This document shows, in pieces, positions 1 to 64,000 of a stretch of 64,000 nt of DNA. Position 1 is the first letter of the stretch; each line of letters opens with the position of its first letter. A model generated the notes under the pieces. That model had not been told where the DNA came from. It did no database searches and was given only the letters and a program-made list of their open reading frames with translations. The position numbers and the translations under genes are program-made. This DNA is from Patescibacteria group bacterium (GTDB lineage: Bacteria; Patescibacteriota; Patescibacteriia; 2-12-FULL-60-25): positions 806,001 through 870,000 of the forward strand of contig JAQTXZ010000001.1 of assembly GCA_028688515.1 (NCBI GenBank), read 5' to 3'.

Positions 1-988
1 CTTGAGCGTAACGCTCCGCGTACAGGGTTGAGTCGTACACCTTTATGGCGCCGTCTAGGTGGGTGAAATGGTGGCTCTCGATGTCCCGAATTGAATGCAC
101 GAATCGGCAGATTACTGGGCGATCGCCCTCCTCTTCCCTCGGAACCGGAAGCTCCTCCACCACAAAGGTCTTCAGACTTCCGTCCAGCGTCCAGCTGAAC
201 TCGGTGCGAAGGCCTGCCCTGTCGAAGGGCGACGTGTCGTATACTCGTTCGTGGAGCGTTGTCCCGACTTGGCGCGGGTCATCCACCGCCTCGCGACGGA
301 ACGGAGCGCCGAACCATCGATCGAGTTCCATGACCGGCCTGAGAACGCCCTTCGGACAGATACGGAAGTGGTCGATCGCGATCGACACCTCCAAGCCTGC
401 GGCCCTGCAATCCCACAGCATCTTCAATAGTCCGTAGTGGACACGGTTGGCGTAACCGCGACGGAGTCCAGGATGGACGTGGATGTCGTGGGCCTTGTAC
501 CCCACCCACGCGTGCCCGGGCGTGACGCCGCCACGCACAGGAAGGAGGGAGTCGCGTACAGTGAGCGCCTTTTCCAATTCGGGATACATCGCTAGCACCC
601 TACTACCCGGCGGCACCCCCGGAACAAGATAGATCGAGAGGTCGCAGAACCTTTGGTTGAGGTATGCTGCGATGCCTGCGTGCGCAAGTTGTTCAGCCAG
701 CGACAGCTGCAGGATTCTCTCCCGAGCGCGTTCCGCCAGTACCCCAAGGCCGTTCCACCGCCCGAGGTGATCGGCGAGGGAGGTCAGCTCCGCCTGTGGC
801 AGCGTAGCTAGGTGTGTAACCCATAGGGACACGGCGGCGTCGTACTGAGCTTGTCGGAATGGACTGTCCCCCAGAACGTATTCGTAGCGAAAAAAGATCG
901 GCGCTTCGTCACGATCGCGATGGTATTCAATTATAGGGTCGAGCAAGTCTGCCAAACCCTGGGGTGGAGCGATTTCAGTCATAGGCAT
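1..988 (-). CDS. hypothetical protein, 3' end outside the window
   Basis: Reading the minus strand from an ATG at 988 (or 982, two codons later) gives an open frame with no stop down to base 1, about 329 residues, so the gene continues past the left edge. It is GC-rich like its neighbours. I see no signal peptide or membrane segment and do not recognise the family; a central stretch reads GYKAHDIHVHPGLRRGYANR. It lies just downstream of the gene at 1074-2765 on the same strand, with an 85-bp gap, so the two may be one cargo operon of the integrated element. The continuous frame and the codon pattern support coding; the function is unknown. Confidence 0.6.
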   Translation of the reverse strand, partial: MPMTEIAPPQGLADLLDPIIEYHRDRDEAPIFFRYEYVLGDSPFRQAQYDAAVSLWVTHLATLPQAELTSLADHLGRWNGLGVLAERARERILQLSLAEQLAHAGIAAYLNQRFCDLSIYLVPGVPPGSRVLAMYPELEKALTVRDSLLPVRGGVTPGHAWVGYKAHDIHVHPGLRRGYANRVHYGLLKMLWDCRAAGLEVSIAIDHFRICPKGVLRPVMELDRWFGAPFRREAVDDPRQVGTTLHERVYDTSPFDRAGLRTEFSWTLDGSLKTFVVEELPVPREEEGDRPVICRFVHSIRDIESHHFTHLDGAIKVYDSTLYAERYAQ

Positions 989-1073
989 GTGTAATGCGGT
1001 GTTCAGTGTTCAAGAAGTGCCGCTCTAGGGGCGTTCCTGCCCTCTCTTTCGTCGCTGGCCATCGTGCGCGCCG

Positions 1074-2765
1074 TCATTCGATGCTTCCTTCACCAGGTGC
1101 CGGCGCGCCGGTATGGGCCGGCATGTAGTGTGCCGAAAGGGCGCCTAACATGTCGGTTAGCCGCTTGAGGATTCCTTCGAAGACGGCGCCCGGTTCACGG
1201 TCCGGTATTCCAAAACGCTCCGCGACTTCGTCGTACCGATGCCCCTTGCGATGGGCTACCCCGCTCGAGCGGAGGTCTTGCAGATCGCGAAGCAGCTTTA
1301 GGTCCGCCGCCCGTGCCGGATACTGATTTGCTTCATGGTAACGGTCGAGCTTGGCGAGCGACTTTTCATCCTTTGGCCCGGCGGGAAGCAGGCGGCTGAT
1401 CTCGGCCACGTTGATCGAATCCACCAATAACTTCGTGAGTGCCAGCACCTGTTGTTCGAACTCGGTGGCGTCCTTGGTCACGGGGACATGTAGTCCCCTA
1501 AAGTAGTGCTCATCGCCACTCAAGAGGGGGAGGAAGAGAGGCCATCCATGTTGCGTGACCCAGTCATCTTGGAACCTGACCAACGCCCGGACGAATATCA
1601 GGTCTGCGCTCGTCGGCTCGGATGGCTCTGCGAGGAAGGATCGCTTCCATTCAACTTCACTGACGCCGCCTTCAGGAGCCACGTTGTGGTGTAGCCAGTG
1701 CAGTTGCTCCTCGTAGCTGAGCGTCTCGCCCAGGTCACCCAGGAACGCAACCACATGCGTTTCGTGGTTGTTATCGATTCGCAGCATCCAGAGATCGCCG
1801 CAGAAGAGAGCGCCGTCAACTACTCGGTACTTCGCCGTTTGATCGTAGTACTTCTTCAGCACCTCGCGCTGGAAGAAGACCGGTGTCAAGTAATGCGGTG
1901 CGCGCGGATTCTTGCCGAAGTAGTTGGCGAGTCGAGCAGGGTCACTGGTGTACCGAAGCTCCTTCCCCTCGCTGTCGCGCGCAATGATGAACTCGCAGTA
2001 CTGTCGTTGTTCGTCCTCATTGTAGGGCCAGATGCCCGACTGCTCCACTGGAAGAGGCGGGATCAGGCGCTTGCCAAGGAGTCGTGAGAATGACCGAAAT
2101 TTGCGGTCTCGCATCCAATCGCATTCGCGAATGTCAATTGAGTAGCGTCGGTCCGAGAGGGAGACGACCGTGGAGCGTTTCTGATGTGGAATCACGTCGA
2201 CCGATTGCTCGGAAAACCGTACCATGTCGTAGAGCAAGGCCAAGTGCATTCGCTTCAGGGCCAGGAACTGTCTCAGCGGGCGAAGCAACATGTCGACTCG
2301 ATCTGGGAGGACTTTCACGACAACTTCTTCTCGTCCGCCATCATCCACACGCAGGTATTCCGCCCTTGTAGCGTCGAAGTACAGATTGTGAAAGTGACGG
2401 TACTCCTCTAGGATCTCGATCGATCGTGGGTGTAGCCCGTTATGGTCACGAACGAACACTAGCGGCTCAATGCCACCTGCGCGGCCGTACCGATGATACG
2501 CCGTTGTTCGCGTCGCTCCGTCAAAACTCTGGCTGCAGCCGGGGCATCCAGACCCGACACTCATGTCCCAAGTGCCGCTGGCCAATGAATCCAGGATGTC
2601 CGCGTCGGGTACGAGGGCGCAGAAGACCCCGCCATTTTCGGCTTGGTCTTGAACCTTGCGGTAGGCGGTGACCCAGGCGGACGCCCCAACGTCGGCATCA
2701 ACGGAAGCCCTGACGTCATCCTGTAACAAGTAGGCCGCATCGCTCTCGTTCATGTTCGCACTCAT
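1074..2765 (-). CDS. conserved hypothetical protein with HEPN-like C-terminal motif
   Basis: This is a 563-residue frame starting at the ATG at 2765; an in-frame ATG at 2753 is also possible. The same frame stays open further upstream, but that part is antisense or shifted to the integrase and should not be counted. The protein has a middle region rich in aromatic residues (NPRAPHYLTPVFF, then DGALFCGDLWMLRIDNN) and ends in an alpha-helical part with LQDLRSSGVAHRKG. That segment contains an R-x5-H arrangement like the catalytic motif of HEPN RNases. Family membership is my inference. As cargo beside an integrase it could be a defence effector, but nothing here proves it. Confidence 0.7.
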   Translation of the reverse strand: MSANMNESDAAYLLQDDVRASVDADVGASAWVTAYRKVQDQAENGGVFCALVPDADILDSLASGTWDMSVGSGCPGCSQSFDGATRTTAYHRYGRAGGIEPLVFVRDHNGLHPRSIEILEEYRHFHNLYFDATRAEYLRVDDGGREEVVVKVLPDRVDMLLRPLRQFLALKRMHLALLYDMVRFSEQSVDVIPHQKRSTVVSLSDRRYSIDIRECDWMRDRKFRSFSRLLGKRLIPPLPVEQSGIWPYNEDEQRQYCEFIIARDSEGKELRYTSDPARLANYFGKNPRAPHYLTPVFFQREVLKKYYDQTAKYRVVDGALFCGDLWMLRIDNNHETHVVAFLGDLGETLSYEEQLHWLHHNVAPEGGVSEVEWKRSFLAEPSEPTSADLIFVRALVRFQDDWVTQHGWPLFLPLLSGDEHYFRGLHVPVTKDATEFEQQVLALTKLLVDSINVAEISRLLPAGPKDEKSLAKLDRYHEANQYPARAADLKLLRDLQDLRSSGVAHRKGHRYDEVAERFGIPDREPGAVFEGILKRLTDMLGALSAHYMPAHTGAPAPGEGSIE

Positions 2766-2833
2766 AGCTGCTGGGGGACAGTGTGACTCAACATGGCTAC
2801 AACGTGCCATGGGAGCCGCTGCACTGCAAGGAG

Positions 2834-3943
2834 CTATGGCGAATCGGAAGCCGTCACTTCTTGGCGGTTTGCAAGGATCCCTGGCAGCTCCGCGACGGCC
2901 TCCCGCAAAGACTTGTCCGCCACGTGCGCGTACCGGCACGTCATCGCGATACTCGAGTGTCCGAGCAGGTCCTGGATGGTACGCAGCGGAACCCGTCGCG
3001 CCGACAGCTCGGTCGCGAAGGTGTGCCGGAGCACGTGCCATGAGACCCGGCGCATCCCGGCGCGATCGCAGACTTTGTGCAGATGCTTCACCGAGCTGGT
3101 GCAGTGCGGCAGCCCGCCGCTCGGAAGGGCGAACACGAAGCCGGGCGAGCGGGGCATGGTGCGCAGAGCGTGGGCCGCGTCCGGTGTGAGTGGAATGTCT
3201 CGCATGCGGCCGTTCTTCGTCGGTCCCACGATACCGACCGACAGTCCGCGTTGGATGCGCACGCGGGGAGCAGGGCCGTCGAGCTCGAGATCTTCCCACC
3301 GGATCGCCGCCGCCTCGCCGAAGCGGCAGCCGGTGTGGGCGAGGAACACGATGAACGTGCGCCAGTACCCCGGCTTGGTCGCGGCGACCAGGCGCTGCAC
3401 CTCGTCTGCGGACAGGTACTTGTAGGCGTGCTCGGGAACCTTGAGCATGGGGATCGGCGGTACGCTCGCGAGAAGATTCCAGCGAACGGCCGACCCCAGG
3501 CACGTGCGCAGGACAGAGAAGATGTTGTTGATGGTCTTTGGCGACATACCCTGCGCCTTGAGCGCCGACGCCAGCTGGTCGATGCGTTCCTCGGTGATGG
3601 CGCGCATCGGAAGCGGGCCGAACGCCGGGAGCAAATGTTGACGCAGCACGACCCGCTTCGAGCGGATGGTGGCGTGGCGGTTCCTGACGGCGACATAGTC
3701 TCTCATCCAGCGTTCGACGAAGACCTCGAAGATCGTTTCGCTCTCGCGGAACGGTGAGATGCCAGAGGTCTCGAGATCGAGCAGCCGCTTGCGAATGATG
3801 CGCTCGAAGGAATCCGCGCGGGTTTTCGTCTGCACCGGGGACTTCTTCCGGATGCGCCTCCCAGCGTAGCGGAAGTCGACCCACCATTCGCCTTGGCGGT
3901 CATGCCTCCGGGTAGACGGCATATAGATGTGGGGTTCGAGCAA
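2834..3943 (-). CDS. tyrosine site-specific integrase
   Basis: This 369-residue phage-type integrase has an N-terminal arm-binding region, a SAM-like core-binding domain around residues 65-160 and a C-terminal catalytic domain. The full catalytic set is visible: Arg207 in TGCRFGE, Lys243 in PTKNGR, His303 and Arg306 in HVLRHTF, His329 in LLGHS and the nucleophile Tyr338 in TCRYAH. An alternative start is the ATG at 3922. Its 5' end overlaps the excisionase-like gene by up to 44 bp, which suggests coupled translation. It is GC-rich, unlike the chromosome to its right, and lies about 550 bp from a tRNA-Gly fragment, the expected setting for an integrase acting at a tRNA gene. It is probably active. 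Confidence 0.95.
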   Translation of the reverse strand: MLEPHIYMPSTRRHDRQGEWWVDFRYAGRRIRKKSPVQTKTRADSFERIIRKRLLDLETSGISPFRESETIFEVFVERWMRDYVAVRNRHATIRSKRVVLRQHLLPAFGPLPMRAITEERIDQLASALKAQGMSPKTINNIFSVLRTCLGSAVRWNLLASVPPIPMLKVPEHAYKYLSADEVQRLVAATKPGYWRTFIVFLAHTGCRFGEAAAIRWEDLELDGPAPRVRIQRGLSVGIVGPTKNGRMRDIPLTPDAAHALRTMPRSPGFVFALPSGGLPHCTSSVKHLHKVCDRAGMRRVSWHVLRHTFATELSARRVPLRTIQDLLGHSSIAMTCRYAHVADKSLREAVAELPGILANRQEVTASDSP

Positions 3944-4133
3944 CAGGCGCTACCGTGCATTTGCCTAGGAAGACATCGAGGTCAGCTTCGCGCACGCGAA
4001 CCAGGCGCCCGATGCGGAGATGCGCGAGCTCGCCCCGGGCGAGTAGCGCGTACACGCCGGAGGTCGCCATGTTGAGACGGCGGGCGACGTCGGCGGCGGT
4101 GAGCAGGCCCGTGGAATGAATAGAAGTTTGCAT
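3900..4133 (-). CDS. excisionase-like helix-turn-helix protein
   Basis: This 77-residue protein reads MQTSIHSTGLLTAADVARRL at its start, followed by a helix-turn-helix of the MerR/HTH_17 (excisionase) type: NMATSGVYALLARGELAHLR, then IGRLVRVREADLDVFL. Proteins of this kind bind DNA near attachment sites and bias integrases toward excision, or act as small repressors. The frame remains open upstream to 4268, but the ATG at 4133 places the HTH at the usual position. The gene overlaps the start of the integrase and lies between the integrase and the attachment site. The role is inferred from family and position. Confidence 0.8.
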   Translation of the reverse strand: MQTSIHSTGLLTAADVARRLNMATSGVYALLARGELAHLRIGRLVRVREADLDVFLGKCTVAPVARTPHLYAVYPEA

Positions 4134-4494
4134 ATAGTTGTAGAGATAGGAATCAGGCTCCTCCTTCGTCCTTGGGCGTGCGCGCGGGTGGCGCACGACT
4201 TGACGGCGATCGCCTCGTGCGGTGAAATGTCGATATCGGATGCATAGTGCCGCGTACATTAACACCAATAGCGCAGGACGCTCGCGGCGAGCGGTGTTTC
4301 AAGATGCCGCCCTCGCGAAGGGAGGGTGCTCTCATCTCGAAACCGTGGTGACCGCTTCGGTGGCTGTAATGTTGCGCACGAGACAGGACGCGGACTGACT
4401 GGCCAGACGATGGCCTTGGCTGAAGGCCGCTCTGCTGCGTACAATCAGTACGTCTGCGTCGTGCTCGATCGGGCACGTCGACCTGCCCGGGCAA
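4134..4494. other. noncoding end of integrated element
   Basis: About 360 bp between the excisionase-like gene and the tRNA-Gly fragment. Open frames exist on both strands but none has a ribosome binding site or recognisable protein. The stretch is GC-rich and should contain the integrase arm-binding sites and the promoter of the excisionase-integrase pair; I could not pick out a convincing promoter. Confidence 0.5.
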
Positions 4495-4518
4495 GTTCAA
4501 TTCCCGCTACCCGCTCCA
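4495..4518 (+). other. 3' tail of tRNA-Gly, probable attachment site (att)
   Basis: The bases read as the T loop TTCAATT (4496-4502), the 3' half of the T stem CCCGC, the 3' acceptor strand TACCCGC (4508-4514), discriminator T and CCA (4516-4518). A T73 discriminator with CCCGCTCCA is typical of bacterial tRNA-Gly. The bases 5' of the T loop (GCAAG) no longer pair properly with CCCGC, and no matching GCGGGTA acceptor strand lies 60-70 bp upstream. Only the 3' end of the tRNA is present, the signature of an integrase crossover in the T loop. The intact tRNA or the other att copy should lie left of this window. Confidence 0.8.
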
Positions 4519-4519
4519 C

Positions 4520-4550
4520 ATAAAAACAGCTCCACAAGAGCTGTTTTTAT
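4520..4550 (+). terminator. terminator after the tRNA-Gly tail
   Basis: ATAAAAACAGCTC and GAGCTGTTTTTAT pair around a short CACAA loop, giving a strong, near bidirectional intrinsic terminator directly after the CCA of the tRNA-Gly fragment. Confidence 0.8.
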
Positions 4551-4611
4551 GTACACCGTTACGCATCAAACAAAATAGTACTGCGCTTTACAGGTCTACG
4601 CACTCGCTGCT

Positions 4612-4626
4612 CACGTGGCACCGCCA
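4612..4626. repeat. fragment of the tRNA-trailing repeat
   Basis: CACGTGGCACCGCCA matches the right end of the inverted repeat that follows tRNA-Ile (7872-7936) and tRNA-Leu (27811-27876). Its presence downstream of the tRNA-Gly tail marks the resumption of host sequence. Confidence 0.55.
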
Positions 4627-4685
4627 AAAAAACAGAAATTGAACCGAGAAAAGATAAAAAGAAACTTGGAGAAGCTATTCAAAGA

Positions 4686-4708
4686 CCGACCGGGAGGTCG
4701 TCTTTTTA
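4686..4708 (+). terminator. intrinsic terminator
   Basis: GACC-GGGA-GGTC hairpin followed by CTTTTTATTT. It sits just upstream of the promoter at 4722 and would isolate the following gene from read-through. Confidence 0.55.
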
Positions 4709-4721
4709 TTTAGTCTAAAAT

Positions 4722-4750
4722 TTGCACCAAATCACGATTATATGTATATT
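4722..4750 (+). promoter_or_regulatory. sigma70-type promoter for 4777 gene
   Basis: TTGCAC (4722-4727), a 17-base spacer and TATATT (4745-4750), placed about 20 bases ahead of the AAGGAGG site and ATG at 4777. Confidence 0.6.
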
Positions 4751-4776
4751 TTGCCTGCAAACCGCAAGGAGGAATC

Positions 4777-5232
4777 ATGGGAGAGAAAAAAGAGAGATTG
4801 ACCGGAGCTGCGTATGTCAGCGCCGTTGTTTCCGAGCACATCGCAACCACACCTGTGCGGCCAATGACGATCGTGGACAGCGACGAACGTAATCGGATCA
4901 ATTGGCACAGCATAGACCTGAGTATCGTGACAATCTCCTTGGATCTTCTGAACTGCGCTTCCGCGGCAGATGCCAAGCGCCGCAATCGTCTTCATGCGCA
5001 AGTACGTGTCGGGCTCAGTGTACAAAAAAGCACGTTCGAGATATCTCCGTTCGTCGATCACGCACTGTCGCAAGTCAGACGACAAACAATAATGCAACTG
5101 TTCGACCTCTGGAAGAAGTTGCGAGAATACATTGCTTCAGGAACTCCGGTTCCGGATTCTCTCAAGCAAGAGGCACTTAAACTTCACGAGGAAGCCTTCG
5201 AGAGGCTGAGTGCCCACTCGCGGGGAGATTGA
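4777..5232 (+). CDS. hypothetical protein (151 aa)
   Basis: A 151-residue soluble protein with a strong AAGGAGG ribosome binding site six bases before the ATG and a good promoter at 4722-4750. The second half is helical and charged (QLFDLWKKLREYIASGTPVP and onwards); no signal peptide or membrane segment is visible. I do not recognise the family. It is the first of a group of small plus-strand orphan genes to 6278 that are well separated, each with its own strong Shine-Dalgarno. The group could be cargo carried near the integration site or a local set of Patescibacteria-specific genes. The coding call rests on the initiation signals and the uninterrupted frame. Confidence 0.7.
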   Translation: MGEKKERLTGAAYVSAVVSEHIATTPVRPMTIVDSDERNRINWHSIDLSIVTISLDLLNCASAADAKRRNRLHAQVRVGLSVQKSTFEISPFVDHALSQVRRQTIMQLFDLWKKLREYIASGTPVPDSLKQEALKLHEEAFERLSAHSRGD

Positions 5233-5271
5233 TAAGTCATTATAGCCAATCTTTCACGCTGGGAGACATTC

Positions 5272-5529
5272 ATGAGCATCACTATTCAGTTCAAAGATCT
5301 GCTGCGCCACGCCAAGCACCTTGATGTGATAGGCCTCGAGGAAAGGCGCCTGCTAAATTCCATTGAGGTGTCCGAAAGAGATCGAATGCGGGCATTGGAT
5401 GAGACGACGATCTCTTTCGCTGTAGATGATGGACAAAGAATGAACGTGGCATTCGCGGGCGTTGTCAGTACTATGCCATCCAGACGAAGCCAATCTCATT
5501 CACCCGACCCGCCAGACAAGAACTCTTAG
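5272..5529 (+). CDS. small hypothetical protein (85 aa)
   Basis: An 85-residue frame 39 bp after the previous gene, with a GGGAGA ribosome binding site seven bases before the ATG. The product is charged and ends in a polar serine/proline-rich tail (SRRSQSHSPDPPDKNS). No domain is recognised. It probably shares the transcript from the promoter at 4722 and is closed by the terminator at 5553. Confidence 0.6.
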   Translation: MSITIQFKDLLRHAKHLDVIGLEERRLLNSIEVSERDRMRALDETTISFAVDDGQRMNVAFAGVVSTMPSRRSQSHSPDPPDKNS

Positions 5530-5552
5530 TCTAGACCCGACTGCATCTCACT

Positions 5553-5588
5553 AGCGCACGATGCCGCTCATCGCGCGCTGTTTTTTTT
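5553..5588 (+). terminator. intrinsic terminator, copy 1 of a repeated pair
   Basis: AGCGCACGATG-CCGCT-CATCGCGCGCT hairpin followed by eight T. An almost identical terminator follows the gene at 6278, suggesting that the two transcription units arose by duplication or that the terminator itself is a repeat. Confidence 0.8.
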
Positions 5589-5615
5589 GACAAAAGTAAT
5601 AAATCAAACTATTCT
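5587..5615 (+). promoter_or_regulatory. sigma70-type promoter
   Basis: TTGACA (5587-5592), 17-base spacer, TATTCT (5610-5615), starting inside the T-tract of the preceding terminator and 23 bases before the ATG at 5638. Confidence 0.65.
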
Positions 5616-5637
5616 CGTGACACGAAAGGAGAAAACC

Positions 5638-5832
5638 ATGGGAGATAATCCGGTTCGAGTCAGTTTGAGCCTGACCGAAGAAAGGGCTATCCAAGCTCTA
5701 AGTCCCGAACTGCGTGAAGAAGCGCGACAAAAACTTCTCGATTTGCGAGAGAGTTCAGCACGACTGGCGGCTATGCAACGCCGCATCGAACAAGATGCGC
5801 TCGGCCTCGAGGGGTGGGGCGTGCTCTGGTAA
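5638..5832 (+). CDS. small hypothetical protein (64 aa)
   Basis: A 64-residue, strongly helical and charged protein (SLTEERAIQALSPELREEAR, then LLDLRESSARLAAMQRRIEQ). The start at 5638 is chosen because AAAGGAG lies eight bases upstream and the promoter at 5587-5615 fits it; the upstream in-frame ATG at 5587 lies within the promoter. The next gene starts 11 bp after the stop, so the two are co-transcribed. The likely coiled-coil content suggests a small binding or regulatory protein, but no family is recognised. Confidence 0.7.
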   Translation: MGDNPVRVSLSLTEERAIQALSPELREEARQKLLDLRESSARLAAMQRRIEQDALGLEGWGVLW

Positions 5833-5843
5833 AGGAGACTGCA

Positions 5844-6278
5844 ATGAAATCACCGGTTGATCTCGACGGGTTGGAGCGGTACGCGCAACGATCACGGAAA
5901 GTTCTCGAAGAAGAACTCCGTGGAATTGGAACTCCATCAGAGAAAAATGGAGATCTGCCACTAGACGACATCGACATCCTCATCGACGCTGTCAGTAACA
6001 CGGTCTTGATTTACATCGTGACGGAGACTTCTTCAGACAAGCGCGCCGCGCTCATTCGAAGGTCACGTGCCGATCTGAAACATTGCCGGAAACTCTTAGA
6101 CGAGACCTCGGGTGAATTGCCATTTCGCGTGTTTCGCATAAATGCGATCGAGGATTTCCTCGCCATCCTCGAACTCCCTCGCCCACTGGAAACGAAATTC
6201 GAAAGAGAGGCTGCAGGTCGACTGATGATCACGCTCGAACTGATCCGCGCGCTGCAAACAAGCCACAGCCAACTCTAG
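5844..6278 (+). CDS. hypothetical protein (144 aa)
   Basis: A 144-residue soluble protein starting at the ATG at 5844, which has TAAAGGAG eight bases upstream; an in-frame ATG at 5814 inside the previous gene is less likely. The product is helical and charged with no signal sequence. It forms a two-gene operon with the 64-residue protein and ends at a terminator copied almost exactly from 5553-5588. No homologous family comes to mind. Confidence 0.7.
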   Translation: MKSPVDLDGLERYAQRSRKVLEEELRGIGTPSEKNGDLPLDDIDILIDAVSNTVLIYIVTETSSDKRAALIRRSRADLKHCRKLLDETSGELPFRVFRINAIEDFLAILELPRPLETKFEREAAGRLMITLELIRALQTSHSQL

Positions 6279-6313
6279 GCGCACGACGTCGCTCATCGCG
6301 CGCTGTTTTTTTT
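6278..6313 (+). terminator. intrinsic terminator, copy 2
   Basis: GGCGCACGACG-TCGCT-CATCGCGCGCT followed by eight T, near-identical to 5553-5588. Confidence 0.75.
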
Positions 6314-6349
6314 ACAAAAAAATGCACCCGTTCAGTACGATTGGGTGCA
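6314..6349 (-). terminator. intrinsic terminator of the minus-strand pair
   Basis: On the minus strand GCACCC pairs with GGGTGC (6324-6348) and is followed by seven T. It overlaps the 3' end of the 79-residue gene. Confidence 0.7.
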
Positions 6350-6571
6350 GCGCGATTGTGCCAAGAGAGTCTGTCGAGCGATACGATCCAGCCGTGGCCA
6401 GCCAGGCATGAGCAACTCCAAGTTGGCACAATCGACTTTGCGGCGTATGGCGCGTTTCGGGTCGTCGTCATCAAACAGCGACGAATCCACGAATGGACCC
6501 ATGGTCTGTTGCTTGTCTGGATCCGACGGTGGCGCGGACTTTGCCCAAGGAAAACGAGGTTCCATCGTCAT
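6332..6571 (-). CDS. small hypothetical protein (79 aa)
   Basis: A 79-residue frame (MTMEPRFPWAKSAPPSDPDK) with an AAGGAAGGTG ribosome binding site before the ATG at 6571. It starts three bases after the stop of the upstream minus-strand gene and ends inside a minus-strand terminator. These signals support a real two-gene operon although the protein is proline-rich and unrecognised. Confidence 0.6.
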   Translation of the reverse strand: MTMEPRFPWAKSAPPSDPDKQQTMGPFVDSSLFDDDDPKRAIRRKVDCANLELLMPGWPRLDRIARQTLLAQSRCTQSY

Positions 6572-6574
6572 GTC

Positions 6575-6757
6575 TCACCTTCCTTCCGCAATCTGTCGCA
6601 CCCGCCTGTCATGACGTTCGCGTATGTTGCGGATCGCGGCAGAGATATCCGTAAGAGTGTAGATTGTGCCAATGGCGGGTGAATTGGGAATCCCGCGGCA
6701 AGCCTCTTCGAGAGTGATCTTAGTTGGAGCTGGTAACTCGACGTTCTGCGTGCTCAT
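6575..6757 (-). CDS. small hypothetical protein (60 aa)
   Basis: A 60-residue protein (MSTQNVELPAPTKITLEEAC and onward) with an unusually strong AGGAGGAGG ribosome binding site directly before the ATG at 6757. It is first in a minus-strand pair with the 79-residue gene. The charged helical C-terminus (AAIRNIRERHDRRVRQIAEG) could bind nucleic acid, but this is a guess. Confidence 0.6.
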   Translation of the reverse strand: MSTQNVELPAPTKITLEEACRGIPNSPAIGTIYTLTDISAAIRNIRERHDRRVRQIAEGR

Positions 6758-6877
6758 GCCTCCTCCTCTGTAAGTTGTGACGGTACGCGGCTAAAGCATA
6801 TAACATTCCATTGTTTTGGCATAGATTTGAGAGCATGTCTGTTTTCAGAGCAACCCCAACGTGATAAGGTTTCACTT

Positions 6878-7504
6878 ATGCTGGTATTCATAGACGAATC
6901 CGGTGACCCTGGGTTAAAAGTGAGCAAGGGCTCCAGCGAATTCTTTGCCGTTTCTTTAGTCGTGTTCGAAGACGAAGAAGACGCGGTCGCCTGCGATCAA
7001 CGCATCTCTTTGTTGCGGCACGAAATAGGATGGATTTCAGATAGCGAGTTTCATTTTCGCCGAAATTCACATAAAATAAGGGATGGATTTTTAAAAGCCG
7101 TAGAACCATACAGCTTTTTCTATTACGGGATCGTCATAAATAAAGCCAAGCTGTACGGTGAAGGATTTAAAAATAAAGAGTCATTTTATAAATACGCTTG
7201 TCGTCTGGTGTTTGAAAATGCGAAAGACAAACTTAATGACGCTACGGTTATTATTGACCGTAGTGGCAGCAACGATTTTCGCAACCAGTTGAATTCTTAT
7301 CTTAAAAAACATATTAATGACGGCAGACATCGGTTAATCAAAAAAGTTAAAATGCAAAATTCCAAAGCCAACAATCTATTGCAACTGGCCGACTATGTCG
7401 CGGGAATAATCAACCGATCCGTTCAACAACAGAAAAATAAGGCTGATGATTATCGCAAAATAATAGCCCATAGAGAAATTTTTGTTCAAATTTGGCCAAA
7501 ATAG
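6878..7504 (+). CDS. DUF3800 family protein
   Basis: The start at 6878 gives MLVFIDESGDPG, the hallmark N-terminal DESGD motif of DUF3800 proteins, which are predicted to have an RNase H-like fold. Later signals fit the family: FAVSLVVF in the second strand, an Asp-rich strand ATVIIDRSG, and QLADYVAGIINR near the C-terminus, where the family has a conserved Q-x-A-D-x-x-A. Length is 208 residues. DUF3800 genes often occur in mobile or defence-rich areas, and this one lies between the small orphan genes and tRNA-Phe. It is more AT-rich than the element at 1-4500. Nuclease activity is a family prediction. Confidence 0.8.
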   Translation: MLVFIDESGDPGLKVSKGSSEFFAVSLVVFEDEEDAVACDQRISLLRHEIGWISDSEFHFRRNSHKIRDGFLKAVEPYSFFYYGIVINKAKLYGEGFKNKESFYKYACRLVFENAKDKLNDATVIIDRSGSNDFRNQLNSYLKKHINDGRHRLIKKVKMQNSKANNLLQLADYVAGIINRSVQQQKNKADDYRKIIAHREIFVQIWPK

Positions 7505-7512
7505 GCAAATAG

Positions 7513-7575
7513 AAAACCCCCATTCCTATTCCTTGATGGAAACGCGGCGATGAACGCCACAGTTCGGATTGGGGG
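7513..7575. other. three-way-junction-like structured segment
   Basis: CCCCCATTCC pairs with GGATTGGGGG (one mismatch). Between them lie two further hairpins, TTCC-ttgat-GGAA and GGCG-atgaa-CGCC, so the segment folds as a compact three-way junction. It follows the DUF3800 stop. Read on the minus strand the outer stem is followed by TTTTC, so a terminator role is possible. I do not match it to a known RNA class. Confidence 0.4.
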
Positions 7576-7717
7576 CAATTCCAGTATCAATGTACCTAAA
7601 AATATCGGTTCGGTCAAACACCCGTAAGGCGCATGTTGGCAGGTCTTGCATTATCGTCATATCTTGGGTATTATTATGCCCGTCGTCCGCCTACGCTTAA
7701 GCTACGGTGGACCTTCG

Positions 7718-7792
7718 GCCGAGGTAGCTCAGTGGTAGAGCGAAGGACTGAAAATCCTTGCGTCGCGGGTTCAATCCCCGCCCTCGGCACCA
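7718..7792 (+). tRNA. tRNA-Phe (anticodon GAA)
   Basis: Cloverleaf with acceptor GCCGAGG/CCTCGGC, D arm GCTCAGTGGTAGAGC, anticodon stem AAGGA/TCCTT around CTGAAAA (anticodon GAA), T arm GCGGG-TTCAATC-CCCGC, discriminator A and encoded CCA. Six bases separate it from tRNA-Ile, so both are likely one transcript. Confidence 0.97.
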
Positions 7793-7798
7793 GATTAG

Positions 7799-7875
7799 GG
7801 GCGTGTAGCTCAGTTGGTTAGAGCGTTACACTGATAATGTAAAGGTCCCTGGTTCGAATCCAGGCACGCCCACCA
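7799..7875 (+). tRNA. tRNA-Ile (anticodon GAT)
   Basis: Acceptor GGGCGTG/CACGCCC, anticodon stem TTACA/TGTAA around CTGATAA (anticodon GAT), T arm CCTGG-TTCGAAT-CCAGG, discriminator A and encoded CCA. It is followed directly by a long inverted repeat that probably terminates the tRNA transcript. Confidence 0.97.
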
Positions 7876-7936
7876 CGTAAAGGCCGTGAATAAAAGCACG
7901 GCTTTTATTTTTACGGCCCACGTGGCACCGCCATAA
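7872..7936. repeat. tRNA-trailing inverted repeat, copy 1
   Basis: Starts at the CCA of tRNA-Ile. CCACGT and GGCCGT at the left pair with ACGGCC and ACGTGG at the right, with GTGAATAAAAGCAC in the middle. The copy after tRNA-Leu (27811-27876) differs at only a few positions, and a fragment lies after the tRNA-Gly tail at 4612. The T-rich arm on either strand suits a terminator. Confidence 0.75.
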
Positions 7937-7968
7937 AAAATCCTCCGACATGCGGAGGATTTTTGTTA
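7936..7968 (-). terminator. terminator of the lipoprotein gene
   Basis: AAAAATCCTCCG and CGGAGGATTTTT pair around a short loop at the end of the minus-strand lipoprotein gene; it would also work for plus-strand tRNA read-through. Confidence 0.75.
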
Positions 7969-8565
7969 TTCGGTTTCTGAGGCTGATGAGTCGTCGGCTT
8001 GCGGTACCTCCCTGCTCCAACTGACGATAAGCGTCGTCTTGCCTTTAGACTCGTCGTCGGCAGGCGCGGCAGTGATGCTCAACTGGTCTTTGTCTTTAGA
8101 GTAGACGCGCGTTTCCATCTTTTCGATTGTTAGGCTTGAATCTTTTGTCCAGCCCTCGCCCTTTGTCTGACCGTCGTACCAATCAACGACTTTTGACATA
8201 TCATCGTCCGAGCTTGCCATGAGCCAGGCGCTCTCTCCATTTTCATGCGACGTTGTCAGGCCGCTGATTTTGACGCCGGGATAAATCAACACTTCTTTAG
8301 GAAAATCATTTGGCAGTTTCACGTCTTCGCCAAAAGCGGAAGTTGCACCGGTTTTATCGTCTTTAAAAGCAATCTGATTTCCATCATTATTAATATCGAC
8401 TTTGCCGCCCGTAGCTTGACCGATTACATTCTCGGCGACCGACTCGCCGATCTTTTGGCTGATCGCATCTTGCGCTTTTTGAAAAGGATTGCATCCCAAT
8501 CCCAAAAAAACCAACGAAACATACATTCCTCCCGCTAAGACCAGCGAAACATTTTTTCTGTTCAT
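7966..8565 (-). CDS. putative lipoprotein
   Basis: A 199-residue protein with a lipoprotein signal: charged MNRKN start, hydrophobic stretch and FLGLGC, where the Cys near residue 25 fits a lipobox. The mature part is acidic and contains repeated beta-strand-like segments (VLIYPGVKISGL, SAWLMASSDDDMSKVVDWYD, WTKDSSLTIEKMETRVYSKD). This resembles small lipoproteins that carry a bacterial 'aggregation-prone' or DUF4367-like beta domain, but I cannot assign it firmly. It is predicted to be anchored to the outer face of the membrane. The gene stands alone between tRNA-Ile and the flavin reductase-like gene. Confidence 0.8.
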   Translation of the reverse strand: MNRKNVSLVLAGGMYVSLVFLGLGCNPFQKAQDAISQKIGESVAENVIGQATGGKVDINNDGNQIAFKDDKTGATSAFGEDVKLPNDFPKEVLIYPGVKISGLTTSHENGESAWLMASSDDDMSKVVDWYDGQTKGEGWTKDSSLTIEKMETRVYSKDKDQLSITAAPADDESKGKTTLIVSWSREVPQADDSSASETE

Positions 8566-8609
8566 AAAAATAATTGCTAACTGCTAATTTTAATTATCGA
8601 AATGATAGC

Positions 8610-9497
8610 CTAGTAACGCTCAAAACGCAATCTCGTTTCAACGTCGACATCTCTGGCCAAAAGCAATTCACGGACGTTATCCATCATAGCTTGCGGACCG
8701 CACATCATGTAATTCCAAAGACTTGGATCTGCAATATACTTGTCGAACATCTCTTGATTCAAGCGTTGACATTCACCCGGCCAATCTTTTGCGCACTCTC
8801 GCGTGGTAATTGGAACATATTTAAAGTTTGGATATTTTACCGCAAGCTCGCTAAACTCGGCGTGATACATCAAATCGCAAACAGTTTGACCGGAATAAAA
8901 AAGCACAATTTGCTGATTCAATTCGGTGAGCAAACTTTCGCGCACATGCGAACGAAACGGAGTCATACCAACGCCGCCCGCAAAAAATACCAGACGGTCA
9001 GATGCCTTATCCAAAGTAAAAGTGCCATACGGCCCTTGAATATTAAACTTGTCGCCGCGCGAAGACTCGCACAAAGTAGATGACAAGCTGCCCTGAGATT
9101 TTATGCCGAGTTCTATTTGAGATGCGGATTCGCACGGCGCAGAGGCAATAGAAAATGCCCTTGGGTATGTGGCCGTTCCGGAATCGTTGGACTCCCTAAC
9201 CATCACAAACTGCCCGGCTTGAAACTCAAAAACAGGCTCTCCGTCGGCAGGCTCCAGTACCAGCCGGCACAGATCGTCGGTGGGGTTGTCTTTTTTTACT
9301 ATCTTAAACGGCCTAATGCCTATCATATGCAGAATTGACAATATCACAATCGCAATAGACGTCAAATAGGAAAAAATAACCAATAGACCAAATTCCAAGA
9401 TACAAATAAACCACAATAACCAAATGACAATTTCCAAACGTTTGTATCTTGGTGCTTGGTTATTGGTTATTTTTAAAATATATACCAAGTATTTCAT
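8610..9497 (-). CDS. membrane-anchored ferredoxin-NADP reductase-like flavoprotein
   Basis: The start MKYLVYILK at 9497 gives a 295-residue protein; the frame stays open to 9566. A hydrophobic N-terminal segment (about residues 22-60) precedes an FNR-type FAD domain with RAFSIASAP and GQFVMV, and an NAD(P) domain with FFAGGVGMTPF and MMCGPQAMM. It should transfer electrons between NAD(P)H and a partner, at the inner face of the membrane. No partner ferredoxin is nearby. The N-terminal region is partly encoded by a perfect inverted repeat (9395-9406 with 9441-9452), so a repeat appears to have become part of the anchor. Its 5' end overlaps the upstream metallopeptidase-like gene by about 38 bp. 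Confidence 0.85.
   Translation of the reverse strand: MKYLVYILKITNNQAPRYKRLEIVIWLLWFICILEFGLLVIFSYLTSIAIVILSILHMIGIRPFKIVKKDNPTDDLCRLVLEPADGEPVFEFQAGQFVMVRESNDSGTATYPRAFSIASAPCESASQIELGIKSQGSLSSTLCESSRGDKFNIQGPYGTFTLDKASDRLVFFAGGVGMTPFRSHVRESLLTELNQQIVLFYSGQTVCDLMYHAEFSELAVKYPNFKYVPITTRECAKDWPGECQRLNQEMFDKYIADPSLWNYMMCGPQAMMDNVRELLLARDVDVETRLRFERY
9395..9452. repeat. in-frame inverted repeat inside the flavoprotein gene
   Basis: CCAAGATACAAA (9395-9406) and TTTGTATCTTGG (9441-9452) are perfect inverted copies flanking AT-rich sequence. The element is read through in frame and encodes part of the membrane anchor of the flavoprotein. Confidence 0.65.
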
Positions 9498-9867
9498 CCT
9501 TCTGCATCTTGGCGACGTTGCGGCGGTATTGAGTCCAAAAAGGAGGATGATGAATTTCGCGAACAAGACGAAACCAACTGCGATAAAGCCTTGGAGGCTT
9601 TTGATGATGCGCTAGTTCGTGAGCGACTACGCGAAGAATCGCATCCATCTTTCGAGTCTTCATGGTGCGCGGAGTGTAGAGGTCAATCGTCACAAGTTTT
9701 TTATCGAGACGCGTGTAACCATAAACAATGGAACGCAATCTCCCCTCCCCGCGCGTGCGGCGGCGCATGGGGCGCAACTCAAAACCCGGCATTTCCAAAA
9801 CAACCAGCATTCTTTGAAAAAGATGTTCAACCAGCGCTTCGTGTCGCGGATCGATGACGTCAGACAT
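9460..9867 (-). CDS. SprT-like zinc metallopeptidase-fold protein
   Basis: The start MSDVIDPRHE at 9867 gives 135 residues. VVAHELAHHQ (His83, Glu84, His87) is a HExxH zinc motif, and a further HHPPFW about 20 residues later supplies a possible third ligand, the layout of SprT/WLM-type peptidases and M48-like small proteins. Basic residues dominate the middle (RPMRRRTRGEGRLR). A role in proteolysis or DNA-protein repair is family-level inference. Its 3' end overlaps the flavoprotein gene downstream, so the two are probably co-expressed. Confidence 0.7.
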   Translation of the reverse strand: MSDVIDPRHEALVEHLFQRMLVVLEMPGFELRPMRRRTRGEGRLRSIVYGYTRLDKKLVTIDLYTPRTMKTRKMDAILRVVAHELAHHQKPPRLYRSWFRLVREIHHPPFWTQYRRNVAKMQKDEILGIYFKNNQ

Positions 9868-9968
9868 GAAAGAGATTTTACGCGAGGTGCAGTCGCGCTT
9901 CAAGAGCCGGCTTCACATGATTGACAAAACCGCAAAAAAGACTAGTATATTTTTAAAGGAGAGAATAA

Positions 9969-10244
9969 ATGGGCATCATTTCAAACTTCAAGCGCCTCGC
10001 TCGTTCATTCGTACTGCGACCGTTTCTAGAAAAAAGCGGCGAAGACCCGAAGCAAATTGCCTTCGGGCACCTCATCACAACCATCGAAGATCCCGGCATT
10101 GATGACGAAACCGCCATCCAGGACTTCATGGAGCTGGCCCGAGCGCGTCCGGAACTCTGGATGATGACGGCAATGCGCAAACTGCTTTTGGAGGCGCGCC
10201 CCCACACCGTCGACCGCCTCAACCTGATGATGCGACTGGGCTAA
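9969..10244 (+). CDS. small hypothetical protein (91 aa)
   Basis: A 91-residue protein with AAAGGAG eight bases before the ATG and an intrinsic terminator right after its stop. It has an amphipathic basic start (MGIISNFKRLARSFVLRPFL) and helical remainder ending in LLLEARPHTVDRLNLMMRLG. No family is recognised. It is transcribed divergently from the metallopeptidase-like gene. Confidence 0.7.
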   Translation: MGIISNFKRLARSFVLRPFLEKSGEDPKQIAFGHLITTIEDPGIDDETAIQDFMELARARPELWMMTAMRKLLLEARPHTVDRLNLMMRLG

Positions 10245-10245
10245 C

Positions 10246-10280
10246 CGCCGACTCACCGCTCGAGTACGGCGATTTTTTTT
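10246..10280 (+). terminator. intrinsic terminator
   Basis: CGCCG (10246-10250) pairs with CGGCG (10267-10271), followed by eight T. It closes the 91-residue gene and overlaps the end of the convergent HAD gene. Confidence 0.7.
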
Positions 10281-10896
10281 ATTCCGAAATTATCCTTTCA
10301 ATCTCCAAAATATCATCAATTAAATAATCCGGGTTTGTTTGCGCCAAACGATTTTTATCTTCAAAACCCCAAGCCAGACCGACTGTTTTTATGCCCGCCG
10401 CTTTGCCGGCTTCGATATCACCCGAGCAATCTCCAACAAAAAAACTGCGCTCGTTGTCCAAAAGAAATTTGTCGACCAGTTTTTTTGCAGTATCGCTTTT
10501 CAGATAATCTTTGCCAATAACCTCCTCAAGATACGGCGACAAATTGGATGCCTCAACCTGCGGAGCGAGAGAAGTCAGCGGGTCGGAACTGACGACAAAA
10601 AGTTTATAGCCCCTCTCGTGCAATGCTTTGACAACCTGATCAACATTTTCAAAAATATTCGGCGGACTGACTTGCTGCATGTATTTTGAATACAATTCGT
10701 CTTGCCGCTCCAAAGTCAAATCCGGAAAATACTTATTCCAAAATTTCATATAAGGCGAAGTCATATTCCGTCTGATCTCTGTAGGCGAAATCGATTCGTG
10801 TCCAAGTTCCTTAAACATCAAATCGCACACCTCGCAATGAACGTCAAAATTATTCATCAATGTTCCGGACCAGTCGAAGATAAAGGCTTTGTTCAT
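10279..10896 (-). CDS. HAD-superfamily hydrolase-like protein
   Basis: A 205-residue HAD protein with motif I FIFDWSGTLM, motif II VVSSD, the conserved Lys near GKDYLKSD, and motif IV FVGDCSGDIEAGKAAG. The overall shape with a helical cap after motif I resembles phosphoglycolate phosphatase. Motif I is DxS rather than DxD: the general acid Asp is replaced by Ser. That replacement is seen in HAD phosphonatases and in non-phosphatase members, so a simple phosphatase role is uncertain. It overlaps the phosphoglycerate-mutase-fold gene by 4 bp in a minus-strand operon with 10893-12037. Confidence 0.85.
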   Translation of the reverse strand: MNKAFIFDWSGTLMNNFDVHCEVCDLMFKELGHESISPTEIRRNMTSPYMKFWNKYFPDLTLERQDELYSKYMQQVSPPNIFENVDQVVKALHERGYKLFVVSSDPLTSLAPQVEASNLSPYLEEVIGKDYLKSDTAKKLVDKFLLDNERSFFVGDCSGDIEAGKAAGIKTVGLAWGFEDKNRLAQTNPDYLIDDILEIERIISE

Positions 10897-11471
10897 AGCT
10901 GAACGTTTTCAATGCTAATAATTTTATAACCGTCCTCATTTTTCTCCAATCCGATAATCGCGCAATCTCCCAAAGATTTGATTGCGCCCATTTTCATCAC
11001 TTCGCGCAAAAAACAACGGATGAACCCGCCATGGGTCAGAATCGCCATTATTTGATGTTGAGTTGACGTCAACTTATCCATGACATTCCGCACTCTTTCG
11101 CACAAAGCTTCATAACTTTCCGCGCCTTCAATCGTATAACTGTAATGTTTTAACAACTCGACTTTATCCGCGTGTTTTTGTTTTGCCTCGGACTTGACCA
11201 TGCCGGTCAAAACTCCGTAAGCATTCCTCTCGCGGAGATCGTCAACGACTTTAAGCTCGCAGTCCAACACGCTTTTTAAGACTCCCGCCGATTCGGTTGC
11301 GCGGATTCTTGGGCTTGAAAAAATCACTTCGATACCTTTGCCGACAAGCTTATCAGCCTGTTCGCGTGCCTGTTGCAAACCTTTTTCGGTCAAATGATCA
11401 TCGTAATCTCCGCCGTATCTATCTTCGATATCGGAAGTTGATTCGCCGTGGCGCAGGAGGAAAAGTTTCAT
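10893..11471 (-). CDS. histidine phosphatase (phosphoglycerate mutase fold)
   Basis: A 192-residue protein of the histidine phosphatase superfamily: catalytic LRHGES at residues 5-10, SSPRIRATESA with the second Arg, and AILTHGGFIRCF with the second catalytic His. Substrates in this family range from phosphoglycerate to nucleotides and alpha-ribazole phosphate and cannot be told from sequence. The 4-bp overlaps on both sides place it in the middle of a tight minus-strand operon with the HAD protein and the deoxyribosyltransferase-like protein, which suggests joint nucleotide or sugar-phosphate housekeeping. Confidence 0.9.
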   Translation of the reverse strand: MKLFLLRHGESTSDIEDRYGGDYDDHLTEKGLQQAREQADKLVGKGIEVIFSSPRIRATESAGVLKSVLDCELKVVDDLRERNAYGVLTGMVKSEAKQKHADKVELLKHYSYTIEGAESYEALCERVRNVMDKLTSTQHQIMAILTHGGFIRCFLREVMKMGAIKSLGDCAIIGLEKNEDGYKIISIENVQL

Positions 11472-12037
11472 ACTGTAATTTCATTTACAAACTTATCGTC
11501 TTTTTGATGATTGTCAAAATAATACGCCATCGACTCATCGAGGATGGAAATGTCTTTTACCGGTTCATCCATCTTTATCGCGAAGGACTTAAGATGCTCT
11601 GCTGCACCTTCGACATCCTCGACTATTGCATCACAGGGCACCGCAACAAAAGGATGAACCCAATCCGTAAAAACTCTACCTCTGATTTCCGTCTCGGATT
11701 TATTAAACTTACCACCCTTCGGCGCAATGCCGATTAACGGTTTACGAAAATATTTCGCAATCAACATTTCTTGCGAGCCGCCGACGCTGATGTCGTCGGT
11801 TAAATTTACAATAACCAAATCGGCGGCGTTAATCATAAAGCAATCCCTGCCAAAGACGAGCATCGCATTGCTTTCGTCCAAATTAAAATTTTCATCGCTT
11901 TGCGTGGGATCAAGATTCACGATTTCTAAACCCGAGAATTCTGAAAGTTTGGCGCAAAATCCCGCGCGCCAATCATGACGGCCAAAGACTGAATTCGGCG
12001 ACACTTTGCCTGCTATGTAAACTTTGAGTTTTTGCAT
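11468..12037 (-). CDS. nucleoside 2-deoxyribosyltransferase-like protein
   Basis: The start MQKLKVYIAGKV at 12037 gives 189 residues. The N-terminal YIAGKV strand, the middle ADLVIVNLTDDISVGGSQEM and the acidic residues in DPTQ and MINAADL fit the Rossmann-like nucleoside 2-deoxyribosyltransferase/DUF4406 group, whose members exchange or cleave N-glycosidic bonds of nucleosides. The GGSQEM segment corresponds to the G-x-x-x-E catalytic region. It is first in the operon of three genes with 4-bp overlaps, supporting a nucleotide salvage or sanitising role. The substrate is unknown. Confidence 0.75.
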   Translation of the reverse strand: MQKLKVYIAGKVSPNSVFGRHDWRAGFCAKLSEFSGLEIVNLDPTQSDENFNLDESNAMLVFGRDCFMINAADLVIVNLTDDISVGGSQEMLIAKYFRKPLIGIAPKGGKFNKSETEIRGRVFTDWVHPFVAVPCDAIVEDVEGAAEHLKSFAIKMDEPVKDISILDESMAYYFDNHQKDDKFVNEITV

Positions 12038-12080
12038 ATTTCTCTGGATCCTCGCTGACAAATTCGTTACTCGTTACTAG

Positions 12081-12932
12081 TTACCCGTTACTTGCCACTT
12101 TGAGCTTCTCCGCATACTCCCTCAACGTCGCTTTAACCGCCTCCTCCGTGGGGCGCATATTGATGCCGAATTCGGTAAGGCGGGTGTTGGCGAGGATGTT
12201 GGTGGAGCGTTTTTTGGCGGTCAGTCCCTGGGCGACGAGCGCATCTTCCGTAATCCATTCATTCTTGTGATTGGGATCAACAATTTCTTCGTACCATTTC
12301 ATCAAATCGCGATAAGCCAGAGGTTGCGGATTAACGGCGTGAAAAATTCCGGTGGCGCGCTTGTCCATCACTTGATACAAGACTTCAATAAGATCGTCGA
12401 GAACGGTTGCGGAGTTTGAGACGTCGATGACTTTTGGATAGCTTGCGAGTTTTGTGAGAGAGTTTTTAGGCGATGGAGTCGAATCGATGGGCAGGCGGAG
12501 ACGGACGACGGCAGTGTTGGGCATCGGACCCAAAACCATGTCTGCAGCGGCTTTTGTTTTTGAGTAATATGCAACCGGATTTGGATAATCATCCTCGCGC
12601 CAACCGCCGGGTGTTGGCGAATCGCCGTAAAAAACACATCCGCTTCCAAGATGCGTCAGATGTATACCGCGCTCAGCGCAAGCTTGAGCGAGCATAATCG
12701 GCAACATGGTGTTGCCGGCTGCGGTTTCGACTTGATGAGTTTCGCACCAGTCGACATTGGGTTGGCCGGTAATACCCGCACAATTCAAAACCGCGTCCGG
12801 ATCTTCTATTTCCAAAACACTTTCAAGGTCTTCCGGGCTTTTTGCGAACACGGTTGACAAGCGGGCTTCGGGATAGCGCTCTATAAATTTGTTGCCGATC
12901 CATCCGTTGCCAAAGACTAAAATGGAAGTCAT
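12081..12932 (-). CDS. NAD-dependent sugar reductase/epimerase (RmlD-like)
   Basis: The start MTSILVFGNGWIG at 12932 gives 283 residues of an extended short-chain dehydrogenase. The Rossmann motif is FGNGWIGNKF, the catalytic Tyr-x-x-x-Lys is YYSKTK, and HLGSGCVFYG supplies the Ser/Thr of the triad. It resembles dTDP-4-dehydrorhamnose reductase and related nucleotide-sugar enzymes, so envelope polysaccharide synthesis is the likely setting. No other rml gene is adjacent. A longer start at 12959 would include residues encoded by a short repeat of the GTACGT type and is less likely. Confidence 0.85.
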   Translation of the reverse strand: MTSILVFGNGWIGNKFIERYPEARLSTVFAKSPEDLESVLEIEDPDAVLNCAGITGQPNVDWCETHQVETAAGNTMLPIMLAQACAERGIHLTHLGSGCVFYGDSPTPGGWREDDYPNPVAYYSKTKAAADMVLGPMPNTAVVRLRLPIDSTPSPKNSLTKLASYPKVIDVSNSATVLDDLIEVLYQVMDKRATGIFHAVNPQPLAYRDLMKWYEEIVDPNHKNEWITEDALVAQGLTAKKRSTNILANTRLTEFGINMRPTEEAVKATLREYAEKLKVASNG

Positions 12933-12989
12933 ATTGACGTACAACGTACCACGTACCAAGAACTATTTACAAGTGCGCCGCCAGCTTCT

Positions 12990-13140
12990 TCTCTGTCATC
13001 TCGAGCGTAGTTTACGGAGTCGAGAGATCTCACAAACCCAATGACCATAATACTGTGTTGATGAGCAAAAGGGATTTCTCCACTTCGCTTTAACGCTCCG
13101 GTCGAAATGACAAAAAGGAAGGGTCTTTGTCGAGATGACA
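12990..13140. repeat. degenerate palindromic repeat
   Basis: The intergenic region contains CTGTCATCTCGAGC and, inverted, GGTCGAAATGAC and GTCGAGATGACAG, with GAGAGATCT and GGGATTTCTC inside. This is a mosaic of the common bacterial GTCATNTCGA...TCGANATGAC palindromes, related in style to the copies at 14982 and 40054. No gene is present. Confidence 0.55.
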
Positions 13141-13203
13141 GTTGTAGCGCTGAGGACCGGAAGGCATGGACTGTTTTTTGTTTACGGTTTAGAGTTAAAA
13201 TAT

Positions 13204-14970
13204 ATGAGCGAGCAAACATTGCCAATTTGGGATTTGAGCGATTTGTATGCCGGCGCGGAAGACGTTGCCGTGCAAAATGATTTGCGCGACATGCAAGACA
13301 TGCGCAATCAGCTTATCGCGCTTAAAGACGATCTCGCCGCCTCGCCTTTGCGCGTTGATGCCTGGGAATTGGCTTTGGATTATTACGACCGCCACGCCAT
13401 GCTCTCGCAAAAACTTGCAGACTTCGCACGCCTTAAGGCGGACGAAGATGTAACGAATCAAAGCGTAGCAGCTTTTTTACAAAAAGTTCAAAATGATTTA
13501 TCACAAGCCGAAGCGGAAATGACGTTTTTCCCGCTGTTTGTTTCCGAGCTGAAAGACGACGAGGCGGAGATGCTGGCCAAAGATGATGAGACTTGCAAAT
13601 TTACGGAATTCATCCGCCAGTCGCGCAGGCTTAAACCGCATTTGCTGCCGGAAGATCAAGAACGACTTTTGATTTTGACCATGCAGCGCGAGCGCGAGGC
13701 TTGGGCGCGATTCGAAAATCAATTGGCGCCGCGTTTGCCGTTTGGAGAAATCGAATTAGACGGGAAGCTGACCAAGCTGACGCCTTCGCTTATCACCGCA
13801 TTGCTCGAACACAGCGATGCAAATGTGCGCTCAACAGTTTACAACAGGCGCTGCGAGGCTTATCAAAAAGAACAGTCTAATTTGGCTTTTGCTTACAGCG
13901 AGCAGGTGCGCAATGTTGTTACCGAAAAAGATCTGCGCAAGTATAAAGACATCGCATCATTCATCGCCGACCGCGACGATCTGCCGGAAAACTTTGTACC
14001 GCAGTTGCTTGGCGCCGCGCGCGACAATCAAAATATTTTCACAAAGTTCTTCGCCTGGAAAGCCAAACAAATCGGACTCGAAAAACTCCCCGCAGCCGAT
14101 CTTGTCGCGCCTTTGGCGCAAGATGCGGAAGCGTCGATCGAATGGTCGGAAGCAAAGGAATTGACGCATAACGCTTTTAATCGTTTAGACGCGGAGTTCG
14201 CATCTCATGCCGATAAATTTTTTGAGCACAACTGGATTCATGCGCAACCGTCTGCGCACAAATCAACCGGAGCTTATTGCATGTACGCGCCGCAGCATCC
14301 TTTTATTTTGTTGAGCTATCAAAACAAACTGAACGACGTTAACACTTTGGCGCACGAAGTCGGTCATGGCGTGCATGCCTTGCTGTTTGCCGAACAAAAG
14401 ATTCTGCAAAGACATCCCGGGCTCATTCTTGCCGAGACCGCCTCGCAGTTTGGAGAATTGATGTTGCTCGAAGAATTGAAGTCAAAGTCACCGCAAACTT
14501 ACAATTATGCCTTGCGCCACTTTTTGGAACACGGCATGAATGCCATCTATCAACAATTGTTGATTACGCAGTTCGAGTCCAACGCTTTTGACCAAGCGCA
14601 GGCGCAGGGTTTGACGGCCGACTGGCTTTCCGGAGAATGGCTGAAACTCAAACAAGAGCTTGGACAAAATTCCGTCGACTACCCCGACATGGAAAAATGG
14701 ACTTGGGCTCGCATCAGCCACATATTTTTCCATCCGTTTTATTGCTACAGCTATGCCGCGAGTTTGCTGCTCGTTCTCGCGCTCGCCAAAAAGTTCAGCG
14801 ACGATCCGCAAGCTTTCGCCGGCAAATTCAAATCCCTACTCTCCGCAGGCGGATCCATGAAAGCGGACGATTTGCTGCGCAAAACAATGGGATTCGGGCT
14901 GGATGACGGCGCGTATCTTGAGATGGGATTCGAACAGCTCGAAACGATGGTCGACGAGGCGACGAAGTAA
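13204..14970 (+). CDS. pepF: oligoendopeptidase F-like M3 metallopeptidase
   Basis: The start MSEQTLPIWDLSDLY at 13204 is typical of PepF proteins and gives 588 residues, the usual length; the frame extends 23 codons upstream through a repeat. The zinc site is HEVGHGVH (His384, Glu385, His388), with the third ligand Glu411 in AETASQFGE. The rest is the long helical M3B fold. It degrades peptides of roughly 7-20 residues in the cytoplasm and would help a scavenging cell recycle imported peptides, matching the oligopeptide-binding protein at 25734. No Shine-Dalgarno is visible; TTAAAAT lies just before the ATG. Confidence 0.92.
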   Translation: MSEQTLPIWDLSDLYAGAEDVAVQNDLRDMQDMRNQLIALKDDLAASPLRVDAWELALDYYDRHAMLSQKLADFARLKADEDVTNQSVAAFLQKVQNDLSQAEAEMTFFPLFVSELKDDEAEMLAKDDETCKFTEFIRQSRRLKPHLLPEDQERLLILTMQREREAWARFENQLAPRLPFGEIELDGKLTKLTPSLITALLEHSDANVRSTVYNRRCEAYQKEQSNLAFAYSEQVRNVVTEKDLRKYKDIASFIADRDDLPENFVPQLLGAARDNQNIFTKFFAWKAKQIGLEKLPAADLVAPLAQDAEASIEWSEAKELTHNAFNRLDAEFASHADKFFEHNWIHAQPSAHKSTGAYCMYAPQHPFILLSYQNKLNDVNTLAHEVGHGVHALLFAEQKILQRHPGLILAETASQFGELMLLEELKSKSPQTYNYALRHFLEHGMNAIYQQLLITQFESNAFDQAQAQGLTADWLSGEWLKLKQELGQNSVDYPDMEKWTWARISHIFFHPFYCYSYAASLLLVLALAKKFSDDPQAFAGKFKSLLSAGGSMKADDLLRKTMGFGLDDGAYLEMGFEQLETMVDEATK

Positions 14971-14981
14971 CCCGCTTATTT

Positions 14982-15079
14982 GTCATCCTCGGGCGGAGTT
15001 GGACGGAGACCCGGGGATCCAATAAAATTAATTTGTTTCAATCTAATCTTAATGGATCCCCGCATCCGCGAGGATGACA
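14982..15079. repeat. palindromic repeat family 1, copy a
   Basis: Starts with GTCATCCTCGGGCGGAG and ends with its approximate inverse CCGCGAGGATGAC, with GGATCC near each arm and an AT-rich centre. Copies b (40054-40161) and c (53368-53454, inside a gene) share the ends and the two GGATCC sites. The length and terminal inversion suit a MITE or a palindromic unit. Confidence 0.8.
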
Positions 15080-15128
15080 GAGGGGGATGGATTCTCGCCT
15101 CAACTAACCGCGGGAATGACAGAAATAT

Positions 15129-15848
15129 ATGTCCCGTCTAATTTCGATAAAGCCCGCGCGCAAGTCTCCTCGTCCGGAAGATTTTCGTTATGCCGGCGTT
15201 GACGAAGCCGGACGCGGGCCAGTGGTCGGACCGATGGTTATTGCGATTTGTGCACTAACGGGCAGAGACAGACGCTGGTGCGCCGTGCACAACGTGACCG
15301 ACAGTAAACTCATTCCTGCGGCCAAGCGCGACAACTTGGCGAAAGCATTAAAAGAAAGGTGCTGGAGTTCAATTAGAGTCATCCAACCGCAAGAGATTGA
15401 CGAAGCGGTGCGCAACCGCAACGTGACGTTAAACGGTTTGGAAACAAAATACATGGCCGAGCTGATTGCTGAATTCAAAACGTCACATCCAAACTCCCCC
15501 GCGGAGATAATGGTCGATGCGCCCGTACGTCGCACTTTGCCTTTCAGACAGTTGTTGAGTTACATGTCCGGTTGGACGGACATCAACTCTCTCAAAGCCG
15601 AAAACGAGGCCGATCTTTGGCACAGGCATGTCGGTGCCGCGAGCATCATCGCCAAAGCCGAACGCGAAAAGTTGATGCGCAAATTATGCGAGTCGGTTGG
15701 TCACAACATCGGCTGCGGTTACCCGCACGACGCGCTGACGCTCGACTACGTCCGCTCCGCTTTACCAGACGATCCCAACGTACGCTGGTCATGGTCCACG
15801 ACTCATATCAATCAATCGCCGGATAATTTTATAGAGCCCATGATTTAA
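15129..15848 (+). CDS. rnhB: ribonuclease HII
   Basis: A 239-residue protein with the RNase HII active site YAGVDEAGRGPVVGPMVIA; the D-E of GVDEAGRGP are the first metal ligands, VDSK-like VTDSKLIP follows, and MVDAPVR supplies a further Asp. The C-terminal signals GCGYPHDALTLDYV and RWSWSTTHI are those of the archaeal/eukaryotic type of RNase HII rather than the usual bacterial form. It removes RNA from RNA-DNA hybrids and misincorporated ribonucleotides. The start follows a repeat with no Shine-Dalgarno. Archaeal-type RnhB in a Patescibacterium suggests an old transfer. Confidence 0.93.
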   Translation: MSRLISIKPARKSPRPEDFRYAGVDEAGRGPVVGPMVIAICALTGRDRRWCAVHNVTDSKLIPAAKRDNLAKALKERCWSSIRVIQPQEIDEAVRNRNVTLNGLETKYMAELIAEFKTSHPNSPAEIMVDAPVRRTLPFRQLLSYMSGWTDINSLKAENEADLWHRHVGAASIIAKAEREKLMRKLCESVGHNIGCGYPHDALTLDYVRSALPDDPNVRWSWSTTHINQSPDNFIEPMI

Positions 15849-15892
15849 TGCTTGCTGATTTTTATTATTACGTGTAAATTATCCCCGGCTAA

Positions 15893-15967
15893 GGGCGCTT
15901 AGCTCAGCGGTAGAGCAGATGTCTTATACACATCGGGTCGAAGGTTCAAATCCTTCAGCGCCCACCA
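15893..15967 (+). tRNA. tRNA-Ile (anticodon TAT)
   Basis: Acceptor GGGCGCT/AGCGCCC, D arm GCTCAGCGGTAGAGC, anticodon stem GATGT/ACATC around CTTATAC, T arm GAAGG-TTCAAAT-CCTTC, discriminator A and encoded CCA. The loop puts TAT at positions 34-36, so the tRNA reads AUA directly. Most bacteria instead use a CAU tRNA modified by TilS. A tRNA-Val(TAC) would need CTTAC in the loop, which is not what is written here. Confidence 0.9.
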
Positions 15968-15999
15968 CTCCTCCTTCGCATAAAGCTACGGGGGATTTT
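15968..15999 (+). repeat. short palindrome after tRNA-Ile(TAT)
   Basis: CTCCTTCGCATAAAGCTACGGGGGATTTTATTTT belongs to the CCnnTTCGCATAAAGCTNCGnGG palindrome family that also occurs in the RNase P RNA gene. With its T-rich tail it may end the tRNA transcript. Confidence 0.55.
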
Positions 16000-16011
16000 A
16001 TTTTGTCGCAT

Positions 16012-16043
16012 AAAAAACACCCTGTCACCAGTTTGGTGCAGGG
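16012..16043 (-). terminator. intrinsic terminator
   Basis: On the minus strand CCCTG-caccaaactggtga-CAGGG is followed by TGTTTTTT, closing the 139-residue gene. Confidence 0.65.
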
Positions 16044-16044
16044 C

Positions 16045-16464
16045 TCATGACGCCAGTGTGGCGCGCAGCTTTCCATCGTCGCAGTGTGGAATAAAGCTTA
16101 TCGCGCACCAGTTCGGTGCATGTTGTAGAGCGGAGTCGTCGAGCGACGAAAAGATGTATGCCCCCGACGCGTTTCGGCAGCATTTCTGCAAAGCAGGGCT
16201 GCAAGGTTCCTGTGGCGGCGGAGGGCGAAAACTCACAGGGATGTACCCGTTGACGTCAAACGCCGCTCTAAGGACTCTAACCGCCTCCTTGAGGGCACGA
16301 CGCTGTTTATCGGTCAACGCAACCCGGTCCATTTTAGATGCGAGATCGCGGCACTTGAGTTTGTCCGCAGGAGTCAATGAATGGTTCGCGTACCGCTGAG
16401 CGAGCGTAATAAGCAAACCGAGCTCTTCTGGACCGTCCCATTCCTTGTCATCGCTATCAGCCAT
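16045..16464 (-). CDS. hypothetical protein (139 aa)
   Basis: The start MADSDDKEWDGPEEL at 16464 has GGAGGTGA seven bases upstream, a near-perfect ribosome binding site. The N-terminal 80 residues are helical and charged; the C-terminal part has several cysteines (PCSPALQKCC, NWCAISFIPHC) and a proline run. It is flanked by a terminator. I do not recognise a family. It resembles the other small Shine-Dalgarno-led orphan genes of the window in organisation. Confidence 0.65.
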   Translation of the reverse strand: MADSDDKEWDGPEELGLLITLAQRYANHSLTPADKLKCRDLASKMDRVALTDKQRRALKEAVRVLRAAFDVNGYIPVSFRPPPPQEPCSPALQKCCRNASGAYIFSSLDDSALQHAPNWCAISFIPHCDDGKLRATLAS

Positions 16465-16610
16465 AGTCACCTCCGTAGGCGATCCTGACGACATGTCAGG
16501 AATTAATGACGAGCGTGTATGATAAAGCATCTGCGTAGGATGTCAAGGGGATACAGAAGACGGTAGACAATAGCAAAAAATGGACGTTTAACATGTTTTT
16601 GATGTAACCT

Positions 16611-17600
16611 ATGCGCATGAAAAACCAGTGGAAAATCAAGACATCAGACGCCGGCCAAAGGCTGGATGTTTTTTTGGCCGCCAAATTGACCGACCTGACG
16701 CGCAGCGCGATCGCCAAAAAACTGAAAGCGGGTGCCGGTTTTGTGAACGACAAAAAAGCGACCGTGCATGCTTTTTTGAAAGCGGGAGACAAAGTTGAAT
16801 TTCGACCCAGTTTAAAGCACGAGCCAGATCTTTCGGCTCCGTCAGACTCCGCTCAAGATGACAAACGGGGAAGCTCGCAGGACGCCAAAGGACGCAAGAG
16901 GCCGTTTAAGGACGTAAAAAGCTTGATAGTCAAAGAAACTCCCGACTGGATGGTCATCAACAAACCTGCGGGTATCTTGGTGCACCCGGACGCAAACGAG
17001 CAGGACGGGACGCTCGTCGACTTGTTGATTGCGCACTATCCCCCGCTTGCGAAAATCGGCGAGGATCCGAGCCGCCCGGGAATCGTTCATCGATTGGATA
17101 GGGATGTGAGCGGGCTGATGGTGGTTGCAAAAACACAGGATGCTTTTGACGGCCTCAAAAAACAATTCGCGCAGCGCAAAACGCAAAAATATTATCTTGC
17201 GTTGGTGCACGGCGCGCCGCCGCAAGATGAGGGCGAAATAAAATTCCGCATCGGCAGATCAAAAACCGAGGCGCGTATGGCAGCCATACCGGTGAACAGC
17301 ACCGACGGAAAAGCCGCATGGTCGCATTATAAAATTATTAAGAAAAAAAAGAACTTCACTCTGCTCGAAGTTCAAATCATGTCCGGCCGCACTCACCAAA
17401 TCCGTGCGCACTTGTTTGCCTTGAACTGTCCGATCGTCGGAGATCAGCTCTATATAAAGCAAAATTCAAAATTCAAAATTCAAAATTCAGGAGGCAGGTT
17501 GATGCTACAGAGTTACAAGATGTCGTTTGAGGATCCAAAGACCGGAAAAGAACAAGCTTTCGAGCTCAAACCCGATCCGATGTTTGCATCTTTTTTTTGA
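16611..17600 (+). CDS. rluD: RluD-family 23S rRNA pseudouridine synthase
   Basis: A 329-residue protein with an N-terminal S4 RNA-binding domain (residues 8-65: RLDVFLAAKLTDLTRSAIAK) and the RluA/RluD catalytic core with HRLDRDVSGLMV, where Asp163 is the nucleophile, followed by SGRTHQIRAHL. It isomerises uridines in rRNA helices. Start may be the ATG at 16611 or 16617. Two insertions look like repeat-derived peptides: SDSAQDDKRGSSQD between the domains (16838-16880) and KQNSKFKIQNSG near the C-terminus, encoded by a run of AAATTC words at 17460-17490. Both keep the frame, so the enzyme is probably still active. Confidence 0.92.
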   Translation: MRMKNQWKIKTSDAGQRLDVFLAAKLTDLTRSAIAKKLKAGAGFVNDKKATVHAFLKAGDKVEFRPSLKHEPDLSAPSDSAQDDKRGSSQDAKGRKRPFKDVKSLIVKETPDWMVINKPAGILVHPDANEQDGTLVDLLIAHYPPLAKIGEDPSRPGIVHRLDRDVSGLMVVAKTQDAFDGLKKQFAQRKTQKYYLALVHGAPPQDEGEIKFRIGRSKTEARMAAIPVNSTDGKAAWSHYKIIKKKKNFTLLEVQIMSGRTHQIRAHLFALNCPIVGDQLYIKQNSKFKIQNSGGRLMLQSYKMSFEDPKTGKEQAFELKPDPMFASFF

Positions 17601-17640
17601 ACTGTAATTGTTATTTGTTAATTGTAAATTGTTAATTAGT

Positions 17641-18195
17641 ATGATCGTCACAATCTCCGGAGTTCCCGGTTCGGGCAAGACATCGGTCGGAAAAAAGATT
17701 GCGGAAAAACTCGGCTTTCCTTTTTATTCTGTCGGAGGTTTGCGCGGCAAAATGGCCTTGGAGCGAGGAATGACCTTAGACGAACTTAATACGCTTGGCG
17801 AGACGGACAAAAGCACTGATTCGATTGTCGATGATTACCAAAAAGAACTTGGCGCAAAAGAAGATAATTTTGTAATCGAGGGACGCTTATCGTGGTACTT
17901 TATCCCGCATTCTTTTAAGATATTTTTGGATTGCGATATCGACGAAGCGACTCGACGTATAATGACGTCCAAAGACGACAGACCGGACGAGCACTTGCCC
18001 GCAAAAATCGATGCAGTCAAGCGTTTAACCGAAGAGCGCATGGCATCTGACATGCGCCGTTACAAAAAATACTACGGCCTGGAATACACTGACAAAAGCC
18101 ATTACGACCTGTTTATAGACACCACGCCGCTTAAAAGCGTCGACGAGTCGGTTAATCTGGTTCTTAAGGCACTTCGCCCAAGACTTGACGTTTAA
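17641..18195 (+). CDS. cytidylate kinase-like P-loop kinase
   Basis: The start MIVTISGVPGSGKTSVGKKI at 17641 gives 185 residues with a Walker A GVPGSGKTS, an NMP-binding region and IFLDCDIDEATRRIMTSKDD as lid region. The shape (short, archaeal-like, YSVGGLRGKMA after the first helix) matches archaeal-type cytidylate kinases and related P-loop nucleotide kinases. It would phosphorylate CMP/dCMP in the cytoplasm. It lies 40 bp after rluD and 35 bp before rplS, probably in the same transcript. The substrate is inferred. Confidence 0.82.
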   Translation: MIVTISGVPGSGKTSVGKKIAEKLGFPFYSVGGLRGKMALERGMTLDELNTLGETDKSTDSIVDDYQKELGAKEDNFVIEGRLSWYFIPHSFKIFLDCDIDEATRRIMTSKDDRPDEHLPAKIDAVKRLTEERMASDMRRYKKYYGLEYTDKSHYDLFIDTTPLKSVDESVNLVLKALRPRLDV

Positions 18196-18230
18196 GCCGC
18201 TTTTGGGTATTATTCCCGCACGTTAAACAT

Positions 18231-18590
18231 ATGGCTACAAACTCACACCCAACCATTGCCGCCGAGGATATCCGCTCCGGCATGAATATTCGCGTACATC
18301 AAAAGATCCGCGAAAAGAACCCGAAAGGCGAAGAAAAAGAACGCGTACAGGTCTATGAAGGGCTTGTTATCAACGTTCGCGGTGCGGGCATTCAAAAAAC
18401 AATGACCGTGCGCAAAATCAGCAATGGCGTGGGAGTGGAAAAGATTTTCCCTCTGCAATTGCCGACCATCGCCAAGATAGAACTGGTCAATCAGGTTAAG
18501 ACGCGCCGCAAAGTCATGAGCTTTGTGCGCCACGCAAAAAAGCGCCTTAAAGAGGTTAAACCAAAACTTAAAACAGAGGCTAAAGCCTAA
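18231..18590 (+). CDS. rplS: 50S ribosomal protein L19
   Basis: A 119-residue L19: GMNIRVHQKI, RVQVYEGLVINVRG, the conserved TVRKISNGVGVEKIFPL and the basic C-terminal tail (RRKVMSFVRHAKKRLKEVKP). It contacts both subunits at the ribosomal interface. There is no Shine-Dalgarno. The gene ends at a strong terminator and is the last of the rluD-kinase-rplS run. Confidence 0.97.
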   Translation: MATNSHPTIAAEDIRSGMNIRVHQKIREKNPKGEEKERVQVYEGLVINVRGAGIQKTMTVRKISNGVGVEKIFPLQLPTIAKIELVNQVKTRRKVMSFVRHAKKRLKEVKPKLKTEAKA

Positions 18591-18617
18591 AAAAATCCCC
18601 GCTTGGGGATTTTTTTA
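18588..18617 (+). terminator. intrinsic terminator of rplS
   Basis: AAAAAATCCCC-gctt-GGGGATTTTTTT directly after the rplS stop. Confidence 0.9.
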
Positions 18618-18684
18618 ATTAACAATTTACAAATAACAATTAACAATTCCCGTCGCCGATCCTTTCCGTTCAATTGTTAATTGC

Positions 18685-19551
18685 CTATATCCCCTTGTCT
18701 TTCTCGATTGTCGAGTACTTACCCGCAATCGTATCCGCCATAAAATCCACAGAATTATCGATAGGATTGCCAAAACTATAATTGACGTAAAAAGCCTCGC
18801 TAATGTCGTCAACCTTGCCTGTCCAATCGCCGCCGTAAATCTGACGCGCGACCTGCTCTGTCTTTAACCAACGCAACTCGCCATTTTTATACACGGCATA
18901 CACCTTGTCATCCGTTTGAAATTTGACGGGTTTTACTCCCGGATGATACGTAATGTTTCCGCCGATCGGTATTTTGGACATATCTTCGATGGAAAGAATT
19001 CGAACATTGCCGAATGATGTGTACCAAGTAAAATAAACTTTTTCATTCGGAAAAACGTAGCGCCTGCCGTTGTTTGCATAGTAATACACGGCCGAATCCG
19101 CATAAGTGTTTTCATCGCCATCGCTTGGAATCTTAATAAGGCTTCCGGACACCAAACCGACGTCCAAACCGTTTATAAAAGATACTTTAACCGATTGGCT
19201 GATCTGATGGCCGTTAACAGTGACCATCACCGTAGCATCTCCATTTCTTAGAGACCGCAACAGAAATTGCACCGAACCGGTGCCATTGGTCTTTGACTCT
19301 GCCGGCGTAAACTCATCCACGCTCCCGCGCGAAGTACTGATTGCAACCGTCGCGCCCTCTGCCCCAAGAAAATTTATGGTTTTAACATTAACGCTGATAA
19401 TCGACTGATCAATGCCATCTGCGTTTACAACGCTTTTCGAAGCTCTGACCGTAACTCTATCATAATCAATCGCGGTCGCCGCTCTGACGCCGGCTTTAGG
19501 CCAGATGATTATCGCGCAAACCAATGCCAGCAATAACAAAATACGTTTCAT
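18685..19551 (-). CDS. secreted Ig-like (Big_1) surface protein
   Basis: A 288-residue protein with a signal peptide (MKRILLLLALVCAIIIW...GVRAA). Residues 30-125 form an invasin/Big_1-type Ig domain (DGIDQSIISVNVKTINFLGA, GTGSVQFLLRSLRNGDATV). The C-terminal half has YVFPNEKVYFTWY, GNITYHPGVKPVKF and VYAVYKNGELRWL, a module I recognise from surface proteins of many Patescibacteria genomes. It should be exported and attached or shed at the cell surface; adhesion to a host cell is a reasonable inference. It is transcribed convergently with rplS. Confidence 0.85.
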   Translation of the reverse strand: MKRILLLLALVCAIIIWPKAGVRAATAIDYDRVTVRASKSVVNADGIDQSIISVNVKTINFLGAEGATVAISTSRGSVDEFTPAESKTNGTGSVQFLLRSLRNGDATVMVTVNGHQISQSVKVSFINGLDVGLVSGSLIKIPSDGDENTYADSAVYYYANNGRRYVFPNEKVYFTWYTSFGNVRILSIEDMSKIPIGGNITYHPGVKPVKFQTDDKVYAVYKNGELRWLKTEQVARQIYGGDWTGKVDDISEAFYVNYSFGNPIDNSVDFMADTIAGKYSTIEKDKGI

Positions 19552-19599
19552 ACAAAACTATTCTAGCATATCGGTAATTCTTCAGTCGACATAATCCGT

Positions 19600-19706
19600 A
19601 AACCCCTGCCCCTTTGCCAAGGGGTTAGTCAGCTAAACAACTAAGCCGCTATGTAACTTCTCCTTGGCAAAGGAGATGTCGCGTCCGACGCGACAGAGGT
19701 TTTCCG
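19600..19706. repeat. palindromic repeat family 2, copy a
   Basis: AAACCCCTGCCCCTTTGCCA at the left and, inverted, TTGGCAAAGGAG..., with CGTCCGACGCGAC and GAGGTTTTCCG at the right. Copy b at 54405-54509 has the same layout and ends. It lies directly after the uvrA stop, so it may also act as its 3' structure. Confidence 0.8.
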
Positions 19707-19710
19707 AATT

Positions 19711-22599
19711 TTACAGCACGTCTTTCAGATACGCGGCTGTGATGCTCTTTTTTTGTTTACTAACTTCTTCGGGCGTGCCCTCTGCAACGATTAAACCGCC
19801 CTTGGCACCGCCTTCCGGGCCCATGTCGATTACGTGGTCGGCGCACTTTATGACGTCCAAATTATGTTCAATGACAAGCACTGTATTCCCTTTGTCGACC
19901 AGTGCGTTCAGCACCTGCAAAAGGCGTTGAATGTCATCAAAATGCAAACCAGTGGTCGGTTCATCCAAAATATAGAGAGTGCGGCCGGTTGCACGACGTG
20001 AAAGTTCTGTTGCAAGTTTAACGCGTTGTGCCTCGCCTCCGGATAATGTCGTTGCAGGTTGACCGAGACGAATGTAGCCGAGACCGACTTCGTGCAAAAC
20101 GGAAAGCTTGTCGTAGATCAAAGGCTGATCAACAAAAAAGCGGCGCGCTTCCTCTACAGTCATATCCAAAACATCTGCGATATTTTTTTCTCGATAATGT
20201 ATTTCCAAAGCTTCCGAGTTGTAGCGCTTACCATGGCATTCGCGGCATTCGGAATAGACGTCGGAGAGAAACTGCATCTCAATACGCACATAACCATCGC
20301 CGCCGCAGGCTTCGCAACGTCCGCCGCCTTTTACGTTAAACGAAAACTTACCGGCATCATAACCGCGCATCTTGGCTTCCGGAATGTCAGTAAACAAATC
20401 GCGGATGCCCGTAAAGACGCCTGTATAAGTCGCGGGATTGGAACGCGGCGTGCGACCGATCGGAGATTGATCGACGGAAACGATCTTATCCAAATGCTCC
20501 ATGCCTTCGATTTTTTTATGCTCACCGGGCAAATCTTTGGCATGGTAAAAAGACGCGGATAAAGCGCGACCCAAAATATCCAAAACCAAAGTCGATTTTC
20601 CGGAACCTGAAACGCCGGTTACGCAAACAAATTTTCCCAGCGGTAATTTAAAATCTACGTTTTTAAGATTAAATTCCGTCGCGCCGCGCACAACCAAATT
20701 CTTGCCGTTGCCTTTGCGGCGTTTTTTTGGAGTTTCGATGCTCTTCTTGCCCTGCAGATAAGCACCCGTGACAGACTCTTTGTTCTTTTTTATTTCTGCG
20801 AGCGTTCCCGCGGCTACAATTTCACCGCCGTACTCGCCTGCGCCCGGACCGACATCCACTATAAAATCCGCAGCGCGCATTACAGCCTCGTCATGTTCGA
20901 CGACGATTACCGTGTTGCCGATGTCGCGCAAACGCTTCATGGTCTCGATCAATTTTTCGTTGTCGCGCTGATGCAGACCAATCGACGGCTCATCGAGAAT
21001 GTAGATGACGCCGGAAAGGTCCGACCCCAACTGCGCAGCCAGTCTGACGCGTTGCGACTCGCCGCCGGAAAGCGAAACGGCGCTGCGATCCAAAGTCAGA
21101 TATCCCAAACCGACATCCAACAAGTTGCCGATACGTCTTTTGATCTCAGCCTGCACGCGGCCCATAACCAAACGCTCCTGCTCCGAAAAACCCATGGGAT
21201 CCGGTTTGGCGTCAACTTTGGCGCGAGAAATTTTGCTCTTGATTTTTCTTGCTGGCGCGGACTTGCCAAGCTCTTCAAAAAGAGTTCCCGCTTCTTCCAA
21301 AGAAAGTTCCACCACTTCCGCGATATTCTTTCCGGCGACCGTCACACCGAGTGCGGTCTTATTCAAACGACGTCCGTTACAACTCGGACAGATCAAAACG
21401 CGCATGTAGCTCTCGATTTCTTTTTGTACGTACTCGGAATCAGTTTGACGATATTTTTCTTCGAGCAACGCCAAGATACCGGGGAAAGCCATGCTCTTGC
21501 TTTCAACTTCGTAAACAACGTCTCCTGATCCTTCGAGCAACACTTTGAGCGCTTCCGCGGAAAGTTGACCTACTTCTTGATGGATGGAAAAACCGAACTT
21601 TTTGCCGACAGCCTCAACTAATTTGAGATGCGTTGTTTGATTGCCTGCAATGCGCGTCCACGGTTTGATAGCGCCCTGAGCGATCGTCAGACGCTTATTG
21701 GGCATTACCAAGTCTGCATCCAAAACAAGCTTGGTTCCAAGACCGGTACATTCCGGGCAAGCACCGTGCGGCGAGTTAAAAGAAAATAAGCGCGGCTCGA
21801 TCGGAGGCAACGAGATGTTGCAAAAAGCACAGAACAAATTTTCCGAAAACAAAACCTCGTCGCCGTTTTCTTCCGACACTGCCATGACCATGCCATTACC
21901 GAGATCAAGAGCGTTTTTTAAAAGCTCGGTAAGCGCGGCGGGCACCAAGCCGGATTTTTTCGCAATATGCGAAATAGCAACTTCCACGTCATGCGGTTTT
22001 GTTTTGTCGACTTTGGTGCGCATCAACTCGCGGATGTCGACTAAGGTGCCGTCGTAACGCACTTCGCGATAACCCGAATTCTCCGCGGCTTGCAAAACAA
22101 CTTTATGTTCTCCTTTTTGTCCGCGCACCATCGGCGCCAAAAGCAAGACATCGGACTTTTCGGCCAAAGCGACAATCTTATCGGCAATTTCTTTTTGCGT
22201 CTGCTTGTTAACCTCGCGGTTGCACTGCGGACAATGCACACGTCCTGCGCGCGCAAACAAAAGGCGCAAATAATCATAGATCTCCGTAACCGTGCCCACG
22301 GTTGAACGCGGATTGTGCGATGACGATTTTTGATCAATCGCCACAGTCGGCGAAAGACCCTGAATCTCATCCACGTCCGGCTTGTCCTGCAACTCCAAAA
22401 ACTGCCTGGCATACGAAGACAAACTTTCCATGTATCGGCGCTGACCCTCTGCATGAATGGTATCGAACGCCAAAGATGATTTGCCTGAACCGGATAAGCC
22501 GGTCATGATAACCAGCTTGTTTTTTGGCAAATCTATCGAAACGTTTTTTAGATTATGGACGCGTGCGCCCTTAATCGATATAAAATTTGAGGCGGGCAT
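19711..22599 (-). CDS. uvrA: excinuclease ABC subunit A
   Basis: A full-length 962-residue UvrA. The two ABC ATPase halves show Walker [14 protein letters not shown] near residue 35 and [13 protein letters not shown] near residue 645, signatures [12 protein letters not shown] and [12 protein letters not shown], and Walker B segments [11 protein letters not shown] and [11 protein letters not shown]. Zinc-binding CPQC/CAFC/CPEC and CEACGG/CREC pairs are present. It recognises bulky DNA lesions with UvrB. No uvrB is adjacent. The upstream region has TATAAA but no Shine-Dalgarno. Confidence 0.98.
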
Positions 22600-22647
22600 G
22601 TTGCGCTTGAGCCTACCACAAATAGTTTATACGGGCAAGAGTAATCG

Positions 22648-24702
22648 CTAGTCGTGCCAATTGTCCCCCAAACCTGTCGATCCTGCATTATCAATTCCGC
22701 TGGCATCATATTTTATCTGACATATTATCGGAGTTTTGTCCGTTGCCAAAATTTCATCCAGTGTCCAGGCACCGCTAAGGTACTTGGTCCTATTATCTTG
22801 CGACATGTTAGAGAATGCCGATGAAGAGAACAGATTTCCTGAAAACACCCTGAGTGAAAAAAAGTCCCCCGTTGGATTAACGGCGCAATCCTTGGCAACA
22901 TAAGTATACCAGCTTCCGCCAAGACTCAAGCCCATCAAACCGCCAGTATCAAAATGATACTCAAGCAACAACCCAGACCTGCCTGAGCAACTATTCTTAA
23001 AAGACTTTATGTCCTCTAAATTTAATTCAACCGCATAAGCGCCCACTCTGCCGCTGACTATATTTTGTGTGATCTTTTTATCAGCAATCGGTGCAGAGGG
23101 CAGCTCCTTAAAGTCCTGTGACGCGCCTTTGTCGCAAAATATCACGGGCTCTATCTTAATATTTTTCCAATCAGCTTTAACCCAATTCTGACCGCCGCCG
23201 ACAATAACATTGCCAGCTATATTCGCGTCAACGCAAACATGCTCTTTATCTGAATCGCTACGACAATCATTGGAACCGCTCGCGCAATTTAAACACGCTC
23301 CTCTGCCGCAACTTGTACCCGCACAAACACTCAAAGAATCCGCGCCTTCGATAAAATATTCCTGACCACACTTGGTGTCCGCTAGCGAAAGCGTATATCC
23401 TTTTTTAATGTCGAGTTCTTTTGGTGCAAACGGCGTGCCGGCATCCTGAAACATCGCCACGCTCTTGCCGGGCGCGGGTTTTACCGCATCGCAATACAAA
23501 TTATCGAAAAACGAAAGTTTATTAATCATGAAAACATCAAAATCGCGCAGATTGACGGTGTTAAAATTAATGTTGGCAAGTATCGCATAAGCTCCCAAGC
23601 CCATCAGCAAGCCCATAGCCGCATCAATCATGATTGTTTTTCCAACCTGAACATCATTTGAAACGGCGGCAACCATGTAGCGCAAGCCTCCGTAAACAAA
23701 CAGCACGGCTGCAACAATTATAATGATGCTCATGCCGTAATTAAAAATAAGCGTTATAAAATTTTTAAGACCCGCTATCGTCTTAACCCCGCCGATCGGA
23801 TACTGCAGTTCGTATTCCGGTTTTGGCGCGACACAATAACCTTGCGGAGTATTGCCTTTGCTCGGACAAATACCATTTTGTTTCCAAGCTCCCGCTCCGG
23901 ATGCCGTTGCGCATTCAATCTCCGTAAAACAAAAAGAGTTTATATTTTGATATTTACGCGCCGTGCGGCTGATGGCCGAAGTAAAACCTCCGGTCGGCCC
24001 TCCAGCTCCGTAACCCACAAGAGGCGCGCCGGCGTTCAGCATCGTTGCATTGATAGCGTCGCCAAACTCGCAACAGGTGGAATACGTGCCTCCGCAACCT
24101 GATGGACCGCCGGCAAAAGGCGTTCCGGACTTTGCCGTGCATTCGGAAGGAGTTGTGCAAAGAAAAATTTTACTTGGATCTTTTGATGCGTCATTGCATC
24201 TGTTCTTTTTAATGCGGCAACAAAAAATGCCATCGCCGCTGCAACCTGCGATATTTCCGCCATCGGTAGTGCCTCGATTCACCGCACAGTCTGACTCTTT
24301 CATGCAATCCGTAAAATACAGATAACCTTCATCGCGGCATTGATTCGTTCCGCATTGAGTTGCGCCAAGCCCAGGCTTTGTGTAGCTCTGACCGGAGGGA
24401 CACGTGCTGCCCGCTCCTTCCGTTGGCGTGCCTTTGCAGCAATTTTGACCGTCCGGACAGGACGGCTCCTCCATTGCATCTCCGCGCTGATACAGGTGTT
24501 TAACAGTTCCGGCGGGACACGCTCCATTGCCTTGATCCGAATAACATTTCGATCCCGCATCTTCGCACATAATACCCCCGGTCCTTCCCGCATATGCTGG
24601 CGATGAAAAGATTAAAAGAGACGACAGACAACCGACAACAGACAACAGGAGTTTTCTGTACGTTGTACGTGGTACGTTGTACGTGGTACGTCGTTCCTCC
24701 AT
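22648..24702 (-). CDS. cysteine-rich membrane protein with pilin-like TM pair
   Basis: A 684-residue protein with a signal peptide ([21 protein letters not shown]), a Cys-rich ectodomain of repeated C...C...CC modules ([21 protein letters not shown]), then two transmembrane helices around residues 320-380 ([20 protein letters not shown] and [14 protein letters not shown]). After the helices comes a second large exported part with further cysteines. The TM pair resembles the VirB2/TrbC-like proteins found repeatedly in Patescibacteria. The first residues ([14 protein letters not shown]) come from a GTACGT-word repeat, so the true start could be a later TTG. It overlaps the dsbA-like gene region by one base spacing; the DsbA protein may form its disulfides. 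Confidence 0.75.
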
Positions 24703-24703
24703 A

Positions 24704-25432
24704 TCATTGCAGCAGATTTACAAGAGTTTGCACGTCGGCTGCGCCCTCAACCATTTTGCCGTCGACAAAAAATGTCGGAGTAACCGAAACTCCCATAGCG
24801 GTCGCATCGCTGATTGATTGTTGAATCGCGGGTGTGACCTGAAGACTTGCCATGCACGTATCATATCTTGAATCTGCGCCGGCTTGAGAGGCGAGTTGTT
24901 TGAGAGAATCCAAATCATGGCTGTTTTGATTGGCAAAAAGCAAATCATGAAATTTCCAGTAGACGCTTGAGTTCCCTTGGCGCCAAACGCAGCGCGCGGC
25001 TTTGGATGCAGATTCCGCATCGGGGTGAATCTCGGCAAGCGGAAAATCTCTGACAATGAATTTAACGTCCGGCCTCTCGCGCATCACCTCATGGATGGTC
25101 GGGACGGATGATTTGCAGTAAGGACAATCAAAATCCATAAACTCCACAATCTCATGTTCGGCGTTTGCCGGCCCGCTGTAAGGATCATCACCTTTACCGG
25201 AGACGCGAAGCATGATCGCCTGCGTGTCTATGGAAGTTGGCTTTGGAGTCATGTTTAAAGTACCCGAAAATCTTCTGCCCACGGAAAGATCCGGCTTGAT
25301 GCCTTGCTTAAGTTGCGCGTAATAAACATACACTTGACGTGTAAACAAAGCGCTCAGCAAGATAAAAAGGGCGGCAACAAACAAAATTGCCATGCCCCAA
25401 GAACGTTTATACCAAGATTTTTTTTCCTCCAT
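24704..25432 (-). CDS. membrane-anchored DsbA-like thiol oxidoreductase
   Basis: A 242-residue protein with one N-terminal transmembrane helix (MAILFVAALFILLSALF) and an extracytoplasmic thioredoxin fold with an inserted helical domain. The active site is FDCPYCKSSVP (CPYC), the cis-proline loop is GVSVTPTFFVDG. This is the DsbA/BdbD type, which introduces disulfide bonds into exported proteins. It sits immediately upstream of the Cys-rich membrane protein on the same strand, an obvious substrate candidate. No DsbB/VKOR partner is seen in the window. Confidence 0.9.
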   Translation of the reverse strand: MEEKKSWYKRSWGMAILFVAALFILLSALFTRQVYVYYAQLKQGIKPDLSVGRRFSGTLNMTPKPTSIDTQAIMLRVSGKGDDPYSGPANAEHEIVEFMDFDCPYCKSSVPTIHEVMRERPDVKFIVRDFPLAEIHPDAESASKAARCVWRQGNSSVYWKFHDLLFANQNSHDLDSLKQLASQAGADSRYDTCMASLQVTPAIQQSISDATAMGVSVTPTFFVDGKMVEGAADVQTLVNLLQ

Positions 25433-25485
25433 GAATCTATTATAGCATCTTGACTGCCTGCCGGTTAAGAGATACCCTGTTTCCC

Positions 25486-25707
25486 ATGCGACAAACCATA
25501 TTACCCATCATACAGATAGCGCTTTCCATACTCTTGGTTACGGCCATTTTGCTGCAGCAGCGCGGCACCGGATTAGGAGCTTCGTTTGGCGGAGAAGGCG
25601 CTGTTTTTAGAACAAAAAGAGGACTCGAAAAAGGATTGTTCTACGCCACCATCGGCATAGCGGTTCTGTTTTTCGCCACCGCGATTTTAAACATCGCCCT
25701 GGCTTAA
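25486..25707 (+). CDS. secG: preprotein translocase subunit SecG
   Basis: The start MRQTILPIIQIALSILLVTA at 25486 gives 73 residues with two transmembrane helices separated by the conserved LLQQRGTGLGASFGGEG loop, the signature of SecG. It assists SecYE in protein export. A possible promoter TTGACT-17-TACCCT lies just upstream. The next gene starts 26 bp later on the same strand. Confidence 0.93.
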   Translation: MRQTILPIIQIALSILLVTAILLQQRGTGLGASFGGEGAVFRTKRGLEKGLFYATIGIAVLFFATAILNIALA

Positions 25708-25733
25708 TCCCATAGGACTGCGAGTCCTATTTT

Positions 25734-27590
25734 ATGTCCGAAGCTTTTGACCGTGCACATGCGTGGGTCCGCAGGATCCTTTTTTGGCTTACACCTTCGG
25801 CTAAGACTTCGAGTGAACAAAATCCAAAAACAGCCGAAGACCACGCTTTGGTGTTATCGGTTACGCGTCCGCAATCAGTGCCTCATTGGCGCCAGCTGCG
25901 TTATGCAACCAGGGTCTTGAGTCTTTTTGAGCGCCGCATTTTAATGGGCGCTTTGTTTTTATTCTTTATTTTTATCTTGACCGGATTTTCTTTGTTAACC
26001 GCCAACCATTTGATTTCCGTGCCGGCCGACGGGGGAACTTATACAGAGGCGATAATCGGCGAACCGCAGGCCATCAATCCTATAGATGCGCCGGCCAATG
26101 CTACGGACGCGGATTTGTCATCTTTGATTTATTCCGGGCTTTTCCGTATGCAGGGCATGGAGGCGATCCCTGATTTGGCGGGCAGCTACGAATGGAGTGA
26201 TGATGGAAAAACGTTGACCGTGCATTTGCAGCCGGAGGCGAAATTTCACAACGGCAAACCAGTTACATCGGCCGACGTGGCCTTTACGATTGAGAGCATA
26301 CAAGATACCGCTCGCGGGTCTTTGCTCGCTCCCCTGTTCCGCGGAGTCAGCGTCGCCGCACAAGATGACCGCACCGTGCAATTCGTCCTGGATCAAGCCG
26401 ATGCGACTTTTCCAATCGCGCTCACTGTCGGCATATTACCTGCAGAACTTTGGCAGGATATTCCGCCAACCAGCGCACGCCTTGCCAACATCAATCTCAA
26501 ACCGGTCGGATCCGGCCAATATTTTGTAAAGTCATTCACTCGCGACAGTTACGGCATAATCCGTTCTTACACACTGGAAAGTTTTGACCGCTACTACGGA
26601 ATTAAACCTCATATTCAAAATCTAACCTTCCAGTTTTATCCGGATCGCCAATCCGCAGAGGATGCGCTTAAATCCGATCTGGTGGACGCAGTTTCGTTTA
26701 TACCTTCCGACGAAGCCGGCAAGTTCGGCTCTACCGCGCGTTGGAACACCGAAAAACTCGAGATTCCCCAGCAAACCATTGCTTTCTTTAACTTGAAAGA
26801 CAAGACTTTGACCGACGCAAAAATCAGGCAAGCTTTAAACATAGGCACTAATCGCCAAGATCTGCTTGCCGCCTACAACAATCTGGCTTCAGTCGCCGAA
26901 ATGCCTTTTCCTTTTTTGCAGCCGACGACCAGTACGCCGTATGATTTGGATGCCGCTCGCAAACTTCTGCAAGATGCCGGCTGGGTTGTGCCAAGTAATG
27001 ACAGCGTACGCATTTATCAAAAACCGGATCCAAAAAAGACGCTTCCGGCTCCGGTTTCTACAGCCTCTTCCACCAAGTTGACTTTCACGATTTTTACTCC
27101 GGATGATCCGGCGCTTTTGCAGGTTTCCGACGCGCTTAAACGCCAGTGGTCGCTTTTGGGCGCGCAAGTGGACGCGAAACCCATGAACGCAAAAGATTTA
27201 CTTAAAGTCTCAAGCCAAGATCGCAACGGACAAATCGTACTGTGGAACATTCTGCTGCAACCGGACCAGGATCTGTTTCCAATTTGGTGGAGCGGACAAG
27301 CCGGAGACCGTGGCATGAATTTTAGCGGTTTAGCGGACAAAGAAGTCGATACTTTGATAGAACAAACAAAGTCCGCAACTTCCACGCAAGCACTTACAAA
27401 AGCCCGCGGCGATTTATCGCAAGCAATCCTTAAGCAATCCGCCGCCCTATTTTTGGTCAGGCCTTTCTACGCCTACGTCATCTCCAACCGCATCAAAGGC
27501 ATACCGGATACTTTACAGCTGGCCCAACCATCCAACCGTTTTCAAAATATCGGCCAATGGTACATAAAGACGGGACTGCGGTGGAAATAA
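25734..27590 (+). CDS. oligopeptide ABC-transporter substrate-binding protein
   Basis: A 618-residue SBP_bac_5 family protein. An N-terminal cytoplasmic stretch is followed by one membrane helix (LMGALFLFFIFILTGFSLL, near residue 90), so it is membrane-anchored rather than a lipoprotein. The exported part has the family signatures EPQAINPIDAPANATD, YEWSDDGKTLTVHLQPEAKF and HNGKPVTSADVAFTIESI. It should capture peptides or similar ligands, and with the oligoendopeptidase F at 13204 points to peptide scavenging. The matching permease and ATPase genes are not in the window. Confidence 0.92.
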   Translation: MSEAFDRAHAWVRRILFWLTPSAKTSSEQNPKTAEDHALVLSVTRPQSVPHWRQLRYATRVLSLFERRILMGALFLFFIFILTGFSLLTANHLISVPADGGTYTEAIIGEPQAINPIDAPANATDADLSSLIYSGLFRMQGMEAIPDLAGSYEWSDDGKTLTVHLQPEAKFHNGKPVTSADVAFTIESIQDTARGSLLAPLFRGVSVAAQDDRTVQFVLDQADATFPIALTVGILPAELWQDIPPTSARLANINLKPVGSGQYFVKSFTRDSYGIIRSYTLESFDRYYGIKPHIQNLTFQFYPDRQSAEDALKSDLVDAVSFIPSDEAGKFGSTARWNTEKLEIPQQTIAFFNLKDKTLTDAKIRQALNIGTNRQDLLAAYNNLASVAEMPFPFLQPTTSTPYDLDAARKLLQDAGWVVPSNDSVRIYQKPDPKKTLPAPVSTASSTKLTFTIFTPDDPALLQVSDALKRQWSLLGAQVDAKPMNAKDLLKVSSQDRNGQIVLWNILLQPDQDLFPIWWSGQAGDRGMNFSGLADKEVDTLIEQTKSATSTQALTKARGDLSQAILKQSAALFLVRPFYAYVISNRIKGIPDTLQLAQPSNRFQNIGQWYIKTGLRWK

Positions 27591-27593
27591 CAT

Positions 27594-27722
27594 CAAAAAT
27601 TAAGAATTATGAATTAAGAATTATGAATTTTGGAGATTATCATAATATAATTGACAATCGTGGGACTTATCATCATAATTGCGACATCAATTCTTAATTC
27701 ATAATTCTTAATTCATAATTGA
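27594..27722. repeat. AT-rich word repeats
   Basis: The word AATTAAGAATTATG occurs twice at the left and its inverse ATTCTTAATTCATA twice at the right, forming a long hairpin after the stop of the peptide-binding protein. Similar low-complexity word runs occur elsewhere (17600-17640, 18615-18650, 36780-36880). Confidence 0.65.
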
Positions 27723-27727
27723 TTTGT

Positions 27728-27814
27728 GGGCGAGTGGCGGAACTGGTAGACGCACAGGTCTCAGAAGCCTGCGATCATTCGATCATGAGGGTTCAAGTCC
27801 CTCCCCGCCCACCA
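27728..27814 (+). tRNA. tRNA-Leu (anticodon CAG)
   Basis: An 87-base class II tRNA: acceptor GGGCGAG/CCCGCCC with one A-C mismatch, anticodon stem CAGGT/GCCTG around CTCAGAA (anticodon CAG), long variable arm CGATCATTCGATCATG, T arm GAGGG-TTCAAGT-CCCTC, discriminator A and encoded CCA. Confidence 0.96.
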
Positions 27815-27876
27815 CGTAAAGGCCGTGAATAAAAGCACGGCTTTTATTTTTACGGCCAACGTGGCGCCGCCATAAA
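27811..27876. repeat. tRNA-trailing inverted repeat, copy 2
   Basis: Near-identical to 7872-7936, again beginning at the CCA of a tRNA. The outer arms are ACCACGTAAAGGCCGTG and ACGGCCAACGTGG. Followed at once by a smaller GACCTTTAGGTCTTTTTT terminator. Confidence 0.75.
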
Positions 27877-27884
27877 GACCTTTA

Positions 27885-27935
27885 GGTCTTTTTTGCATTT
27901 TATTTATCCAAAAACAGTTGCACCCTCGAAGAGCA
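27885..27935. repeat. 51-bp direct repeat, left copy
   Basis: GGTCTTTTTTGCATTTTATT and onward to CCCTCGAAGAGCA. The right copy at 29617-29667 has the same 51 bases with two substitutions. They enclose the caspase-like gene and nothing else. The left copy begins in the T-tract of the terminator behind tRNA-Leu. Confidence 0.85.
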
Positions 27936-28030
27936 CGGATGGATGACTGACACGATGGTAAGAGCGGCTGATACAGAGACCGCCTGTTCCGCAAAATGCA
28001 CTTCTTTATTGAGTATGTTAAAATAGATTC

Positions 28031-29593
28031 ATGGCTTTAGCCTGGGAACAACCGGCATTTGATGCCAGCAATCAAGAAAAGAAGGAAAAATTGCGACACG
28101 CGCAAGAACTTTTTAAATTCGGGAGAGAGCTCAACATCACATCTACCATGTTTAAACCAGGCGATCCGACCAGCGTAAAACGTGTTGCAACTTGGATAGA
28201 CTCTAATGAAAACAATTTATCAAGATACGCTGTATCTGAAGAGATGGCAGAAATTTGTTTAGAAAACTTAAGCGGAGTGATGTACAATATACGAATCGAG
28301 ATTAGGTTTTTGCTTGCGAATGACGCCGCGGATAAAGATTCTGCCGACTACCACGATAAACTTCTTCCTTTATACAATCTTCGCGATAAAATCATTGGCA
28401 TCATTGAACGCTTTGCCTACTATTTGAAAGAACTACAAAGGAAGAAAGTCGTGAATAACGGCAAGCTGATAAGATTCATCAACGAATATGCATCGTTAAC
28501 AACGGAAGGTACTTCCCAAGATGCGGAATCGCGCGTATATAGCATCGAGATGCTTCAAGATTTTGGTGTGAGTCTTAAAGAAAATGAAGCTTTCGCTTTT
28601 CTTGATTTATTGCGCACTCTCATTTCTAGGCGCAGGTCAGCCCATGAATTCGATCCCGTTGGAAAAGCCCTGCTTGAATTGGCCGAAAAATACAGAAAAA
28701 ATACTGAAATTTATGCATCATGCCTGTCGATTGTCGAAGAATATTTTCCCCTAGACGTTTCTGGGGAGAAATTGGGGGAGTTTCTAAAGCAATATGATTT
28801 GCCAAGTGCAAAAATTCTTGAGGCATGGCGCAAAGAAAAAAACGCAATAACTATAAACATGCAAGCGGTAATCGAATTGGAAGCGGTAAAACCAGGCATC
28901 TGTTTGCAGCTGTACGAAGAGTTCGGGATCGCCGACTTCGGTCGTTATCCAAAAGACATGCTAATTAGACAAAGTGAACAATCCGAAGATCGAGCCATTC
29001 CTTATGGCGTTATAATCTTTCCTCGTGCAGACTGGAACGGCAGCTTTCAATCCAAAGGCTACGCACTGACAGACTTATTTGAAAAAACAGAAGATAGATT
29101 GGCTTATAGAATTTTCGAATGCGAAAGCAGCGTGGACTTTGCAAAAACTTTAATCAAATGCCACAAGAGATATTCTCCCAAAATATCATTCGCGATCATC
29201 GGCGGCCACGGTACAGAATCAAGCATTCAATTCGGTGATTCAAAAAATGCCAATGGCATGGACGAATTACATCTTAAAGATTTAGCGGGAAGCGGTGCAC
29301 AAAGAGCATCCGAGTACTTCAAAAAAGGTTCAACTATAATCCTTAGCTCATGTTCCACGGGAAAATCCGGGGGCATGGCTCAACAAATATCAGAACTTAT
29401 ACAGGGAAAGGTTATCGGACCCAACGAAGACACTAGCATTTTAAAATTCCAAATCAGTAAAAATCGCAATACAACACTAAGGTTTAATGTTGAATACAGC
29501 GATCCAACTGTCAAAGAAGTCTACATCGACGGAAAGAGAACGGAACGCAAAAAGCCGAGCAATCCATTCATGAATGCGGGAGTGGAACTTTAA
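28031..29593 (+). CDS. caspase-like cysteine protease
   Basis: A 520-residue soluble protein. The C-terminal third carries a caspase/gingipain-type dyad: AIIGGHGTESS with His393 and ILSSCSTGKSG with Cys441, each after a hydrophobic strand as in clan CD proteases (C14, C25, CHAT). The N-terminal 300 residues are helical, without a known domain. A -10-like TAAAAT ends seven bases before the ATG, suggesting a leaderless mRNA. The gene is bounded by 51-bp direct repeats and sits behind tRNA-Leu, so it looks like a small inserted cargo module. Roles of such proteases include regulated cell death and defence; here that is inference. Confidence 0.85.
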   Translation: MALAWEQPAFDASNQEKKEKLRHAQELFKFGRELNITSTMFKPGDPTSVKRVATWIDSNENNLSRYAVSEEMAEICLENLSGVMYNIRIEIRFLLANDAADKDSADYHDKLLPLYNLRDKIIGIIERFAYYLKELQRKKVVNNGKLIRFINEYASLTTEGTSQDAESRVYSIEMLQDFGVSLKENEAFAFLDLLRTLISRRRSAHEFDPVGKALLELAEKYRKNTEIYASCLSIVEEYFPLDVSGEKLGEFLKQYDLPSAKILEAWRKEKNAITINMQAVIELEAVKPGICLQLYEEFGIADFGRYPKDMLIRQSEQSEDRAIPYGVIIFPRADWNGSFQSKGYALTDLFEKTEDRLAYRIFECESSVDFAKTLIKCHKRYSPKISFAIIGGHGTESSIQFGDSKNANGMDELHLKDLAGSGAQRASEYFKKGSTIILSSCSTGKSGGMAQQISELIQGKVIGPNEDTSILKFQISKNRNTTLRFNVEYSDPTVKEVYIDGKRTERKKPSNPFMNAGVEL

Positions 29594-29955
29594 TTGAATT
29601 AGGCGTTGTTGAAAACGGTCTTTTTTGCATTTTATTCATCCAAAAACAGTTGCGCCCTCGAAGAGCATTCGAGGGCGCGGGTGAAAAGTATAAGTCAAGA
29701 AAGAACCGAGTGACCCTCCTACGCTAAAGCTTCGGTGGGCAAGCCAAGGATCTCCCGCTTTCTGCGGGATCCCGCCAGCATTTAGACGTCCTGATGCGGA
29801 GGCGGGACGAGCACCTCCACCCCAAGAGCGAAGACGCCGACAAAATCGAGGGCACCGCCACCGAAGTACCAGCCGCTGCAGCACAAGCCACCAGCGTCGA
29901 AATCGCCGAGAGGCAGGCGATCGTCGCCCGCGTGACAGGTATCGGTGCGCACCCA
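29594..29955. other. intergenic stretch with repeat-derived hairpins
   Basis: About 360 bp without a gene I would defend. It contains the right 51-bp direct repeat, the hairpin CGCCCTCGAA-gagca-TTCGAGGGCG (29653-29677) and the palindrome CCTCCTACGCTAAAGCTTCGGTGGG near 29716. From about 29760 the sequence is GC-rich. Open frames on the minus strand continue from the gene at 29956 but lack initiation signals. Confidence 0.5.
29617..29667. repeat. 51-bp direct repeat, right copy
   Basis: Matches 27885-27935 with two differences over 51 bases. Here the repeat runs into a complete hairpin (29653-29677), whereas the left copy is cut after GAGCA, which suggests that the right copy is the original junction. 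Confidence 0.85.
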
Positions 29956-30519
29956 CTACTGATTGAGCGGGACACGCTCACCCGTCGCTTTAAAGTGAGC
30001 GAGGATCAGACCTGCCACCAGACCTGCTCGGCCGAAACCACTCATGTGGTGAGCAGGCAGTTCGAGTTCGGTGTGGAGACCGGCGAGTAGATTGAGCTGC
30101 TCACTCTTGGTCTTCGAGGTGCTATCTCGCAGGATGCGCGGCACCCAGAAGACAAGACTGTCCGAGGTCGGCGTGTCCTCAAATCTCCAGTCCTGCAAGT
30201 AGTTGAAGTCCTTGCGGCAGGGACCGGACTTGGGGGCGTGGGTCTTGAGGGTGTAGCCGACGCGGACTCGATAGCAGATCGGAGTCGTCACAGGCACCTT
30301 GTGCTCAATAGCCAGCTTGCGGTACTTGCCGACGATCACCTTGGCGACTTCCTCGACGTACTTGCCGCTCTCGACGAGCAGAGCGACCGCTTCGGCGTCG
30401 GTGAGAGGGATAAAGTACTCCGGCTCGACGATGCTGACAGGAGATTTGGCGAAGGCTGCCCTTCGGAGCTTTACGCGAAGAAGGAAACAAAAAGACCGCA
30501 AGGTCTTTTTTGTTTTCAT
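29956..30519 (-). CDS. hypothetical protein, possibly 5'-truncated
   Basis: A GC-rich open frame of 187 residues. The body looks like a real soluble protein (EYFIPLTDAEAVALLVESGK, VPVTTPICYRVRVGYTLKTH, LAGLHTELELPAHHMSGFGR), but I do not recognise a family. The nominal ATG at 30519 lies inside a hairpin AAAAAGACC-GCAA-GGTCTTTTTTG (30490-30512) and has no ribosome binding site, so translation from it is doubtful. The real 5' end may be lost or start internally. It borders the recombinase/RNA array and may have been broken when that element arrived. Confidence 0.5.
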   Translation of the reverse strand: MKTKKTLRSFCFLLRVKLRRAAFAKSPVSIVEPEYFIPLTDAEAVALLVESGKYVEEVAKVIVGKYRKLAIEHKVPVTTPICYRVRVGYTLKTHAPKSGPCRKDFNYLQDWRFEDTPTSDSLVFWVPRILRDSTSKTKSEQLNLLAGLHTELELPAHHMSGFGRAGLVAGLILAHFKATGERVPLNQ

Positions 30520-30634
30520 CCATAACGAACAAGCCCCGCACCAAAGTCTGATGCAGGGCGAGTCCTTTCTGCGAACGCGTTAAGGATTTTGATGCTATTT
30601 TTGCTCAACCAGGCCAAATACCACTCTGCCACCA

Positions 30635-30663
30635 TTGACAAAAACCCCAATCTTTGCTTAAAT
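30635..30663 (+). promoter_or_regulatory. promoter for the RNA array and recombinase
   Basis: TTGACA (30635-30640), exactly 17 bases, TTAAAT (30658-30663). The predicted start near 30670 is about 15 bases before the first hairpin of unit 0, so one transcript could run through unit 0, the recombinase and the downstream units. Confidence 0.65.
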
Positions 30664-30684
30664 GACCAATCTTTTAAATCGTGA

Positions 30685-30915
30685 CCTCTTTTGAGAAGCT
30701 GACTCCTTGTCTGCTTTTCAAAAGAGGGTGCGTTGATTGTTGTGTCGAAAGACGACACGACCATTGCACCCTCAACCTTTTGGCGGACGAAGAGACAGAT
30801 GCGAAAAATCGCGACGCAAACTTTGTCCACCACTAATCTCGCGGGACGCAGGTAGGGTTGTTTGTAGAAACGATTGTCCTGGTGTCCTGCAGGGTGCATG
30901 GGCAATCATGCACCC
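30685..30915 (+). ncRNA. multi-loop RNA unit 0 of the recombinase-associated array
   Basis: Unit order: hairpin A (CCTCTTTTGA...TCAAAAGAGG), then three loops B, C, D, then a closing hairpin GGGTGCATGG-GCAA-TCATGCACCC. Loop B: stem GAGGGTGC/GCACCCTC, 5' side 30733-30743, tip GTC-GAAA-GAC 30744-30753, 3' side 30754-30765. Loop C: stem GGCGGAC/GTCCACC, 5' side 30790-30800, tip GCGA-AAAA-TCGC 30801-30812, 3' side 30813-30824. Loop D: stem GCGGGAC/GTCCTGC, 5' side 30849-30859, tip GTTT-GTAG-AAAC 30860-30871, 3' side 30872-30883. Every loop has 11 bases on the 5' side and 12 on the 3' side; sequences differ from unit to unit while stems are kept. Confidence 0.8.
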
Positions 30916-30916
30916 A

Positions 30917-31002
30917 CCCTCTTCATAGCTTTCGAGTTTCGAGAACTGCGAAGAGGGTGCGAAAACTAGAATGTCGAAAGATGACAACAGAGCTGCACCC
31001 TC
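30917..31002 (+). ncRNA. RNA unit 0', 5' part (hairpin A and loop B)
   Basis: Hairpin A of the second type (CCCTCTTC...GAAGAGGG) and loop B: 5' side 30962-30972, tip GTC-GAAA-GAT 30973-30982, 3' side 30983-30994, closing GCACCCTC 30995-31002. Loop C is missing: after it comes the recombinase leader and gene, and a D loop of the same geometry reappears just after the gene stop (32766-32815). The recombinase gene therefore seems to occupy the place of loop C in this unit. Confidence 0.75.
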
Positions 31003-31105
31003 ACTTTCTCAATAAATGTCCCGTTTTCGGACGGGATGTAGGGACGTAAAATTCCCGATTGTTCCTAAACATGTCTCTTCGGGGACGAAACAAGGAGAGC
31101 GGCAA
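31003..31105 (+). promoter_or_regulatory. structured leader of the recombinase mRNA
   Basis: Contains TCCCGT-TTTCGG-ACGGGA (about 31019-31036), then GGGACG...GTTCCTAAAC (a D-like tip) and a GTCTC-TTCG-GGGAC hairpin just before the AAGGAGAG ribosome binding site. The layout suggests a leader derived from a degenerated D loop that may control recombinase translation. Confidence 0.5.
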
Positions 31106-32761
31106 ATGCCGGAAACCAGAACCGTAGGCATCAGGCATCGTGTCAAGAAGACAGCCGAGGGCGAAGCTCGGCCCACGCAGGTCGCCATTGTCGCGAACAA
31201 CAAGGTCGTGACTCTGGATCTCGAGGACGAGCGCGCCGAGCTGGACTTCGTTCTCGGCAAGTTCCCGATCAAGTTCCGCGACGTGGAACCGGACGAGGAC
31301 CTGACCGTCTTCGCCAAGCATCACATCAAGTGGCGCAAGGCAAAGAAAGACGAGGACGTCTCGAACGTGCCCGAAGCGCACAAGCAGCTGATCGAGAAGA
31401 AGTTGCATGTGGCGCATCGGGTGCCGGCGGCTTACGACGGGCTCAAGGCCGGAGACGTTGTCGCCATGTCGCTGGGCGGGTCCGGCGACTACCTGGCTTT
31501 CGCGCTTTCACGCCAAGCTGACGTAGTCGGCGCCCACATCTTTCGCATCCCGCCGTTCCACCTCAAGGACAAGCGGCCGAACGCGGATAAGGACAAGGAC
31601 GCCGAGCTCATGGCTGAACTGGTGCGAGACCAGCGCCAGCTCTTCCGGCCTGTCACGCCGCGCGACCGCGATCAGCTACTGCTCCGCATCCGCTACCGCA
31701 GCTTTGAGGAGGCTATGAAGGCGCGAATCGCAACCGAGCAGCGGCTGCGTCAACGGCTCATCGGCGAGATCTTCACCCAGCCGGACGGGCTCTACCCCGA
31801 AGGCGATCTCGAAGATGCGTTCAAGGAATCCAAGGCCAATGACAAGATCCTCGTGTCGCAGAAGGCGGAAGAAGCAGCGCGCGAACGCGACATGCTCGCG
31901 GCGCTCGAGAAACTTGAAGCCTTCAAGGTCATGGGGCCGGTGGAAGGCGTGGGCACGCGCATCGCAGGGAGGCTGACGGCTGCCGCGCTGGTAAACCTCG
32001 GACGATTCATGGTCGTGCCTGACCAGGCCGAGATTGAGAAGCTGCGCTTGGAGGCCACGGAATGGGCCGAGGACGCGGTTGCATTGGTCAACGTCGAGCG
32101 CAAGCCGAACGAAGCGCGTCGCGAGTACTACGCAAGGGTCGAGAAGGTACTGCAGTCCTGCGGACATCCGACACGAGCATTGGAGCTCGAACAGGCCATC
32201 GCTTGTCTGGACCAAATCCGCAAGCTCAAGCGCCAAGCCGAAGCCAAGAGCTGCAACAAGTTCAAGGCATACTGCGGCGTACACGTGCTCACGGGCGGCA
32301 AGCACGGCGATCAGCCCGAGGAATTCCAGTTCCCTCGCAGGCGAAGTGATGCGGTTGCCAACTGGAATGGCATTGCTCGCCAGGCGTTCTTTCTGGTCGT
32401 GGACCAGTTCAACAAGCGGGCGGAGAGCGAATGGGGCAAGTACCTTCGCCGGATGAAGTCCAACCAGCGCGGGATCCACCCCGAACCCATCAAGGTTCCG
32501 TCGCTAAACAGGGACGGCACACCCAAGGTCAATAAGAAGACCGGCGAGCCCATCCTTGTCACCCGCTACTCGGACGGCCACATTCACAAGCGCGCCATCT
32601 GGCGTACGGCCACGCGCTTTGCCGAATGGTTGTTCCGCGAACTGATCAAGTTCGAGAACGGTGCTACGGCCAAGCTGCCGGCCAAACCGCCCGAACCGGC
32701 TACCGCAGCAACCCTGCCATCGCCGAAGTTCGAGGCGACGACGACCGCCCTTTCAGCCTAG
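31106..32761 (+). CDS. IS110-like (DEDD/transposase_20) recombinase
   Basis: The start at 31106 has AAGGAGAG seven bases upstream; 551 residues, longer than most IS110 transposases (about 330-450). The GGSGDYLAFALS...IFRIPPFHLK...DKDKDAELMAELVRD run (residues 124-174) resembles the end of the RuvC-like DEDD domain, with Asp161/163/165 as metal-ligand candidates. A helix-hairpin-helix GPVEGVGTRIAGRLTAAAL (residues 277-295) begins the IS110 C-terminal domain, which continues after a 70-residue insertion with FKAYCGVHV, PRRRSDAVANWNGIARQAFF and GHIHKRAIWRTATRFAEWLF. The canonical first Asp (GIDVSK-type) and the C-terminal catalytic Ser-Gly are not evident. The gene is GC-rich and embedded in a structured RNA array. 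The family call is from pattern recognition. Confidence 0.75.
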   Translation: MPETRTVGIRHRVKKTAEGEARPTQVAIVANNKVVTLDLEDERAELDFVLGKFPIKFRDVEPDEDLTVFAKHHIKWRKAKKDEDVSNVPEAHKQLIEKKLHVAHRVPAAYDGLKAGDVVAMSLGGSGDYLAFALSRQADVVGAHIFRIPPFHLKDKRPNADKDKDAELMAELVRDQRQLFRPVTPRDRDQLLLRIRYRSFEEAMKARIATEQRLRQRLIGEIFTQPDGLYPEGDLEDAFKESKANDKILVSQKAEEAARERDMLAALEKLEAFKVMGPVEGVGTRIAGRLTAAALVNLGRFMVVPDQAEIEKLRLEATEWAEDAVALVNVERKPNEARREYYARVEKVLQSCGHPTRALELEQAIACLDQIRKLKRQAEAKSCNKFKAYCGVHVLTGGKHGDQPEEFQFPRRRSDAVANWNGIARQAFFLVVDQFNKRAESEWGKYLRRMKSNQRGIHPEPIKVPSLNRDGTPKVNKKTGEPILVTRYSDGHIHKRAIWRTATRFAEWLFRELIKFENGATAKLPAKPPEPATAATLPSPKFEATTTALSA

Positions 32762-32765
32762 ACTT

Positions 32766-32847
32766 GGGGACGATGCATCGCTTGTTCTGCTAGAACGACC
32801 AGGAGGCTGTCCCCCTCCCCCGCACCAATTCACTTTGGTGCGGGGGC
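32766..32847 (+). ncRNA. RNA unit 0', 3' part (loop D and terminal hairpin)
   Basis: Five bases after the recombinase stop: stem GGGGAC/GTCCCC, 5' side 32773-32783 (11 bases), tip GTTCT-GCT-AGAAC 32784-32796, 3' side 32797-32808 (12 bases). This is the exact geometry of loop D in the other units. It is followed by a very stable hairpin CCCCCGCACC...GGTGCGGGGG ending at 32847, which probably closes a processing or transcription unit. Confidence 0.75.
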
Positions 32848-33080
32848 CCTCTTTTGAGAAGCTGACCATCTGTCGGGTTTTCAAAAGAGGGTGCGACCGA
32901 ACCCTTGTCGAAAGACGAGCGGCGGGATGCACCCTCACAATCTTGGCGGACGTTTGGTTTGTTGTGCAATGCGCGCAAGAGACTGTGTCCGCCGCTAATC
33001 TCGCGGGACGAAAGGCGGTATGTTTCCAACGAAACGAATCTGCCACTGTCCCGCTCGGGTGCATGGGCAACCATGCACCC
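32847..33080 (+). ncRNA. multi-loop RNA unit 1
   Basis: Hairpin A of the first type (CCCTCTTTTGA...TCAAAAGAGGG). Loop B: 5' side 32896-32906, tip GTC-GAAA-GAC, 3' side 32917-32928. Loop C: stem GGCGGAC/GTCCGCC, 5' side 32953-32963, tip GTGC-AAT-GCGC, 3' side 32975-32986. Loop D: stem GCGGGAC/GTCCCGC, 5' side 33011-33021, tip GTTTC-CAAC-GAAAC, 3' side 33036-33047. Closing hairpin GGGTGCATGG-GCAA-CCATGCACCC 33057-33080. The constant linker CGCTAATCTCGCG joins C and D. Confidence 0.8.
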
Positions 33081-33081
33081 G

Positions 33082-33311
33082 CCCTCTTCATAGCTTTCGA
33101 GTTTTCGAGGACTGTGAAGAGGGTGCGATTGGGTCGATGTCGCAAGACGATTCTCAGCCTGCACCCTCAACCTTTTGGCGGACGAAAAGCAAAATGCAAG
33201 CAATTGCGTTGTCAAGGCTGTCCGCCGCTAATCTCGCGGGACGTCCATATATACGTTCTGTGGAACGACCTCCACTTTGTCCCGCTCGGGTGCATGGGCA
33301 ACCATGCACCC
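33082..33311 (+). ncRNA. multi-loop RNA unit 2
   Basis: Hairpin A of the second type. Loop B: 5' side 33128-33138, tip GTC-GCAA-GAC (GNRA kept), 3' side 33149-33160. Loop C: 5' side 33185-33195, tip GCAA-GCAA-TTGC, 3' side 33208-33219. Loop D: 5' side 33244-33254, tip GTTC-TGTG-GAAC, 3' side 33267-33278. Closing hairpin 33288-33311. Loops C and D are nearly the same as those of unit 4, while loop B is quite different. Confidence 0.8.
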
Positions 33312-33312
33312 G

Positions 33313-33547
33313 CCCTCTTCACAGCTTTCGAGTTTCGAGAACTGTGGAGAGGGTGCGGTAGAATATGTGTCGAGAGACGATTCTAGAACTGCACCCTCAA
33401 ACTTTTGGCGGACGAACGGTCTCATGTGAAAATCACGTCGATGATCGTGTCCGCCGCTAATCTCGCGGGACGAAAAGGATGGTGTTTTCAAACGAACAAT
33501 GTGTCGTCCTGCTCCCCGACTCCGATTTGCAAGAATCTGAGTCGGGG
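33313..33547 (+). ncRNA. multi-loop RNA unit 3
   Basis: Hairpin A of the second type. Loop B: 5' side 33358-33368, tip GTC-GAGA-GAC, 3' side 33379-33390. Loop C: 5' side 33415-33425, tip GTGA-AAA-TCAC, 3' side 33437-33448. Loop D: 5' side 33473-33483, tip GTTTTCAAAC, 3' side 33494-33505, stem GCGGGAC/GTCCTGC. Instead of the usual closing hairpin it ends in CCCCGACTC...GAGTCGGGG (33514-33547), like the strong hairpin that precedes unit 1. Confidence 0.8.
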
Positions 33548-33781
33548 CCCTCTTTTGAAAAGCTGACTGTCTGTCGGATTTTCAGAAGAGGGTGCGACGT
33601 GGGTGTAGTCGAAAGACGATGGGTCTTGTGCACCCTCAACCTCTTGGCGGACGAAACGAAGAATGCAAGCAATTGCGTTGTCGAGGCTGTCCGCCACTAA
33701 TCTCGCGGGACGTACATATATATGTTTCTGTGGAACGACCTCTACTTTGTCCCGCTCGGGTGCATGGGCAACCATGCACCC
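33548..33781 (+). ncRNA. multi-loop RNA unit 4
   Basis: Hairpin A of the first type. Loop B: 5' side 33597-33607, tip GTC-GAAA-GAC, 3' side 33618-33629. Loop C: 5' side 33654-33664, tip GCAA-GCAA-TTGC, 3' side 33677-33688. Loop D: 5' side 33713-33723, tip GTTTC-TGT-GGAAC, 3' side 33737-33748. Closing hairpin 33758-33781. A last degenerate hairpin CCTTCTTT...AAAGAGGG (33783-33823) ends the array. Confidence 0.8.
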
Positions 33782-33843
33782 ACCTTCTTTAGAACTCCTA
33801 ATGATTAGTGGTTCCAAAGAGGGTAAGAGAAAAGTACGAAAAA

Positions 33844-33872
33844 TTGACAACCTCGCCATATCATGCTATACT
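33844..33872 (+). promoter_or_regulatory. sigma70-type promoter for rnj
   Basis: TTGACA (33844-33849), 17-base spacer, TATACT (33867-33872), one of the best promoters in the window. It leaves a 5' leader of about 230 bases before the RNase J start; the leader is AT-rich with no clear structure. Confidence 0.75.
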
Positions 33873-34112
33873 ACCATCATAAGTGAATAACGTTTGTTGC
33901 CGATTTGGTCTAAATTTAGCCAAATTTCAATAGTCGTGATTCAACAAGATTTTGTCTGGATCAATATAGATCAATTCTTTTTGAGATATATCAACTGCCT
34001 TATATAGGCGAAAGACTTTATTATTCAGATCGCAAGGAAACATCAGTTATCTTTTGCGTTAACTTTATTCATTCCGTGCAAGACGACGATTCGTCCTCTG
34101 GCGGAAACATGT

Positions 34113-36224
34113 ATGACACAGTTCTACAAATACCCATCCAACAATAGATTTGGAAAGGGTTCTGGCGGTTTTGGTTTTAGACACAATCAAAAATCACCGC
34201 AAAACGGTTCGCTCTCGCCGACCATCCAAAAAACGGATAACAAAGAGCTGATTGCAAAAGCAATCAAACAAGCTGCGCTAAAGACGGAACATTTTCGCAC
34301 AGCCGCAGTTAATGCGCCGGTTTTTAAAGGCGCGCATTTTAGGTCTGACAATAATCCAACGAGGGTTAGTAATCCGACGAGGGTTGATAACCGTCAGGCG
34401 GCTCCGGGCAAAAAAACTGCTGAGCCGAATCACAAACAGCGCGGTGGAGGCAATCGTTCGCGCCGCGGCGGCGCTTTTGCCACGGAAGAAGTGCGTTTAA
34501 GCACCTACAAACACAAACCTCGCTTAAGAACAGGATCTGATAAAGATACTTTAAGCAAGGATGCCCGTCTTAAAATAATGGTCTTGGGCGGCAACGAAGA
34601 GGTCGGTCGCAATATGTCACTTATCGAATATAAGAATGACATTATTTTGATTGACATGGGTTTGCAATTTCCGGAAGACGACATGCCGGGCGTTGATTAC
34701 ATCATCCCGAACATCAGTTATCTCGCGGATAAATTAAAAAATATTCGCGGCGTCATCATTACGCACGGCCATTTGGACCACATCGGCGCAATCCCCCATC
34801 TCGCACCGAGACTTGGAAATCCTCCGATGTTTATGAGCGCGCTAACTGCCGGTTTGGTTAAAAAACGCCAAGAGGATCACCGCGGAGTTGCTCCGCTTAA
34901 AATCAATGTCGTAAAAACAGACGACGTTTTGCAGCTCGGCTGCTTTAAGATCGAGTTCTTTCGCGTTTCGCACAACATTCCCGATTCTTTCGGCACGGTA
35001 ATTCACACTCCGGTTGGCATCGTTGTTCATACGGGCGACTTTAAAATTGATACCGCCACATCCGGCGATCTGCCGACGGAAATCGAAAAGATTAAAAAAC
35101 TTGGAAGCCAGCACGTTTTAGCTTTGATGGCAGACTCCACAAACGCCACGCAGCCGGGACGCCAGCTTACGGAAGGCGATATTCAACACAACATCGACGA
35201 TATCATTGCAAACGCCAAAGGTCGCATTGTAATCGGTACGTTTTCATCCATGCTTGGACGTATCCAGCAGATTATTTGGGCTTGCGAAAGGATGGGACGC
35301 AAAGTTTCCATCGAAGGCTACTCAATGAAATCCAATGTGGCGATTTGCCAAGAGCTGGGTTACATGAAAATACAAAAAGGAACTTTGATCGACGTCAAAC
35401 AGGCTTTAAAACTGCCTGACAATCAAGTTGCCATCATCTGCACCGGTGCGCAGGGAGAAGATCGCGCAGCTTTGATGCGCATCGCAAACGGCGAACATCC
35501 GAATGTGCAGATTGAAAAAGGCGACACCGTCGTTTTCTCTTCTTCCGTCATTCCGGGCAATGAACGCAGCGTTCAGCGCCTTAAAGACACTTTGTATCGC
35601 GAAGGCGCAGAAGTAGTTCATTATCAAATGATGGACGTTCACGCGGGCGGTCATGCAAAACAAGAAGATTTGAAATTGATGCACCACATGGTCAATCCAA
35701 AGTATTTGATTCCCATCGAAGGTAATCATTCCTTTTTGCACATGCATGCCAAAGCCGCTGCAGAAGGCGGAATCGATCCCAAAAATATTCTCATTGCCGA
35801 CAACGGTCAGATAATGGAATTCGATAAAAACGGACAAGGAATTTTGACCAACAAAAAAGTCCCGACAGAATACGTGTTCGTAGACGGTTTGGGCGTTGGC
35901 GATACTAACCACGTTGTTTTGCGCGATCGTTTGGAACTTTCCAAAGATGGCATGGCAATCGTACTGGCCGTAGTTTCCGCGCAAACCGGCAAGCTGCTCA
36001 AAATGCCGGAGATCATGACCCGCGGTTTTGTGTTCACAAAAGAGCATGATGAATTGATGCCAATGGCCAAACGCAAAGTCGCCAATGTCTTAAAAGACGA
36101 CGATCCGCGCTCGAGTGCCAACGGCCAATACATGAAAGACAAAGTCCGCGAAGAGCTTGGCCAGTTCCTGTTTGCAAAAACAGGCAGAAGGCCAATGGTC
36201 TTGCCGATGATTATAGAAGTTTAA
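34113..36224 (+). CDS. rnj: ribonuclease J
   Basis: A 703-residue RNase J. About 150 N-terminal residues form a low-complexity basic extension (KQRGGGNRSRRGGAF) not present in Firmicute enzymes. The metallo-beta-lactamase core has ITHGHLDHIGAIPHL with the H-x-H-x-D-H zinc ligands near residues 218-223, followed by VHTGDFKID and the beta-CASP domain with MADSTNA, GTFSSMLGRIQQI and VHAGGHAKQEDLK. It degrades and matures RNA with 5' exonuclease and endonuclease activity. It follows the RNA array, has its own strong promoter, and overlaps the convergent hydrolase gene by 14 bp. Confidence 0.96.
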   Translation: MTQFYKYPSNNRFGKGSGGFGFRHNQKSPQNGSLSPTIQKTDNKELIAKAIKQAALKTEHFRTAAVNAPVFKGAHFRSDNNPTRVSNPTRVDNRQAAPGKKTAEPNHKQRGGGNRSRRGGAFATEEVRLSTYKHKPRLRTGSDKDTLSKDARLKIMVLGGNEEVGRNMSLIEYKNDIILIDMGLQFPEDDMPGVDYIIPNISYLADKLKNIRGVIITHGHLDHIGAIPHLAPRLGNPPMFMSALTAGLVKKRQEDHRGVAPLKINVVKTDDVLQLGCFKIEFFRVSHNIPDSFGTVIHTPVGIVVHTGDFKIDTATSGDLPTEIEKIKKLGSQHVLALMADSTNATQPGRQLTEGDIQHNIDDIIANAKGRIVIGTFSSMLGRIQQIIWACERMGRKVSIEGYSMKSNVAICQELGYMKIQKGTLIDVKQALKLPDNQVAIICTGAQGEDRAALMRIANGEHPNVQIEKGDTVVFSSSVIPGNERSVQRLKDTLYREGAEVVHYQMMDVHAGGHAKQEDLKLMHHMVNPKYLIPIEGNHSFLHMHAKAAAEGGIDPKNILIADNGQIMEFDKNGQGILTNKKVPTEYVFVDGLGVGDTNHVVLRDRLELSKDGMAIVLAVVSAQTGKLLKMPEIMTRGFVFTKEHDELMPMAKRKVANVLKDDDPRSSANGQYMKDKVREELGQFLFAKTGRRPMVLPMIIEV

Positions 36225-36774
36225 TCGCTTCAAGTGCCTCGGGTAATTCCGTCACACCATCAAGGCCGCTTATGTGGCCTTTTTGGTTTAAGGTGATGAT
36301 ACTTGACCCCAAGCGCTCGCGAAAGACATCAGCGTCAGCCAGCGGAACCCAAAGGTCGTCATCGGAAAAGATGGCAACGCTTTTGTTCAAATTATTTTTA
36401 ACTTTTTCAAAATCAATCGGCGTTTCGAGCCAGGGTTTTGCGATCGCGATTTCATTTTCGTCAAAGTCATCAAGTTTCAAAGTAAACCAACCGGCGACGA
36501 ATACCGTGCCGCGAATTTTGACGTTAATCGTCTCCAAGTATCTTAAAATCGTCTGGCAACCGACGCTGTGGCCGACCAGAATTAATTCCTCGTCCGGCGT
36601 GCCGACGACTTGCGATAAACATTCGACCCAAGGACCGATTTTCGGTACTTTTGGATTTGGCATCATTGGAATTTTCACCTCAAAACCGCGAGACGTGAGT
36701 TCGCTCTTCAACCATGGCAACCATCCGTCTTGCGGATGGCTGCTCCAGCCGTGGATGATGATAATGCGGGGCAT
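36211..36774 (-). CDS. RBBP9/YdeN-type alpha/beta hydrolase
   Basis: The start MPRIIIIHGWSSHPQDGWLP at 36774 gives 187 residues. The nucleophile elbow is LVGHSVGCQT (Ser), the oxyanion region is the IIHGW strand, and the C-terminal GHISG supplies the catalytic His, with a DDD segment (AIFSDDDLWVP) for the Asp. This is the small serine-hydrolase family RBBP9/YdeN. The substrate is unknown. It converges on rnj with a 14-bp overlap of the 3' ends. Confidence 0.87.
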   Translation of the reverse strand: MPRIIIIHGWSSHPQDGWLPWLKSELTSRGFEVKIPMMPNPKVPKIGPWVECLSQVVGTPDEELILVGHSVGCQTILRYLETINVKIRGTVFVAGWFTLKLDDFDENEIAIAKPWLETPIDFEKVKNNLNKSVAIFSDDDLWVPLADADVFRERLGSSIITLNQKGHISGLDGVTELPEALEAIKLL

Positions 36775-36994
36775 GAGGGTATTATACGAATAACAAATGA
36801 CAAATAGCAAATAACAAGAGTAAACGGCAAAGCTGCAATCGACAAATCAACTCTTGCTATTTGATATTTGTTACTTGAAACGACTTTAAGGACTTTACCC
36901 TCCTACGCCAAAGGCTACGGAAGGCCCACCAAAGCCTACATTTAATGCGACGGTGGGTGGACTTTAAGTACTTTATGGACTAATATATGTCCGT
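36775..36994. repeat. word repeats and palindrome upstream of trpS
   Basis: AAATAACAAATGACAAATAG-type words and their inverse (TTGCTATTTGATATTTGTTA) form a hairpin, followed by CCCTCCTACGCCAAAGGCTACGGAAGG and GACGGTGGGTGG, members of the short palindrome family also found in rnpB. TAATAT about eight bases before the trpS ATG may be its -10 box. Confidence 0.55.
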
Positions 36995-37987
36995 ATGAAA
37001 GATATCGTCTTTTCCGGCGTTCAGCCGACACGCAACTTGCACATCGGCAACTATATCGGAGCCCTAAAGCAATGGGCGCATATTCAACAGCAGCATCACT
37101 GCTATTTTTGTATCGTGGATGAACATGCCATAACCGTTCCGCAGGATCCCAAATTGTTGCGCGAGCGCATTTTGACGGTTGCTGCGGTTTATCTTGCCGC
37201 GGGCATTGACCCGAAACGTTCGATCCTTTTCATTCAAAGCGAAGTGCCGCAACACACCGAGCTTGGCTGGCTCATGATGACCGTCGCCAAGATGGGAGAA
37301 TTGGAAAGAATGACGCAATACAAGGACAAATCCAAAAAAGGCGGCACGGTCGGCGCCGGAGTCGGACTTTTCGGTTATCCGGTTTTGATGGCCGCGGACA
37401 TTTTGCTGTACGATACGACGATTGTTCCGGTTGGCGAGGATCAACTGCAGCACGTGGAGCTGACGCGCGTTTTGGCACGGAGATTTAACGAAAAATTCGG
37501 TGAGACTTTTGTCGTGCCGCAGCCGTTGATACAAAAAATCGGCGCGCGCATCATGAGCCTGCAAAAACCGGATGCCAAAATGTCCAAAAGCGACGAGAGC
37601 GAAATGGCTTCAATCTTTTTGACGGATGACAACGACACGATTCGCAAAAAAATCATGCGCGCGGTTACGGATTCCACCACCGGCGTTACTTTTGACCCCG
37701 AGAAAAAACCGGCTGTCTCAAATTTGATGACCATTTACCATCACATGACCGGTCAAACGATGAAAGAAATCGAAACAGCTTATGAAGGCAAGGGTTATGG
37801 CGACTTTAAGAAAGGTCTGGCCGAAGCCATCATCACCCACATGGGTCCGGTGCGCGATAAAATCGAACATTACCTGTCAGACCCGACATCTCTCAACAAA
37901 ATTTTAGACTCCGGCCGCGATAAGGCCGCAGCCGTCGCAGAAGCAAAAATGAAAGTTGTAAGGGAGAGAATGGGGTTGGGGAGATAA
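36995..37987 (+). CDS. trpS: tryptophanyl-tRNA synthetase
   Basis: A 330-residue class I synthetase of bacterial TrpRS size. Signatures: FSGVQPTRNLHIGNYIGAL with HIGN, GEDQLQHVELTR for substrate binding, and KMSKSDES. It charges tRNA-Trp in the cytoplasm. There is no Shine-Dalgarno; a -10-like TAATAT lies close to the ATG. It ends at a strong terminator. Confidence 0.97.
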   Translation: MKDIVFSGVQPTRNLHIGNYIGALKQWAHIQQQHHCYFCIVDEHAITVPQDPKLLRERILTVAAVYLAAGIDPKRSILFIQSEVPQHTELGWLMMTVAKMGELERMTQYKDKSKKGGTVGAGVGLFGYPVLMAADILLYDTTIVPVGEDQLQHVELTRVLARRFNEKFGETFVVPQPLIQKIGARIMSLQKPDAKMSKSDESEMASIFLTDDNDTIRKKIMRAVTDSTTGVTFDPEKKPAVSNLMTIYHHMTGQTMKEIETAYEGKGYGDFKKGLAEAIITHMGPVRDKIEHYLSDPTSLNKILDSGRDKAAAVAEAKMKVVRERMGLGR

Positions 37988-38030
37988 AAAAGTAGATACG
38001 TTGCATTGCAACGTCTCTACTTTTTTTATT
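37988..38030 (+). terminator. terminator between trpS and the cyclase gene
   Basis: AAAGTAGA-ACGTTGC-att-GCAACGT-TCTACTTTTTTT: a long hairpin followed by T, usable from both sides. Confidence 0.85.
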
Positions 38031-40026
38031 TCTTCGTCATCCTCCACACGCCATCCCAATCTTTTGCTGGCGGTTCTTGAATGAAGTGCTCTGCACGAGC
38101 TTTGAGAGTTTTGGACGGACCGTCGTCCGGTCGTTCCGTCAGCAGTTCGGACGTCAATTGAACTGCGCGAAAAAAGTCTTTTGTAAAATAGGCAGCCAGA
38201 GCATCTTCGAATTTCTTGGCAAATTGACGATCTGTCTGCGAAGCGTTTTTGCTGCGCTTCATGACTTCAAATATTTTTACAGGTTCTTTTTTGCCTTTGA
38301 CGGCAACGAGGTCTATCGATCTTACGAGATAACTGTTATTGAGTTCAGAGCGGGTCGCGTCTGTCACCAGCAAACTGACTCCGTATTCTTTAGTGAGCGA
38401 CTCCAAGCGCGAACCGAGATTCACGCTGTCGCCGATGACCGTGTAGTCAAAACGTTCCTGAGAACCCATGTTACCAACGACCATATCGCCGGTGTTGACG
38501 CCGACTCCGATTTTTATCGTGACATCGCCGAACAATTTTTGCGCATTCATTTCCTTCAACGCCGCAAGCATGTCGAGCGCGGTCTCGACCGCACGTTTGG
38601 CGTGATCAGCTTGATCAAGCGGCGCATTCCAAAAAGCCATCACAGCATCGCCGATATATTTGTCGAGTACGCCCTCGTGCTTAAACACCTCATCCGTCAT
38701 GCGCGTCAGATATTTGTTCATAAATTCGACGAGCTTATCCGGTTTCAAACCTTCGGAGATCGTCGTGAATCCGCGAATGTCGGAAAAAAGGACCGTCATT
38801 TTTCTGCGCTCGCCGCCCAGTTTTAATTTGGATGGATCCGCCAAAATCGACTCGACGACCGAGCTGGTCACGTAATGCGAAAAGGCTGAACGGATCTCGC
38901 GCTTCTGTTGTTCTGCGCTTATTCTACGTTCAAGTGCGACGGCCGCGAAACCAAGAATGACAGTAATCGTCGGCCAAAGAACGTCAGCAATCCAACCGCG
39001 GTCAAATAGTACGAACGATCCAATCAATGACACAAGCCAAAGTGCAAGTGCAAGCGGGATTGACCAGCGTACTTTTAATCTTGGAATGATAAGACCCAGC
39101 AGAAGTCCGACCAACAACAACCACAAGACGACTACTATCGACGGGAGCTCGCTCAAATAATTCTGCTGCAACAGAGTATTCAAAATAGAAGCATGAATCT
39201 CTATGCCAGGCATCGGTTGACTGACCGAAGTGGGCACCAACTGCTCGTCGTGCAGATCAGGAGCCGTTGCTCCGACCATGACGATATGATCAGCAAACAC
39301 ACTCGGATCGACCTTGCCATCGATGACATCCGCAGCAGATACGGTCACGAAACCGCGGTGTGGCGCACTGGGATAATTGACTATCAACCTGACGTCTTTA
39401 ACGCATGCTAAAAGCGTGCTAAAAGCGTACTCGGCGCTTCCTAGGCTATCCGTAATTTGCAAAGCGAAAGCCGGAATTTTTGAGCCATCCGACGAGACTG
39501 CGTAAAGCGGAATGCGGCGCACAACTCCGTCAGCGTCTTGCGGAGTATTGGTGTGACCGAGTCGCGCTGCGGCGGTCGCAATCAGCGGAATCGGGGTCAG
39601 GACACGTGTCGTGTCGTACATGACTTTCGAGCCGCTTATTGAAAGCGAAAGTTCAATCGGTAAAACAACATTTCCAGCGTCACGCAAAGCTTGTGCTAAA
39701 GCTTTATCATTCTCTTCGTCAGATGCTTCCGGAAAATTAACGTCGTAACCGATGGCGAGAGGTTTTGCAGCACTCAGTTTTTCGATAAGCTCCCCGTGGA
39801 TCGCACGGGGCCATGGCCAACGCCCGAGACGCGCCATTGCAGCATCGTCAATTGCAACGATGACAATACGCGCGTCGGCAGGATGCGGCAGATAGAGTCT
39901 ATCTGTCAGACGACGACTCCATGTGCTCAAAGCGCCTGTTAAAAAGATTGCTGAGCACAAAACGCCGACCGCGAGTCCGACGAGCAATGGTCTTTGCCAA
40001 GCGTGATTTTTCTTTTTTGAAATCAT
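38026..40026 (-). CDS. CHASE2-domain adenylate/guanylate cyclase
   Basis: A 666-residue membrane signalling protein. After an N-terminal helix (LLVGLAVGVLCSAIFLTGAL) comes an extracytoplasmic CHASE2 sensor (RIVIVAIDDAAMARLGRWPW, near residues 50-310), then three transmembrane helices (SIVVVLWLLLVGLLLGLIIP and following) and a class III cyclase domain with TVLFSDIRGFTTISEGL and DKYIGDAVMAFWNAPL, whose Asp residues bind the metals. It would make cAMP or cGMP in response to an external signal. Its neighbour upstream on the same strand is a FecR-domain protein, a frequent partner of CHASE2 cyclases. Confidence 0.93.
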   Translation of the reverse strand: MISKKKNHAWQRPLLVGLAVGVLCSAIFLTGALSTWSRRLTDRLYLPHPADARIVIVAIDDAAMARLGRWPWPRAIHGELIEKLSAAKPLAIGYDVNFPEASDEENDKALAQALRDAGNVVLPIELSLSISGSKVMYDTTRVLTPIPLIATAAARLGHTNTPQDADGVVRRIPLYAVSSDGSKIPAFALQITDSLGSAEYAFSTLLACVKDVRLIVNYPSAPHRGFVTVSAADVIDGKVDPSVFADHIVMVGATAPDLHDEQLVPTSVSQPMPGIEIHASILNTLLQQNYLSELPSIVVVLWLLLVGLLLGLIIPRLKVRWSIPLALALWLVSLIGSFVLFDRGWIADVLWPTITVILGFAAVALERRISAEQQKREIRSAFSHYVTSSVVESILADPSKLKLGGERRKMTVLFSDIRGFTTISEGLKPDKLVEFMNKYLTRMTDEVFKHEGVLDKYIGDAVMAFWNAPLDQADHAKRAVETALDMLAALKEMNAQKLFGDVTIKIGVGVNTGDMVVGNMGSQERFDYTVIGDSVNLGSRLESLTKEYGVSLLVTDATRSELNNSYLVRSIDLVAVKGKKEPVKIFEVMKRSKNASQTDRQFAKKFEDALAAYFTKDFFRAVQLTSELLTERPDDGPSKTLKARAEHFIQEPPAKDWDGVWRMTKK

Positions 40027-40053
40027 ATTTGCTTTTTAACTTAGTTCTCTCTT

Positions 40054-40161
40054 ATCATCCTCGGGCGGAGTCATACGGAGACCCGGGGATCCAATAAAGT
40101 CAATTTGTTCAGATTAATTATACTGGATCCCCGGGTCTCATCGGATTCGCCCGAGGATGAC
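40054..40161. repeat. palindromic repeat family 1, copy b
   Basis: TCATCCTCGGGCGGAG at the left, CGCCCGAGGATGAC at the right, GGATCC near each arm and an AT-rich centre. It lies between the cyclase and FecR genes and differs from copy a (14982) mainly in the centre. A second short piece AGGCGAGAATGACAG follows at about 40208. Confidence 0.8.
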
Positions 40162-40250
40162 AGAAGAAGGATAGAGCTTCGCCCACAACAACTTCGCAGA
40201 TGTGGGCAGGCGAGAATGACAGAAAAAAAGACGGACGGGACGACAAAAAA

Positions 40251-42326
40251 TTACTGAAGGAAAGTCGTAACAGCTGCAGTCTGTATTATCTGATAATTCC
40301 CGGCAGTCGTCTTCGTAACTCCGAGATCGGAATAACTCGCCGTGACAGTTACGGCCCCGGGTGTGGCACCTGCAACAAGCGACGCTCCGGCCATTCTAGC
40401 AAGCGCATTCGAGACAGACCAAGCAACGCTCGACGAAACATCTTTAGAAAATCCGTTGGAATAGTTGGCGACAACGGTAAGCGGCAAACTTCCGCCAATA
40501 TTTATTGAACCGCTTGCAGGCGAGATTGAAATGCTCGAAAGAATCACGCCTTGATTGATCGACAGGGGCGTGCCGGCGATCAAAGTTTGACCACTGTCTA
40601 CAACCGTTGCGTTTATAGTTACAGAACCTGCCGCCGAAGCGACGTAGGTCGATCCGGAAATAGTGCCCAAGTTTCCGACCAGACCAAAGTTTGCTCGATC
40701 CGTGACATCGACGAATGAACCATCAACTTTATAACCATTTACGAACAGCTTAACTCTGTCGCCAACATTCGCCGGACTTGGTTGCGCCATCAATTGTATG
40801 CGCACCAAACCCAAACTCTGTGCCGCCGGAGGAGTTTGATTGACATTTTGAGTTGAAGTCGCAACAACCGGCGGAGTCACCGGAACGGTTGAAGTCGCTT
40901 TTGAAGGACTGATTGCTGTATCGGTCGATGTCGCCATCTGCGTCGTGCTCGTCGTGCTCCCCGTCTCACCCAATGCAGGAATGGAAATTGATGCACACAT
41001 CGCCAAATGTCTTTTGAAAAAATCCAAACGCAAAGTTTGTACTTGAACCTTGGCATTCAAAGTCGCCTTGTCCTTGGCTGTTATCGCCGACATCTTTTCC
41101 AGATCTCCCTTTTCCCTGGCCAGGCCCTGCTCCACCGCATTGACAGCCTCTTTGATCAAATCCTCAACATTCGGCTGGCAGTCAAACCGCTCCGCCTCAT
41201 CCAATCGCGCATCAACGGAAAGCGAACGCGCATAAAAAGACGCGGCATCATCATTCCAGACTCCAGCATACATATCTTCCACTCCAAGCTTTAGCCTAAA
41301 CGCGTTACTGGTTGGTTCAACGCTTGAAAACGCGAGCATGGCATCGCCCAATATCGGACGCACCGCAACGCGGTAATCTTTAGACTTAGTATCGTTTAAT
41401 TTTGAGTTCAATTCTTTGTCGATGTCCGAAAGCATCTGAAAAGCAAAACCCGACTTTCCGCGATCTATCAAATCATGAACATATCCGATGCGGCGACCAA
41501 AATACTTTGCCCAAAGTTTTGGCGCATTTTTGCCCGCAAAAGCCAAATGCAAATTTTCCGACCAAAGCGACAAACCATAAGACCAGCTGTCCGGTGGCGA
41601 GCCATTTTTTGAATGCAAACCTTCTGCAAAAGCAGCCTCGGACGAAGACGAGTAATTTTTATCGGCATCTTGATTCTCTTTTAGCCAATCCTGATCGCGC
41701 CAAGTTCCGCTGGCGACGTCTCCTCTGCCTGTCAACTTGCCGGACGAGTTGAATTCGGCCCACTCGCCGCCCACCAAGTAATCCTCTTTTGAATCGGATT
41801 GACCATTGACGATGCCAACGCCCGCTTGATCGACAACAACATCCGTCGTCTGCCCGTTTGCAACCAAACCAAAAGCCGTGCCTCTAACCGTTGCAATCAC
41901 TTGATTTGATTGACCCGAAAAATCATCCCTCAAATCCAAAAGATGCAAAACGCGCGACCAAGCACGACCGGACTCCAGCTTGAAGTTCATCACAAAACCG
42001 GCGTCTTGATTGTCTTGCGCATTGGTTATTGTCATCGTCGTCTGCGCATCCAGCCTGATGCTAGCCTTGCTGTAAGACATCAAACTTGCGATAGAATTTT
42101 CCGCCGTCCTGATACGGTCGCCTTTCTCAATTTCCATCCCGCTGTTTACCTGCTCCTCTGGCATACCGTCTTTTGTGACAAAAACATTGCCTTTTTCTAT
42201 GACAAGTTGAAGTTTAGACGCGTTGTCCGCAGGCAAACTGCCGAGCGACCAAAACCACCAAACCAAAGCCGCAATGATGCAGACCATGATAACCGCCACC
42301 CAAGCGATTAACGAGCGCTTTTTCAT
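40251..42326 (-). CDS. FecR-domain protein with Ig-like (Big_2) repeats
   Basis: The start MKKRSLIAWVAVIMVCIIAA at 42326 gives 691 residues with one N-terminal membrane helix. Residues 40-160 fit a FecR domain (MEIEKGDRIRTAENSIASLM, VIATVRGTAFGLVANG). The middle is helical; a Thr/Ser/Pro-rich linker (TTSTTQMATSTDTA) leads to two bacterial Ig-like domains (SISISPASGSINIGGSLPLT and onward). It is exported and membrane-anchored. It lies directly upstream of the CHASE2 cyclase on the same strand, suggesting a shared envelope-sensing pathway. The frame runs upstream into the RNase P gene, but that part is spurious. Confidence 0.85.
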   Translation of the reverse strand: MKKRSLIAWVAVIMVCIIAALVWWFWSLGSLPADNASKLQLVIEKGNVFVTKDGMPEEQVNSGMEIEKGDRIRTAENSIASLMSYSKASIRLDAQTTMTITNAQDNQDAGFVMNFKLESGRAWSRVLHLLDLRDDFSGQSNQVIATVRGTAFGLVANGQTTDVVVDQAGVGIVNGQSDSKEDYLVGGEWAEFNSSGKLTGRGDVASGTWRDQDWLKENQDADKNYSSSSEAAFAEGLHSKNGSPPDSWSYGLSLWSENLHLAFAGKNAPKLWAKYFGRRIGYVHDLIDRGKSGFAFQMLSDIDKELNSKLNDTKSKDYRVAVRPILGDAMLAFSSVEPTSNAFRLKLGVEDMYAGVWNDDAASFYARSLSVDARLDEAERFDCQPNVEDLIKEAVNAVEQGLAREKGDLEKMSAITAKDKATLNAKVQVQTLRLDFFKRHLAMCASISIPALGETGSTTSTTQMATSTDTAISPSKATSTVPVTPPVVATSTQNVNQTPPAAQSLGLVRIQLMAQPSPANVGDRVKLFVNGYKVDGSFVDVTDRANFGLVGNLGTISGSTYVASAAGSVTINATVVDSGQTLIAGTPLSINQGVILSSISISPASGSINIGGSLPLTVVANYSNGFSKDVSSSVAWSVSNALARMAGASLVAGATPGAVTVTASYSDLGVTKTTAGNYQIIQTAAVTTFLQ

Positions 42327-42363
42327 ACAATGCAATGATAGCAATAAAATCGACTTCCAACAA

Positions 42364-42393
42364 TTGACATTTGATGCATTTTCTGATACTCTC
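42364..42393 (+). promoter_or_regulatory. probable rnpB promoter
   Basis: TTGACA (42364-42369) with GATACT (about 42385-42390) 15 bases later, ending roughly eight bases before the first base of RNase P RNA. The spacing is short, so the call is tentative. Confidence 0.45.
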
Positions 42394-42398
42394 CCTGC

Positions 42399-42902
42399 GT
42401 TCAGGCTAAACGGATGGCTGCTCCCCTTCGCTAAAGCTACGGGGAGAGGAAAGTCCGAACATCCTTTCAATCGCAAGATTGATTGTCGCGAGAGCCGTTA
42501 ACGGCGGCCGGGATATACCGGAGTATAAACGAAAGGACACGTGCCCGACGTTTGCTCCAGAAACCCAGGGAAAGTGCCACAGAGACGATCAGCCCCACTT
42601 CGCATAAAGCTTCGTGGGGTCAAAATGAAACGTGATCGGATGTGGGCGTCCCCGTAAAGGACGTGGGTGCGAAAGCATTCATGTTCCACGGGGCGACGAT
42701 CTGCTACCGATCTCTGTCTGCGGTAACGCATGACAGCGGCAAACCCTCTCTGATGCAAGAGCAAGACTCCAATGCCTCATCTGGCCAAGGAGACTGGTCG
42801 CTCGCATGATCCCGCCAGCAATGACGGGACAAGATAGATAGTCATCCCCCACATCGCATAAAGCTATGAGGGGACAAAATTCGGCTTACAGTTGGCCTGA
42901 AC
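42399..42902 (+). ncRNA. rnpB: RNase P RNA, bacterial class A
   Basis: P1 is formed by GTTCAGGC (42399-42406) and GCCTGAAC (42895-42902). Conserved core signals are GAGGAAAGTCCGAAC (CRI), the CAGGGAAAGTGCCACAGAGA segment, GGTAACGCATGACAG-like stretches and ACAAAATTCGGCTTACAG (CRV). The RNA is the catalytic part of RNase P, which trims tRNA 5' ends. At about 504 bases it is longer than usual because three hairpins end in the short palindrome of the CCCCTTCGCTAAAGCTACGGGG type (42421-42446, 42593-42619, 42847-42873). Confidence 0.95.
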
Positions 42903-42905
42903 ATA

Positions 42906-42941
42906 AAAATCATCCCGATATGCGTCGGGGTGATTTTTTTG
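42906..42941 (+). terminator. terminator of rnpB
   Basis: AATCATCCC-gatatgcgtc-GGGGTGATTTTTTT four bases after the P1 3' strand. Confidence 0.85.
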
Positions 42942-42954
42942 GTATAATGCCCGC

Positions 42955-44379
42955 ATGAACCGTTTTAACCTGACCTTCACCGCCATGCGCTTGCCGCTCG
43001 ACGGCATAGCACTGGCCTGCGCCGCTGCCTCCGCGTATCTGTTGCGCTATTCGCGCTTTGCAACCGAAGTCCGTCCTATTTTGCAAGACATTCCCTACTC
43101 CGCATACATACAAACAAGCGTGACCTTTATCGGCGTTTGGATCGTCATGTTTTTGATTGCAGGACTCTATTCAACTCGTCCGCGGCGCGCCTGGAACGAA
43201 CTGGGACGTGTCATCTTAGCTTGCACCGCCGGTGCGATGATCCTCATCTCATCCGTATTCTTTCGCCGCGAACTCACGCAGTCACGTTTTATCATCATCG
43301 CAATTTGGGCATTATCAATCTTTTTCGTATATTTCGGACGATTGATATTGCGCGCCATTCAACATCAACTTTTACGGCTCGGCTTTGGGCACGAACGCTT
43401 GGTCATAGTCGGATCGGATCATCAAGCGCACAATCTGGCCCGTATTTTTGCAGAGTCTCCCATCTTTGGATTTACCGTCGTCAAACAACTTTTAACCTGG
43501 AACGATCAACAAAAAGATTCGCTCAAATCCCTGATCTCCCGCCATCAAATAGACGGCATTGTTTTGGCCGATCCGGACTTGCCAAAAGACAAGGCTCTTC
43601 ATCTGATTTCATTTGCCAACAAATACAATCTGCATTTCAGGTATTTGGCCGACATGTTTGCCGCGCGCTTTACCAATATCGAAGTTTCAACTCCGGGCGG
43701 CGTACCTTTAATCGAAGTCAAACCGACTCCGCTAGATGGATGGGGCCGCATCGCTAAAAGATTCGAAGATATTGTTCTTTCCACCGTTCTTTTAATACTG
43801 ACTTCACCGCTCTGGATTGTCGGGTCTTTGCTCGTACTAATCGAAGACGGTTTTCCGATCCTTTACAAAAGCGAACGCGTGGGAGAAAAAGGTAAAAAGT
43901 TTGTGGCTTACAAGCTGCGTTCAATGTTCAAAAAGTTTTCCATCGGACCGCAATTTTCCAACAATAAAAAGAATCTTGAATTTGAAAAAGAACTGATAAA
44001 AACCAACAGCATCAAAGCAGGCGCGGTTTATAAAATCGCCGACGATCCGCGCGTACTAAAAGGCGGACGTTTTCTGCGACGCTGGTCTATCGACGAACTG
44101 CCCAATTTTATCAGCGTGCTCAAAGGCGACATGTCGCTTGTCGGTCCGCGCCCGCACCAACCGCGCGAAGTTGAGCAATATACCGATGCACAACGCAGCG
44201 TGTTGACGATTAAGCCCGGCATCACCGGCATGGCGCAAATCTCCGGCCGCAGCGATCTAATCTTTGACGAAGAAGCGCGCCTCGACACTTGGTACATCGA
44301 AAATTGGTCGCCTATGCTGGATCTTTATATATTATTGAAAACGCCTTTTGCAGTTTTACAGAGAAAGGGAGCGTACTGA
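42955..44379 (+). CDS. polyprenyl-phosphate sugar-1-phosphate transferase
   Basis: A 474-residue WbaP/WcaJ-type enzyme: four or five N-terminal membrane helices (YIQTSVTFIGVWIVMFLIAG and others), a Rossmann-like CoA-binding-like domain with GFGHERLVIVGSDHQAHNL, and a C-terminal bacterial sugar transferase domain starting KRFEDIVLSTVLLILTSPLW and containing YKLRSMF, LRRWSIDELPNF and GDMSLVGPRP. It starts capsule or glycan repeat synthesis by loading a sugar phosphate on undecaprenyl phosphate. TATAAT lies about seven bases before the ATG with no Shine-Dalgarno, so the mRNA is likely leaderless. Confidence 0.95.
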   Translation: MNRFNLTFTAMRLPLDGIALACAAASAYLLRYSRFATEVRPILQDIPYSAYIQTSVTFIGVWIVMFLIAGLYSTRPRRAWNELGRVILACTAGAMILISSVFFRRELTQSRFIIIAIWALSIFFVYFGRLILRAIQHQLLRLGFGHERLVIVGSDHQAHNLARIFAESPIFGFTVVKQLLTWNDQQKDSLKSLISRHQIDGIVLADPDLPKDKALHLISFANKYNLHFRYLADMFAARFTNIEVSTPGGVPLIEVKPTPLDGWGRIAKRFEDIVLSTVLLILTSPLWIVGSLLVLIEDGFPILYKSERVGEKGKKFVAYKLRSMFKKFSIGPQFSNNKKNLEFEKELIKTNSIKAGAVYKIADDPRVLKGGRFLRRWSIDELPNFISVLKGDMSLVGPRPHQPREVEQYTDAQRSVLTIKPGITGMAQISGRSDLIFDEEARLDTWYIENWSPMLDLYILLKTPFAVLQRKGAY

Positions 44380-44397
44380 CAATTAACAGATGACAAT

Positions 44398-44425
44398 AGC
44401 CGGGTTGACAATCCGGCCTTTTTTG
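44398..44425 (+). terminator. intrinsic terminator
   Basis: GCCGG-gttgacaat-CCGGC followed by CTTTTTT, after the sugar transferase gene. Confidence 0.8.
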
Positions 44426-44456
44426 ATAACCTTGCCGCACACCACAGGAGGCGCGC

Positions 44457-44936
44457 ATGGCATCGTCCAAATTCCCGATCGACTTCGTAGATGTTTCTCA
44501 AACACTCATCGAATTCGCAAAAACTGATTTCAGGATACACTGCAATATCAGGCCGTGGCAGAAGCAACCGAACAGCCGTCCATTCCTCGTTCACGACGGA
44601 GAAATCATGGATCCGTCGATCATCATGTACTGCAAGGACTTCGTCCAACCGCACGATTTTCTACTGCTACACTTTCAGGGCTACGGCGAAGCAACCGGCA
44701 CGGCCGTGATTGAAATCCAGCACGTTTACATCGGCGACGGCGGATACCCGCGACTCGACTTTGAGCATCCGCCGGAAATGAAGGAGATTTACGGCTGCCC
44801 AAACTTTTGGGGCGCCTTCATTCTGGCCATCGCCCGCGTTCCTCCCGGCACTCCTGCAATGTGCATGCCGGACCCCGACGGCGGCGCGTTCATACGCAAG
44901 GCCACGGAACTTTTGCCGGACATGACGCGCAGGTAG
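44457..44936 (+). CDS. hypothetical protein (159 aa)
   Basis: A 159-residue soluble protein with AGGAGG seven bases before the ATG and terminators on both sides, so it is a single-gene unit. The sequence has a mixed alpha/beta look (AVIEIQHVYIGDGGYPRLDF, FWGAFILAIARVPPG) and no cysteine-based metal site. No family is recognised. It fits the Shine-Dalgarno-led class of orphan genes. Confidence 0.7.
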   Translation: MASSKFPIDFVDVSQTLIEFAKTDFRIHCNIRPWQKQPNSRPFLVHDGEIMDPSIIMYCKDFVQPHDFLLLHFQGYGEATGTAVIEIQHVYIGDGGYPRLDFEHPPEMKEIYGCPNFWGAFILAIARVPPGTPAMCMPDPDGGAFIRKATELLPDMTRR

Positions 44937-44947
44937 AACATGACTCA

Positions 44948-44985
44948 ACTAAGCGTTTCGAATCTCTCGGCGCTTATTTTTTTAC
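44948..44985 (+). terminator. intrinsic terminator
   Basis: AAGCG-tttcgaatctctcgg-CGCTT followed by ATTTTTTT, after the 159-residue gene; it lies next to the end of the convergent kinase-like gene. Confidence 0.7.
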
Positions 44986-44994
44986 CAAAATTTA

Positions 44995-45714
44995 TCACAG
45001 TTTATTCTTCCAGTTCTTTTCCAATGTTTCCAAGGTCAATTCTTTTTCCATTACTTTTTGGTAATGCTTCTTAAGCTTTAAGTCGGTCATGCTTGTGAAT
45101 GACCAGCTTTTTAACCAACGTCTCGTATTGATTATCCGCCTGATTCGCGCTTTGTTGAACGTAAACTCACCCAAGTCGATAAAAATAACTTTACCTTTTT
45201 TATTTATTCCGGAGTTTATAGAAAAATTAAAAACAGTTTCACCCAATCCGTATTCCCACGCTCTGATTATCGACTTTGCATAGCGATGCAAAATGCGTCG
45301 ATTCTGTCCGCTGTTATGATGCAAGATATATTCGCCGAGTGTCATCACTTTATCTTGCGTATACATTGCACGTTGGCTGAATTCAGGATTACCAAATAAT
45401 TCACCGTCTATCGCATTCAGACGTTGCGCGATTTTCTTGGCAACGTTATTCGTTAGTTTTCCTGCCTTCTTTGCGCGCTTTACAGTCCGATCCAAGTCAG
45501 ATTTGGAATGCCTCTTCATGCCCTGCCATCTCTTTAAAGTCGCAATGCGTTCGCGAGTTGTTTTCGGTATTTTCAAAACCCGACCATTTTTGAGATCGTA
45601 GACATTGTATTGCAAGCCATCGCCGATTTTATTAAATTTGAGCCCCATCTGCATATACTGCGATAAACAATCATGGCCTGTCAATTCAAAATACGCTCGC
45701 GCAAATTTTGACAA
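44995..45714 (-). CDS. protein-kinase-fold-like protein
   Basis: A 239-residue basic protein. GDGLQYNVYDLKNGRVLKIP looks like a glycine loop followed by a VLK-type Lys, and KGKVIFIDLGEFTF near residue 185 resembles the DFG-like metal-binding segment of atypical kinases (here DLG). ETVFNFSINSGI may form the catalytic loop, but the usual HxD is not clear. Assignment to kinase-like phosphotransferases is therefore tentative. The N-terminal half after the Lys is rich in Lys and Arg. It is divergent from the hydrolase gene at 45772. Confidence 0.6.
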   Translation of the reverse strand: MSKFARAYFELTGHDCLSQYMQMGLKFNKIGDGLQYNVYDLKNGRVLKIPKTTRERIATLKRWQGMKRHSKSDLDRTVKRAKKAGKLTNNVAKKIAQRLNAIDGELFGNPEFSQRAMYTQDKVMTLGEYILHHNSGQNRRILHRYAKSIIRAWEYGLGETVFNFSINSGINKKGKVIFIDLGEFTFNKARIRRIINTRRWLKSWSFTSMTDLKLKKHYQKVMEKELTLETLEKNWKNKL

Positions 45715-45771
45715 ATTTATTTCCCATGATTTATTTCCTCATGAACGCGAGTTTTGCTATACTTCATTTAT

Positions 45772-46521
45772 ATGTCAGAAACTCAATCCGAGACATCAAT
45801 TCGCATAAAACTCCCCGGTAATAAATATATGCCGGCGATTTTGCGCGGCAGTCTTAAGCGCCCAATGATTTTGATGGTCCACGGGTTGACCGGGCACATG
45901 AATGAACATATCTTTTTTAATGGCGCGCGCTATTTTGACAAACGCGGCATTTCTTCTTTGCGTGTTAGCCTCTATTCTGATTCAGAGGACTCAAGTACGC
46001 GATGCTTGACCGACTGCACGCTTAAAACACACGCGGAAGACATAAATGCGGCTTTAAGCTATTTACGAAAAAACGGGGCTAAAAAAGTTTATGTTCTCGG
46101 TCACAGTTACGGAGGACCTTCAATCATGTTGGCGGATCAAAAATTGATAGATGGATATATTTTATTGGATGCATCTTACAAACCTGATTTTATCAAAATG
46201 TTTGGCGCTAAAAAAATCTCGAAAAATTTGTTTAAGATCGACTGGGGTGTAGAGTTTTTGGTCAGTCGCAAAATGAAAGATTTTTCCGAGCATCTTGATT
46301 GGGATGCGATGGCTAAAAAAATCACAAAACCAATGCTGGCGATTTACGCTGCCAAAGGCATACTCAAAAAGAGCACAGCGCATTACGCCTCTATCGCCCA
46401 AGGCCCGACAAAATTGGTCGGAATCCCCAATGCCACGCACTGTTTTGATGAACCGGGAACGGAGGAAAAACTATTTAATGCAACGATAAAGTGGATTCAA
46501 AGTTTAAAAAAATCTCGCTAG
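45772..46521 (+). CDS. alpha/beta hydrolase
   Basis: The start MSETQSETSIRIKLPGNKYM at 45772 gives 249 residues. Signatures: LMVHGLTGHMNEHIF (oxyanion hole), VLGHSYGGPS (nucleophile Ser), and a C-terminal GIPNATHCFDEPG with the catalytic His. The fold is that of BAAT/prolyl-oligopeptidase-like small hydrolases. The substrate is unknown. A TATACT box about 13 bases before the ATG and no Shine-Dalgarno suggest a very short leader. Confidence 0.88.
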   Translation: MSETQSETSIRIKLPGNKYMPAILRGSLKRPMILMVHGLTGHMNEHIFFNGARYFDKRGISSLRVSLYSDSEDSSTRCLTDCTLKTHAEDINAALSYLRKNGAKKVYVLGHSYGGPSIMLADQKLIDGYILLDASYKPDFIKMFGAKKISKNLFKIDWGVEFLVSRKMKDFSEHLDWDAMAKKITKPMLAIYAAKGILKKSTAHYASIAQGPTKLVGIPNATHCFDEPGTEEKLFNATIKWIQSLKKSR

Positions 46522-46594
46522 AACCACTATTTCGCAATAATGATTTTAGCGAGATTCCCATCAAGGTCCCGATGGGGAGGGAGAAATAAGTTGA

Positions 46595-46993
46595 CTAGCT
46601 GTCGCAGAGCTTTGACGTGAGTCCCACCAATTCGCTAGTGACAGACGCGAGCCCTCTTACCCGCTCAAAGAGCTCGGGAAAGTCACGAGCGCGCGCCCAA
46701 TCCCACTTGCCCCAGCCCCGCCATCCCCACGGCTGGAGCTGAAACCCACGCTTCACAGTCTCCGAGAGAGTCGCCTTCAATTCTGACGACAATTCGAGTG
46801 ACCAACCATCAGCGCCGAAGTAGTCCGTGTAGGGCAACTCCTCGCCTTCAGTCACCGCCAGATGGCTGAAGCGCTCTGCGGTGAAGGTGATGGCCATCAC
46901 CGCACCCTCCGGCCAGTCGGCCGCGTCCGCCGCCTCGTTACGGAAGACGGGTTGAGGGTCGCTGCTGCTGCCGAGGTAAATGCTCTTACTTAT
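46595..46993 (-). CDS. paralogue of 47882-48280 with ATA in place of ATG
   Basis: A 132-residue frame homologous over its whole length to the gene at 47882-48280: the first 35 or so residues (SKSIYLGSSSDPQPVFRNEA) are identical, the rest is diverged but alignable and both end TSKLCD. The codon matching the ATG of the other copy is ATA here. The two copies share 286 bp of start region and leader, and this single base is the only difference I see there. Either this copy is silenced, or translation begins elsewhere in the open frame upstream. Function unknown; Trp-rich middle (LQPWGWRGWGKWDWARAR). Confidence 0.55.
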   Translation of the reverse strand: MSKSIYLGSSSDPQPVFRNEAADAADWPEGAVMAITFTAERFSHLAVTEGEELPYTDYFGADGWSLELSSELKATLSETVKRGFQLQPWGWRGWGKWDWARARDFPELFERVRGLASVTSELVGLTSKLCDS

Positions 46994-47174
46994 GTTAGCT
47001 CTTCTGTCCCAAGAGATTCGCGACGACAATCGCCGCGGTGTAACCGTTGACGCGGTTTTCTTGAGACATGGACAGGACGATTTTATCAGTTCAAGGTGCA
47101 CCTCCTTTCGTTTGAGTTTTGGGATCCTATCGATTCCCCCGAACCAGACAACTTGGTTATCTGCTTTGGGGGAA
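46889..47174. repeat. 286-bp direct duplication, copy 1
   Basis: Same 286 bases as 48176-48461 except for position 46991 (T versus C), as far as I can compare by eye. It covers the first 35 codons of a minus-strand gene and about 180 bp of leader, including a perfect AAAGGAGGTG site that has no usable start codon at normal distance in the gene frame. Confidence 0.85.
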
Positions 47175-47218
47175 GCGGCTCGCAGACAGGGTGTTTGCGA
47201 GCAAGATGAGAGGAGCAA

Positions 47219-47734
47219 CTAGCTATTCGATGCTTCGAAGACCATGAGCACTCGACGTTTCCCGACCGGATTGAGGAGGTCGCGCATATAGCGGTACTCG
47301 ACCTCGGATAACGGCGCGTGTCCTATATAGCCTTCGCTGGTCCACCAACTGGCAAACAGGTTGTCTGGACTGATGCTGTCCACTGAGGTCGCGCTGGGTT
47401 CAAACGCCGTACCCTCTCCGCGGTGAACGTGCAGAAGAGGACGAAGCTCTTTCCCCAGCGTGCCGGCAACAAAGACTGTTTGCCATGCGGTCGGAATGTC
47501 TGCCTCATTCAAGAGTTTGACCAACTCACTCTCCGTGCCCACGTCGTCGGAATACGTGAGGATAGCCACTACGAGTTGGACGGACGGGCGACGCTTGACT
47601 GAAAAAGATTTGCCAGTTGCCAAAGGGTGTTGAAGCATAAGCCTACCGTCGGCTGCCGCTCGACGCCTGGTACCTTCTACCCATTCGTCATCATTGTGGT
47701 CCGCCGACTTTACCGACTCTTCGCGCCTTTTCAT
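47219..47734 (-). CDS. hypothetical protein (171 aa)
   Basis: A 171-residue protein with AGGAG six bases before the ATG at 47734. A charged N-terminus leads into an alpha/beta part (VQLVVAILTYSDDVGTESEL, WQTVFVAGTLGKELRPLLHV). No family is recognised. It lies between the two paralogous genes with the shared leader, on the same strand, and the group is GC-rich relative to flanking backbone. Confidence 0.7.
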   Translation of the reverse strand: MKRREESVKSADHNDDEWVEGTRRRAAADGRLMLQHPLATGKSFSVKRRPSVQLVVAILTYSDDVGTESELVKLLNEADIPTAWQTVFVAGTLGKELRPLLHVHRGEGTAFEPSATSVDSISPDNLFASWWTSEGYIGHAPLSEVEYRYMRDLLNPVGKRRVLMVFEASNS

Positions 47735-47881
47735 TGGATTCTCCTGGGTCGAAGTACGCGGGATTGTTTTTGATTCCCTTCACAATCGACAAATCCATCC
47801 ACCGTGATGCACGGCAAAGCGAGTCATCGATTTTGAACGAAAGCCCATCAAAGTCCCGATGGGGAGGGAGAAATGTTGCAA

Positions 47882-48280
47882 CTATCCGTCGCAGAGTTTT
47901 GAAGTATGTTTTACCAGCGCGCGAACTATGGCGGCCTCTTTCCTGGCTATTTCGAAAGCTTCGGGGCAAGAACGGGCGCGTACCCAATGGCTCGGTTTCA
48001 TTTCGCGCCAAAGCCAAGGATAAACCTGCAGCTCTCGTTTGATCTCCCAAGGCTGTTCTTGCTTTACCGCAGAGGGCAAATCGATCGGCCACCCATCGGA
48101 ACCGTAATACTCTGTGCAAGGTAGGCTAGCGCGGATCTTACAGCCTGCGCCAGGAAAATCTTCAGCTTTGAAAGCGATGGCCATCACCGCACCCTCCGGC
48201 CAGTCGGCCGCGTCCGCCGCCTCGTTACGGAAGACGGGTTGAGGGTCGCTGCTGCTGCCGAGGTAAATGCTCTTACTCAT
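47882..48280 (-). CDS. hypothetical protein (132 aa), paralogue of 46595-46993
   Basis: The start MSKSIYLGSSSDPQPVF at 48280 gives 132 residues, exactly as long as the paralogue. The ATG follows a TAA stop by one base (AGCTAACATGAG); that stop ends a 24-codon frame MSQENRVNGYTAAIVVANLL..., so translational coupling to a leader peptide is possible. A perfect AAAGGAGGTG lies 110 bases upstream. The frame is also open from there. Function unknown; the C-terminal two thirds differ strongly from the paralogue although the 5' region is identical. Confidence 0.65.
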   Translation of the reverse strand: MSKSIYLGSSSDPQPVFRNEAADAADWPEGAVMAIAFKAEDFPGAGCKIRASLPCTEYYGSDGWPIDLPSAVKQEQPWEIKRELQVYPWLWREMKPSHWVRARSCPEAFEIARKEAAIVRALVKHTSKLCDG

Positions 48281-48461
48281 GTTAGCTCTTCTGTCCCAAG
48301 AGATTCGCGACGACAATCGCCGCGGTGTAACCGTTGACGCGGTTTTCTTGAGACATGGACAGGACGATTTTATCAGTTCAAGGTGCACCTCCTTTCGTTT
48401 GAGTTTTGGGATCCTATCGATTCCCCCGAACCAGACAACTTGGTTATCTGCTTTGGGGGAA
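48176..48461. repeat. 286-bp direct duplication, copy 2
   Basis: Matches 46889-47174. Here the start codon is intact (48278-48280 reads CAT on the plus strand). Confidence 0.85.
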
Positions 48462-48515
48462 ATCTCACCTTTTGTTCATGCCCGGTGAGAAAGAAGGGCC
48501 AGATGTTTGCGCAAG

Positions 48516-49055
48516 CTAGACCGGAAAATCTTTTACTTCGAATTCCGCGGTCAGCTTGGCGACGGTGGTCTTTGCCCAGAACACACCATATTCAGCGTGC
48601 TCCAGACAATCATCCGCTTGAACGTTTGCGGCCACGAAGGCCTGCAGCCGCTTGGCGCGCTTGTAGTATTCCTCTCCGTCCTCCTCATCGCCTCTGACGG
48701 GGTAGACGGTAAAAGGATGCGCGTGCGTTTCCGGCGGTCTGAAGACGACGTCTGTCTCGACCGTCCGGTAGACGGTGATGGAGGCGACCGACCTCTTTCT
48801 GCGGCACCCGGAAGGATGTGTGCGCAGATAGATCATGTCCCCGCTTCGCCTGGTGATCACGCAGATCCCCAAACGGCTGTCGCAGACAACATCACCAACG
48901 TTTAGGTCGATCTTGACCGTCGCTCGTCGGAAATTGCTCGCCCTGCGACGAAAACTTGCATCTGCGTATGCCCGCATAGCAATGTCGCTTGGGGTCGGCG
49001 CACCGAACTCTTCGCACATCAGCCTGCGTTCCTGAGCAAAGCTTTCACGTGACAT
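48516..49055 (-). CDS. hypothetical protein (179 aa)
   Basis: The start MSRESFAQERRLMCEEFG at 49055 has GGAGG five bases upstream. The protein has a central beta-rich part (VGDVVCDSRLGICVITRRSG, DMIYLRTHPSGCRRKRSVAS) that could be a small barrel such as a KOW/Tudor-like or CarD-like fold, and an acidic helical C-terminus. The fold is a guess. It is the first gene of the minus-strand accessory group. Confidence 0.65.
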   Translation of the reverse strand: MSRESFAQERRLMCEEFGAPTPSDIAMRAYADASFRRRASNFRRATVKIDLNVGDVVCDSRLGICVITRRSGDMIYLRTHPSGCRRKRSVASITVYRTVETDVVFRPPETHAHPFTVYPVRGDEEDGEEYYKRAKRLQAFVAANVQADDCLEHAEYGVFWAKTTVAKLTAEFEVKDFPV

Positions 49056-49939
49056 GTCAGCCTCCAGGGCTTGATGGTTGGAGACGAAATTGCCTCCTCT
49101 TTTTTCCGCGACAGAGTCGTGGAGGAAAGATGAGGCGCGAGCGCAGTGATTGCCGCTCGGCCGGAAGATAGTTGTGCGATGTGCCCAAGGGCACTTCGTG
49201 CTCAACGCACGTTCCCCTGTCGTTCAACGTGATTGGCCAACCACGCCGACAAAGGATTTGGGAGTTGCGCAACCCCCATTGATGGCCGCCCGCAATGAGC
49301 GGCGACGACCATCTCGATGCAAAGCCTTCGCACAGGCTTTGCCCCGAACACGATCTCGACAACCCAATTTGGGGCGCCGAGGACACGGTTTTTTCCGTGC
49401 CACTCGCGGATCCGGCACATCGCCGGAAGGAGGGACTCCCCCGCAACAACCACCGCGCCAGCGGCCGTTGCCCGCAAACCGCCCGGTGATCGTGCATCAC
49501 CCGGTCCAGCCACTATCTTCCGAATTATTCAGAAAATCGTGGCTTGACCGGAATTTTGATTTTAATGAGCTTCGCCATCTTCCAATTCCGAAGTTATTCA
49601 GAATTGAGAGAAGCGACGCGAGCGCAGAATACAGCTCGCGTGAAAGAGTTGGGGAAGGAACGACGCACATAGCCGGCTTGCCGTGGAAACATTGACCGCT
49701 GACGTCTCACCTTGATTGCTTATGGCTCAAAGTCACAGCTTACGCTCTGAACCTTGACCGCTTGCATCGGTGTCATCGTCAAGATCTTTGTTATAAATCG
49801 CCATTTCCGATCGCCGTCGCTTTGTCCGGACCCGAAAACGGGAACGACATTACGACAAACGATTGGAAGCGACCACGACTCACCTTTCACATGCGCCGCC
49901 CTTCCAGCCCTGACCGCTCCGGGCGCCTGCGTGATTAGC
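49056..49939. other. long noncoding stretch
   Basis: About 880 bp between two minus-strand genes. Frames open on both strands (for example 49150-49695 plus) have no ribosome binding site and unlikely compositions. The left and central part is dominated by perfect hairpins (separate entry). The right part, 49720-49953 minus, has a weak 77-codon frame that begins with TTG inside the end of the next gene (MRLRELITQAPGAVRAGRAA); it might be translated by coupling but I would not insist on it. Confidence 0.5.
49181..49504. ncRNA. run of tandem perfect hairpins, possible structured RNA
   Basis: Consecutive stems within 325 bases: GTGCCCAAGGGCAC (49181), CGTGC-tcaac-GCACG (49197), CGTGATTGGCCAACCACG (49228), GGGAGTTGCGCAACCCCC (49260), GATGG...CCATC enclosing CCGCC...GCGGC (49281-49313), GCAAAGCCT-tcgcac-AGGCTTTGC (49319-49342), CACGG-tttttt-CCGTG (49384), TCCGGC-acatc-GCCGGA (49411) and GGTGAT-cgtgc-ATCACC (about 49485). 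So many perfect stems in a gene-free region suggests a structured RNA or a protein-binding DNA array. The transcribed strand is unknown. Confidence 0.45.
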
Positions 49940-50455
49940 TCACGTAGGCGCAACCTCGGTGCGGTGGTTTGCTTGCTCGACCAAGTCGTTCAACCGCTCG
50001 AAGCGGTCGCGCAACGAATCGATCTCGGACACGCGCTCCAACTCGCTGAGCTCCGATGCCCAGACCGTCTCGCGCGTGACGCGGATCTGCCGCTCCTTCT
50101 CCGGGTCGAACTCGTAGTCCGCGACGCGCTCAACACCCTCGCGGACGTTGAGCTGCGGGAGCCAGGACATGTCGTCCTTGAGCTCCTGGAGTCGGCGCAC
50201 GGCCTCGGCGAGCGGCATGTCGCGCCCCTCGAACAAGATGCGTGCGTTAGCGTTGGCCACGGTTACGGCCGCCTCCAACCGGATGAGCTCCTCCTTGGTC
50301 TTGGAGAGATTCTCTCGCAAGGCCTTGAAGTCGAACACCGGTTTCTTGCCCGCCTCGTACGAGACGGACTGGGTGGCGCGCGCCTTGAGCTCGGCCACGC
50401 GGCCCTTGTTCTTCTTGATCCTGCGCAGAGCCTGGGCGATGGTCATGGTCGTCAT
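49940..50455 (-). CDS. DIP1984/DUF6847-like protein
   Basis: A 171-residue coiled-coil protein with GAGGAG about nine bases before the ATG at 50455. IAQALRRIKKNKGRVAELKA, then RLEAAVTVANANARILFEGRDMPLAEAV, matches the pattern of the DIP1984 family (formerly linked to septicolysin): a helical pair with L-I-x-x-x-N-x-x-N-A in the centre and L-x-x-A-L/V-R-R-x-x-L after it. The biochemical role of the family is not established. The gene is GC-rich and belongs to the accessory block. Confidence 0.7.
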   Translation of the reverse strand: MTTMTIAQALRRIKKNKGRVAELKARATQSVSYEAGKKPVFDFKALRENLSKTKEELIRLEAAVTVANANARILFEGRDMPLAEAVRRLQELKDDMSWLPQLNVREGVERVADYEFDPEKERQIRVTRETVWASELSELERVSEIDSLRDRFERLNDLVEQANHRTEVAPT

Positions 50456-51193
50456 GGTCGTTCTCCTCGTACATGGTTGTTGGAAATCAAAGCTCCTCGA
50501 CCCGCAGGATTTATGCTTCTATCCAGCAGGACGAGGAACTGGTGTTCCCCGCAAACCACACGAGGGCGAGCCTTTCCCGTTTCGTTCGGAACTATGCCGA
50601 ACGGCTTTGGATTGACTCGCTTTCCCGGCAAGCATTCCGGGTCGTTTTTAGTGATTGTAAGGTACCGCCTTCCCTCCTCATCCGTTAACGAAAGGGACTA
50701 TAGCACGGTTCGAAATATTTGTCAAGTGTCGCTTTATTAAATTTTAAATAATTGTAATAATTATTGTAAACTTAGCAAATTTATAATAAGCTTAATGCCT
50801 ACTTTTTATAGAAAACTAGTCGCTTAATACAAATTCATTTTTCAAACAATAAAGTTTTTTTGTAACTCTTAGGCTTGACAAAAAGGCAAAAACCTGATAG
50901 TTTGTGGCGATGATTCGAAACGAAGGACAACCCTTCGACGGGTCACTCCCACCCTTTCTTGCTGTTTGCCCAATCTAGAAAACCTGCCCTAACCTCCAGA
51001 TACGGTGCGGACGAAGACTGCAGCAGTTTATTCGTCAACGATTACTTCTACTTCAGCGCAAAAAGATGTCTATCCAAGCGCAAAAGAAGAATCGTCCGCA
51101 ACCAAAGGAGGCAGTCATGGGTTCAGGTGGCTGACAGCAAAGAGCTCCGCACTCAACACTTGAGTAGCGGAGCTTATGCGTTATAAAGGGTTA
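50456..51193. other. AT-rich intergenic region with a minimal reading frame
   Basis: The left 240 bp are GC-rich noncoding; 50700-50900 is strongly AT-rich. TTGACA (about 50876) with TAGTTT 17 bases later could be a plus-strand promoter. Near 51110 AAAGGAGG is followed by ATG GGT TCA GGT GGC TGA, a five-codon frame, then a hairpin CTCCGC...GCGGAG. This looks like the remains of a small Shine-Dalgarno-led gene. I see no intact gene. Confidence 0.45.
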
Positions 51194-51943
51194 TTAATCC
51201 AATTTTTTAAAACCATCGGAAGACTTCCAAGCGATATCAAACAGTGTTTTTAAAGTATTTGCGATTTCTTCATTTTCAATAACTACGCCGACAGCTTTGC
51301 CTTTGTAAGAAACCAAAGCGGTTTTATTTCCAAAAACCAAAACGTCTCCGGCAATCGAATACTCATCTTTCGGCAATAATTTCGCTTCTACACCCTTTCT
51401 CACATACTTAACGTCGCCGCCCAAAAATGCCCTGCCTTTGCCTTTGGCGTTTTCCATAATCTTATGTGCAGCCTTAAGCTCATCGAGCGCAAAAACGTTT
51501 TTCACGGCATTCACATCCGTGATCTCATAAGTCATCTCGGGTTTTGAATCGACCAAATCAGATAAAATCGACTTGATACCGCCTGCGCCCTCAAAAAATT
51601 TAACGCTCGGCTTATCGCCTTTACGCAAACCGTTAAGTTCATCCATGTTATCGGCTATTTCTTTGACTTTAATCTCCAATTCTTTAAGTTTCGTCTGACC
51701 AAAATGCAAAATCCTTTCCGGCGGTTCGGCCGCATAAACACGCCTTTTACCTTTTAGCACAGAACTCATCAGACCCTTGTTCACCAGCTGATCGATAGCC
51801 TGATAAGTCGATGGCCTCGAAAAACCGGATTGTTTTGCCAGTGCCTGCGGTTGCGCCGGACCTATTTCCAAACACAATAAATAGATGGCAATTTCGCTGT
51901 CGTTCAGTCCCAATGGTTTGAATAGCTTCTTAAAGTCAGACAT
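51194..51943 (-). CDS. TrmB-family transcriptional regulator
   Basis: A 249-residue regulator. The N-terminal winged helix-turn-helix (LGLNDSEIAIYLLCLEIGPA, QALAKQSGFSRPSTYQAIDQ, LVNKGLMSSV) is the TrmB type, followed by a coiled-coil stretch and a C-terminal effector-like domain. TrmB proteins regulate sugar transport and metabolism in archaea and some bacteria; versions are common in Patescibacteria. Its targets are unknown, but glycosyltransferase genes follow divergently. Confidence 0.88.
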   Translation of the reverse strand: MSDFKKLFKPLGLNDSEIAIYLLCLEIGPAQPQALAKQSGFSRPSTYQAIDQLVNKGLMSSVLKGKRRVYAAEPPERILHFGQTKLKELEIKVKEIADNMDELNGLRKGDKPSVKFFEGAGGIKSILSDLVDSKPEMTYEITDVNAVKNVFALDELKAAHKIMENAKGKGRAFLGGDVKYVRKGVEAKLLPKDEYSIAGDVLVFGNKTALVSYKGKAVGVVIENEEIANTLKTLFDIAWKSSDGFKKLD

Positions 51944-52049
51944 AAATTTGATTTGATTATAGCAGTGAATGCAAAATTGCGTAAATCATCATTTGCCATC
52001 CTTGACATTCCCAGCCGACAAGTTTGTGCATGCCCGTTAAAATTACCGC

Positions 52050-53240
52050 ATGCAATCCGATGTGCAAAAAATCAAAGACGAACTGGCTAAAATGCGCATT
52101 GCGTTGGTGCACGATTATTTGGTGCAAGACGGCGGTGCGGAAAGAGTCTTGGCGGCTTTTCAGCGCATCTTTCCGCAGGCCAAAACGCACGTTACCGTCT
52201 ACAACCAAAAACATTCGCATCCTGATTTTAAAAACAAGACGATTGTCACGTCTTTTTTGAACAATTGGCCGCTCGCAAAAAGCCATTATCAATGGTATTT
52301 GCCGATTCTCCCCATCGCCGTCGAACATTTGGATCTTTCCGGTTACGACCTGATTATTTCGTCATCCAGTTCATTTGCCAAAGGCGTGATCGCGCCTGCA
52401 GGTTCCAAACATTTTTGTTACATGCACACACCGACGCGATTTTTATGGGAACAACGCATTGGATATTTGGCGGACTTGCCGCAACCCAAAGTCATTCGCA
52501 ATATTTTGCCTTGGCTTTTGCACCGTTTGCGAGTCTGGGACAAAATCGCAGCCGACAGACCGGACTTTTTAATCACAAATTCAGAGACAAGCAGAAAGCG
52601 CATCAAACGGCACTACAATCGCGATGCAAGCGTCATCCATCCGCCGGTTGATGTTGAACGAATTCCAATGTCGCGCCATCCGGGCGAGTATTGGTTGGCC
52701 GGCGGGCGTTTGGTTGCATACAAAAAATTTGATTTGATTGTTAAAGCATTCGCTAAACTTAACATGCCGCTGATTGTTTTTGGAGTCGGGCCCGAACTTA
52801 AAAAATTAAAAAAGATGGCCGGGCGCAAAACAAAATTCGTTGGCGCAGTCAGCGACGCGGATAAGATCAAACTTTATCGCCATGCCGTCGGGTTCATCAA
52901 TCCGCAAATAGAAGATTTTGGAATTACTACGATAGAAGCAATGGCCGCCGGACGTCCGGTTATTGCATTTGGGCAAGGCGGGTCTGCGGAAACCGTAGTT
53001 GCGGACAAAACCGGAAAATTTATCGACGTACAGGCTTGGGAAGATATCGGAGACGCTGTTATCAGATATAGATCCGACGACTACAAGCCGGAAGAAATAA
53101 GACGACACGCAGAAAATTTTTCATTCGCAGCATTCGAAGAAAAACTTTTAAAGAGCATCGCCCACCAGCTCAATCTGGAGACGTACAGCATTTCGGAAGA
53201 GGCTTTGCTTGGCAATGTTTATGCCCCGTATTTTGATTGA
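52050..53240 (+). CDS. GT4-family glycosyltransferase
   Basis: A 396-residue GT-B enzyme. The N-terminal Rossmann half begins MRIALVHDYLVQDGGAERVL (in-frame ATG at 52092 is an alternative start) and the C-terminal half has HPPVDVERIPM, YWLAGGRLVAYKKFDLIVKA, and the donor-binding PQIEDFGITTIEAMAAGRPV with the E-x7-E pair. It adds sugars from nucleotide donors to an envelope glycan. TAAAAT lies eight bases before the ATG at 52050. It overlaps the next glycosyltransferase by 20 bp, so the two are an operon. Confidence 0.93.
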   Translation: MQSDVQKIKDELAKMRIALVHDYLVQDGGAERVLAAFQRIFPQAKTHVTVYNQKHSHPDFKNKTIVTSFLNNWPLAKSHYQWYLPILPIAVEHLDLSGYDLIISSSSSFAKGVIAPAGSKHFCYMHTPTRFLWEQRIGYLADLPQPKVIRNILPWLLHRLRVWDKIAADRPDFLITNSETSRKRIKRHYNRDASVIHPPVDVERIPMSRHPGEYWLAGGRLVAYKKFDLIVKAFAKLNMPLIVFGVGPELKKLKKMAGRKTKFVGAVSDADKIKLYRHAVGFINPQIEDFGITTIEAMAAGRPVIAFGQGGSAETVVADKTGKFIDVQAWEDIGDAVIRYRSDDYKPEEIRRHAENFSFAAFEEKLLKSIAHQLNLETYSISEEALLGNVYAPYFD

Positions 53241-54393
53241 CGCCCGCAGTATCGCCGACGAACACAGCGGCGGTGTCGGCCGCGCTGCGAGGTTTTGGAT
53301 TACGTCATGTAACACAAAACATGTAACACGTAACATCGATCCATCTTCTGTTACTGAGAGCCCTTTTATCATCCTCGCGGATGCGGGGATCCAATATAAT
53401 AAATTGGAACAGGTTGATTCTACTGGATCCCTCCGCCTCAGGCGGAAGGATGACAAAAGGGGGGGCATGACTTCGCCCGAGGATGACAGAGAGGAAGTCG
53501 TTTGCGTCACGACCGGCCTGCGACCTTCACCCGCAGTTCAAGACTTTTGCGAGCAGAATAAATATAAATACTTGCACCTGCGCATTCCTAACAAACTTTG
53601 GACTTCGCTTGCGCTGATGAGGATTGTCTCGCTTTCGCGCGTTGCGGAAAAACGCGTCGGCAAAATCGATCTCGTTCTTTTGCCCAACATCGGATTTATC
53701 GGACGAATGCACAGGCCGTATCATCTGCTTGTTCACGACTTGTCTTTTTTAATCGAACCTCGCTGGTTTTCCATCAAACGTCGCTTTTGGCATAAACTTT
53801 TGCCGGTCAAGCGACTCATCGAGCAAGCGACTCATCTTGATTGCGTTTCAGAACAAACGCGACACGACGTCATAAAACTGTTTAACGTCAATTCTGACAA
53901 GACGACCGTCATTCCTCCCATGAACTTTGGCATCACCGCATCTTACGACAGACGACCGCAATGGCTGCCTATGGAGGTCAAACAATTCGCGCTGCTCCTT
54001 GGAGGATCTGATGCGCGCAAAAATATCCGCACGGGATTGCAAGCGATTTCAACATTCAACATGCAACATTCAACATACAATTTAGTACCGGTTGTGTTAG
54101 GCGGAAAAGTTAAATGCGACGACAAAAATTGTCCGCTCGAATATATTCAAGCACCTGATTTGGTTGATGACGTTGAACTGCGATTTTTATATAAGTATTG
54201 CACGATGCTCATCTATCCCTCTTGGTACGAAGGCTTCGGTCTTCCTCTTCACGAAGCAACCCAATTCCACGCTCCTTGCATCGCCTCAACCGCCGGCGCC
54301 CTCCCGCAAACAGCTCCGCGCGGAACTCTATTTTGCCATCCGGCGAAAGTGAATGAATGGGTTATGGCGATTGAACGAATCGTTTTGGGTTGA
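53221..54393 (+). CDS. GT4-family glycosyltransferase with in-frame repeat insertion
   Basis: The start MPRILIDARSIADEHSGGVG at 53221 is a typical GT4 start and gives 390 residues. The C-terminal half shows LLLGGSDARKNIRTG, YPSWYEGFGLPLHEA and GALPQTA. Between the GGVGRAARF motif (around residue 25) and VVCVTTG (around residue 95) lies a stretch of about 65 residues derived from repeats: HVTRNID from an ACATGTAACACG word run and FIILADAGIQYNKLEQVDST from palindrome family 1. A smaller word repeat encodes FNMQHSTYNL near residue 280. The frame is kept, so the protein may still fold with a surface loop there. Confidence 0.88.
   Translation: MPRILIDARSIADEHSGGVGRAARFWITSCNTKHVTRNIDPSSVTESPFIILADAGIQYNKLEQVDSTGSLRLRRKDDKRGGMTSPEDDREEVVCVTTGLRPSPAVQDFCEQNKYKYLHLRIPNKLWTSLALMRIVSLSRVAEKRVGKIDLVLLPNIGFIGRMHRPYHLLVHDLSFLIEPRWFSIKRRFWHKLLPVKRLIEQATHLDCVSEQTRHDVIKLFNVNSDKTTVIPPMNFGITASYDRRPQWLPMEVKQFALLLGGSDARKNIRTGLQAISTFNMQHSTYNLVPVVLGGKVKCDDKNCPLEYIQAPDLVDDVELRFLYKYCTMLIYPSWYEGFGLPLHEATQFHAPCIASTAGALPQTAPRGTLFCHPAKVNEWVMAIERIVLG
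53368..53454. repeat. palindromic repeat family 1, copy c (inside a gene)
   Basis: TCATCCTCGCGGATGCGGGGATCC at the left, GGATCCCTCCGCC...GGATGAC at the right. Same ends and paired GGATCC as copies a and b, but here it is translated as part of a glycosyltransferase. Confidence 0.8.
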
Positions 54394-54404
54394 ATAGCGT
54401 CCAA

Positions 54405-54509
54405 AAACCCCTGCCCCTTTATCAAGGGGTTAGTTATTTTGTTGCCAAGTTGCTTAAAACTGCTCCTTGATAAAGGAGCTGGCGAGTCCGACGAGACTGA
54501 GGTTTTCCG
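54405..54509. repeat. palindromic repeat family 2, copy b
   Basis: AAACCCCTGCCCCTTTATCA, inverted TTGATAAAGGAG and terminal GAGGTTTTCCG, matching copy a at 19600-19706 in layout; arms carry compensating changes (GCCA/TGGC versus ATCA/TGAT). Confidence 0.8.
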
Positions 54510-54594
54510 TCGTCTTTTGTCAATTAAAAAAGCCCGGCGCACTCCCCGACAGAACGTCGAGATCATGCACCGGACAAAGACGAAACCCGAAAGC

Positions 54595-55116
54595 TCACCC
54601 CGCCGCCCGCCCGCGGAGATCGTCTTCCGTGATGGCGACGAACAGAGCTAGACTACCCCTTATCATGAACAAGTCGTCGATCCGACAACGGTCGAGAGTG
54701 CGTTGCCTGCCGTTGAACCACACAATCGCGACACACTCGCCGTCGTCGTGCAGCGCGGACGAACCGAGGCTCACATAATCCGCGAGTTCGGGATGGGCTT
54801 TACTGAACTCGTAGGTTTCCTCGTGGATTGCGGAACGTAAGCCGTACGGAGTAATTACCGTGCGTTCCGTGAGACCCCAGGCAATCACTTCCTCCCTCAC
54901 CCGGTAATGTTCGACTTCATGAACGCAAAAGATTCGATCCCCCGGCATACGGCTCATACCGACGCAAGAGGAGTGTAGCTTCCATTCCCTGCCATCGAAG
55001 ATGATTGAAACATTTTTCTTGCCGAACTCTTTCTCGAGATCAGCACGGGACGGCATAGGGGCGTAAGTGACGGGCACGCAGTAGTGATTCTGAGGCAATT
55101 CGATGAGATTCGACAT
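54595..55116 (-). CDS. hypothetical protein (173 aa)
   Basis: The start MSNLIELPQNHYCVPVTYAP at 55116 has AGAGGTG seven bases upstream. The protein is a mixed alpha/beta soluble product with HEVEHYRVREEVIAWG and a beta-rich end (DDGECVAIVWFNGRQRTL, LFMIRGSLALFVAITEDD). No family is recognised. A hairpin followed by TTTTTT on the minus strand (about 54518-54545) may terminate it. GC-rich relative to neighbours. Confidence 0.68.
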   Translation of the reverse strand: MSNLIELPQNHYCVPVTYAPMPSRADLEKEFGKKNVSIIFDGREWKLHSSCVGMSRMPGDRIFCVHEVEHYRVREEVIAWGLTERTVITPYGLRSAIHEETYEFSKAHPELADYVSLGSSALHDDGECVAIVWFNGRQRTLDRCRIDDLFMIRGSLALFVAITEDDLRGRAAG

Positions 55117-55231
55117 GACACACCTCTTTCTTGAGGATGGAAGGTTCAACAGCCATTGCGGGAATAAAGAAAGATAAGCAGAAAATGGGGGTTTGTCAAT
55201 ATGAAAACAGCGTTAAAAAAAGAGGGACTGT

Positions 55232-55330
55232 GCGGACTAGAGCGGACAACGCGGACAATGGCGTAAGAATAAATAGCTTTTCTGACGTTTTCCGTCTTGT
55301 CCGCATGGTCCGTTATTCCACCTGGTCCGC
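55232..55330. promoter_or_regulatory. GCGGAC repeat cluster, possible operator
   Basis: GCGGAC at 55232, 55242 and 55251, then inverted GTCCGC at 55299, GTCCG at 55308 and GTCCGC at 55325. Three direct copies facing three inverted copies about 50 bp upstream of the promoter of the 1137-residue surface protein could be an operator or a large hairpin. Confidence 0.45.
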
Positions 55331-55382
55331 GACTTCACCCGGCTGGACAAGTTTATCTGTTAGTGGGTAAATGATGGTAGGA

Positions 55383-55411
55383 TTGACAAAATCGCAAATT
55401 TCTGCTATATT
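55383..55411 (+). promoter_or_regulatory. sigma70-type promoter of the surface-protein gene
   Basis: TTGACA (55383-55388), 17-base spacer, TATATT (55406-55411); predicted leader about 65 bases. Confidence 0.75.
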
Positions 55412-55482
55412 CACGTATTCTTTACGTGTATTAGCGCGATAAAGATAGATTAAAAAAAGAGCTTAACTAAGCCAAAATATAT

Positions 55483-58400
55483 ATGAACACATTCATGAAT
55501 CGTCTCATGGTCGCCGCTTTGGTGATCTCGAGCATCGTCTCGATTGTGCCCACGCAGGCCTCGGCCTACACCGGCGCATGGCAGTGGTCTGACATTTCAG
55601 ACAAACTTTCTATACGCGAAAATCGCCCGGTTTGGGTGATCGCCCGCGCCGAGCCTTATTGGTACATGACAGACGGCCAGGAGCTCTGGTCAGGCGGTCA
55701 TGTTTGGAAGACTGATGGTTCCGTAGTAGACGATATTACAGTTGATGTTCGCAATGCCGGTATTTCACGCGTGGACGATATCGTGAGCGATGGTTCGTCT
55801 GTATTGTTTTTAAAAAATGTCGCTCAGCGCAACAACTCAATCGAAGCGCTGGCGTACAACGGCTCGTTCACTAATCTGACATCCCAAATACGACAAAAAT
55901 TATACTCCGATGAAAGTCTCATCCAAATTTCAGGTCAAAACGGCACATGGGGTATTGTGACAAGCTACGGTCGCGTCATTCTATATACACCTACAAGCAA
56001 TGTCACGCGTACGGTGCAACTTGCGAATTTTACACCGCACCAATACAGTCACTATCAATACTACGTGCGCTCTAATGGATCACCAGTCGGCGCTACACTG
56101 GAATTTGCTCTTCAACCGATTCAGGGTAATTGGTTGGCTAAGTGGGGAGACGTCTACGGAGTGGAACACTTTGAAAAAATTGACAAAGACGGCAATAAGA
56201 CAAAACTAACCGCTCCCAATGACCCGAACGGCGCGATAGTAACCATGGTCTCAAATGGCCAAAACGTTTTGATCGGCGGCTATATCGATATTAAAACCGA
56301 TTCAACTTTCGCTTATATTTTTGACGGTTCGTCTTTCCGATCTGTTCCGCAATCCTCAATGCCCTCTTATTGGTTCGGAGCAATCGTAGGTTACAATGGA
56401 AAATCTTGGATGATTGTGCAAGATAAAAAACTTTACCGTCTCAACAATTCAACCTTCGAATATCTTGGTAAAACTGACGACTATTTCACGACCGTAGCCG
56501 GCAGTGGCAGCGGTACGTATCTTTTGGGCGGCGCGGTTTCTTCCATCGGTTCAAGCGCACCGACTTCGCCTTTGACGGCAAAATTGGTGCGCGTTGATGA
56601 AGGCGTTAACTACGTCGACAATTCAACTTATGTTCCTGCCACCACTTACAATTCCAACTACGATACAAGCATCAAAGTCGGCACGATAAACGGTACAAAA
56701 AATAAGATTACATATTGGTCATGGTTTAATCCGGATCAAAAATATCAAGCCAACACCACAAACCCGGTTTACACTGTCGGCGCGCAGTCAAATGACGGCA
56801 TCAAAACAATCGAACTCTACATCAACGATGTTTATCAAAAGACTTGCTCGCCGGGCAATACAAAAAAGAACACGGAATGTTCGATGAGCATCAACCCGAA
56901 TTCTTGGCAGCTTAACTCCAACGTCGGCGCTTTTGCCAAAATCACCAGCGGCAAAAACAAAGTCGCTTATGTTCCTGCCAGCATCATCCAATTCTACGGA
57001 AATGATGTTACGGCCAACATGACCGTGGACAATAGCACGCCGTATTTGATGCGCGGTACGACAAACAACGCGACTATCACCGGTTCTTCGAGCGGCGGAA
57101 TCAACCGCATCGAAATCTACGTCAACGGCATCGTCAAAAAAAGCTGCTCAATCAACAGCACATACGGAACATGCAGCGTCGGTTTGAATGGTAATGATTA
57201 CAATGTCGGCAGTATCGTGTCTTTTAACGGCAAAGTTGTTACAAATGCCGGACAAGAGGCTTGGAGCTGGCTCGGCACTTACACCGTGACGGACTACAAT
57301 TCGAACTATAATTATAACTACAATCAAAACAACACCGGTACCAACGGCAATTTGTCGACCTGGGTTTGGACCGATCCTTCGGGAACGGACTTTTCTTCGA
57401 GCGACAGCAAGACAATCATGTCGCAAGCAAATGCCGGCGATGGTTTGCAAAAGATGGAGATTATCGTAAACGGCGTGGTTAAAAAAACCTGCAGTTTCAA
57501 TCGCGCTTACGGCACGCAGTCTTGCCAGGTGACGATCTACGGCAGCAATTATTCCAACTTGAATTCGATTCCGGTTTACGTTCGCGCAACCGATTATTTT
57601 GGACGCCAGGCCACCAGCCAAACGTTGTATTTGAACACCAACTACAACAATACTTCGAATTCGCTTTCGACGTACGTTGACGTTAACGGTTCAACCAGCC
57701 TCGGCCGCAACGAAAACCGCTCGATCAATTTTTACGGCACATCCGCCAACGGTTTGCGTCAATTGGATTTGTACGCCAACGACAGTTTGGTCGGCACGTG
57801 TACTTATTCCGACATAACAAATTCACAGCAAACTTGCAGCCGTTCAATCAATGGCAACAATTATTCGCAAGGCACTTATGTGACTTTAAAGAGCAAGGCT
57901 ACCGACCGCTACGGTTACACGGTTTGGTCGACAAACAATCCGCAGCTCTACATCACAAGTTCTTCGAACAACAACACAAACGCCGATGTGACTCTTTCGA
58001 CAACCGGCGGACGTACATCTTACGGTTTAAGCGAATCATTCACGCTGACTGCGCAGGCCAATGATCCGGATGGCATCAGACGCATCGACTTGTATGCCAA
58101 CAATGTGTTGGTAAACTCGCAGACTTTCAGCAATACGACATACGCAACTTTTGCGGCAAACGTCGTTGGCTCAAGCTACACCAGCGGTTCGATGTCATTG
58201 CCTTTGCAAGCCAAAATCACGGACGGCAACTACAACACTTCGTGGTCAGCCATCAAATATGTCCAGATCGGAAGTCAGTACAACGACAATTACAATTCGA
58301 CCGTAACCTTGTCGCTCTCGCCGGACAAATCAACTTACAACCGCAACGAATCATTCACGGTTAATGCCACAGCCTACGACGGCAACGGTATCCAAAAGAT

Positions 58401-58896
58401 GGAAATCTACGTGAACAACGCGGTTAAACAAACCTGCAATTCAAGCTACAACACATCCGCCAATTGCAGTGCCACGGTTTACACCGGCGATTACTCGGGC
58501 GCAACTAACTTGCCGATTCAAGTCAGAGTCACAGACAACAATTCCAATGTCTCGTGGTCCGATACGCGCAACGTCAATCTGACAGAAATAACCAATAACC
58601 AAGATAACAATAACCAAAACGACGTGCAGGGTTCACTTTCGATCAGCTCAAATGCTGACAGCGGCTACAACGCCGGACAGAGCATCACGTTTACAGCCAA
58701 CGGCAGCGACGGCAACGGCATCCAAAAAATCGAGCTCTACGTGAATGCTGATTTGGTAAAGACCTGCACCGACGGAAACAGCGCATGCTCTTACACCAAT
58801 TCATATTCAACCAACTCGCTGACTTACGGCGCCAAGTTGATCGACAACCTGGGCAACAGCATTTGGAACGGATATAAGACGATATATAAGAAGTAA
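55483..58896 (+). CDS. large secreted surface protein with seven Ig-like modules
   Basis: A 1137-residue protein with a signal peptide (MNRLMVAALVISSIVSIVPT...ASA). Residues 30-390 form a beta-propeller-like region with repeated short strands, shared with the protein at 59097. The rest contains seven related modules of about 90-100 residues, each with a G-I-x-x-I/M-E-I/L-Y-V-N core: GIKTIELYINDVYQKTCSPG, GINRIEIYVNGIVKKSCS, GLQKMEIIVNGVVKKTCS, GLRQLDLYANDSLVGTCT, GIRRIDLYANNVLVNS, GIQKMEIYVNNAVKQTCN, GIQKIELYVNADLVKTC. Most carry a Cys pair that could form a disulfide. Asn/Ser/Tyr-rich linkers join them. Probably an adhesin; it has the best promoter of the region. Confidence 0.88.
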   Translation: MNTFMNRLMVAALVISSIVSIVPTQASAYTGAWQWSDISDKLSIRENRPVWVIARAEPYWYMTDGQELWSGGHVWKTDGSVVDDITVDVRNAGISRVDDIVSDGSSVLFLKNVAQRNNSIEALAYNGSFTNLTSQIRQKLYSDESLIQISGQNGTWGIVTSYGRVILYTPTSNVTRTVQLANFTPHQYSHYQYYVRSNGSPVGATLEFALQPIQGNWLAKWGDVYGVEHFEKIDKDGNKTKLTAPNDPNGAIVTMVSNGQNVLIGGYIDIKTDSTFAYIFDGSSFRSVPQSSMPSYWFGAIVGYNGKSWMIVQDKKLYRLNNSTFEYLGKTDDYFTTVAGSGSGTYLLGGAVSSIGSSAPTSPLTAKLVRVDEGVNYVDNSTYVPATTYNSNYDTSIKVGTINGTKNKITYWSWFNPDQKYQANTTNPVYTVGAQSNDGIKTIELYINDVYQKTCSPGNTKKNTECSMSINPNSWQLNSNVGAFAKITSGKNKVAYVPASIIQFYGNDVTANMTVDNSTPYLMRGTTNNATITGSSSGGINRIEIYVNGIVKKSCSINSTYGTCSVGLNGNDYNVGSIVSFNGKVVTNAGQEAWSWLGTYTVTDYNSNYNYNYNQNNTGTNGNLSTWVWTDPSGTDFSSSDSKTIMSQANAGDGLQKMEIIVNGVVKKTCSFNRAYGTQSCQVTIYGSNYSNLNSIPVYVRATDYFGRQATSQTLYLNTNYNNTSNSLSTYVDVNGSTSLGRNENRSINFYGTSANGLRQLDLYANDSLVGTCTYSDITNSQQTCSRSINGNNYSQGTYVTLKSKATDRYGYTVWSTNNPQLYITSSSNNNTNADVTLSTTGGRTSYGLSESFTLTAQANDPDGIRRIDLYANNVLVNSQTFSNTTYATFAANVVGSSYTSGSMSLPLQAKITDGNYNTSWSAIKYVQIGSQYNDNYNSTVTLSLSPDKSTYNRNESFTVNATAYDGNGIQKMEIYVNNAVKQTCNSSYNTSANCSATVYTGDYSGATNLPIQVRVTDNNSNVSWSDTRNVNLTEITNNQDNNNQNDVQGSLSISSNADSGYNAGQSITFTANGSDGNGIQKIELYVNADLVKTCTDGNSACSYTNSYSTNSLTYGAKLIDNLGNSIWNGYKTIYKK

Positions 58897-59056
58897 GGTC
58901 CTAGGTACGAAAGACTTTGGTACAAATGGTCCTAGGTACGGAGTCCTGGTTAACAAGTAACTAAGCAACCAGGACCAAGTACCTAGGACGATGTATCATC
59001 GTTGGCCATGACCAAGTACCGCAAAGCTCCTGCCGAAAGGCGGGGGTTTTGTTTTG
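58897..59056 (+). repeat. word repeats and terminator after the surface protein
   Basis: GGTCCTAGGTACG occurs twice and its inverse AAGTACCTAGGAC once, with TCCTGGTTAAC and AACCAGGAC between them. The stretch ends in a terminator CTCCTGCC-GAAA-GGCGGGGGTTTTG (about 59026-59056). Confidence 0.65.
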
Positions 59057-59096
59057 GGTTGACTTTTGAGCCGGATAAGGCAAGGTATATCGAATT

Positions 59097-60176
59097 ATGC
59101 TACGTCAAAGACTTTCATTTGCCGTTTTAATGGCCTTGGTGTTTGGCACTTTGACGGTCAATTCCGCAATGGCCGCGTCTTTAAATTGGACAGATCTTTC
59201 AGCGCAGATACCGACAACTACTTTGGACGAAACAGCTGACTATCCCCTGCTTTCGTTCGCGTCCAGCCGCGGCACGGAGTGGCTGGTCGGAAATCCAAAT
59301 CAACTTTTTCAAGTCACGTCGCAGCAAAAAATTTTTGATCTGACACCTGATCTAAAAAAATTCGGCTTTCAAAAAATCCGCCAAGTCGCATCCGACGGAC
59401 AAGGCTGGATTGTAGTCGGCGACAGCAGTCCGTGGTATTCGCAGCCTGATTTGGCGTTTTTATACGATGGCATGTACTGGAAAAATGCAAGCGGAGTCAT
59501 GGCGAGTCTGCCCCCTCAAGAATGGGTCGGGCAAATCATCGGCAAACGCGGGCTTTGGATTATTCCAACGTCCAGAAGTTTATTTGTTTGGCAAAGCTCG
59601 CTAAAAACGATCGCCAACATTCCATTGCCAAAAAATTTGATGGACAGCGGTTTTGACAAGATGGACTTCTATGCTCTCAAATACGGCTGGCTTATGGTTG
59701 TCGAAACAGGACCGGATAAGCACTGCTATTTTTTTGACGGTCAAAATTTTCAAGATGTTGGCCGGCGTTTGGGATTGATGAACAAAACGACGTCTATCGG
59801 CTCCAACGGTGCGGCAGCTTTGATAGTTACCGCGCAGACGGACGCAAAAACCCCAAAAGTGACCGCGACATATTTTGATGGAAGATCTAGCTACAAATTG
59901 GACGCGCATTTTCGCGCTTGCGTTGATCAAAAAAACAAAGCCATAAAATTCTTCCCCGAATCAGACATCGTATGGGACGGCAAAAATTGGCTGATGCTTG
60001 ATTATCGCAATCACCTAACATCATTCAACGGACGCAGCGCCGTCAGTGTGCTCCCAGACACGCGCGACATTTTTGTCTCGTCCGCCTACGGCACATCGGG
60101 TACGTCACTGCACGTGGGTTTTGCAAAAAACAATCGGGACGAATTGGTCCCGAGGGTGGTGATGACAGTTGAATAG
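59097..60176 (+). CDS. secreted beta-propeller-like protein
   Basis: A 359-residue protein with a signal peptide (LSFAVLMALVFGTLTVNSAMA). After SLNWTDLSAQIP, similar to QWSDISDKL at the start of the preceding gene product, it has repeated segments of the form W-L/I-V-G and F-D/F-N-G (GTEWLVGNPNQLFQV, GWIVVGDSS, YFFDGQNFQDV, VWDGKNWLMLDYRN), typical of a beta-propeller. It is a paralogue of the N-terminal part of the 1137-residue protein, without the Ig modules. Both genes are on the same strand, suggesting duplication. Exported; ligand unknown. Confidence 0.82.
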   Translation: MLRQRLSFAVLMALVFGTLTVNSAMAASLNWTDLSAQIPTTTLDETADYPLLSFASSRGTEWLVGNPNQLFQVTSQQKIFDLTPDLKKFGFQKIRQVASDGQGWIVVGDSSPWYSQPDLAFLYDGMYWKNASGVMASLPPQEWVGQIIGKRGLWIIPTSRSLFVWQSSLKTIANIPLPKNLMDSGFDKMDFYALKYGWLMVVETGPDKHCYFFDGQNFQDVGRRLGLMNKTTSIGSNGAAALIVTAQTDAKTPKVTATYFDGRSSYKLDAHFRACVDQKNKAIKFFPESDIVWDGKNWLMLDYRNHLTSFNGRSAVSVLPDTRDIFVSSAYGTSGTSLHVGFAKNNRDELVPRVVMTVE

Positions 60177-60300
60177 CATAACTCACCCTGCCCTCTCTTA
60201 CCCAAGAGAGGGTTCTGCCGAACTGTCGAACAATAAAACTGACTTACACAAGGATGATGAGGTACTCTCTTGGGTAAGAGAGCTAGAGTGAGTTATGCTG
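60176..60300. repeat. palindromic repeat family 3, copy a
   Basis: AGCATAACTCACCCTGCCCT at the left end and, inverted, AGAGTGAGTTATGCT at the right; inner arms CTCTCTTACCCAAGAGAG and CTCTCTTGGGTAAGAGAG. Copy b lies at 61061-61170; together they flank one gene. Confidence 0.82.
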
Positions 60301-60316
60301 TACGTCGCAAGACAAC

Positions 60317-60997
60317 TCACGAACCATCTATAGGCAACTCTTTTTGCTCGGTGTAATAGGCTAGTTCCTCATCCAATGTCTGGAGTGGAACGACATTGCC
60401 TTTAAAATATATTTCATCCTGGTAACTTTTTACTTTTGCATTAACCTCCTCGGCTAAAAGAGCCGGCCAGCCGTCTGTTAAAGCCTGCAAATCCGACAAG
60501 CGTTTTTCATAACCTTTTTGCAATTCCCGTCCTTCTTCGAGTAATGATTCGAGCGTCTTTGGATGCGATGTCCAATAATCTTGCATCAAATGATGGCGTA
60601 CTTTCTCTATTTCGTGACGTTCATCGTCATGCAAAGTCATATCAACATCTTCGTGATCCAACACGCAGTCAACTCCACTGCATCCCGAATCGCGGCGGAA
60701 TCTTTCCATCAGATGCGCAGTCGATTTGCTGACCGCCTGCAAAACTCTGTCCCATTCGATAAGCGCACCTTCTTCCTTAAAAAATCTCGTCAAAGCAAAA
60801 CGCACCGACCAAACCTCTTTTGCCAGCTCCATCACAAACTCCGCGAGCTCCGTCTTATCCGTCTTTTCTCCGTCATCATAAGCTCTTACCAGCTCGTCGG
60901 ACTTTTGTTGCGTTTCGACAGATGCGAAGCCGGACCACTCGGCAAGAAAATCTACAAGCTGATTGCGGTCTTTGATGTTTAGAAACAGGTTTTCCAT
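60317..60997 (-). CDS. hypothetical helical protein (226 aa)
   Basis: The start MENLFLNIKDRNQLVDFLAE at 60997 gives 226 residues, entirely helical and acidic, with DCVLDHEDVDMTLHDDERHE in the middle. No signal peptide, membrane helix or known family. The gene is isolated between the two copies of palindromic repeat family 3, so it may have been moved or protected as a cassette. A TATTAT-like -10 lies just upstream of the start. Confidence 0.7.
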   Translation of the reverse strand: MENLFLNIKDRNQLVDFLAEWSGFASVETQQKSDELVRAYDDGEKTDKTELAEFVMELAKEVWSVRFALTRFFKEEGALIEWDRVLQAVSKSTAHLMERFRRDSGCSGVDCVLDHEDVDMTLHDDERHEIEKVRHHLMQDYWTSHPKTLESLLEEGRELQKGYEKRLSDLQALTDGWPALLAEEVNAKVKSYQDEIYFKGNVVPLQTLDEELAYYTEQKELPIDGS

Positions 60998-61060
60998 ACT
61001 CACAGTATTATAACACAGGGACAAGCGGACCAGGCGTAATGATTGTCCGTAAGTCATACA

Positions 61061-61170
61061 GCATAACTCACCCTGCCCTCTCTTACCCAAGAGAGGGTTC
61101 TGAAAAACTCACCGACACAAGGATGATGCGGTTCTTTCTCTTGGGTAAGAGAAAGTTAGAATGAGTTAGA
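61061..61170. repeat. palindromic repeat family 3, copy b
   Basis: GCATAACTCACCCTGCCCTC at the left, TTAGAATGAGTTAGAC at the right, same inner arms as copy a (60176-60300) but with a degraded right end. Confidence 0.82.
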
Positions 61171-61226
61171 CTCAACAACTTCTAAAACTTTCGTAACTAC
61201 CCCGTTGGTAATTATCTTAAATAAAA

Positions 61227-61252
61227 AAAGCCGGAGTGGTTACCGGCGACGA
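61227..61252 (-). terminator. intrinsic terminator
   Basis: On the minus strand GCCGG-taaccact-CCGGC is followed by TTTTTTT, about 50 bp after the stop of the 270-residue gene. Confidence 0.8.
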
Positions 61253-61302
61253 TGTAACACGTGATGCGTGAAGCATTAAACGTATTACAAGTTGGAGGCT
61301 CT

Positions 61303-62115
61303 CTACTTCATGTCCATCTTACCCATCGTACCTCGCGACCTCTTTTTTTCCTGTAAGACTACCAATCTTTCGGCCGCGCTCTGCCTGATGCCTGAAAAAT
61401 CATCCCCCAAAGCCTCCTGAAGATTTCCAAAACGCCGTACTATTACTTCTCCGGGAATAGACCGAGCGAAGACGATGCTGCGCAGCGCCTCTAGAGTCTC
61501 ATCGCTACACTCATGAATCCAATCCGACAGGCCGAAAGCGATCAGCACTTCGAAGTACGCCACTCGATGTTGCGCCACGACTCCCCTGAAATCATCACCT
61601 TGAGCCTTCATGAAATCACCGGCCTGCCTGCAGCGTTTGAGGAATTTTTTAACCGACGACTGCGGATGCATATCGTTACGATCAAAGAAGCTGTCCGGCC
61701 TATGGAGCAGTAAGACACTCAACACGCGGCCGAACAGCGCAGGTTGCTGGACGAAATCCTTTGCCCAGTTAATCAACTCGGGGTACCTGTTGTCATACGG
61801 TTCGCAGTTCAAGTACTTAAAGATAAGAAGTTCAGCTGCGACTAAGTGACAACCAGTCACAGACCACGGCGGACCATATTGTGGATTGAGCTTGCCCGGT
61901 ATCTCAATACAGTACCCTGATACATCTTTCTCTTCGAGAAGATCCAGCAGCCAGTTGACTGCCTTTGCTTGCCACTCGAAATCAAAGATCGTCTGGAGAT
62001 AGGCAATGAATAGCGGCCCCCTTGTCTTCTCCAGCCCAGCGAGCCAGTCTTCCCAGCTCATATTCCGATCAGAGGACGATGTTGCTTTGGCGATCTCTGA
62101 CAATGACTTTTCCAT
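61303..62115 (-). CDS. hypothetical protein (270 aa)
   Basis: A 270-residue soluble, helix-rich protein with AAGG upstream of the ATG at 62115. It has a Trp-rich start (SWEDWLAGLEKTRGPLFIAY) and helical repeats with regular Leu spacing (LLIFKYLNCEPYDNRYPELI, FGRVLSVLLLHRPDSFFDRN) that could form an alpha-solenoid. No family is recognised. Terminated by a good hairpin at 61227-61252; transcribed divergently from the S1 protein. Confidence 0.7.
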   Translation of the reverse strand: MEKSLSEIAKATSSSDRNMSWEDWLAGLEKTRGPLFIAYLQTIFDFEWQAKAVNWLLDLLEEKDVSGYCIEIPGKLNPQYGPPWSVTGCHLVAAELLIFKYLNCEPYDNRYPELINWAKDFVQQPALFGRVLSVLLLHRPDSFFDRNDMHPQSSVKKFLKRCRQAGDFMKAQGDDFRGVVAQHRVAYFEVLIAFGLSDWIHECSDETLEALRSIVFARSIPGEVIVRRFGNLQEALGDDFSGIRQSAAERLVVLQEKKRSRGTMGKMDMK

Positions 62116-62334
62116 GGTACAAACCTTCCTTTTCCGCTCCCGCTCCTGGAGAGCGGTTAAAGGTTAATCCTTGGCTAAGATAAGGTCAACTGCGACTATT
62201 GCCAAAATCGGCTATATACTGTAGACTTTGGCTACTTAAAAAACTCACGTTTCCGTGCGGTTAGACGCAAGATTGTGCGTCTCTACAGCGTGGAAGCGGC
62301 TGCACGGTTTAGGTGCGGCTAATGTTCAATAGTT

Positions 62335-63441
62335 ATGTCAACAAAAATTGCTCCTGAAAATCAAACCAGCGAGATCGGCAAACTGCTCGAAGACAAAATT
62401 TATACAAACTATCCCAAACCCGGGGATGTGGTGCACGGCAAAGTCATCTCCGTGGGTCGCAACGAAGTCAGAATCGACATCGGAGGCCTGGCCGTTGGCT
62501 TGGTCCGAGGGCCGGAACTTGATCCGCAAGCCGTGCTCGCAGTAGGCGACGAAATCGATGCAACAGTGGTTGATTTGGACAACGAATTCGGCGAACTGGA
62601 ATTAAGCCTTAAGGGTGCAGGCCGCAAAAAGACCTGGGAAAAAATCAAAGAACTTTTTACGAGCGGAGTGGTTGTTACCGCACGCATTCTCGAGGCCAAC
62701 AAAGGCGGACTCATTGTGCGCTTGGAAGGCATCACCGGATTTTTGCCTGTTTCGCAGCTTTCACCCGAGAATTATCCCCGCGTGCAGGGCGGCGAAAAGA
62801 ACCGCATTTTGGAAAAACTCAAAGAGTTGGTTACGCGCGATTTGGAAGTTAAAGTCATCGACGTAAACGAGGAAGAAGGCAAATTCATTGTTTCCGAAAA
62901 AGCCGTTTGGGAAACCAAACAGGAAAGCGTCATCTCCAAATATAAAGTCGGAGATACGGTGGAGGGCAATGTTACGGCCGTTACGGACTTTGGCGCTTTC
63001 ATCAAATTTGACGCCAATCTGGAAGGCTTGGTGCACATCAGCGAAATCGCCTGGCAACGCATCGACCACCCGCGCGACGTGCTCAAAATTGGCGACCGCG
63101 TCCGCGCAGAAATCATCAACTTGGAAGGCTCGAAAATCTTCCTCTCAATGAAAAAGCTGGTGGAAGATCCGTGGGTCAATGTCAGCAAAAAATACAAAGA
63201 GGGCGACTGGGTCAAAGGCCGCGTGCTCAAGATCAATCCCTTTGGACTCTTTGTCGAGCTTGATCCTGATATTCACGGCCTTGCTCACATCAGCGAACTG
63301 GCCGACAAGCCGGTCAAAGATGTAAACGAAATCGCACGCATCGGAGATGAATTTGATTTCCGTATCGTGTCCATCGAACCGTTAAACCACCGTTTGGGCC
63401 TTTCACTCAAAAAAGACAAAGTGGAAGCGGAGAAGAAATAA
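62335..63441 (+). CDS. rpsA: S1 RNA-binding domain protein (ribosomal protein S1-like)
   Basis: A 368-residue protein made of four S1 domains: PKPGDVVHGKVISVGRNEVR (from residue 24), TSGVVVTARILEANKGGLIV (from about 110), YKVGDTVEGNVTAVTDFGAF (from about 203) and YKEGDWVKGRVLKINPFGLF (from about 288). Bacterial S1 has up to six, so this is the short form found in reduced genomes. It helps mRNA binding on the 30S subunit, which may matter here because many genes have no Shine-Dalgarno. TAATGT lies shortly before the ATG. Confidence 0.93.
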   Translation: MSTKIAPENQTSEIGKLLEDKIYTNYPKPGDVVHGKVISVGRNEVRIDIGGLAVGLVRGPELDPQAVLAVGDEIDATVVDLDNEFGELELSLKGAGRKKTWEKIKELFTSGVVVTARILEANKGGLIVRLEGITGFLPVSQLSPENYPRVQGGEKNRILEKLKELVTRDLEVKVIDVNEEEGKFIVSEKAVWETKQESVISKYKVGDTVEGNVTAVTDFGAFIKFDANLEGLVHISEIAWQRIDHPRDVLKIGDRVRAEIINLEGSKIFLSMKKLVEDPWVNVSKKYKEGDWVKGRVLKINPFGLFVELDPDIHGLAHISELADKPVKDVNEIARIGDEFDFRIVSIEPLNHRLGLSLKKDKVEAEKK

Positions 63442-63467
63442 AATTAAAAATCGCAAAGCAAAAACGC

Positions 63468-63490
63468 TCGACATTAGTCGGGCGTTTTGC
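63468..63490 (+). terminator. intrinsic terminator of rpsA
   Basis: AAAACGC-tcgacattagtcgg-GCGTTTT about 30 bases after the rpsA stop. Confidence 0.75.
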
Positions 63491-63496
63491 TAAATT

Positions 63497-64000
63497 ATGT
63501 ACATGAAAATCGCTTACGTCGACGGATATAAGATACGGCAGACGCTGGATACGGACTTTAATCTCGTGCACTTGCACGTAGACGATCCGACCGAATATTC
63601 TCCCAAATTTTATATTCCGCGCGGTGAAATCTGGATAGACCATCGCTTCAAAAAAGAGACCTCTCATCTGTTGAAATTCGAATTAAGATGGTACGGCAAA
63701 CAAAACGGAACGTACCACGAGATAAGAAAGCGGGATTTGAAAAATGCGAAACATTTGGGCGATGCTCCTGATTTCGTCATCAAAACTCAAAAGAAAAATA
63801 GGCTGGCCATCCGCCACGTCGATGGAAGCATCGTGCGCAAATACATTGACCCTGAATGGGTCTGCGGCGGACACGATTTTGTTTACGGCTACATTCCAAA
63901 AAACGAAATTTGGATCGACTCTCTGATGGATCCGCGCGATTTGCCCCACGTTCTGCTACACGAAACCATTGAACGTAATCTGATGTCCGCAGGCATGTCT
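63497..64000 (+). CDS. hypothetical protein, 3' end outside the window
   Basis: From the ATG at 63497 (or 63503) the frame is open to the right edge, 168 residues so far. It has two similar halves, KFYIPRGEIWIDHRFKKETS and YGYIPKNEIWIDSLMDPRDL, each followed by a histidine-containing helix; the second reads HVLLHETIERNLMSAGMS. The HETIE helix resembles a zinc-peptidase-like signature. I recall similar proteins from Patescibacteria but no characterised one. No Shine-Dalgarno; the start is close behind the rpsA terminator. Confidence 0.65.
   Translation, partial: MYMKIAYVDGYKIRQTLDTDFNLVHLHVDDPTEYSPKFYIPRGEIWIDHRFKKETSHLLKFELRWYGKQNGTYHEIRKRDLKNAKHLGDAPDFVIKTQKKNRLAIRHVDGSIVRKYIDPEWVCGGHDFVYGYIPKNEIWIDSLMDPRDLPHVLLHETIERNLMSAGMS

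Follow-up and report, generated by a model that had tools for sequence, protein, structure and literature searches.

A stem-loop array with paired 9-nt guides beside a predicted nuclease-dead Tas protein in a Patescibacteria chromosome

The stretch of DNA analyzed here (the window; 64,000 nt, GCA_028688515.1, JAQTXZ010000001.1, positions 806,001–870,000) belongs to a Patescibacteria group bacterium and contains an array of similar stem-loops interrupted by a single gene, which raises the question of what type of RNA-guided system this locus represents and what its RNAs would recognize. The initial annotation proposed an IS110-like recombinase served by several guide RNAs; this annotation is partly supported, as its observation was right, whereas its interpretation needs to be changed.

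The tas gene (31106–32761) encodes a protein of 551 amino acids with a RuvC-like domain (residues ~5–183), a coiled coil and a Nop/Transposase_20-like domain, and it lies on the + strand, as do all array elements described below. The units begin at 30685, 30917 (the unit split by the gene), 32847, 33082, 33313 and 33548, exactly where they had first been placed, and a parser found five complete B-C-D units. Unit 1 opens with the leading hairpin A (30685–30728), the 3′ arm of which is common with loop 1B (30724–30773, guides TGATTGTTG/CACGACCAT), and continues with loops 1C (30782–30831, AGAGACAGA/CGCAAACTT) and 1D (30841–30890, AGGTAGGGT/TTGTCCTGG); hairpin E (30892–30915) is a palindromic separator between units. 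Unit 2 consists of loop 2B, located 5′ of the gene (30953–31002, AAACTAGAA/CAACAGAGC), and loop 2D, located immediately 3′ of the tas stop codon (32766–32814, TGCATCGCT/CCAGGAGGC), and is followed by a terminator-like separator with a strong 12-bp hairpin (32817–32846). The leading hairpin A of unit 3 (32847–32891) has its GAGGG in common with loop 3B (32887–32936, CCGAACCCT/GCGGCGGGA), after which loops 3C (32944–32994, TTGGTTTGT/AAGAGACTG) and 3D (33003–33054, AAGGCGGTA/ATCTGCCAC) are found. Units 4 and 5 contain loops 4B (33119–33168, TTGGGTCGA/TTCTCAGCC), 4C (33176–33227, AAAGCAAAA/TGTCAAGGC), 4D (33236–33285, CCATATATA/CCTCCACTT), 5B (33349–33398, TAGAATATG/TTCTAGAAC), 5C (33406–33456, ACGGTCTCA/CGATGATCG) and 5D (33465–33512, AAAGGATGG/ACAATGTGT). 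Unit 6 contains loop 6B (33588–33637, CGTGGGTGT/TGGGTCTTG), loop 6C as a near-copy of 4C (33645–33696, AACGAAGAA/TGTCGAGGC) and loop 6D as a near-copy of 4D (33705–33755, ACATATATA/CCTCTACTT), and the array ends with the last separator hairpin and a remnant of a further unit (33758–33826).

The 17 loops located between 30724 and 33755 (three in unit 1, one on each side of the gene in unit 2 and three in each of units 3–6) have the same layout, namely, closing stem, 12 nt, hairpin, 12 nt and closing stem. This shared geometry, already noted in the initial annotation, was recovered by a loop search with free side lengths, which returned exactly 12 nt per side, by the parser, and by a covariance model trained on 35 sequences, three of which were window loops (all 17 loops found, E-value from 3.5 × 10−7 to 0.017). 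Every 12-nt side in the window reads GA-N9-T, so that nine bases vary on each side; the constant side length and the variation on both sides had been recognized correctly, whereas the values given earlier (11 and 12 bases per side, about 10 of them variable) are better replaced by 12 and 12, with nine variable bases. A box score of at least 6 out of 8 was reached 16 times in the 3.5 kb array versus 14 times in the remaining window on both strands. The covariation of the loop stems is real, as had been put forward for checking: in 384 modules from 47 loci, chosen without any outer-stem criterion, the first six outer pairs were paired in 83–96% of cases versus 39–82% with shuffled partners. The covariation score was 0.871 versus 0.228 in shuffles for 35 diverse modules from 18 loci, a set selected at no fewer than 5 of 7 outer pairs, the percentage paired of which is therefore biased.

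In the modules of relatives, both sides follow the pattern CGA-N9-UG (T 96%, G 88%, A 72–77%), which is box C–spacer–box D. According to the main text of Faure et al. 2025 (PMC12045711), TIGR RNAs have box C CCA, box D UG, 9-nt spacers and a C-G box pair, and in stem arrays the box pattern occurs twice per hairpin. In the present loops, too, spacers within the 8–12 nt range characteristic of TIGR-Tas separate box C from box D twice per hairpin. The view that each loop resembles a guide RNA carrying two variable guides, and that many such RNAs serve one protein, is retained.

The 551-aa protein belongs to TIGR-Tas. The NCBIfam model TIGR_Tas (TIGR_Tas_endo) matched all ten of the first homologues (best E-value 8 × 10−39, compared with 1 × 10−14 for IS110) as well as the window protein (5 × 10−27 versus 8 × 10−8 for IS110). 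It should be noted that the window protein scored 95.3 bits against a curated cut-off of 100, its match being split into two stretches by an insertion, and that 8 of 10 further homologues passed this cut-off. A profile search of solved structures gave TasR 9mty (6 × 10−26) ahead of IS621 (1 × 10−4), and TasR was also the best structural match of the AlphaFold model (pLDDT 89.6; Foldseek 8.5 × 10−8; Z = 20.0, 4.5 Å over 287 residues), with IS621 next (Z = 17.0). Position 10, corresponding to the first catalytic Asp of RuvC/TasR, is occupied by R, V, Q, T or H in all 39 homologues and is acidic in none of them; the E2 position (position 123) is Leu in 37 of the 39, and D165 is the sole invariant active-site acid. 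Judging by these residues, the RuvC active site has been lost and the protein is predicted to be a nuclease-dead Tas protein. An insertion in the Nop domain (residues ~302–384) is present in the window protein and in some homologues and is missing from shorter ones. Most likely, the protein falls within the TasR clade from Patescibacteria in which Faure et al. 2025 noted a dead RuvC and Nop-domain insertions.

A total of 53 further loci were found, all but two or three in Patescibacteria by title, and at nearly all of them the array was on the strand of the gene. Among 380 genomes, the gene was present in eight of the nine with an array, the ninth ending at a contig break; the units therefore travel with the gene, as anticipated. 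Within 2.5 kb of the gene in relatives, 552 GA-N9-T modules were on the same strand versus 44 on the opposite strand, while other side lengths gave on average 24 modules per combination. No accessory gene common to the loci was found, no homologue was detected in viral contigs by either single-protein or profile patterns, and a PADLOC search gave no match.

Comparison of the units revealed identities of 98% for stems, 85% for linkers and 29% for guides, which indicates that guides were replaced while the scaffold was kept; the guides of the window were not conserved at the locus of the 79% identical homologue. The last bases of the two guides of a loop (A9/B9) formed Watson–Crick pairs in 194 of 564 guide pairs versus 145.7 ± 9.6 in within-locus shuffles (reached in 0 of 1000), a partial complementarity (34% versus 26%) that each half of the loci showed separately (z = 4.8 and 2.3). 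Among the 144 position pairs, no other than A9/B9 reached significance outside the boxes (p = 1.7 × 10−6 for A9/B9). In the main text of Faure et al. 2025 (PMC12045711), spacers are described as lacking obvious covariation. By analogy with the geometry of TasR, these complementary 3′-terminal bases would lie where the guides meet on duplex DNA.

Searches for guide-pair sites (guide A joined to the reverse complement of guide B), as the initial annotation had suggested, were performed at gaps from −6 to +7 against control orientations and revealed nothing beyond chance in 457 kb, that is, 35.5% of the own genome; if all 17 pairs had perfect own targets, the probability of finding no site in this sample would be 0.0006. 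The flanks of all loci showed no excess over control orientations, and the 4D/6D guide pair had no site in the whole own genome. The guide pair common to loci L029 and L059 had no site in either genome or in 380 relatives, and it gave eight contigs in IMG/VR, which is about chance level, with the matches lying in unrelated genes. A pooled search of 0.92 Mb gave one exact cross-genome match versus 0.09 expected, which was taken as chance. Because no sites were found in the sequences searched, a self-targeting or rearrangement role was abandoned, including the multi-target rearrangement proposed earlier.

An IS110-type recombinase served by an enlarged repertoire of bridge RNAs, which would pair with target and donor DNA while the protein rearranges the genome, is hardly probable. 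The window protein does match Pfam DEDD_Tnp_IS110 (4 × 10−6), Transposase_20 matches 6 of 10 homologues, IS621 is the second-best fold, and IS110/IS621 (PMC11208160, PMC11208158) resembles the present system in the fold of both domains and in having loops with a left and a right guide. However, TIGR-Tas was closer in every profile test, and the DEDD site, active in IS110, has lost its first two acids throughout the family; the distant IS110 relationship claimed earlier stands but the assignment as a recombinase does not. Moreover, the gene is present in a single copy in its genome, and the loops of other loci are independent tandem modules with no target/donor pair, whereas in IS110 one bridge RNA carries both a target and a donor loop, with a 2-nt core in common; no such core common to both guides was found here (0.076 observed versus 0.062 expected).

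An RNA-guided system that binds or modifies RNA, an intermediate on the way to box C/D snoRNPs, as speculated for the dead-RuvC clade in the main text of Faure et al. 2025 (PMC12045711), is unlikely. Archaeal box C/D snoRNPs likewise have a Nop domain, a dead RuvC-like domain, as in Nop5, and paired C/D anchors, but the structural match to Nop5 is weak (Z = 6.2), and the boxes here are CGA/UG rather than UGAUGA/CUGA. The 1138 spacers had 14 rRNA matches versus 12.0 ± 3.4 when shuffled, partial rRNA of one species being used for all loci, and no gene, for example one for a methyltransferase, was conserved next to the loci. Guide turnover between species is complete, unlike that of guides to conserved RNAs, and 3′-end complementarity is sensible only if opposite strands of one duplex are read. 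RNA-guided regulation of the cell's own genes would agree with the fact that in several lineages the locus keeps a stable place in the chromosome next to housekeeping genes; nevertheless, the lack of matches beyond chance in the sampled 35.5% of the genome and the difference in guides from the 79% identical homologue make it very improbable.

With a probability of roughly 0.8, the locus is a chromosomal stem-array TIGR-Tas system with a nuclease-dead TasR, a dual-guide complex that would bind duplex DNA without cutting it and the guides of which are exchanged. The array would be transcribed and then cut at the linkers into single stem-loops, each held symmetrically by a Tas dimer at two identical anchors made of box C (CGA) and box D (UG), which are located at the outer stem and at the inner hairpin. 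Such a loop would open a DNA duplex with its two 9-nt guides, one guide pairing with each of the opposite strands; the target would be a single uninterrupted stretch of ~17–18 bp, in the middle of which the 3′ ends of the guides would meet. Since a working RuvC site is predicted to be missing, the target would be bound and bent rather than cut, and such binding would silence or block foreign DNA, with guides being swapped and stems and linkers retained.

The CPR TIGR-TasR clade, to which the main text of Faure et al. 2025 (PMC12045711) devotes one sentence (inactive RuvC, Nop-domain insertions, stem arrays), is similar in protein family, dead RuvC, Nop-domain insertion and occurrence in Patescibacteria, in stem-loop arrays flanking the gene on both sides, and in having, in each hairpin, two spacers of ~9 nt bounded by box C and box D. 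That main text does not describe recurring three- or four-loop units whose stems are specific to the loop, the splitting of a unit by the gene, guide replacement on kept stems or spacer 3′-end complementarity, all of which are present here. The TIGR-TasA array of a Peromyscus gut contig, which the same authors showed to yield single stem-loops upon processing, also has tandem stem-loops with dual spacers; however, TasA is devoid of a RuvC domain, whereas the window protein retains a degenerate one.

Genes of this kind are easily mistaken for IS110 transposases, an error that the present finding sets right. The role, targets and guide renewal of nuclease-dead members were questions left by the authors of TIGR-Tas, for which this locus and its relatives supply guide pairs by the hundred from named genomes as well as two observations on which further work can rest, namely, block-wise guide replacement on kept stems and linkers and the complementary 3′ ends of paired guides. 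Together, these place DNA binding ahead of RNA modification as the leading testable function of the clade. Only tentatively can it be suggested that a chromosomal, nuclease-dead, RNA-guided DNA-binding system operates across Patescibacteria, with guides actively rewritten on a fixed scaffold, multi-loop units with fixed loop-specific stems, and paired guides that in some cases share the central base pair of the target; if true, this would amount to adaptive interference that does not cut its targets and for which no acquisition genes are known.

The gene encoding the 551-aa protein (tas; 31106–32761, plus strand) was surrounded by an array of units of approximately 230 bases. With side lengths left free, a search identified 17 loops in the window, at 30724–33755, as did a covariance model, confirming the guide-like loop array and the loop count of the initial annotation. 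In all 17 loops, the inner hairpin was flanked at both ends by exactly 12 nt (G-A-N9-T); the fixed geometry described earlier was thus upheld, with a variable part of 9 nt per side rather than about 10. Unit 2 was interrupted by the tas gene, with loop 2B located 5′ of the gene and loop 2D starting five bases past the stop codon. Repeated units of three or four loops with loop-specific stems were found in the window and at the homologous loci L027 and L028, and were less regular in L036; in L059, nearly each loop had its own stem. The 3′ arm of the unit-leading hairpin, GAGGG, was also the 5′ strand of the loop B closing stem (30685–30773, 32847–32936, and 33548–33637), and this sharing was retained in other species (L027, L028, and L036); since both structures use the common GAGGG, the two pairings compete, which could be a switch or processing signal. 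A 187-aa reading frame adjoining the array (29956–30519, minus strand) had no match in Pfam or PHROGs, while a good sigma-70-like promoter directly after the array (33844–33872, plus strand; 11/12) likely serves the downstream RNase J gene. An Rfam DUF3800-IX RNA was located at 7512–7576 (minus strand; 55.1 bits, gathering 36.8).

The earlier interpretation was supported in part, for guide-like RNAs serving one protein but not for an IS110-like recombinase. TIGR_Tas_endo (NCBIfam) was the best family for all ten first homologues (8e-39 at best), whereas the IS110 profile reached 1e-14 at best. The window protein (5.1e-27, 95.3 bits) was slightly under the curated TIGR_Tas_endo cut-off of 100; of ten further homologues, eight exceeded it and that of L027 (99.0) was likewise slightly under, and the highest scores (145–155 bits) belonged to short homologues. 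Compared with known structures, a profile of 39 homologues matched TasR (9mty) at 6.3e-26 and IS621 at 1.1e-4. The predicted structure of the window protein (pLDDT 89.6) was most similar to TasR (Foldseek 8.5e-8; Z 20.0, 4.5 Å over 287 residues), with lesser matches to IS621 (Z 17.0), RuvC (Z 9.2, residues 3–183), and Nop5 (Z 6.2). The first catalytic Asp (G-I-D in RuvC) was absent from all 39 homologues, being replaced by G-I-R in 32 and by V, Q, T, or H in seven, and the position motif-aligned with the IS110 Glu was Leu in 37 of 39, suggesting that the nuclease is dead; only D165 was invariant. According to Faure et al. (2025, PMC12045711), TIGR arrays contain spacers of 9 nt bounded by box C (CCA) and box D (UG), each box being closed by a C-G pair; in stem arrays, every hairpin carries this box pattern two times and the ends are palindromic. 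Because the window locus agrees with each point in the published description of the Patescibacteria TasR clade with dead RuvC (two CGA-N9-UG elements in each loop, a dead RuvC, an insertion at window residues ~302–384, stem array, and Patescibacteria host), it was filed, on that description, as a probable member of this clade.

The tas protein was single in its own genome and present in 10 of 380 Patescibacteria genomes, and scanning 84,980 species genomes with a profile revealed 53 loci, with record titles indicating many Patescibacteria lineages and, for a few, just "bacterium"; no homologues were found in viral contigs. Matches to a model of one loop (R1) were detected in nine of the 380 genomes, eight of them protein-positive, where they were located at or near the tas locus. 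In the ninth (G254, contig L126), the same loops ran to the contig end; no trace of the tas gene was found on the piece read, and the gene presumably lies beyond that end. The two protein-positive genomes missed by R1 under strict filters also contained 12 + 12 modules (L031 and L035). Consequently, the units travelled with the tas gene, and their occurrence without it in many genomes, which by the initial annotation would have refuted the proposal, was not observed among the 380. Counting all combinations of side lengths of 11–13 revealed 552 12 + 12 modules within 2.5 kb of the gene on its strand versus 44 on the other strand, with 53–57 far from the gene and a mean of 24 for the other eight combinations near the gene on its strand; therefore, the fixed side length is a family trait. 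The composition of spacer positions was near random. The covariation on which the initial annotation had made its units depend was present: in 384 modules from 47 loci, chosen by boxes and inner hairpin alone, outer pairs 1–6 were paired at 0.96, 0.92, 0.87, 0.85, 0.83, and 0.84, versus 0.82, 0.62, 0.60, 0.39, 0.41, and 0.51 with shuffled partners, and the covariation score for a set of 35 modules was 0.871 versus 0.228. No gene common to the neighbourhoods of all loci was found. Many loci adjoined housekeeping genes (nusG/rplK, infB, EF-G, or gyrB-like genes, named from translations), and in some lineages the location was constant, which suggests long chromosomal residence rather than a phage or transposon.

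Comparison of equivalent loops across the window units revealed 98% identity in stems, 85% in linkers, and 29% in guides; thus, guides are exchanged and the scaffold is kept. Guide identity was again 29% between the window and L027 (protein identity of 79%), whose gene neighbourhood differed and whose flanks had no DNA similarity to those of the window. One guide pair was common to two Uhrbacteria loci, L029 (5522) and L059 (4265), at 18/18 positions, with a compensatory change from G-C to A-T between their stems; the two arrays otherwise scarcely aligned.

Spacer matches to rRNA did not exceed chance, and composite sites (guide A joined to the reverse complement of guide B) showed no excess in the flanks of any locus or in the sampled 35.5% of the own genome, where the initial annotation had anticipated them; were every one of the 17 pairs to have a single perfect own-genome site, the probability of zero sites in this sample would be 0.0006. 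Foreign DNA is therefore the likely remaining target, by exclusion only. A gapless match of the L029/L059 guide pair, one of eight matches, was located at 602–619 of the IMG/VR contig L111; this segment resembles a conserved recA motif (NTTAIFINQLREKIGVMFG), and the match is probably due to chance.

Among 144 position pairs tested, the sole association outside the boxes linked the 3′-terminal base of guide A to that of guide B (chi-square p 1.7e-6); these bases were Watson–Crick complementary in 194 of 564 pairs versus 145.7 ± 9.6 in within-locus shuffles (0/1000). Each half of the loci gave the signal when taken separately (z 4.8 and 2.3), as did perfect-box loops (94/250 vs 64), and it cannot originate from the stem criterion, since the two bases do not face one another in the hairpin. 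The 2-nt core common to both guides in IS110 was absent (0.076 vs 0.062), contrary to the pairing of the bridge-RNA type suggested initially. Two quantitative findings on the guides seem new relative to the main text of Faure et al. Since TasR cuts with 8-nt 3′ overhangs (PMC12045711), the target DNA would correspond to guide A and then guide B in reverse complement, with the 3′ ends meeting at the centre. The most economical interpretation is that, in some targets, both guides read one common central base pair, one per strand, and the complementarity of the guide 3′ ends thus favours duplex DNA as the target.
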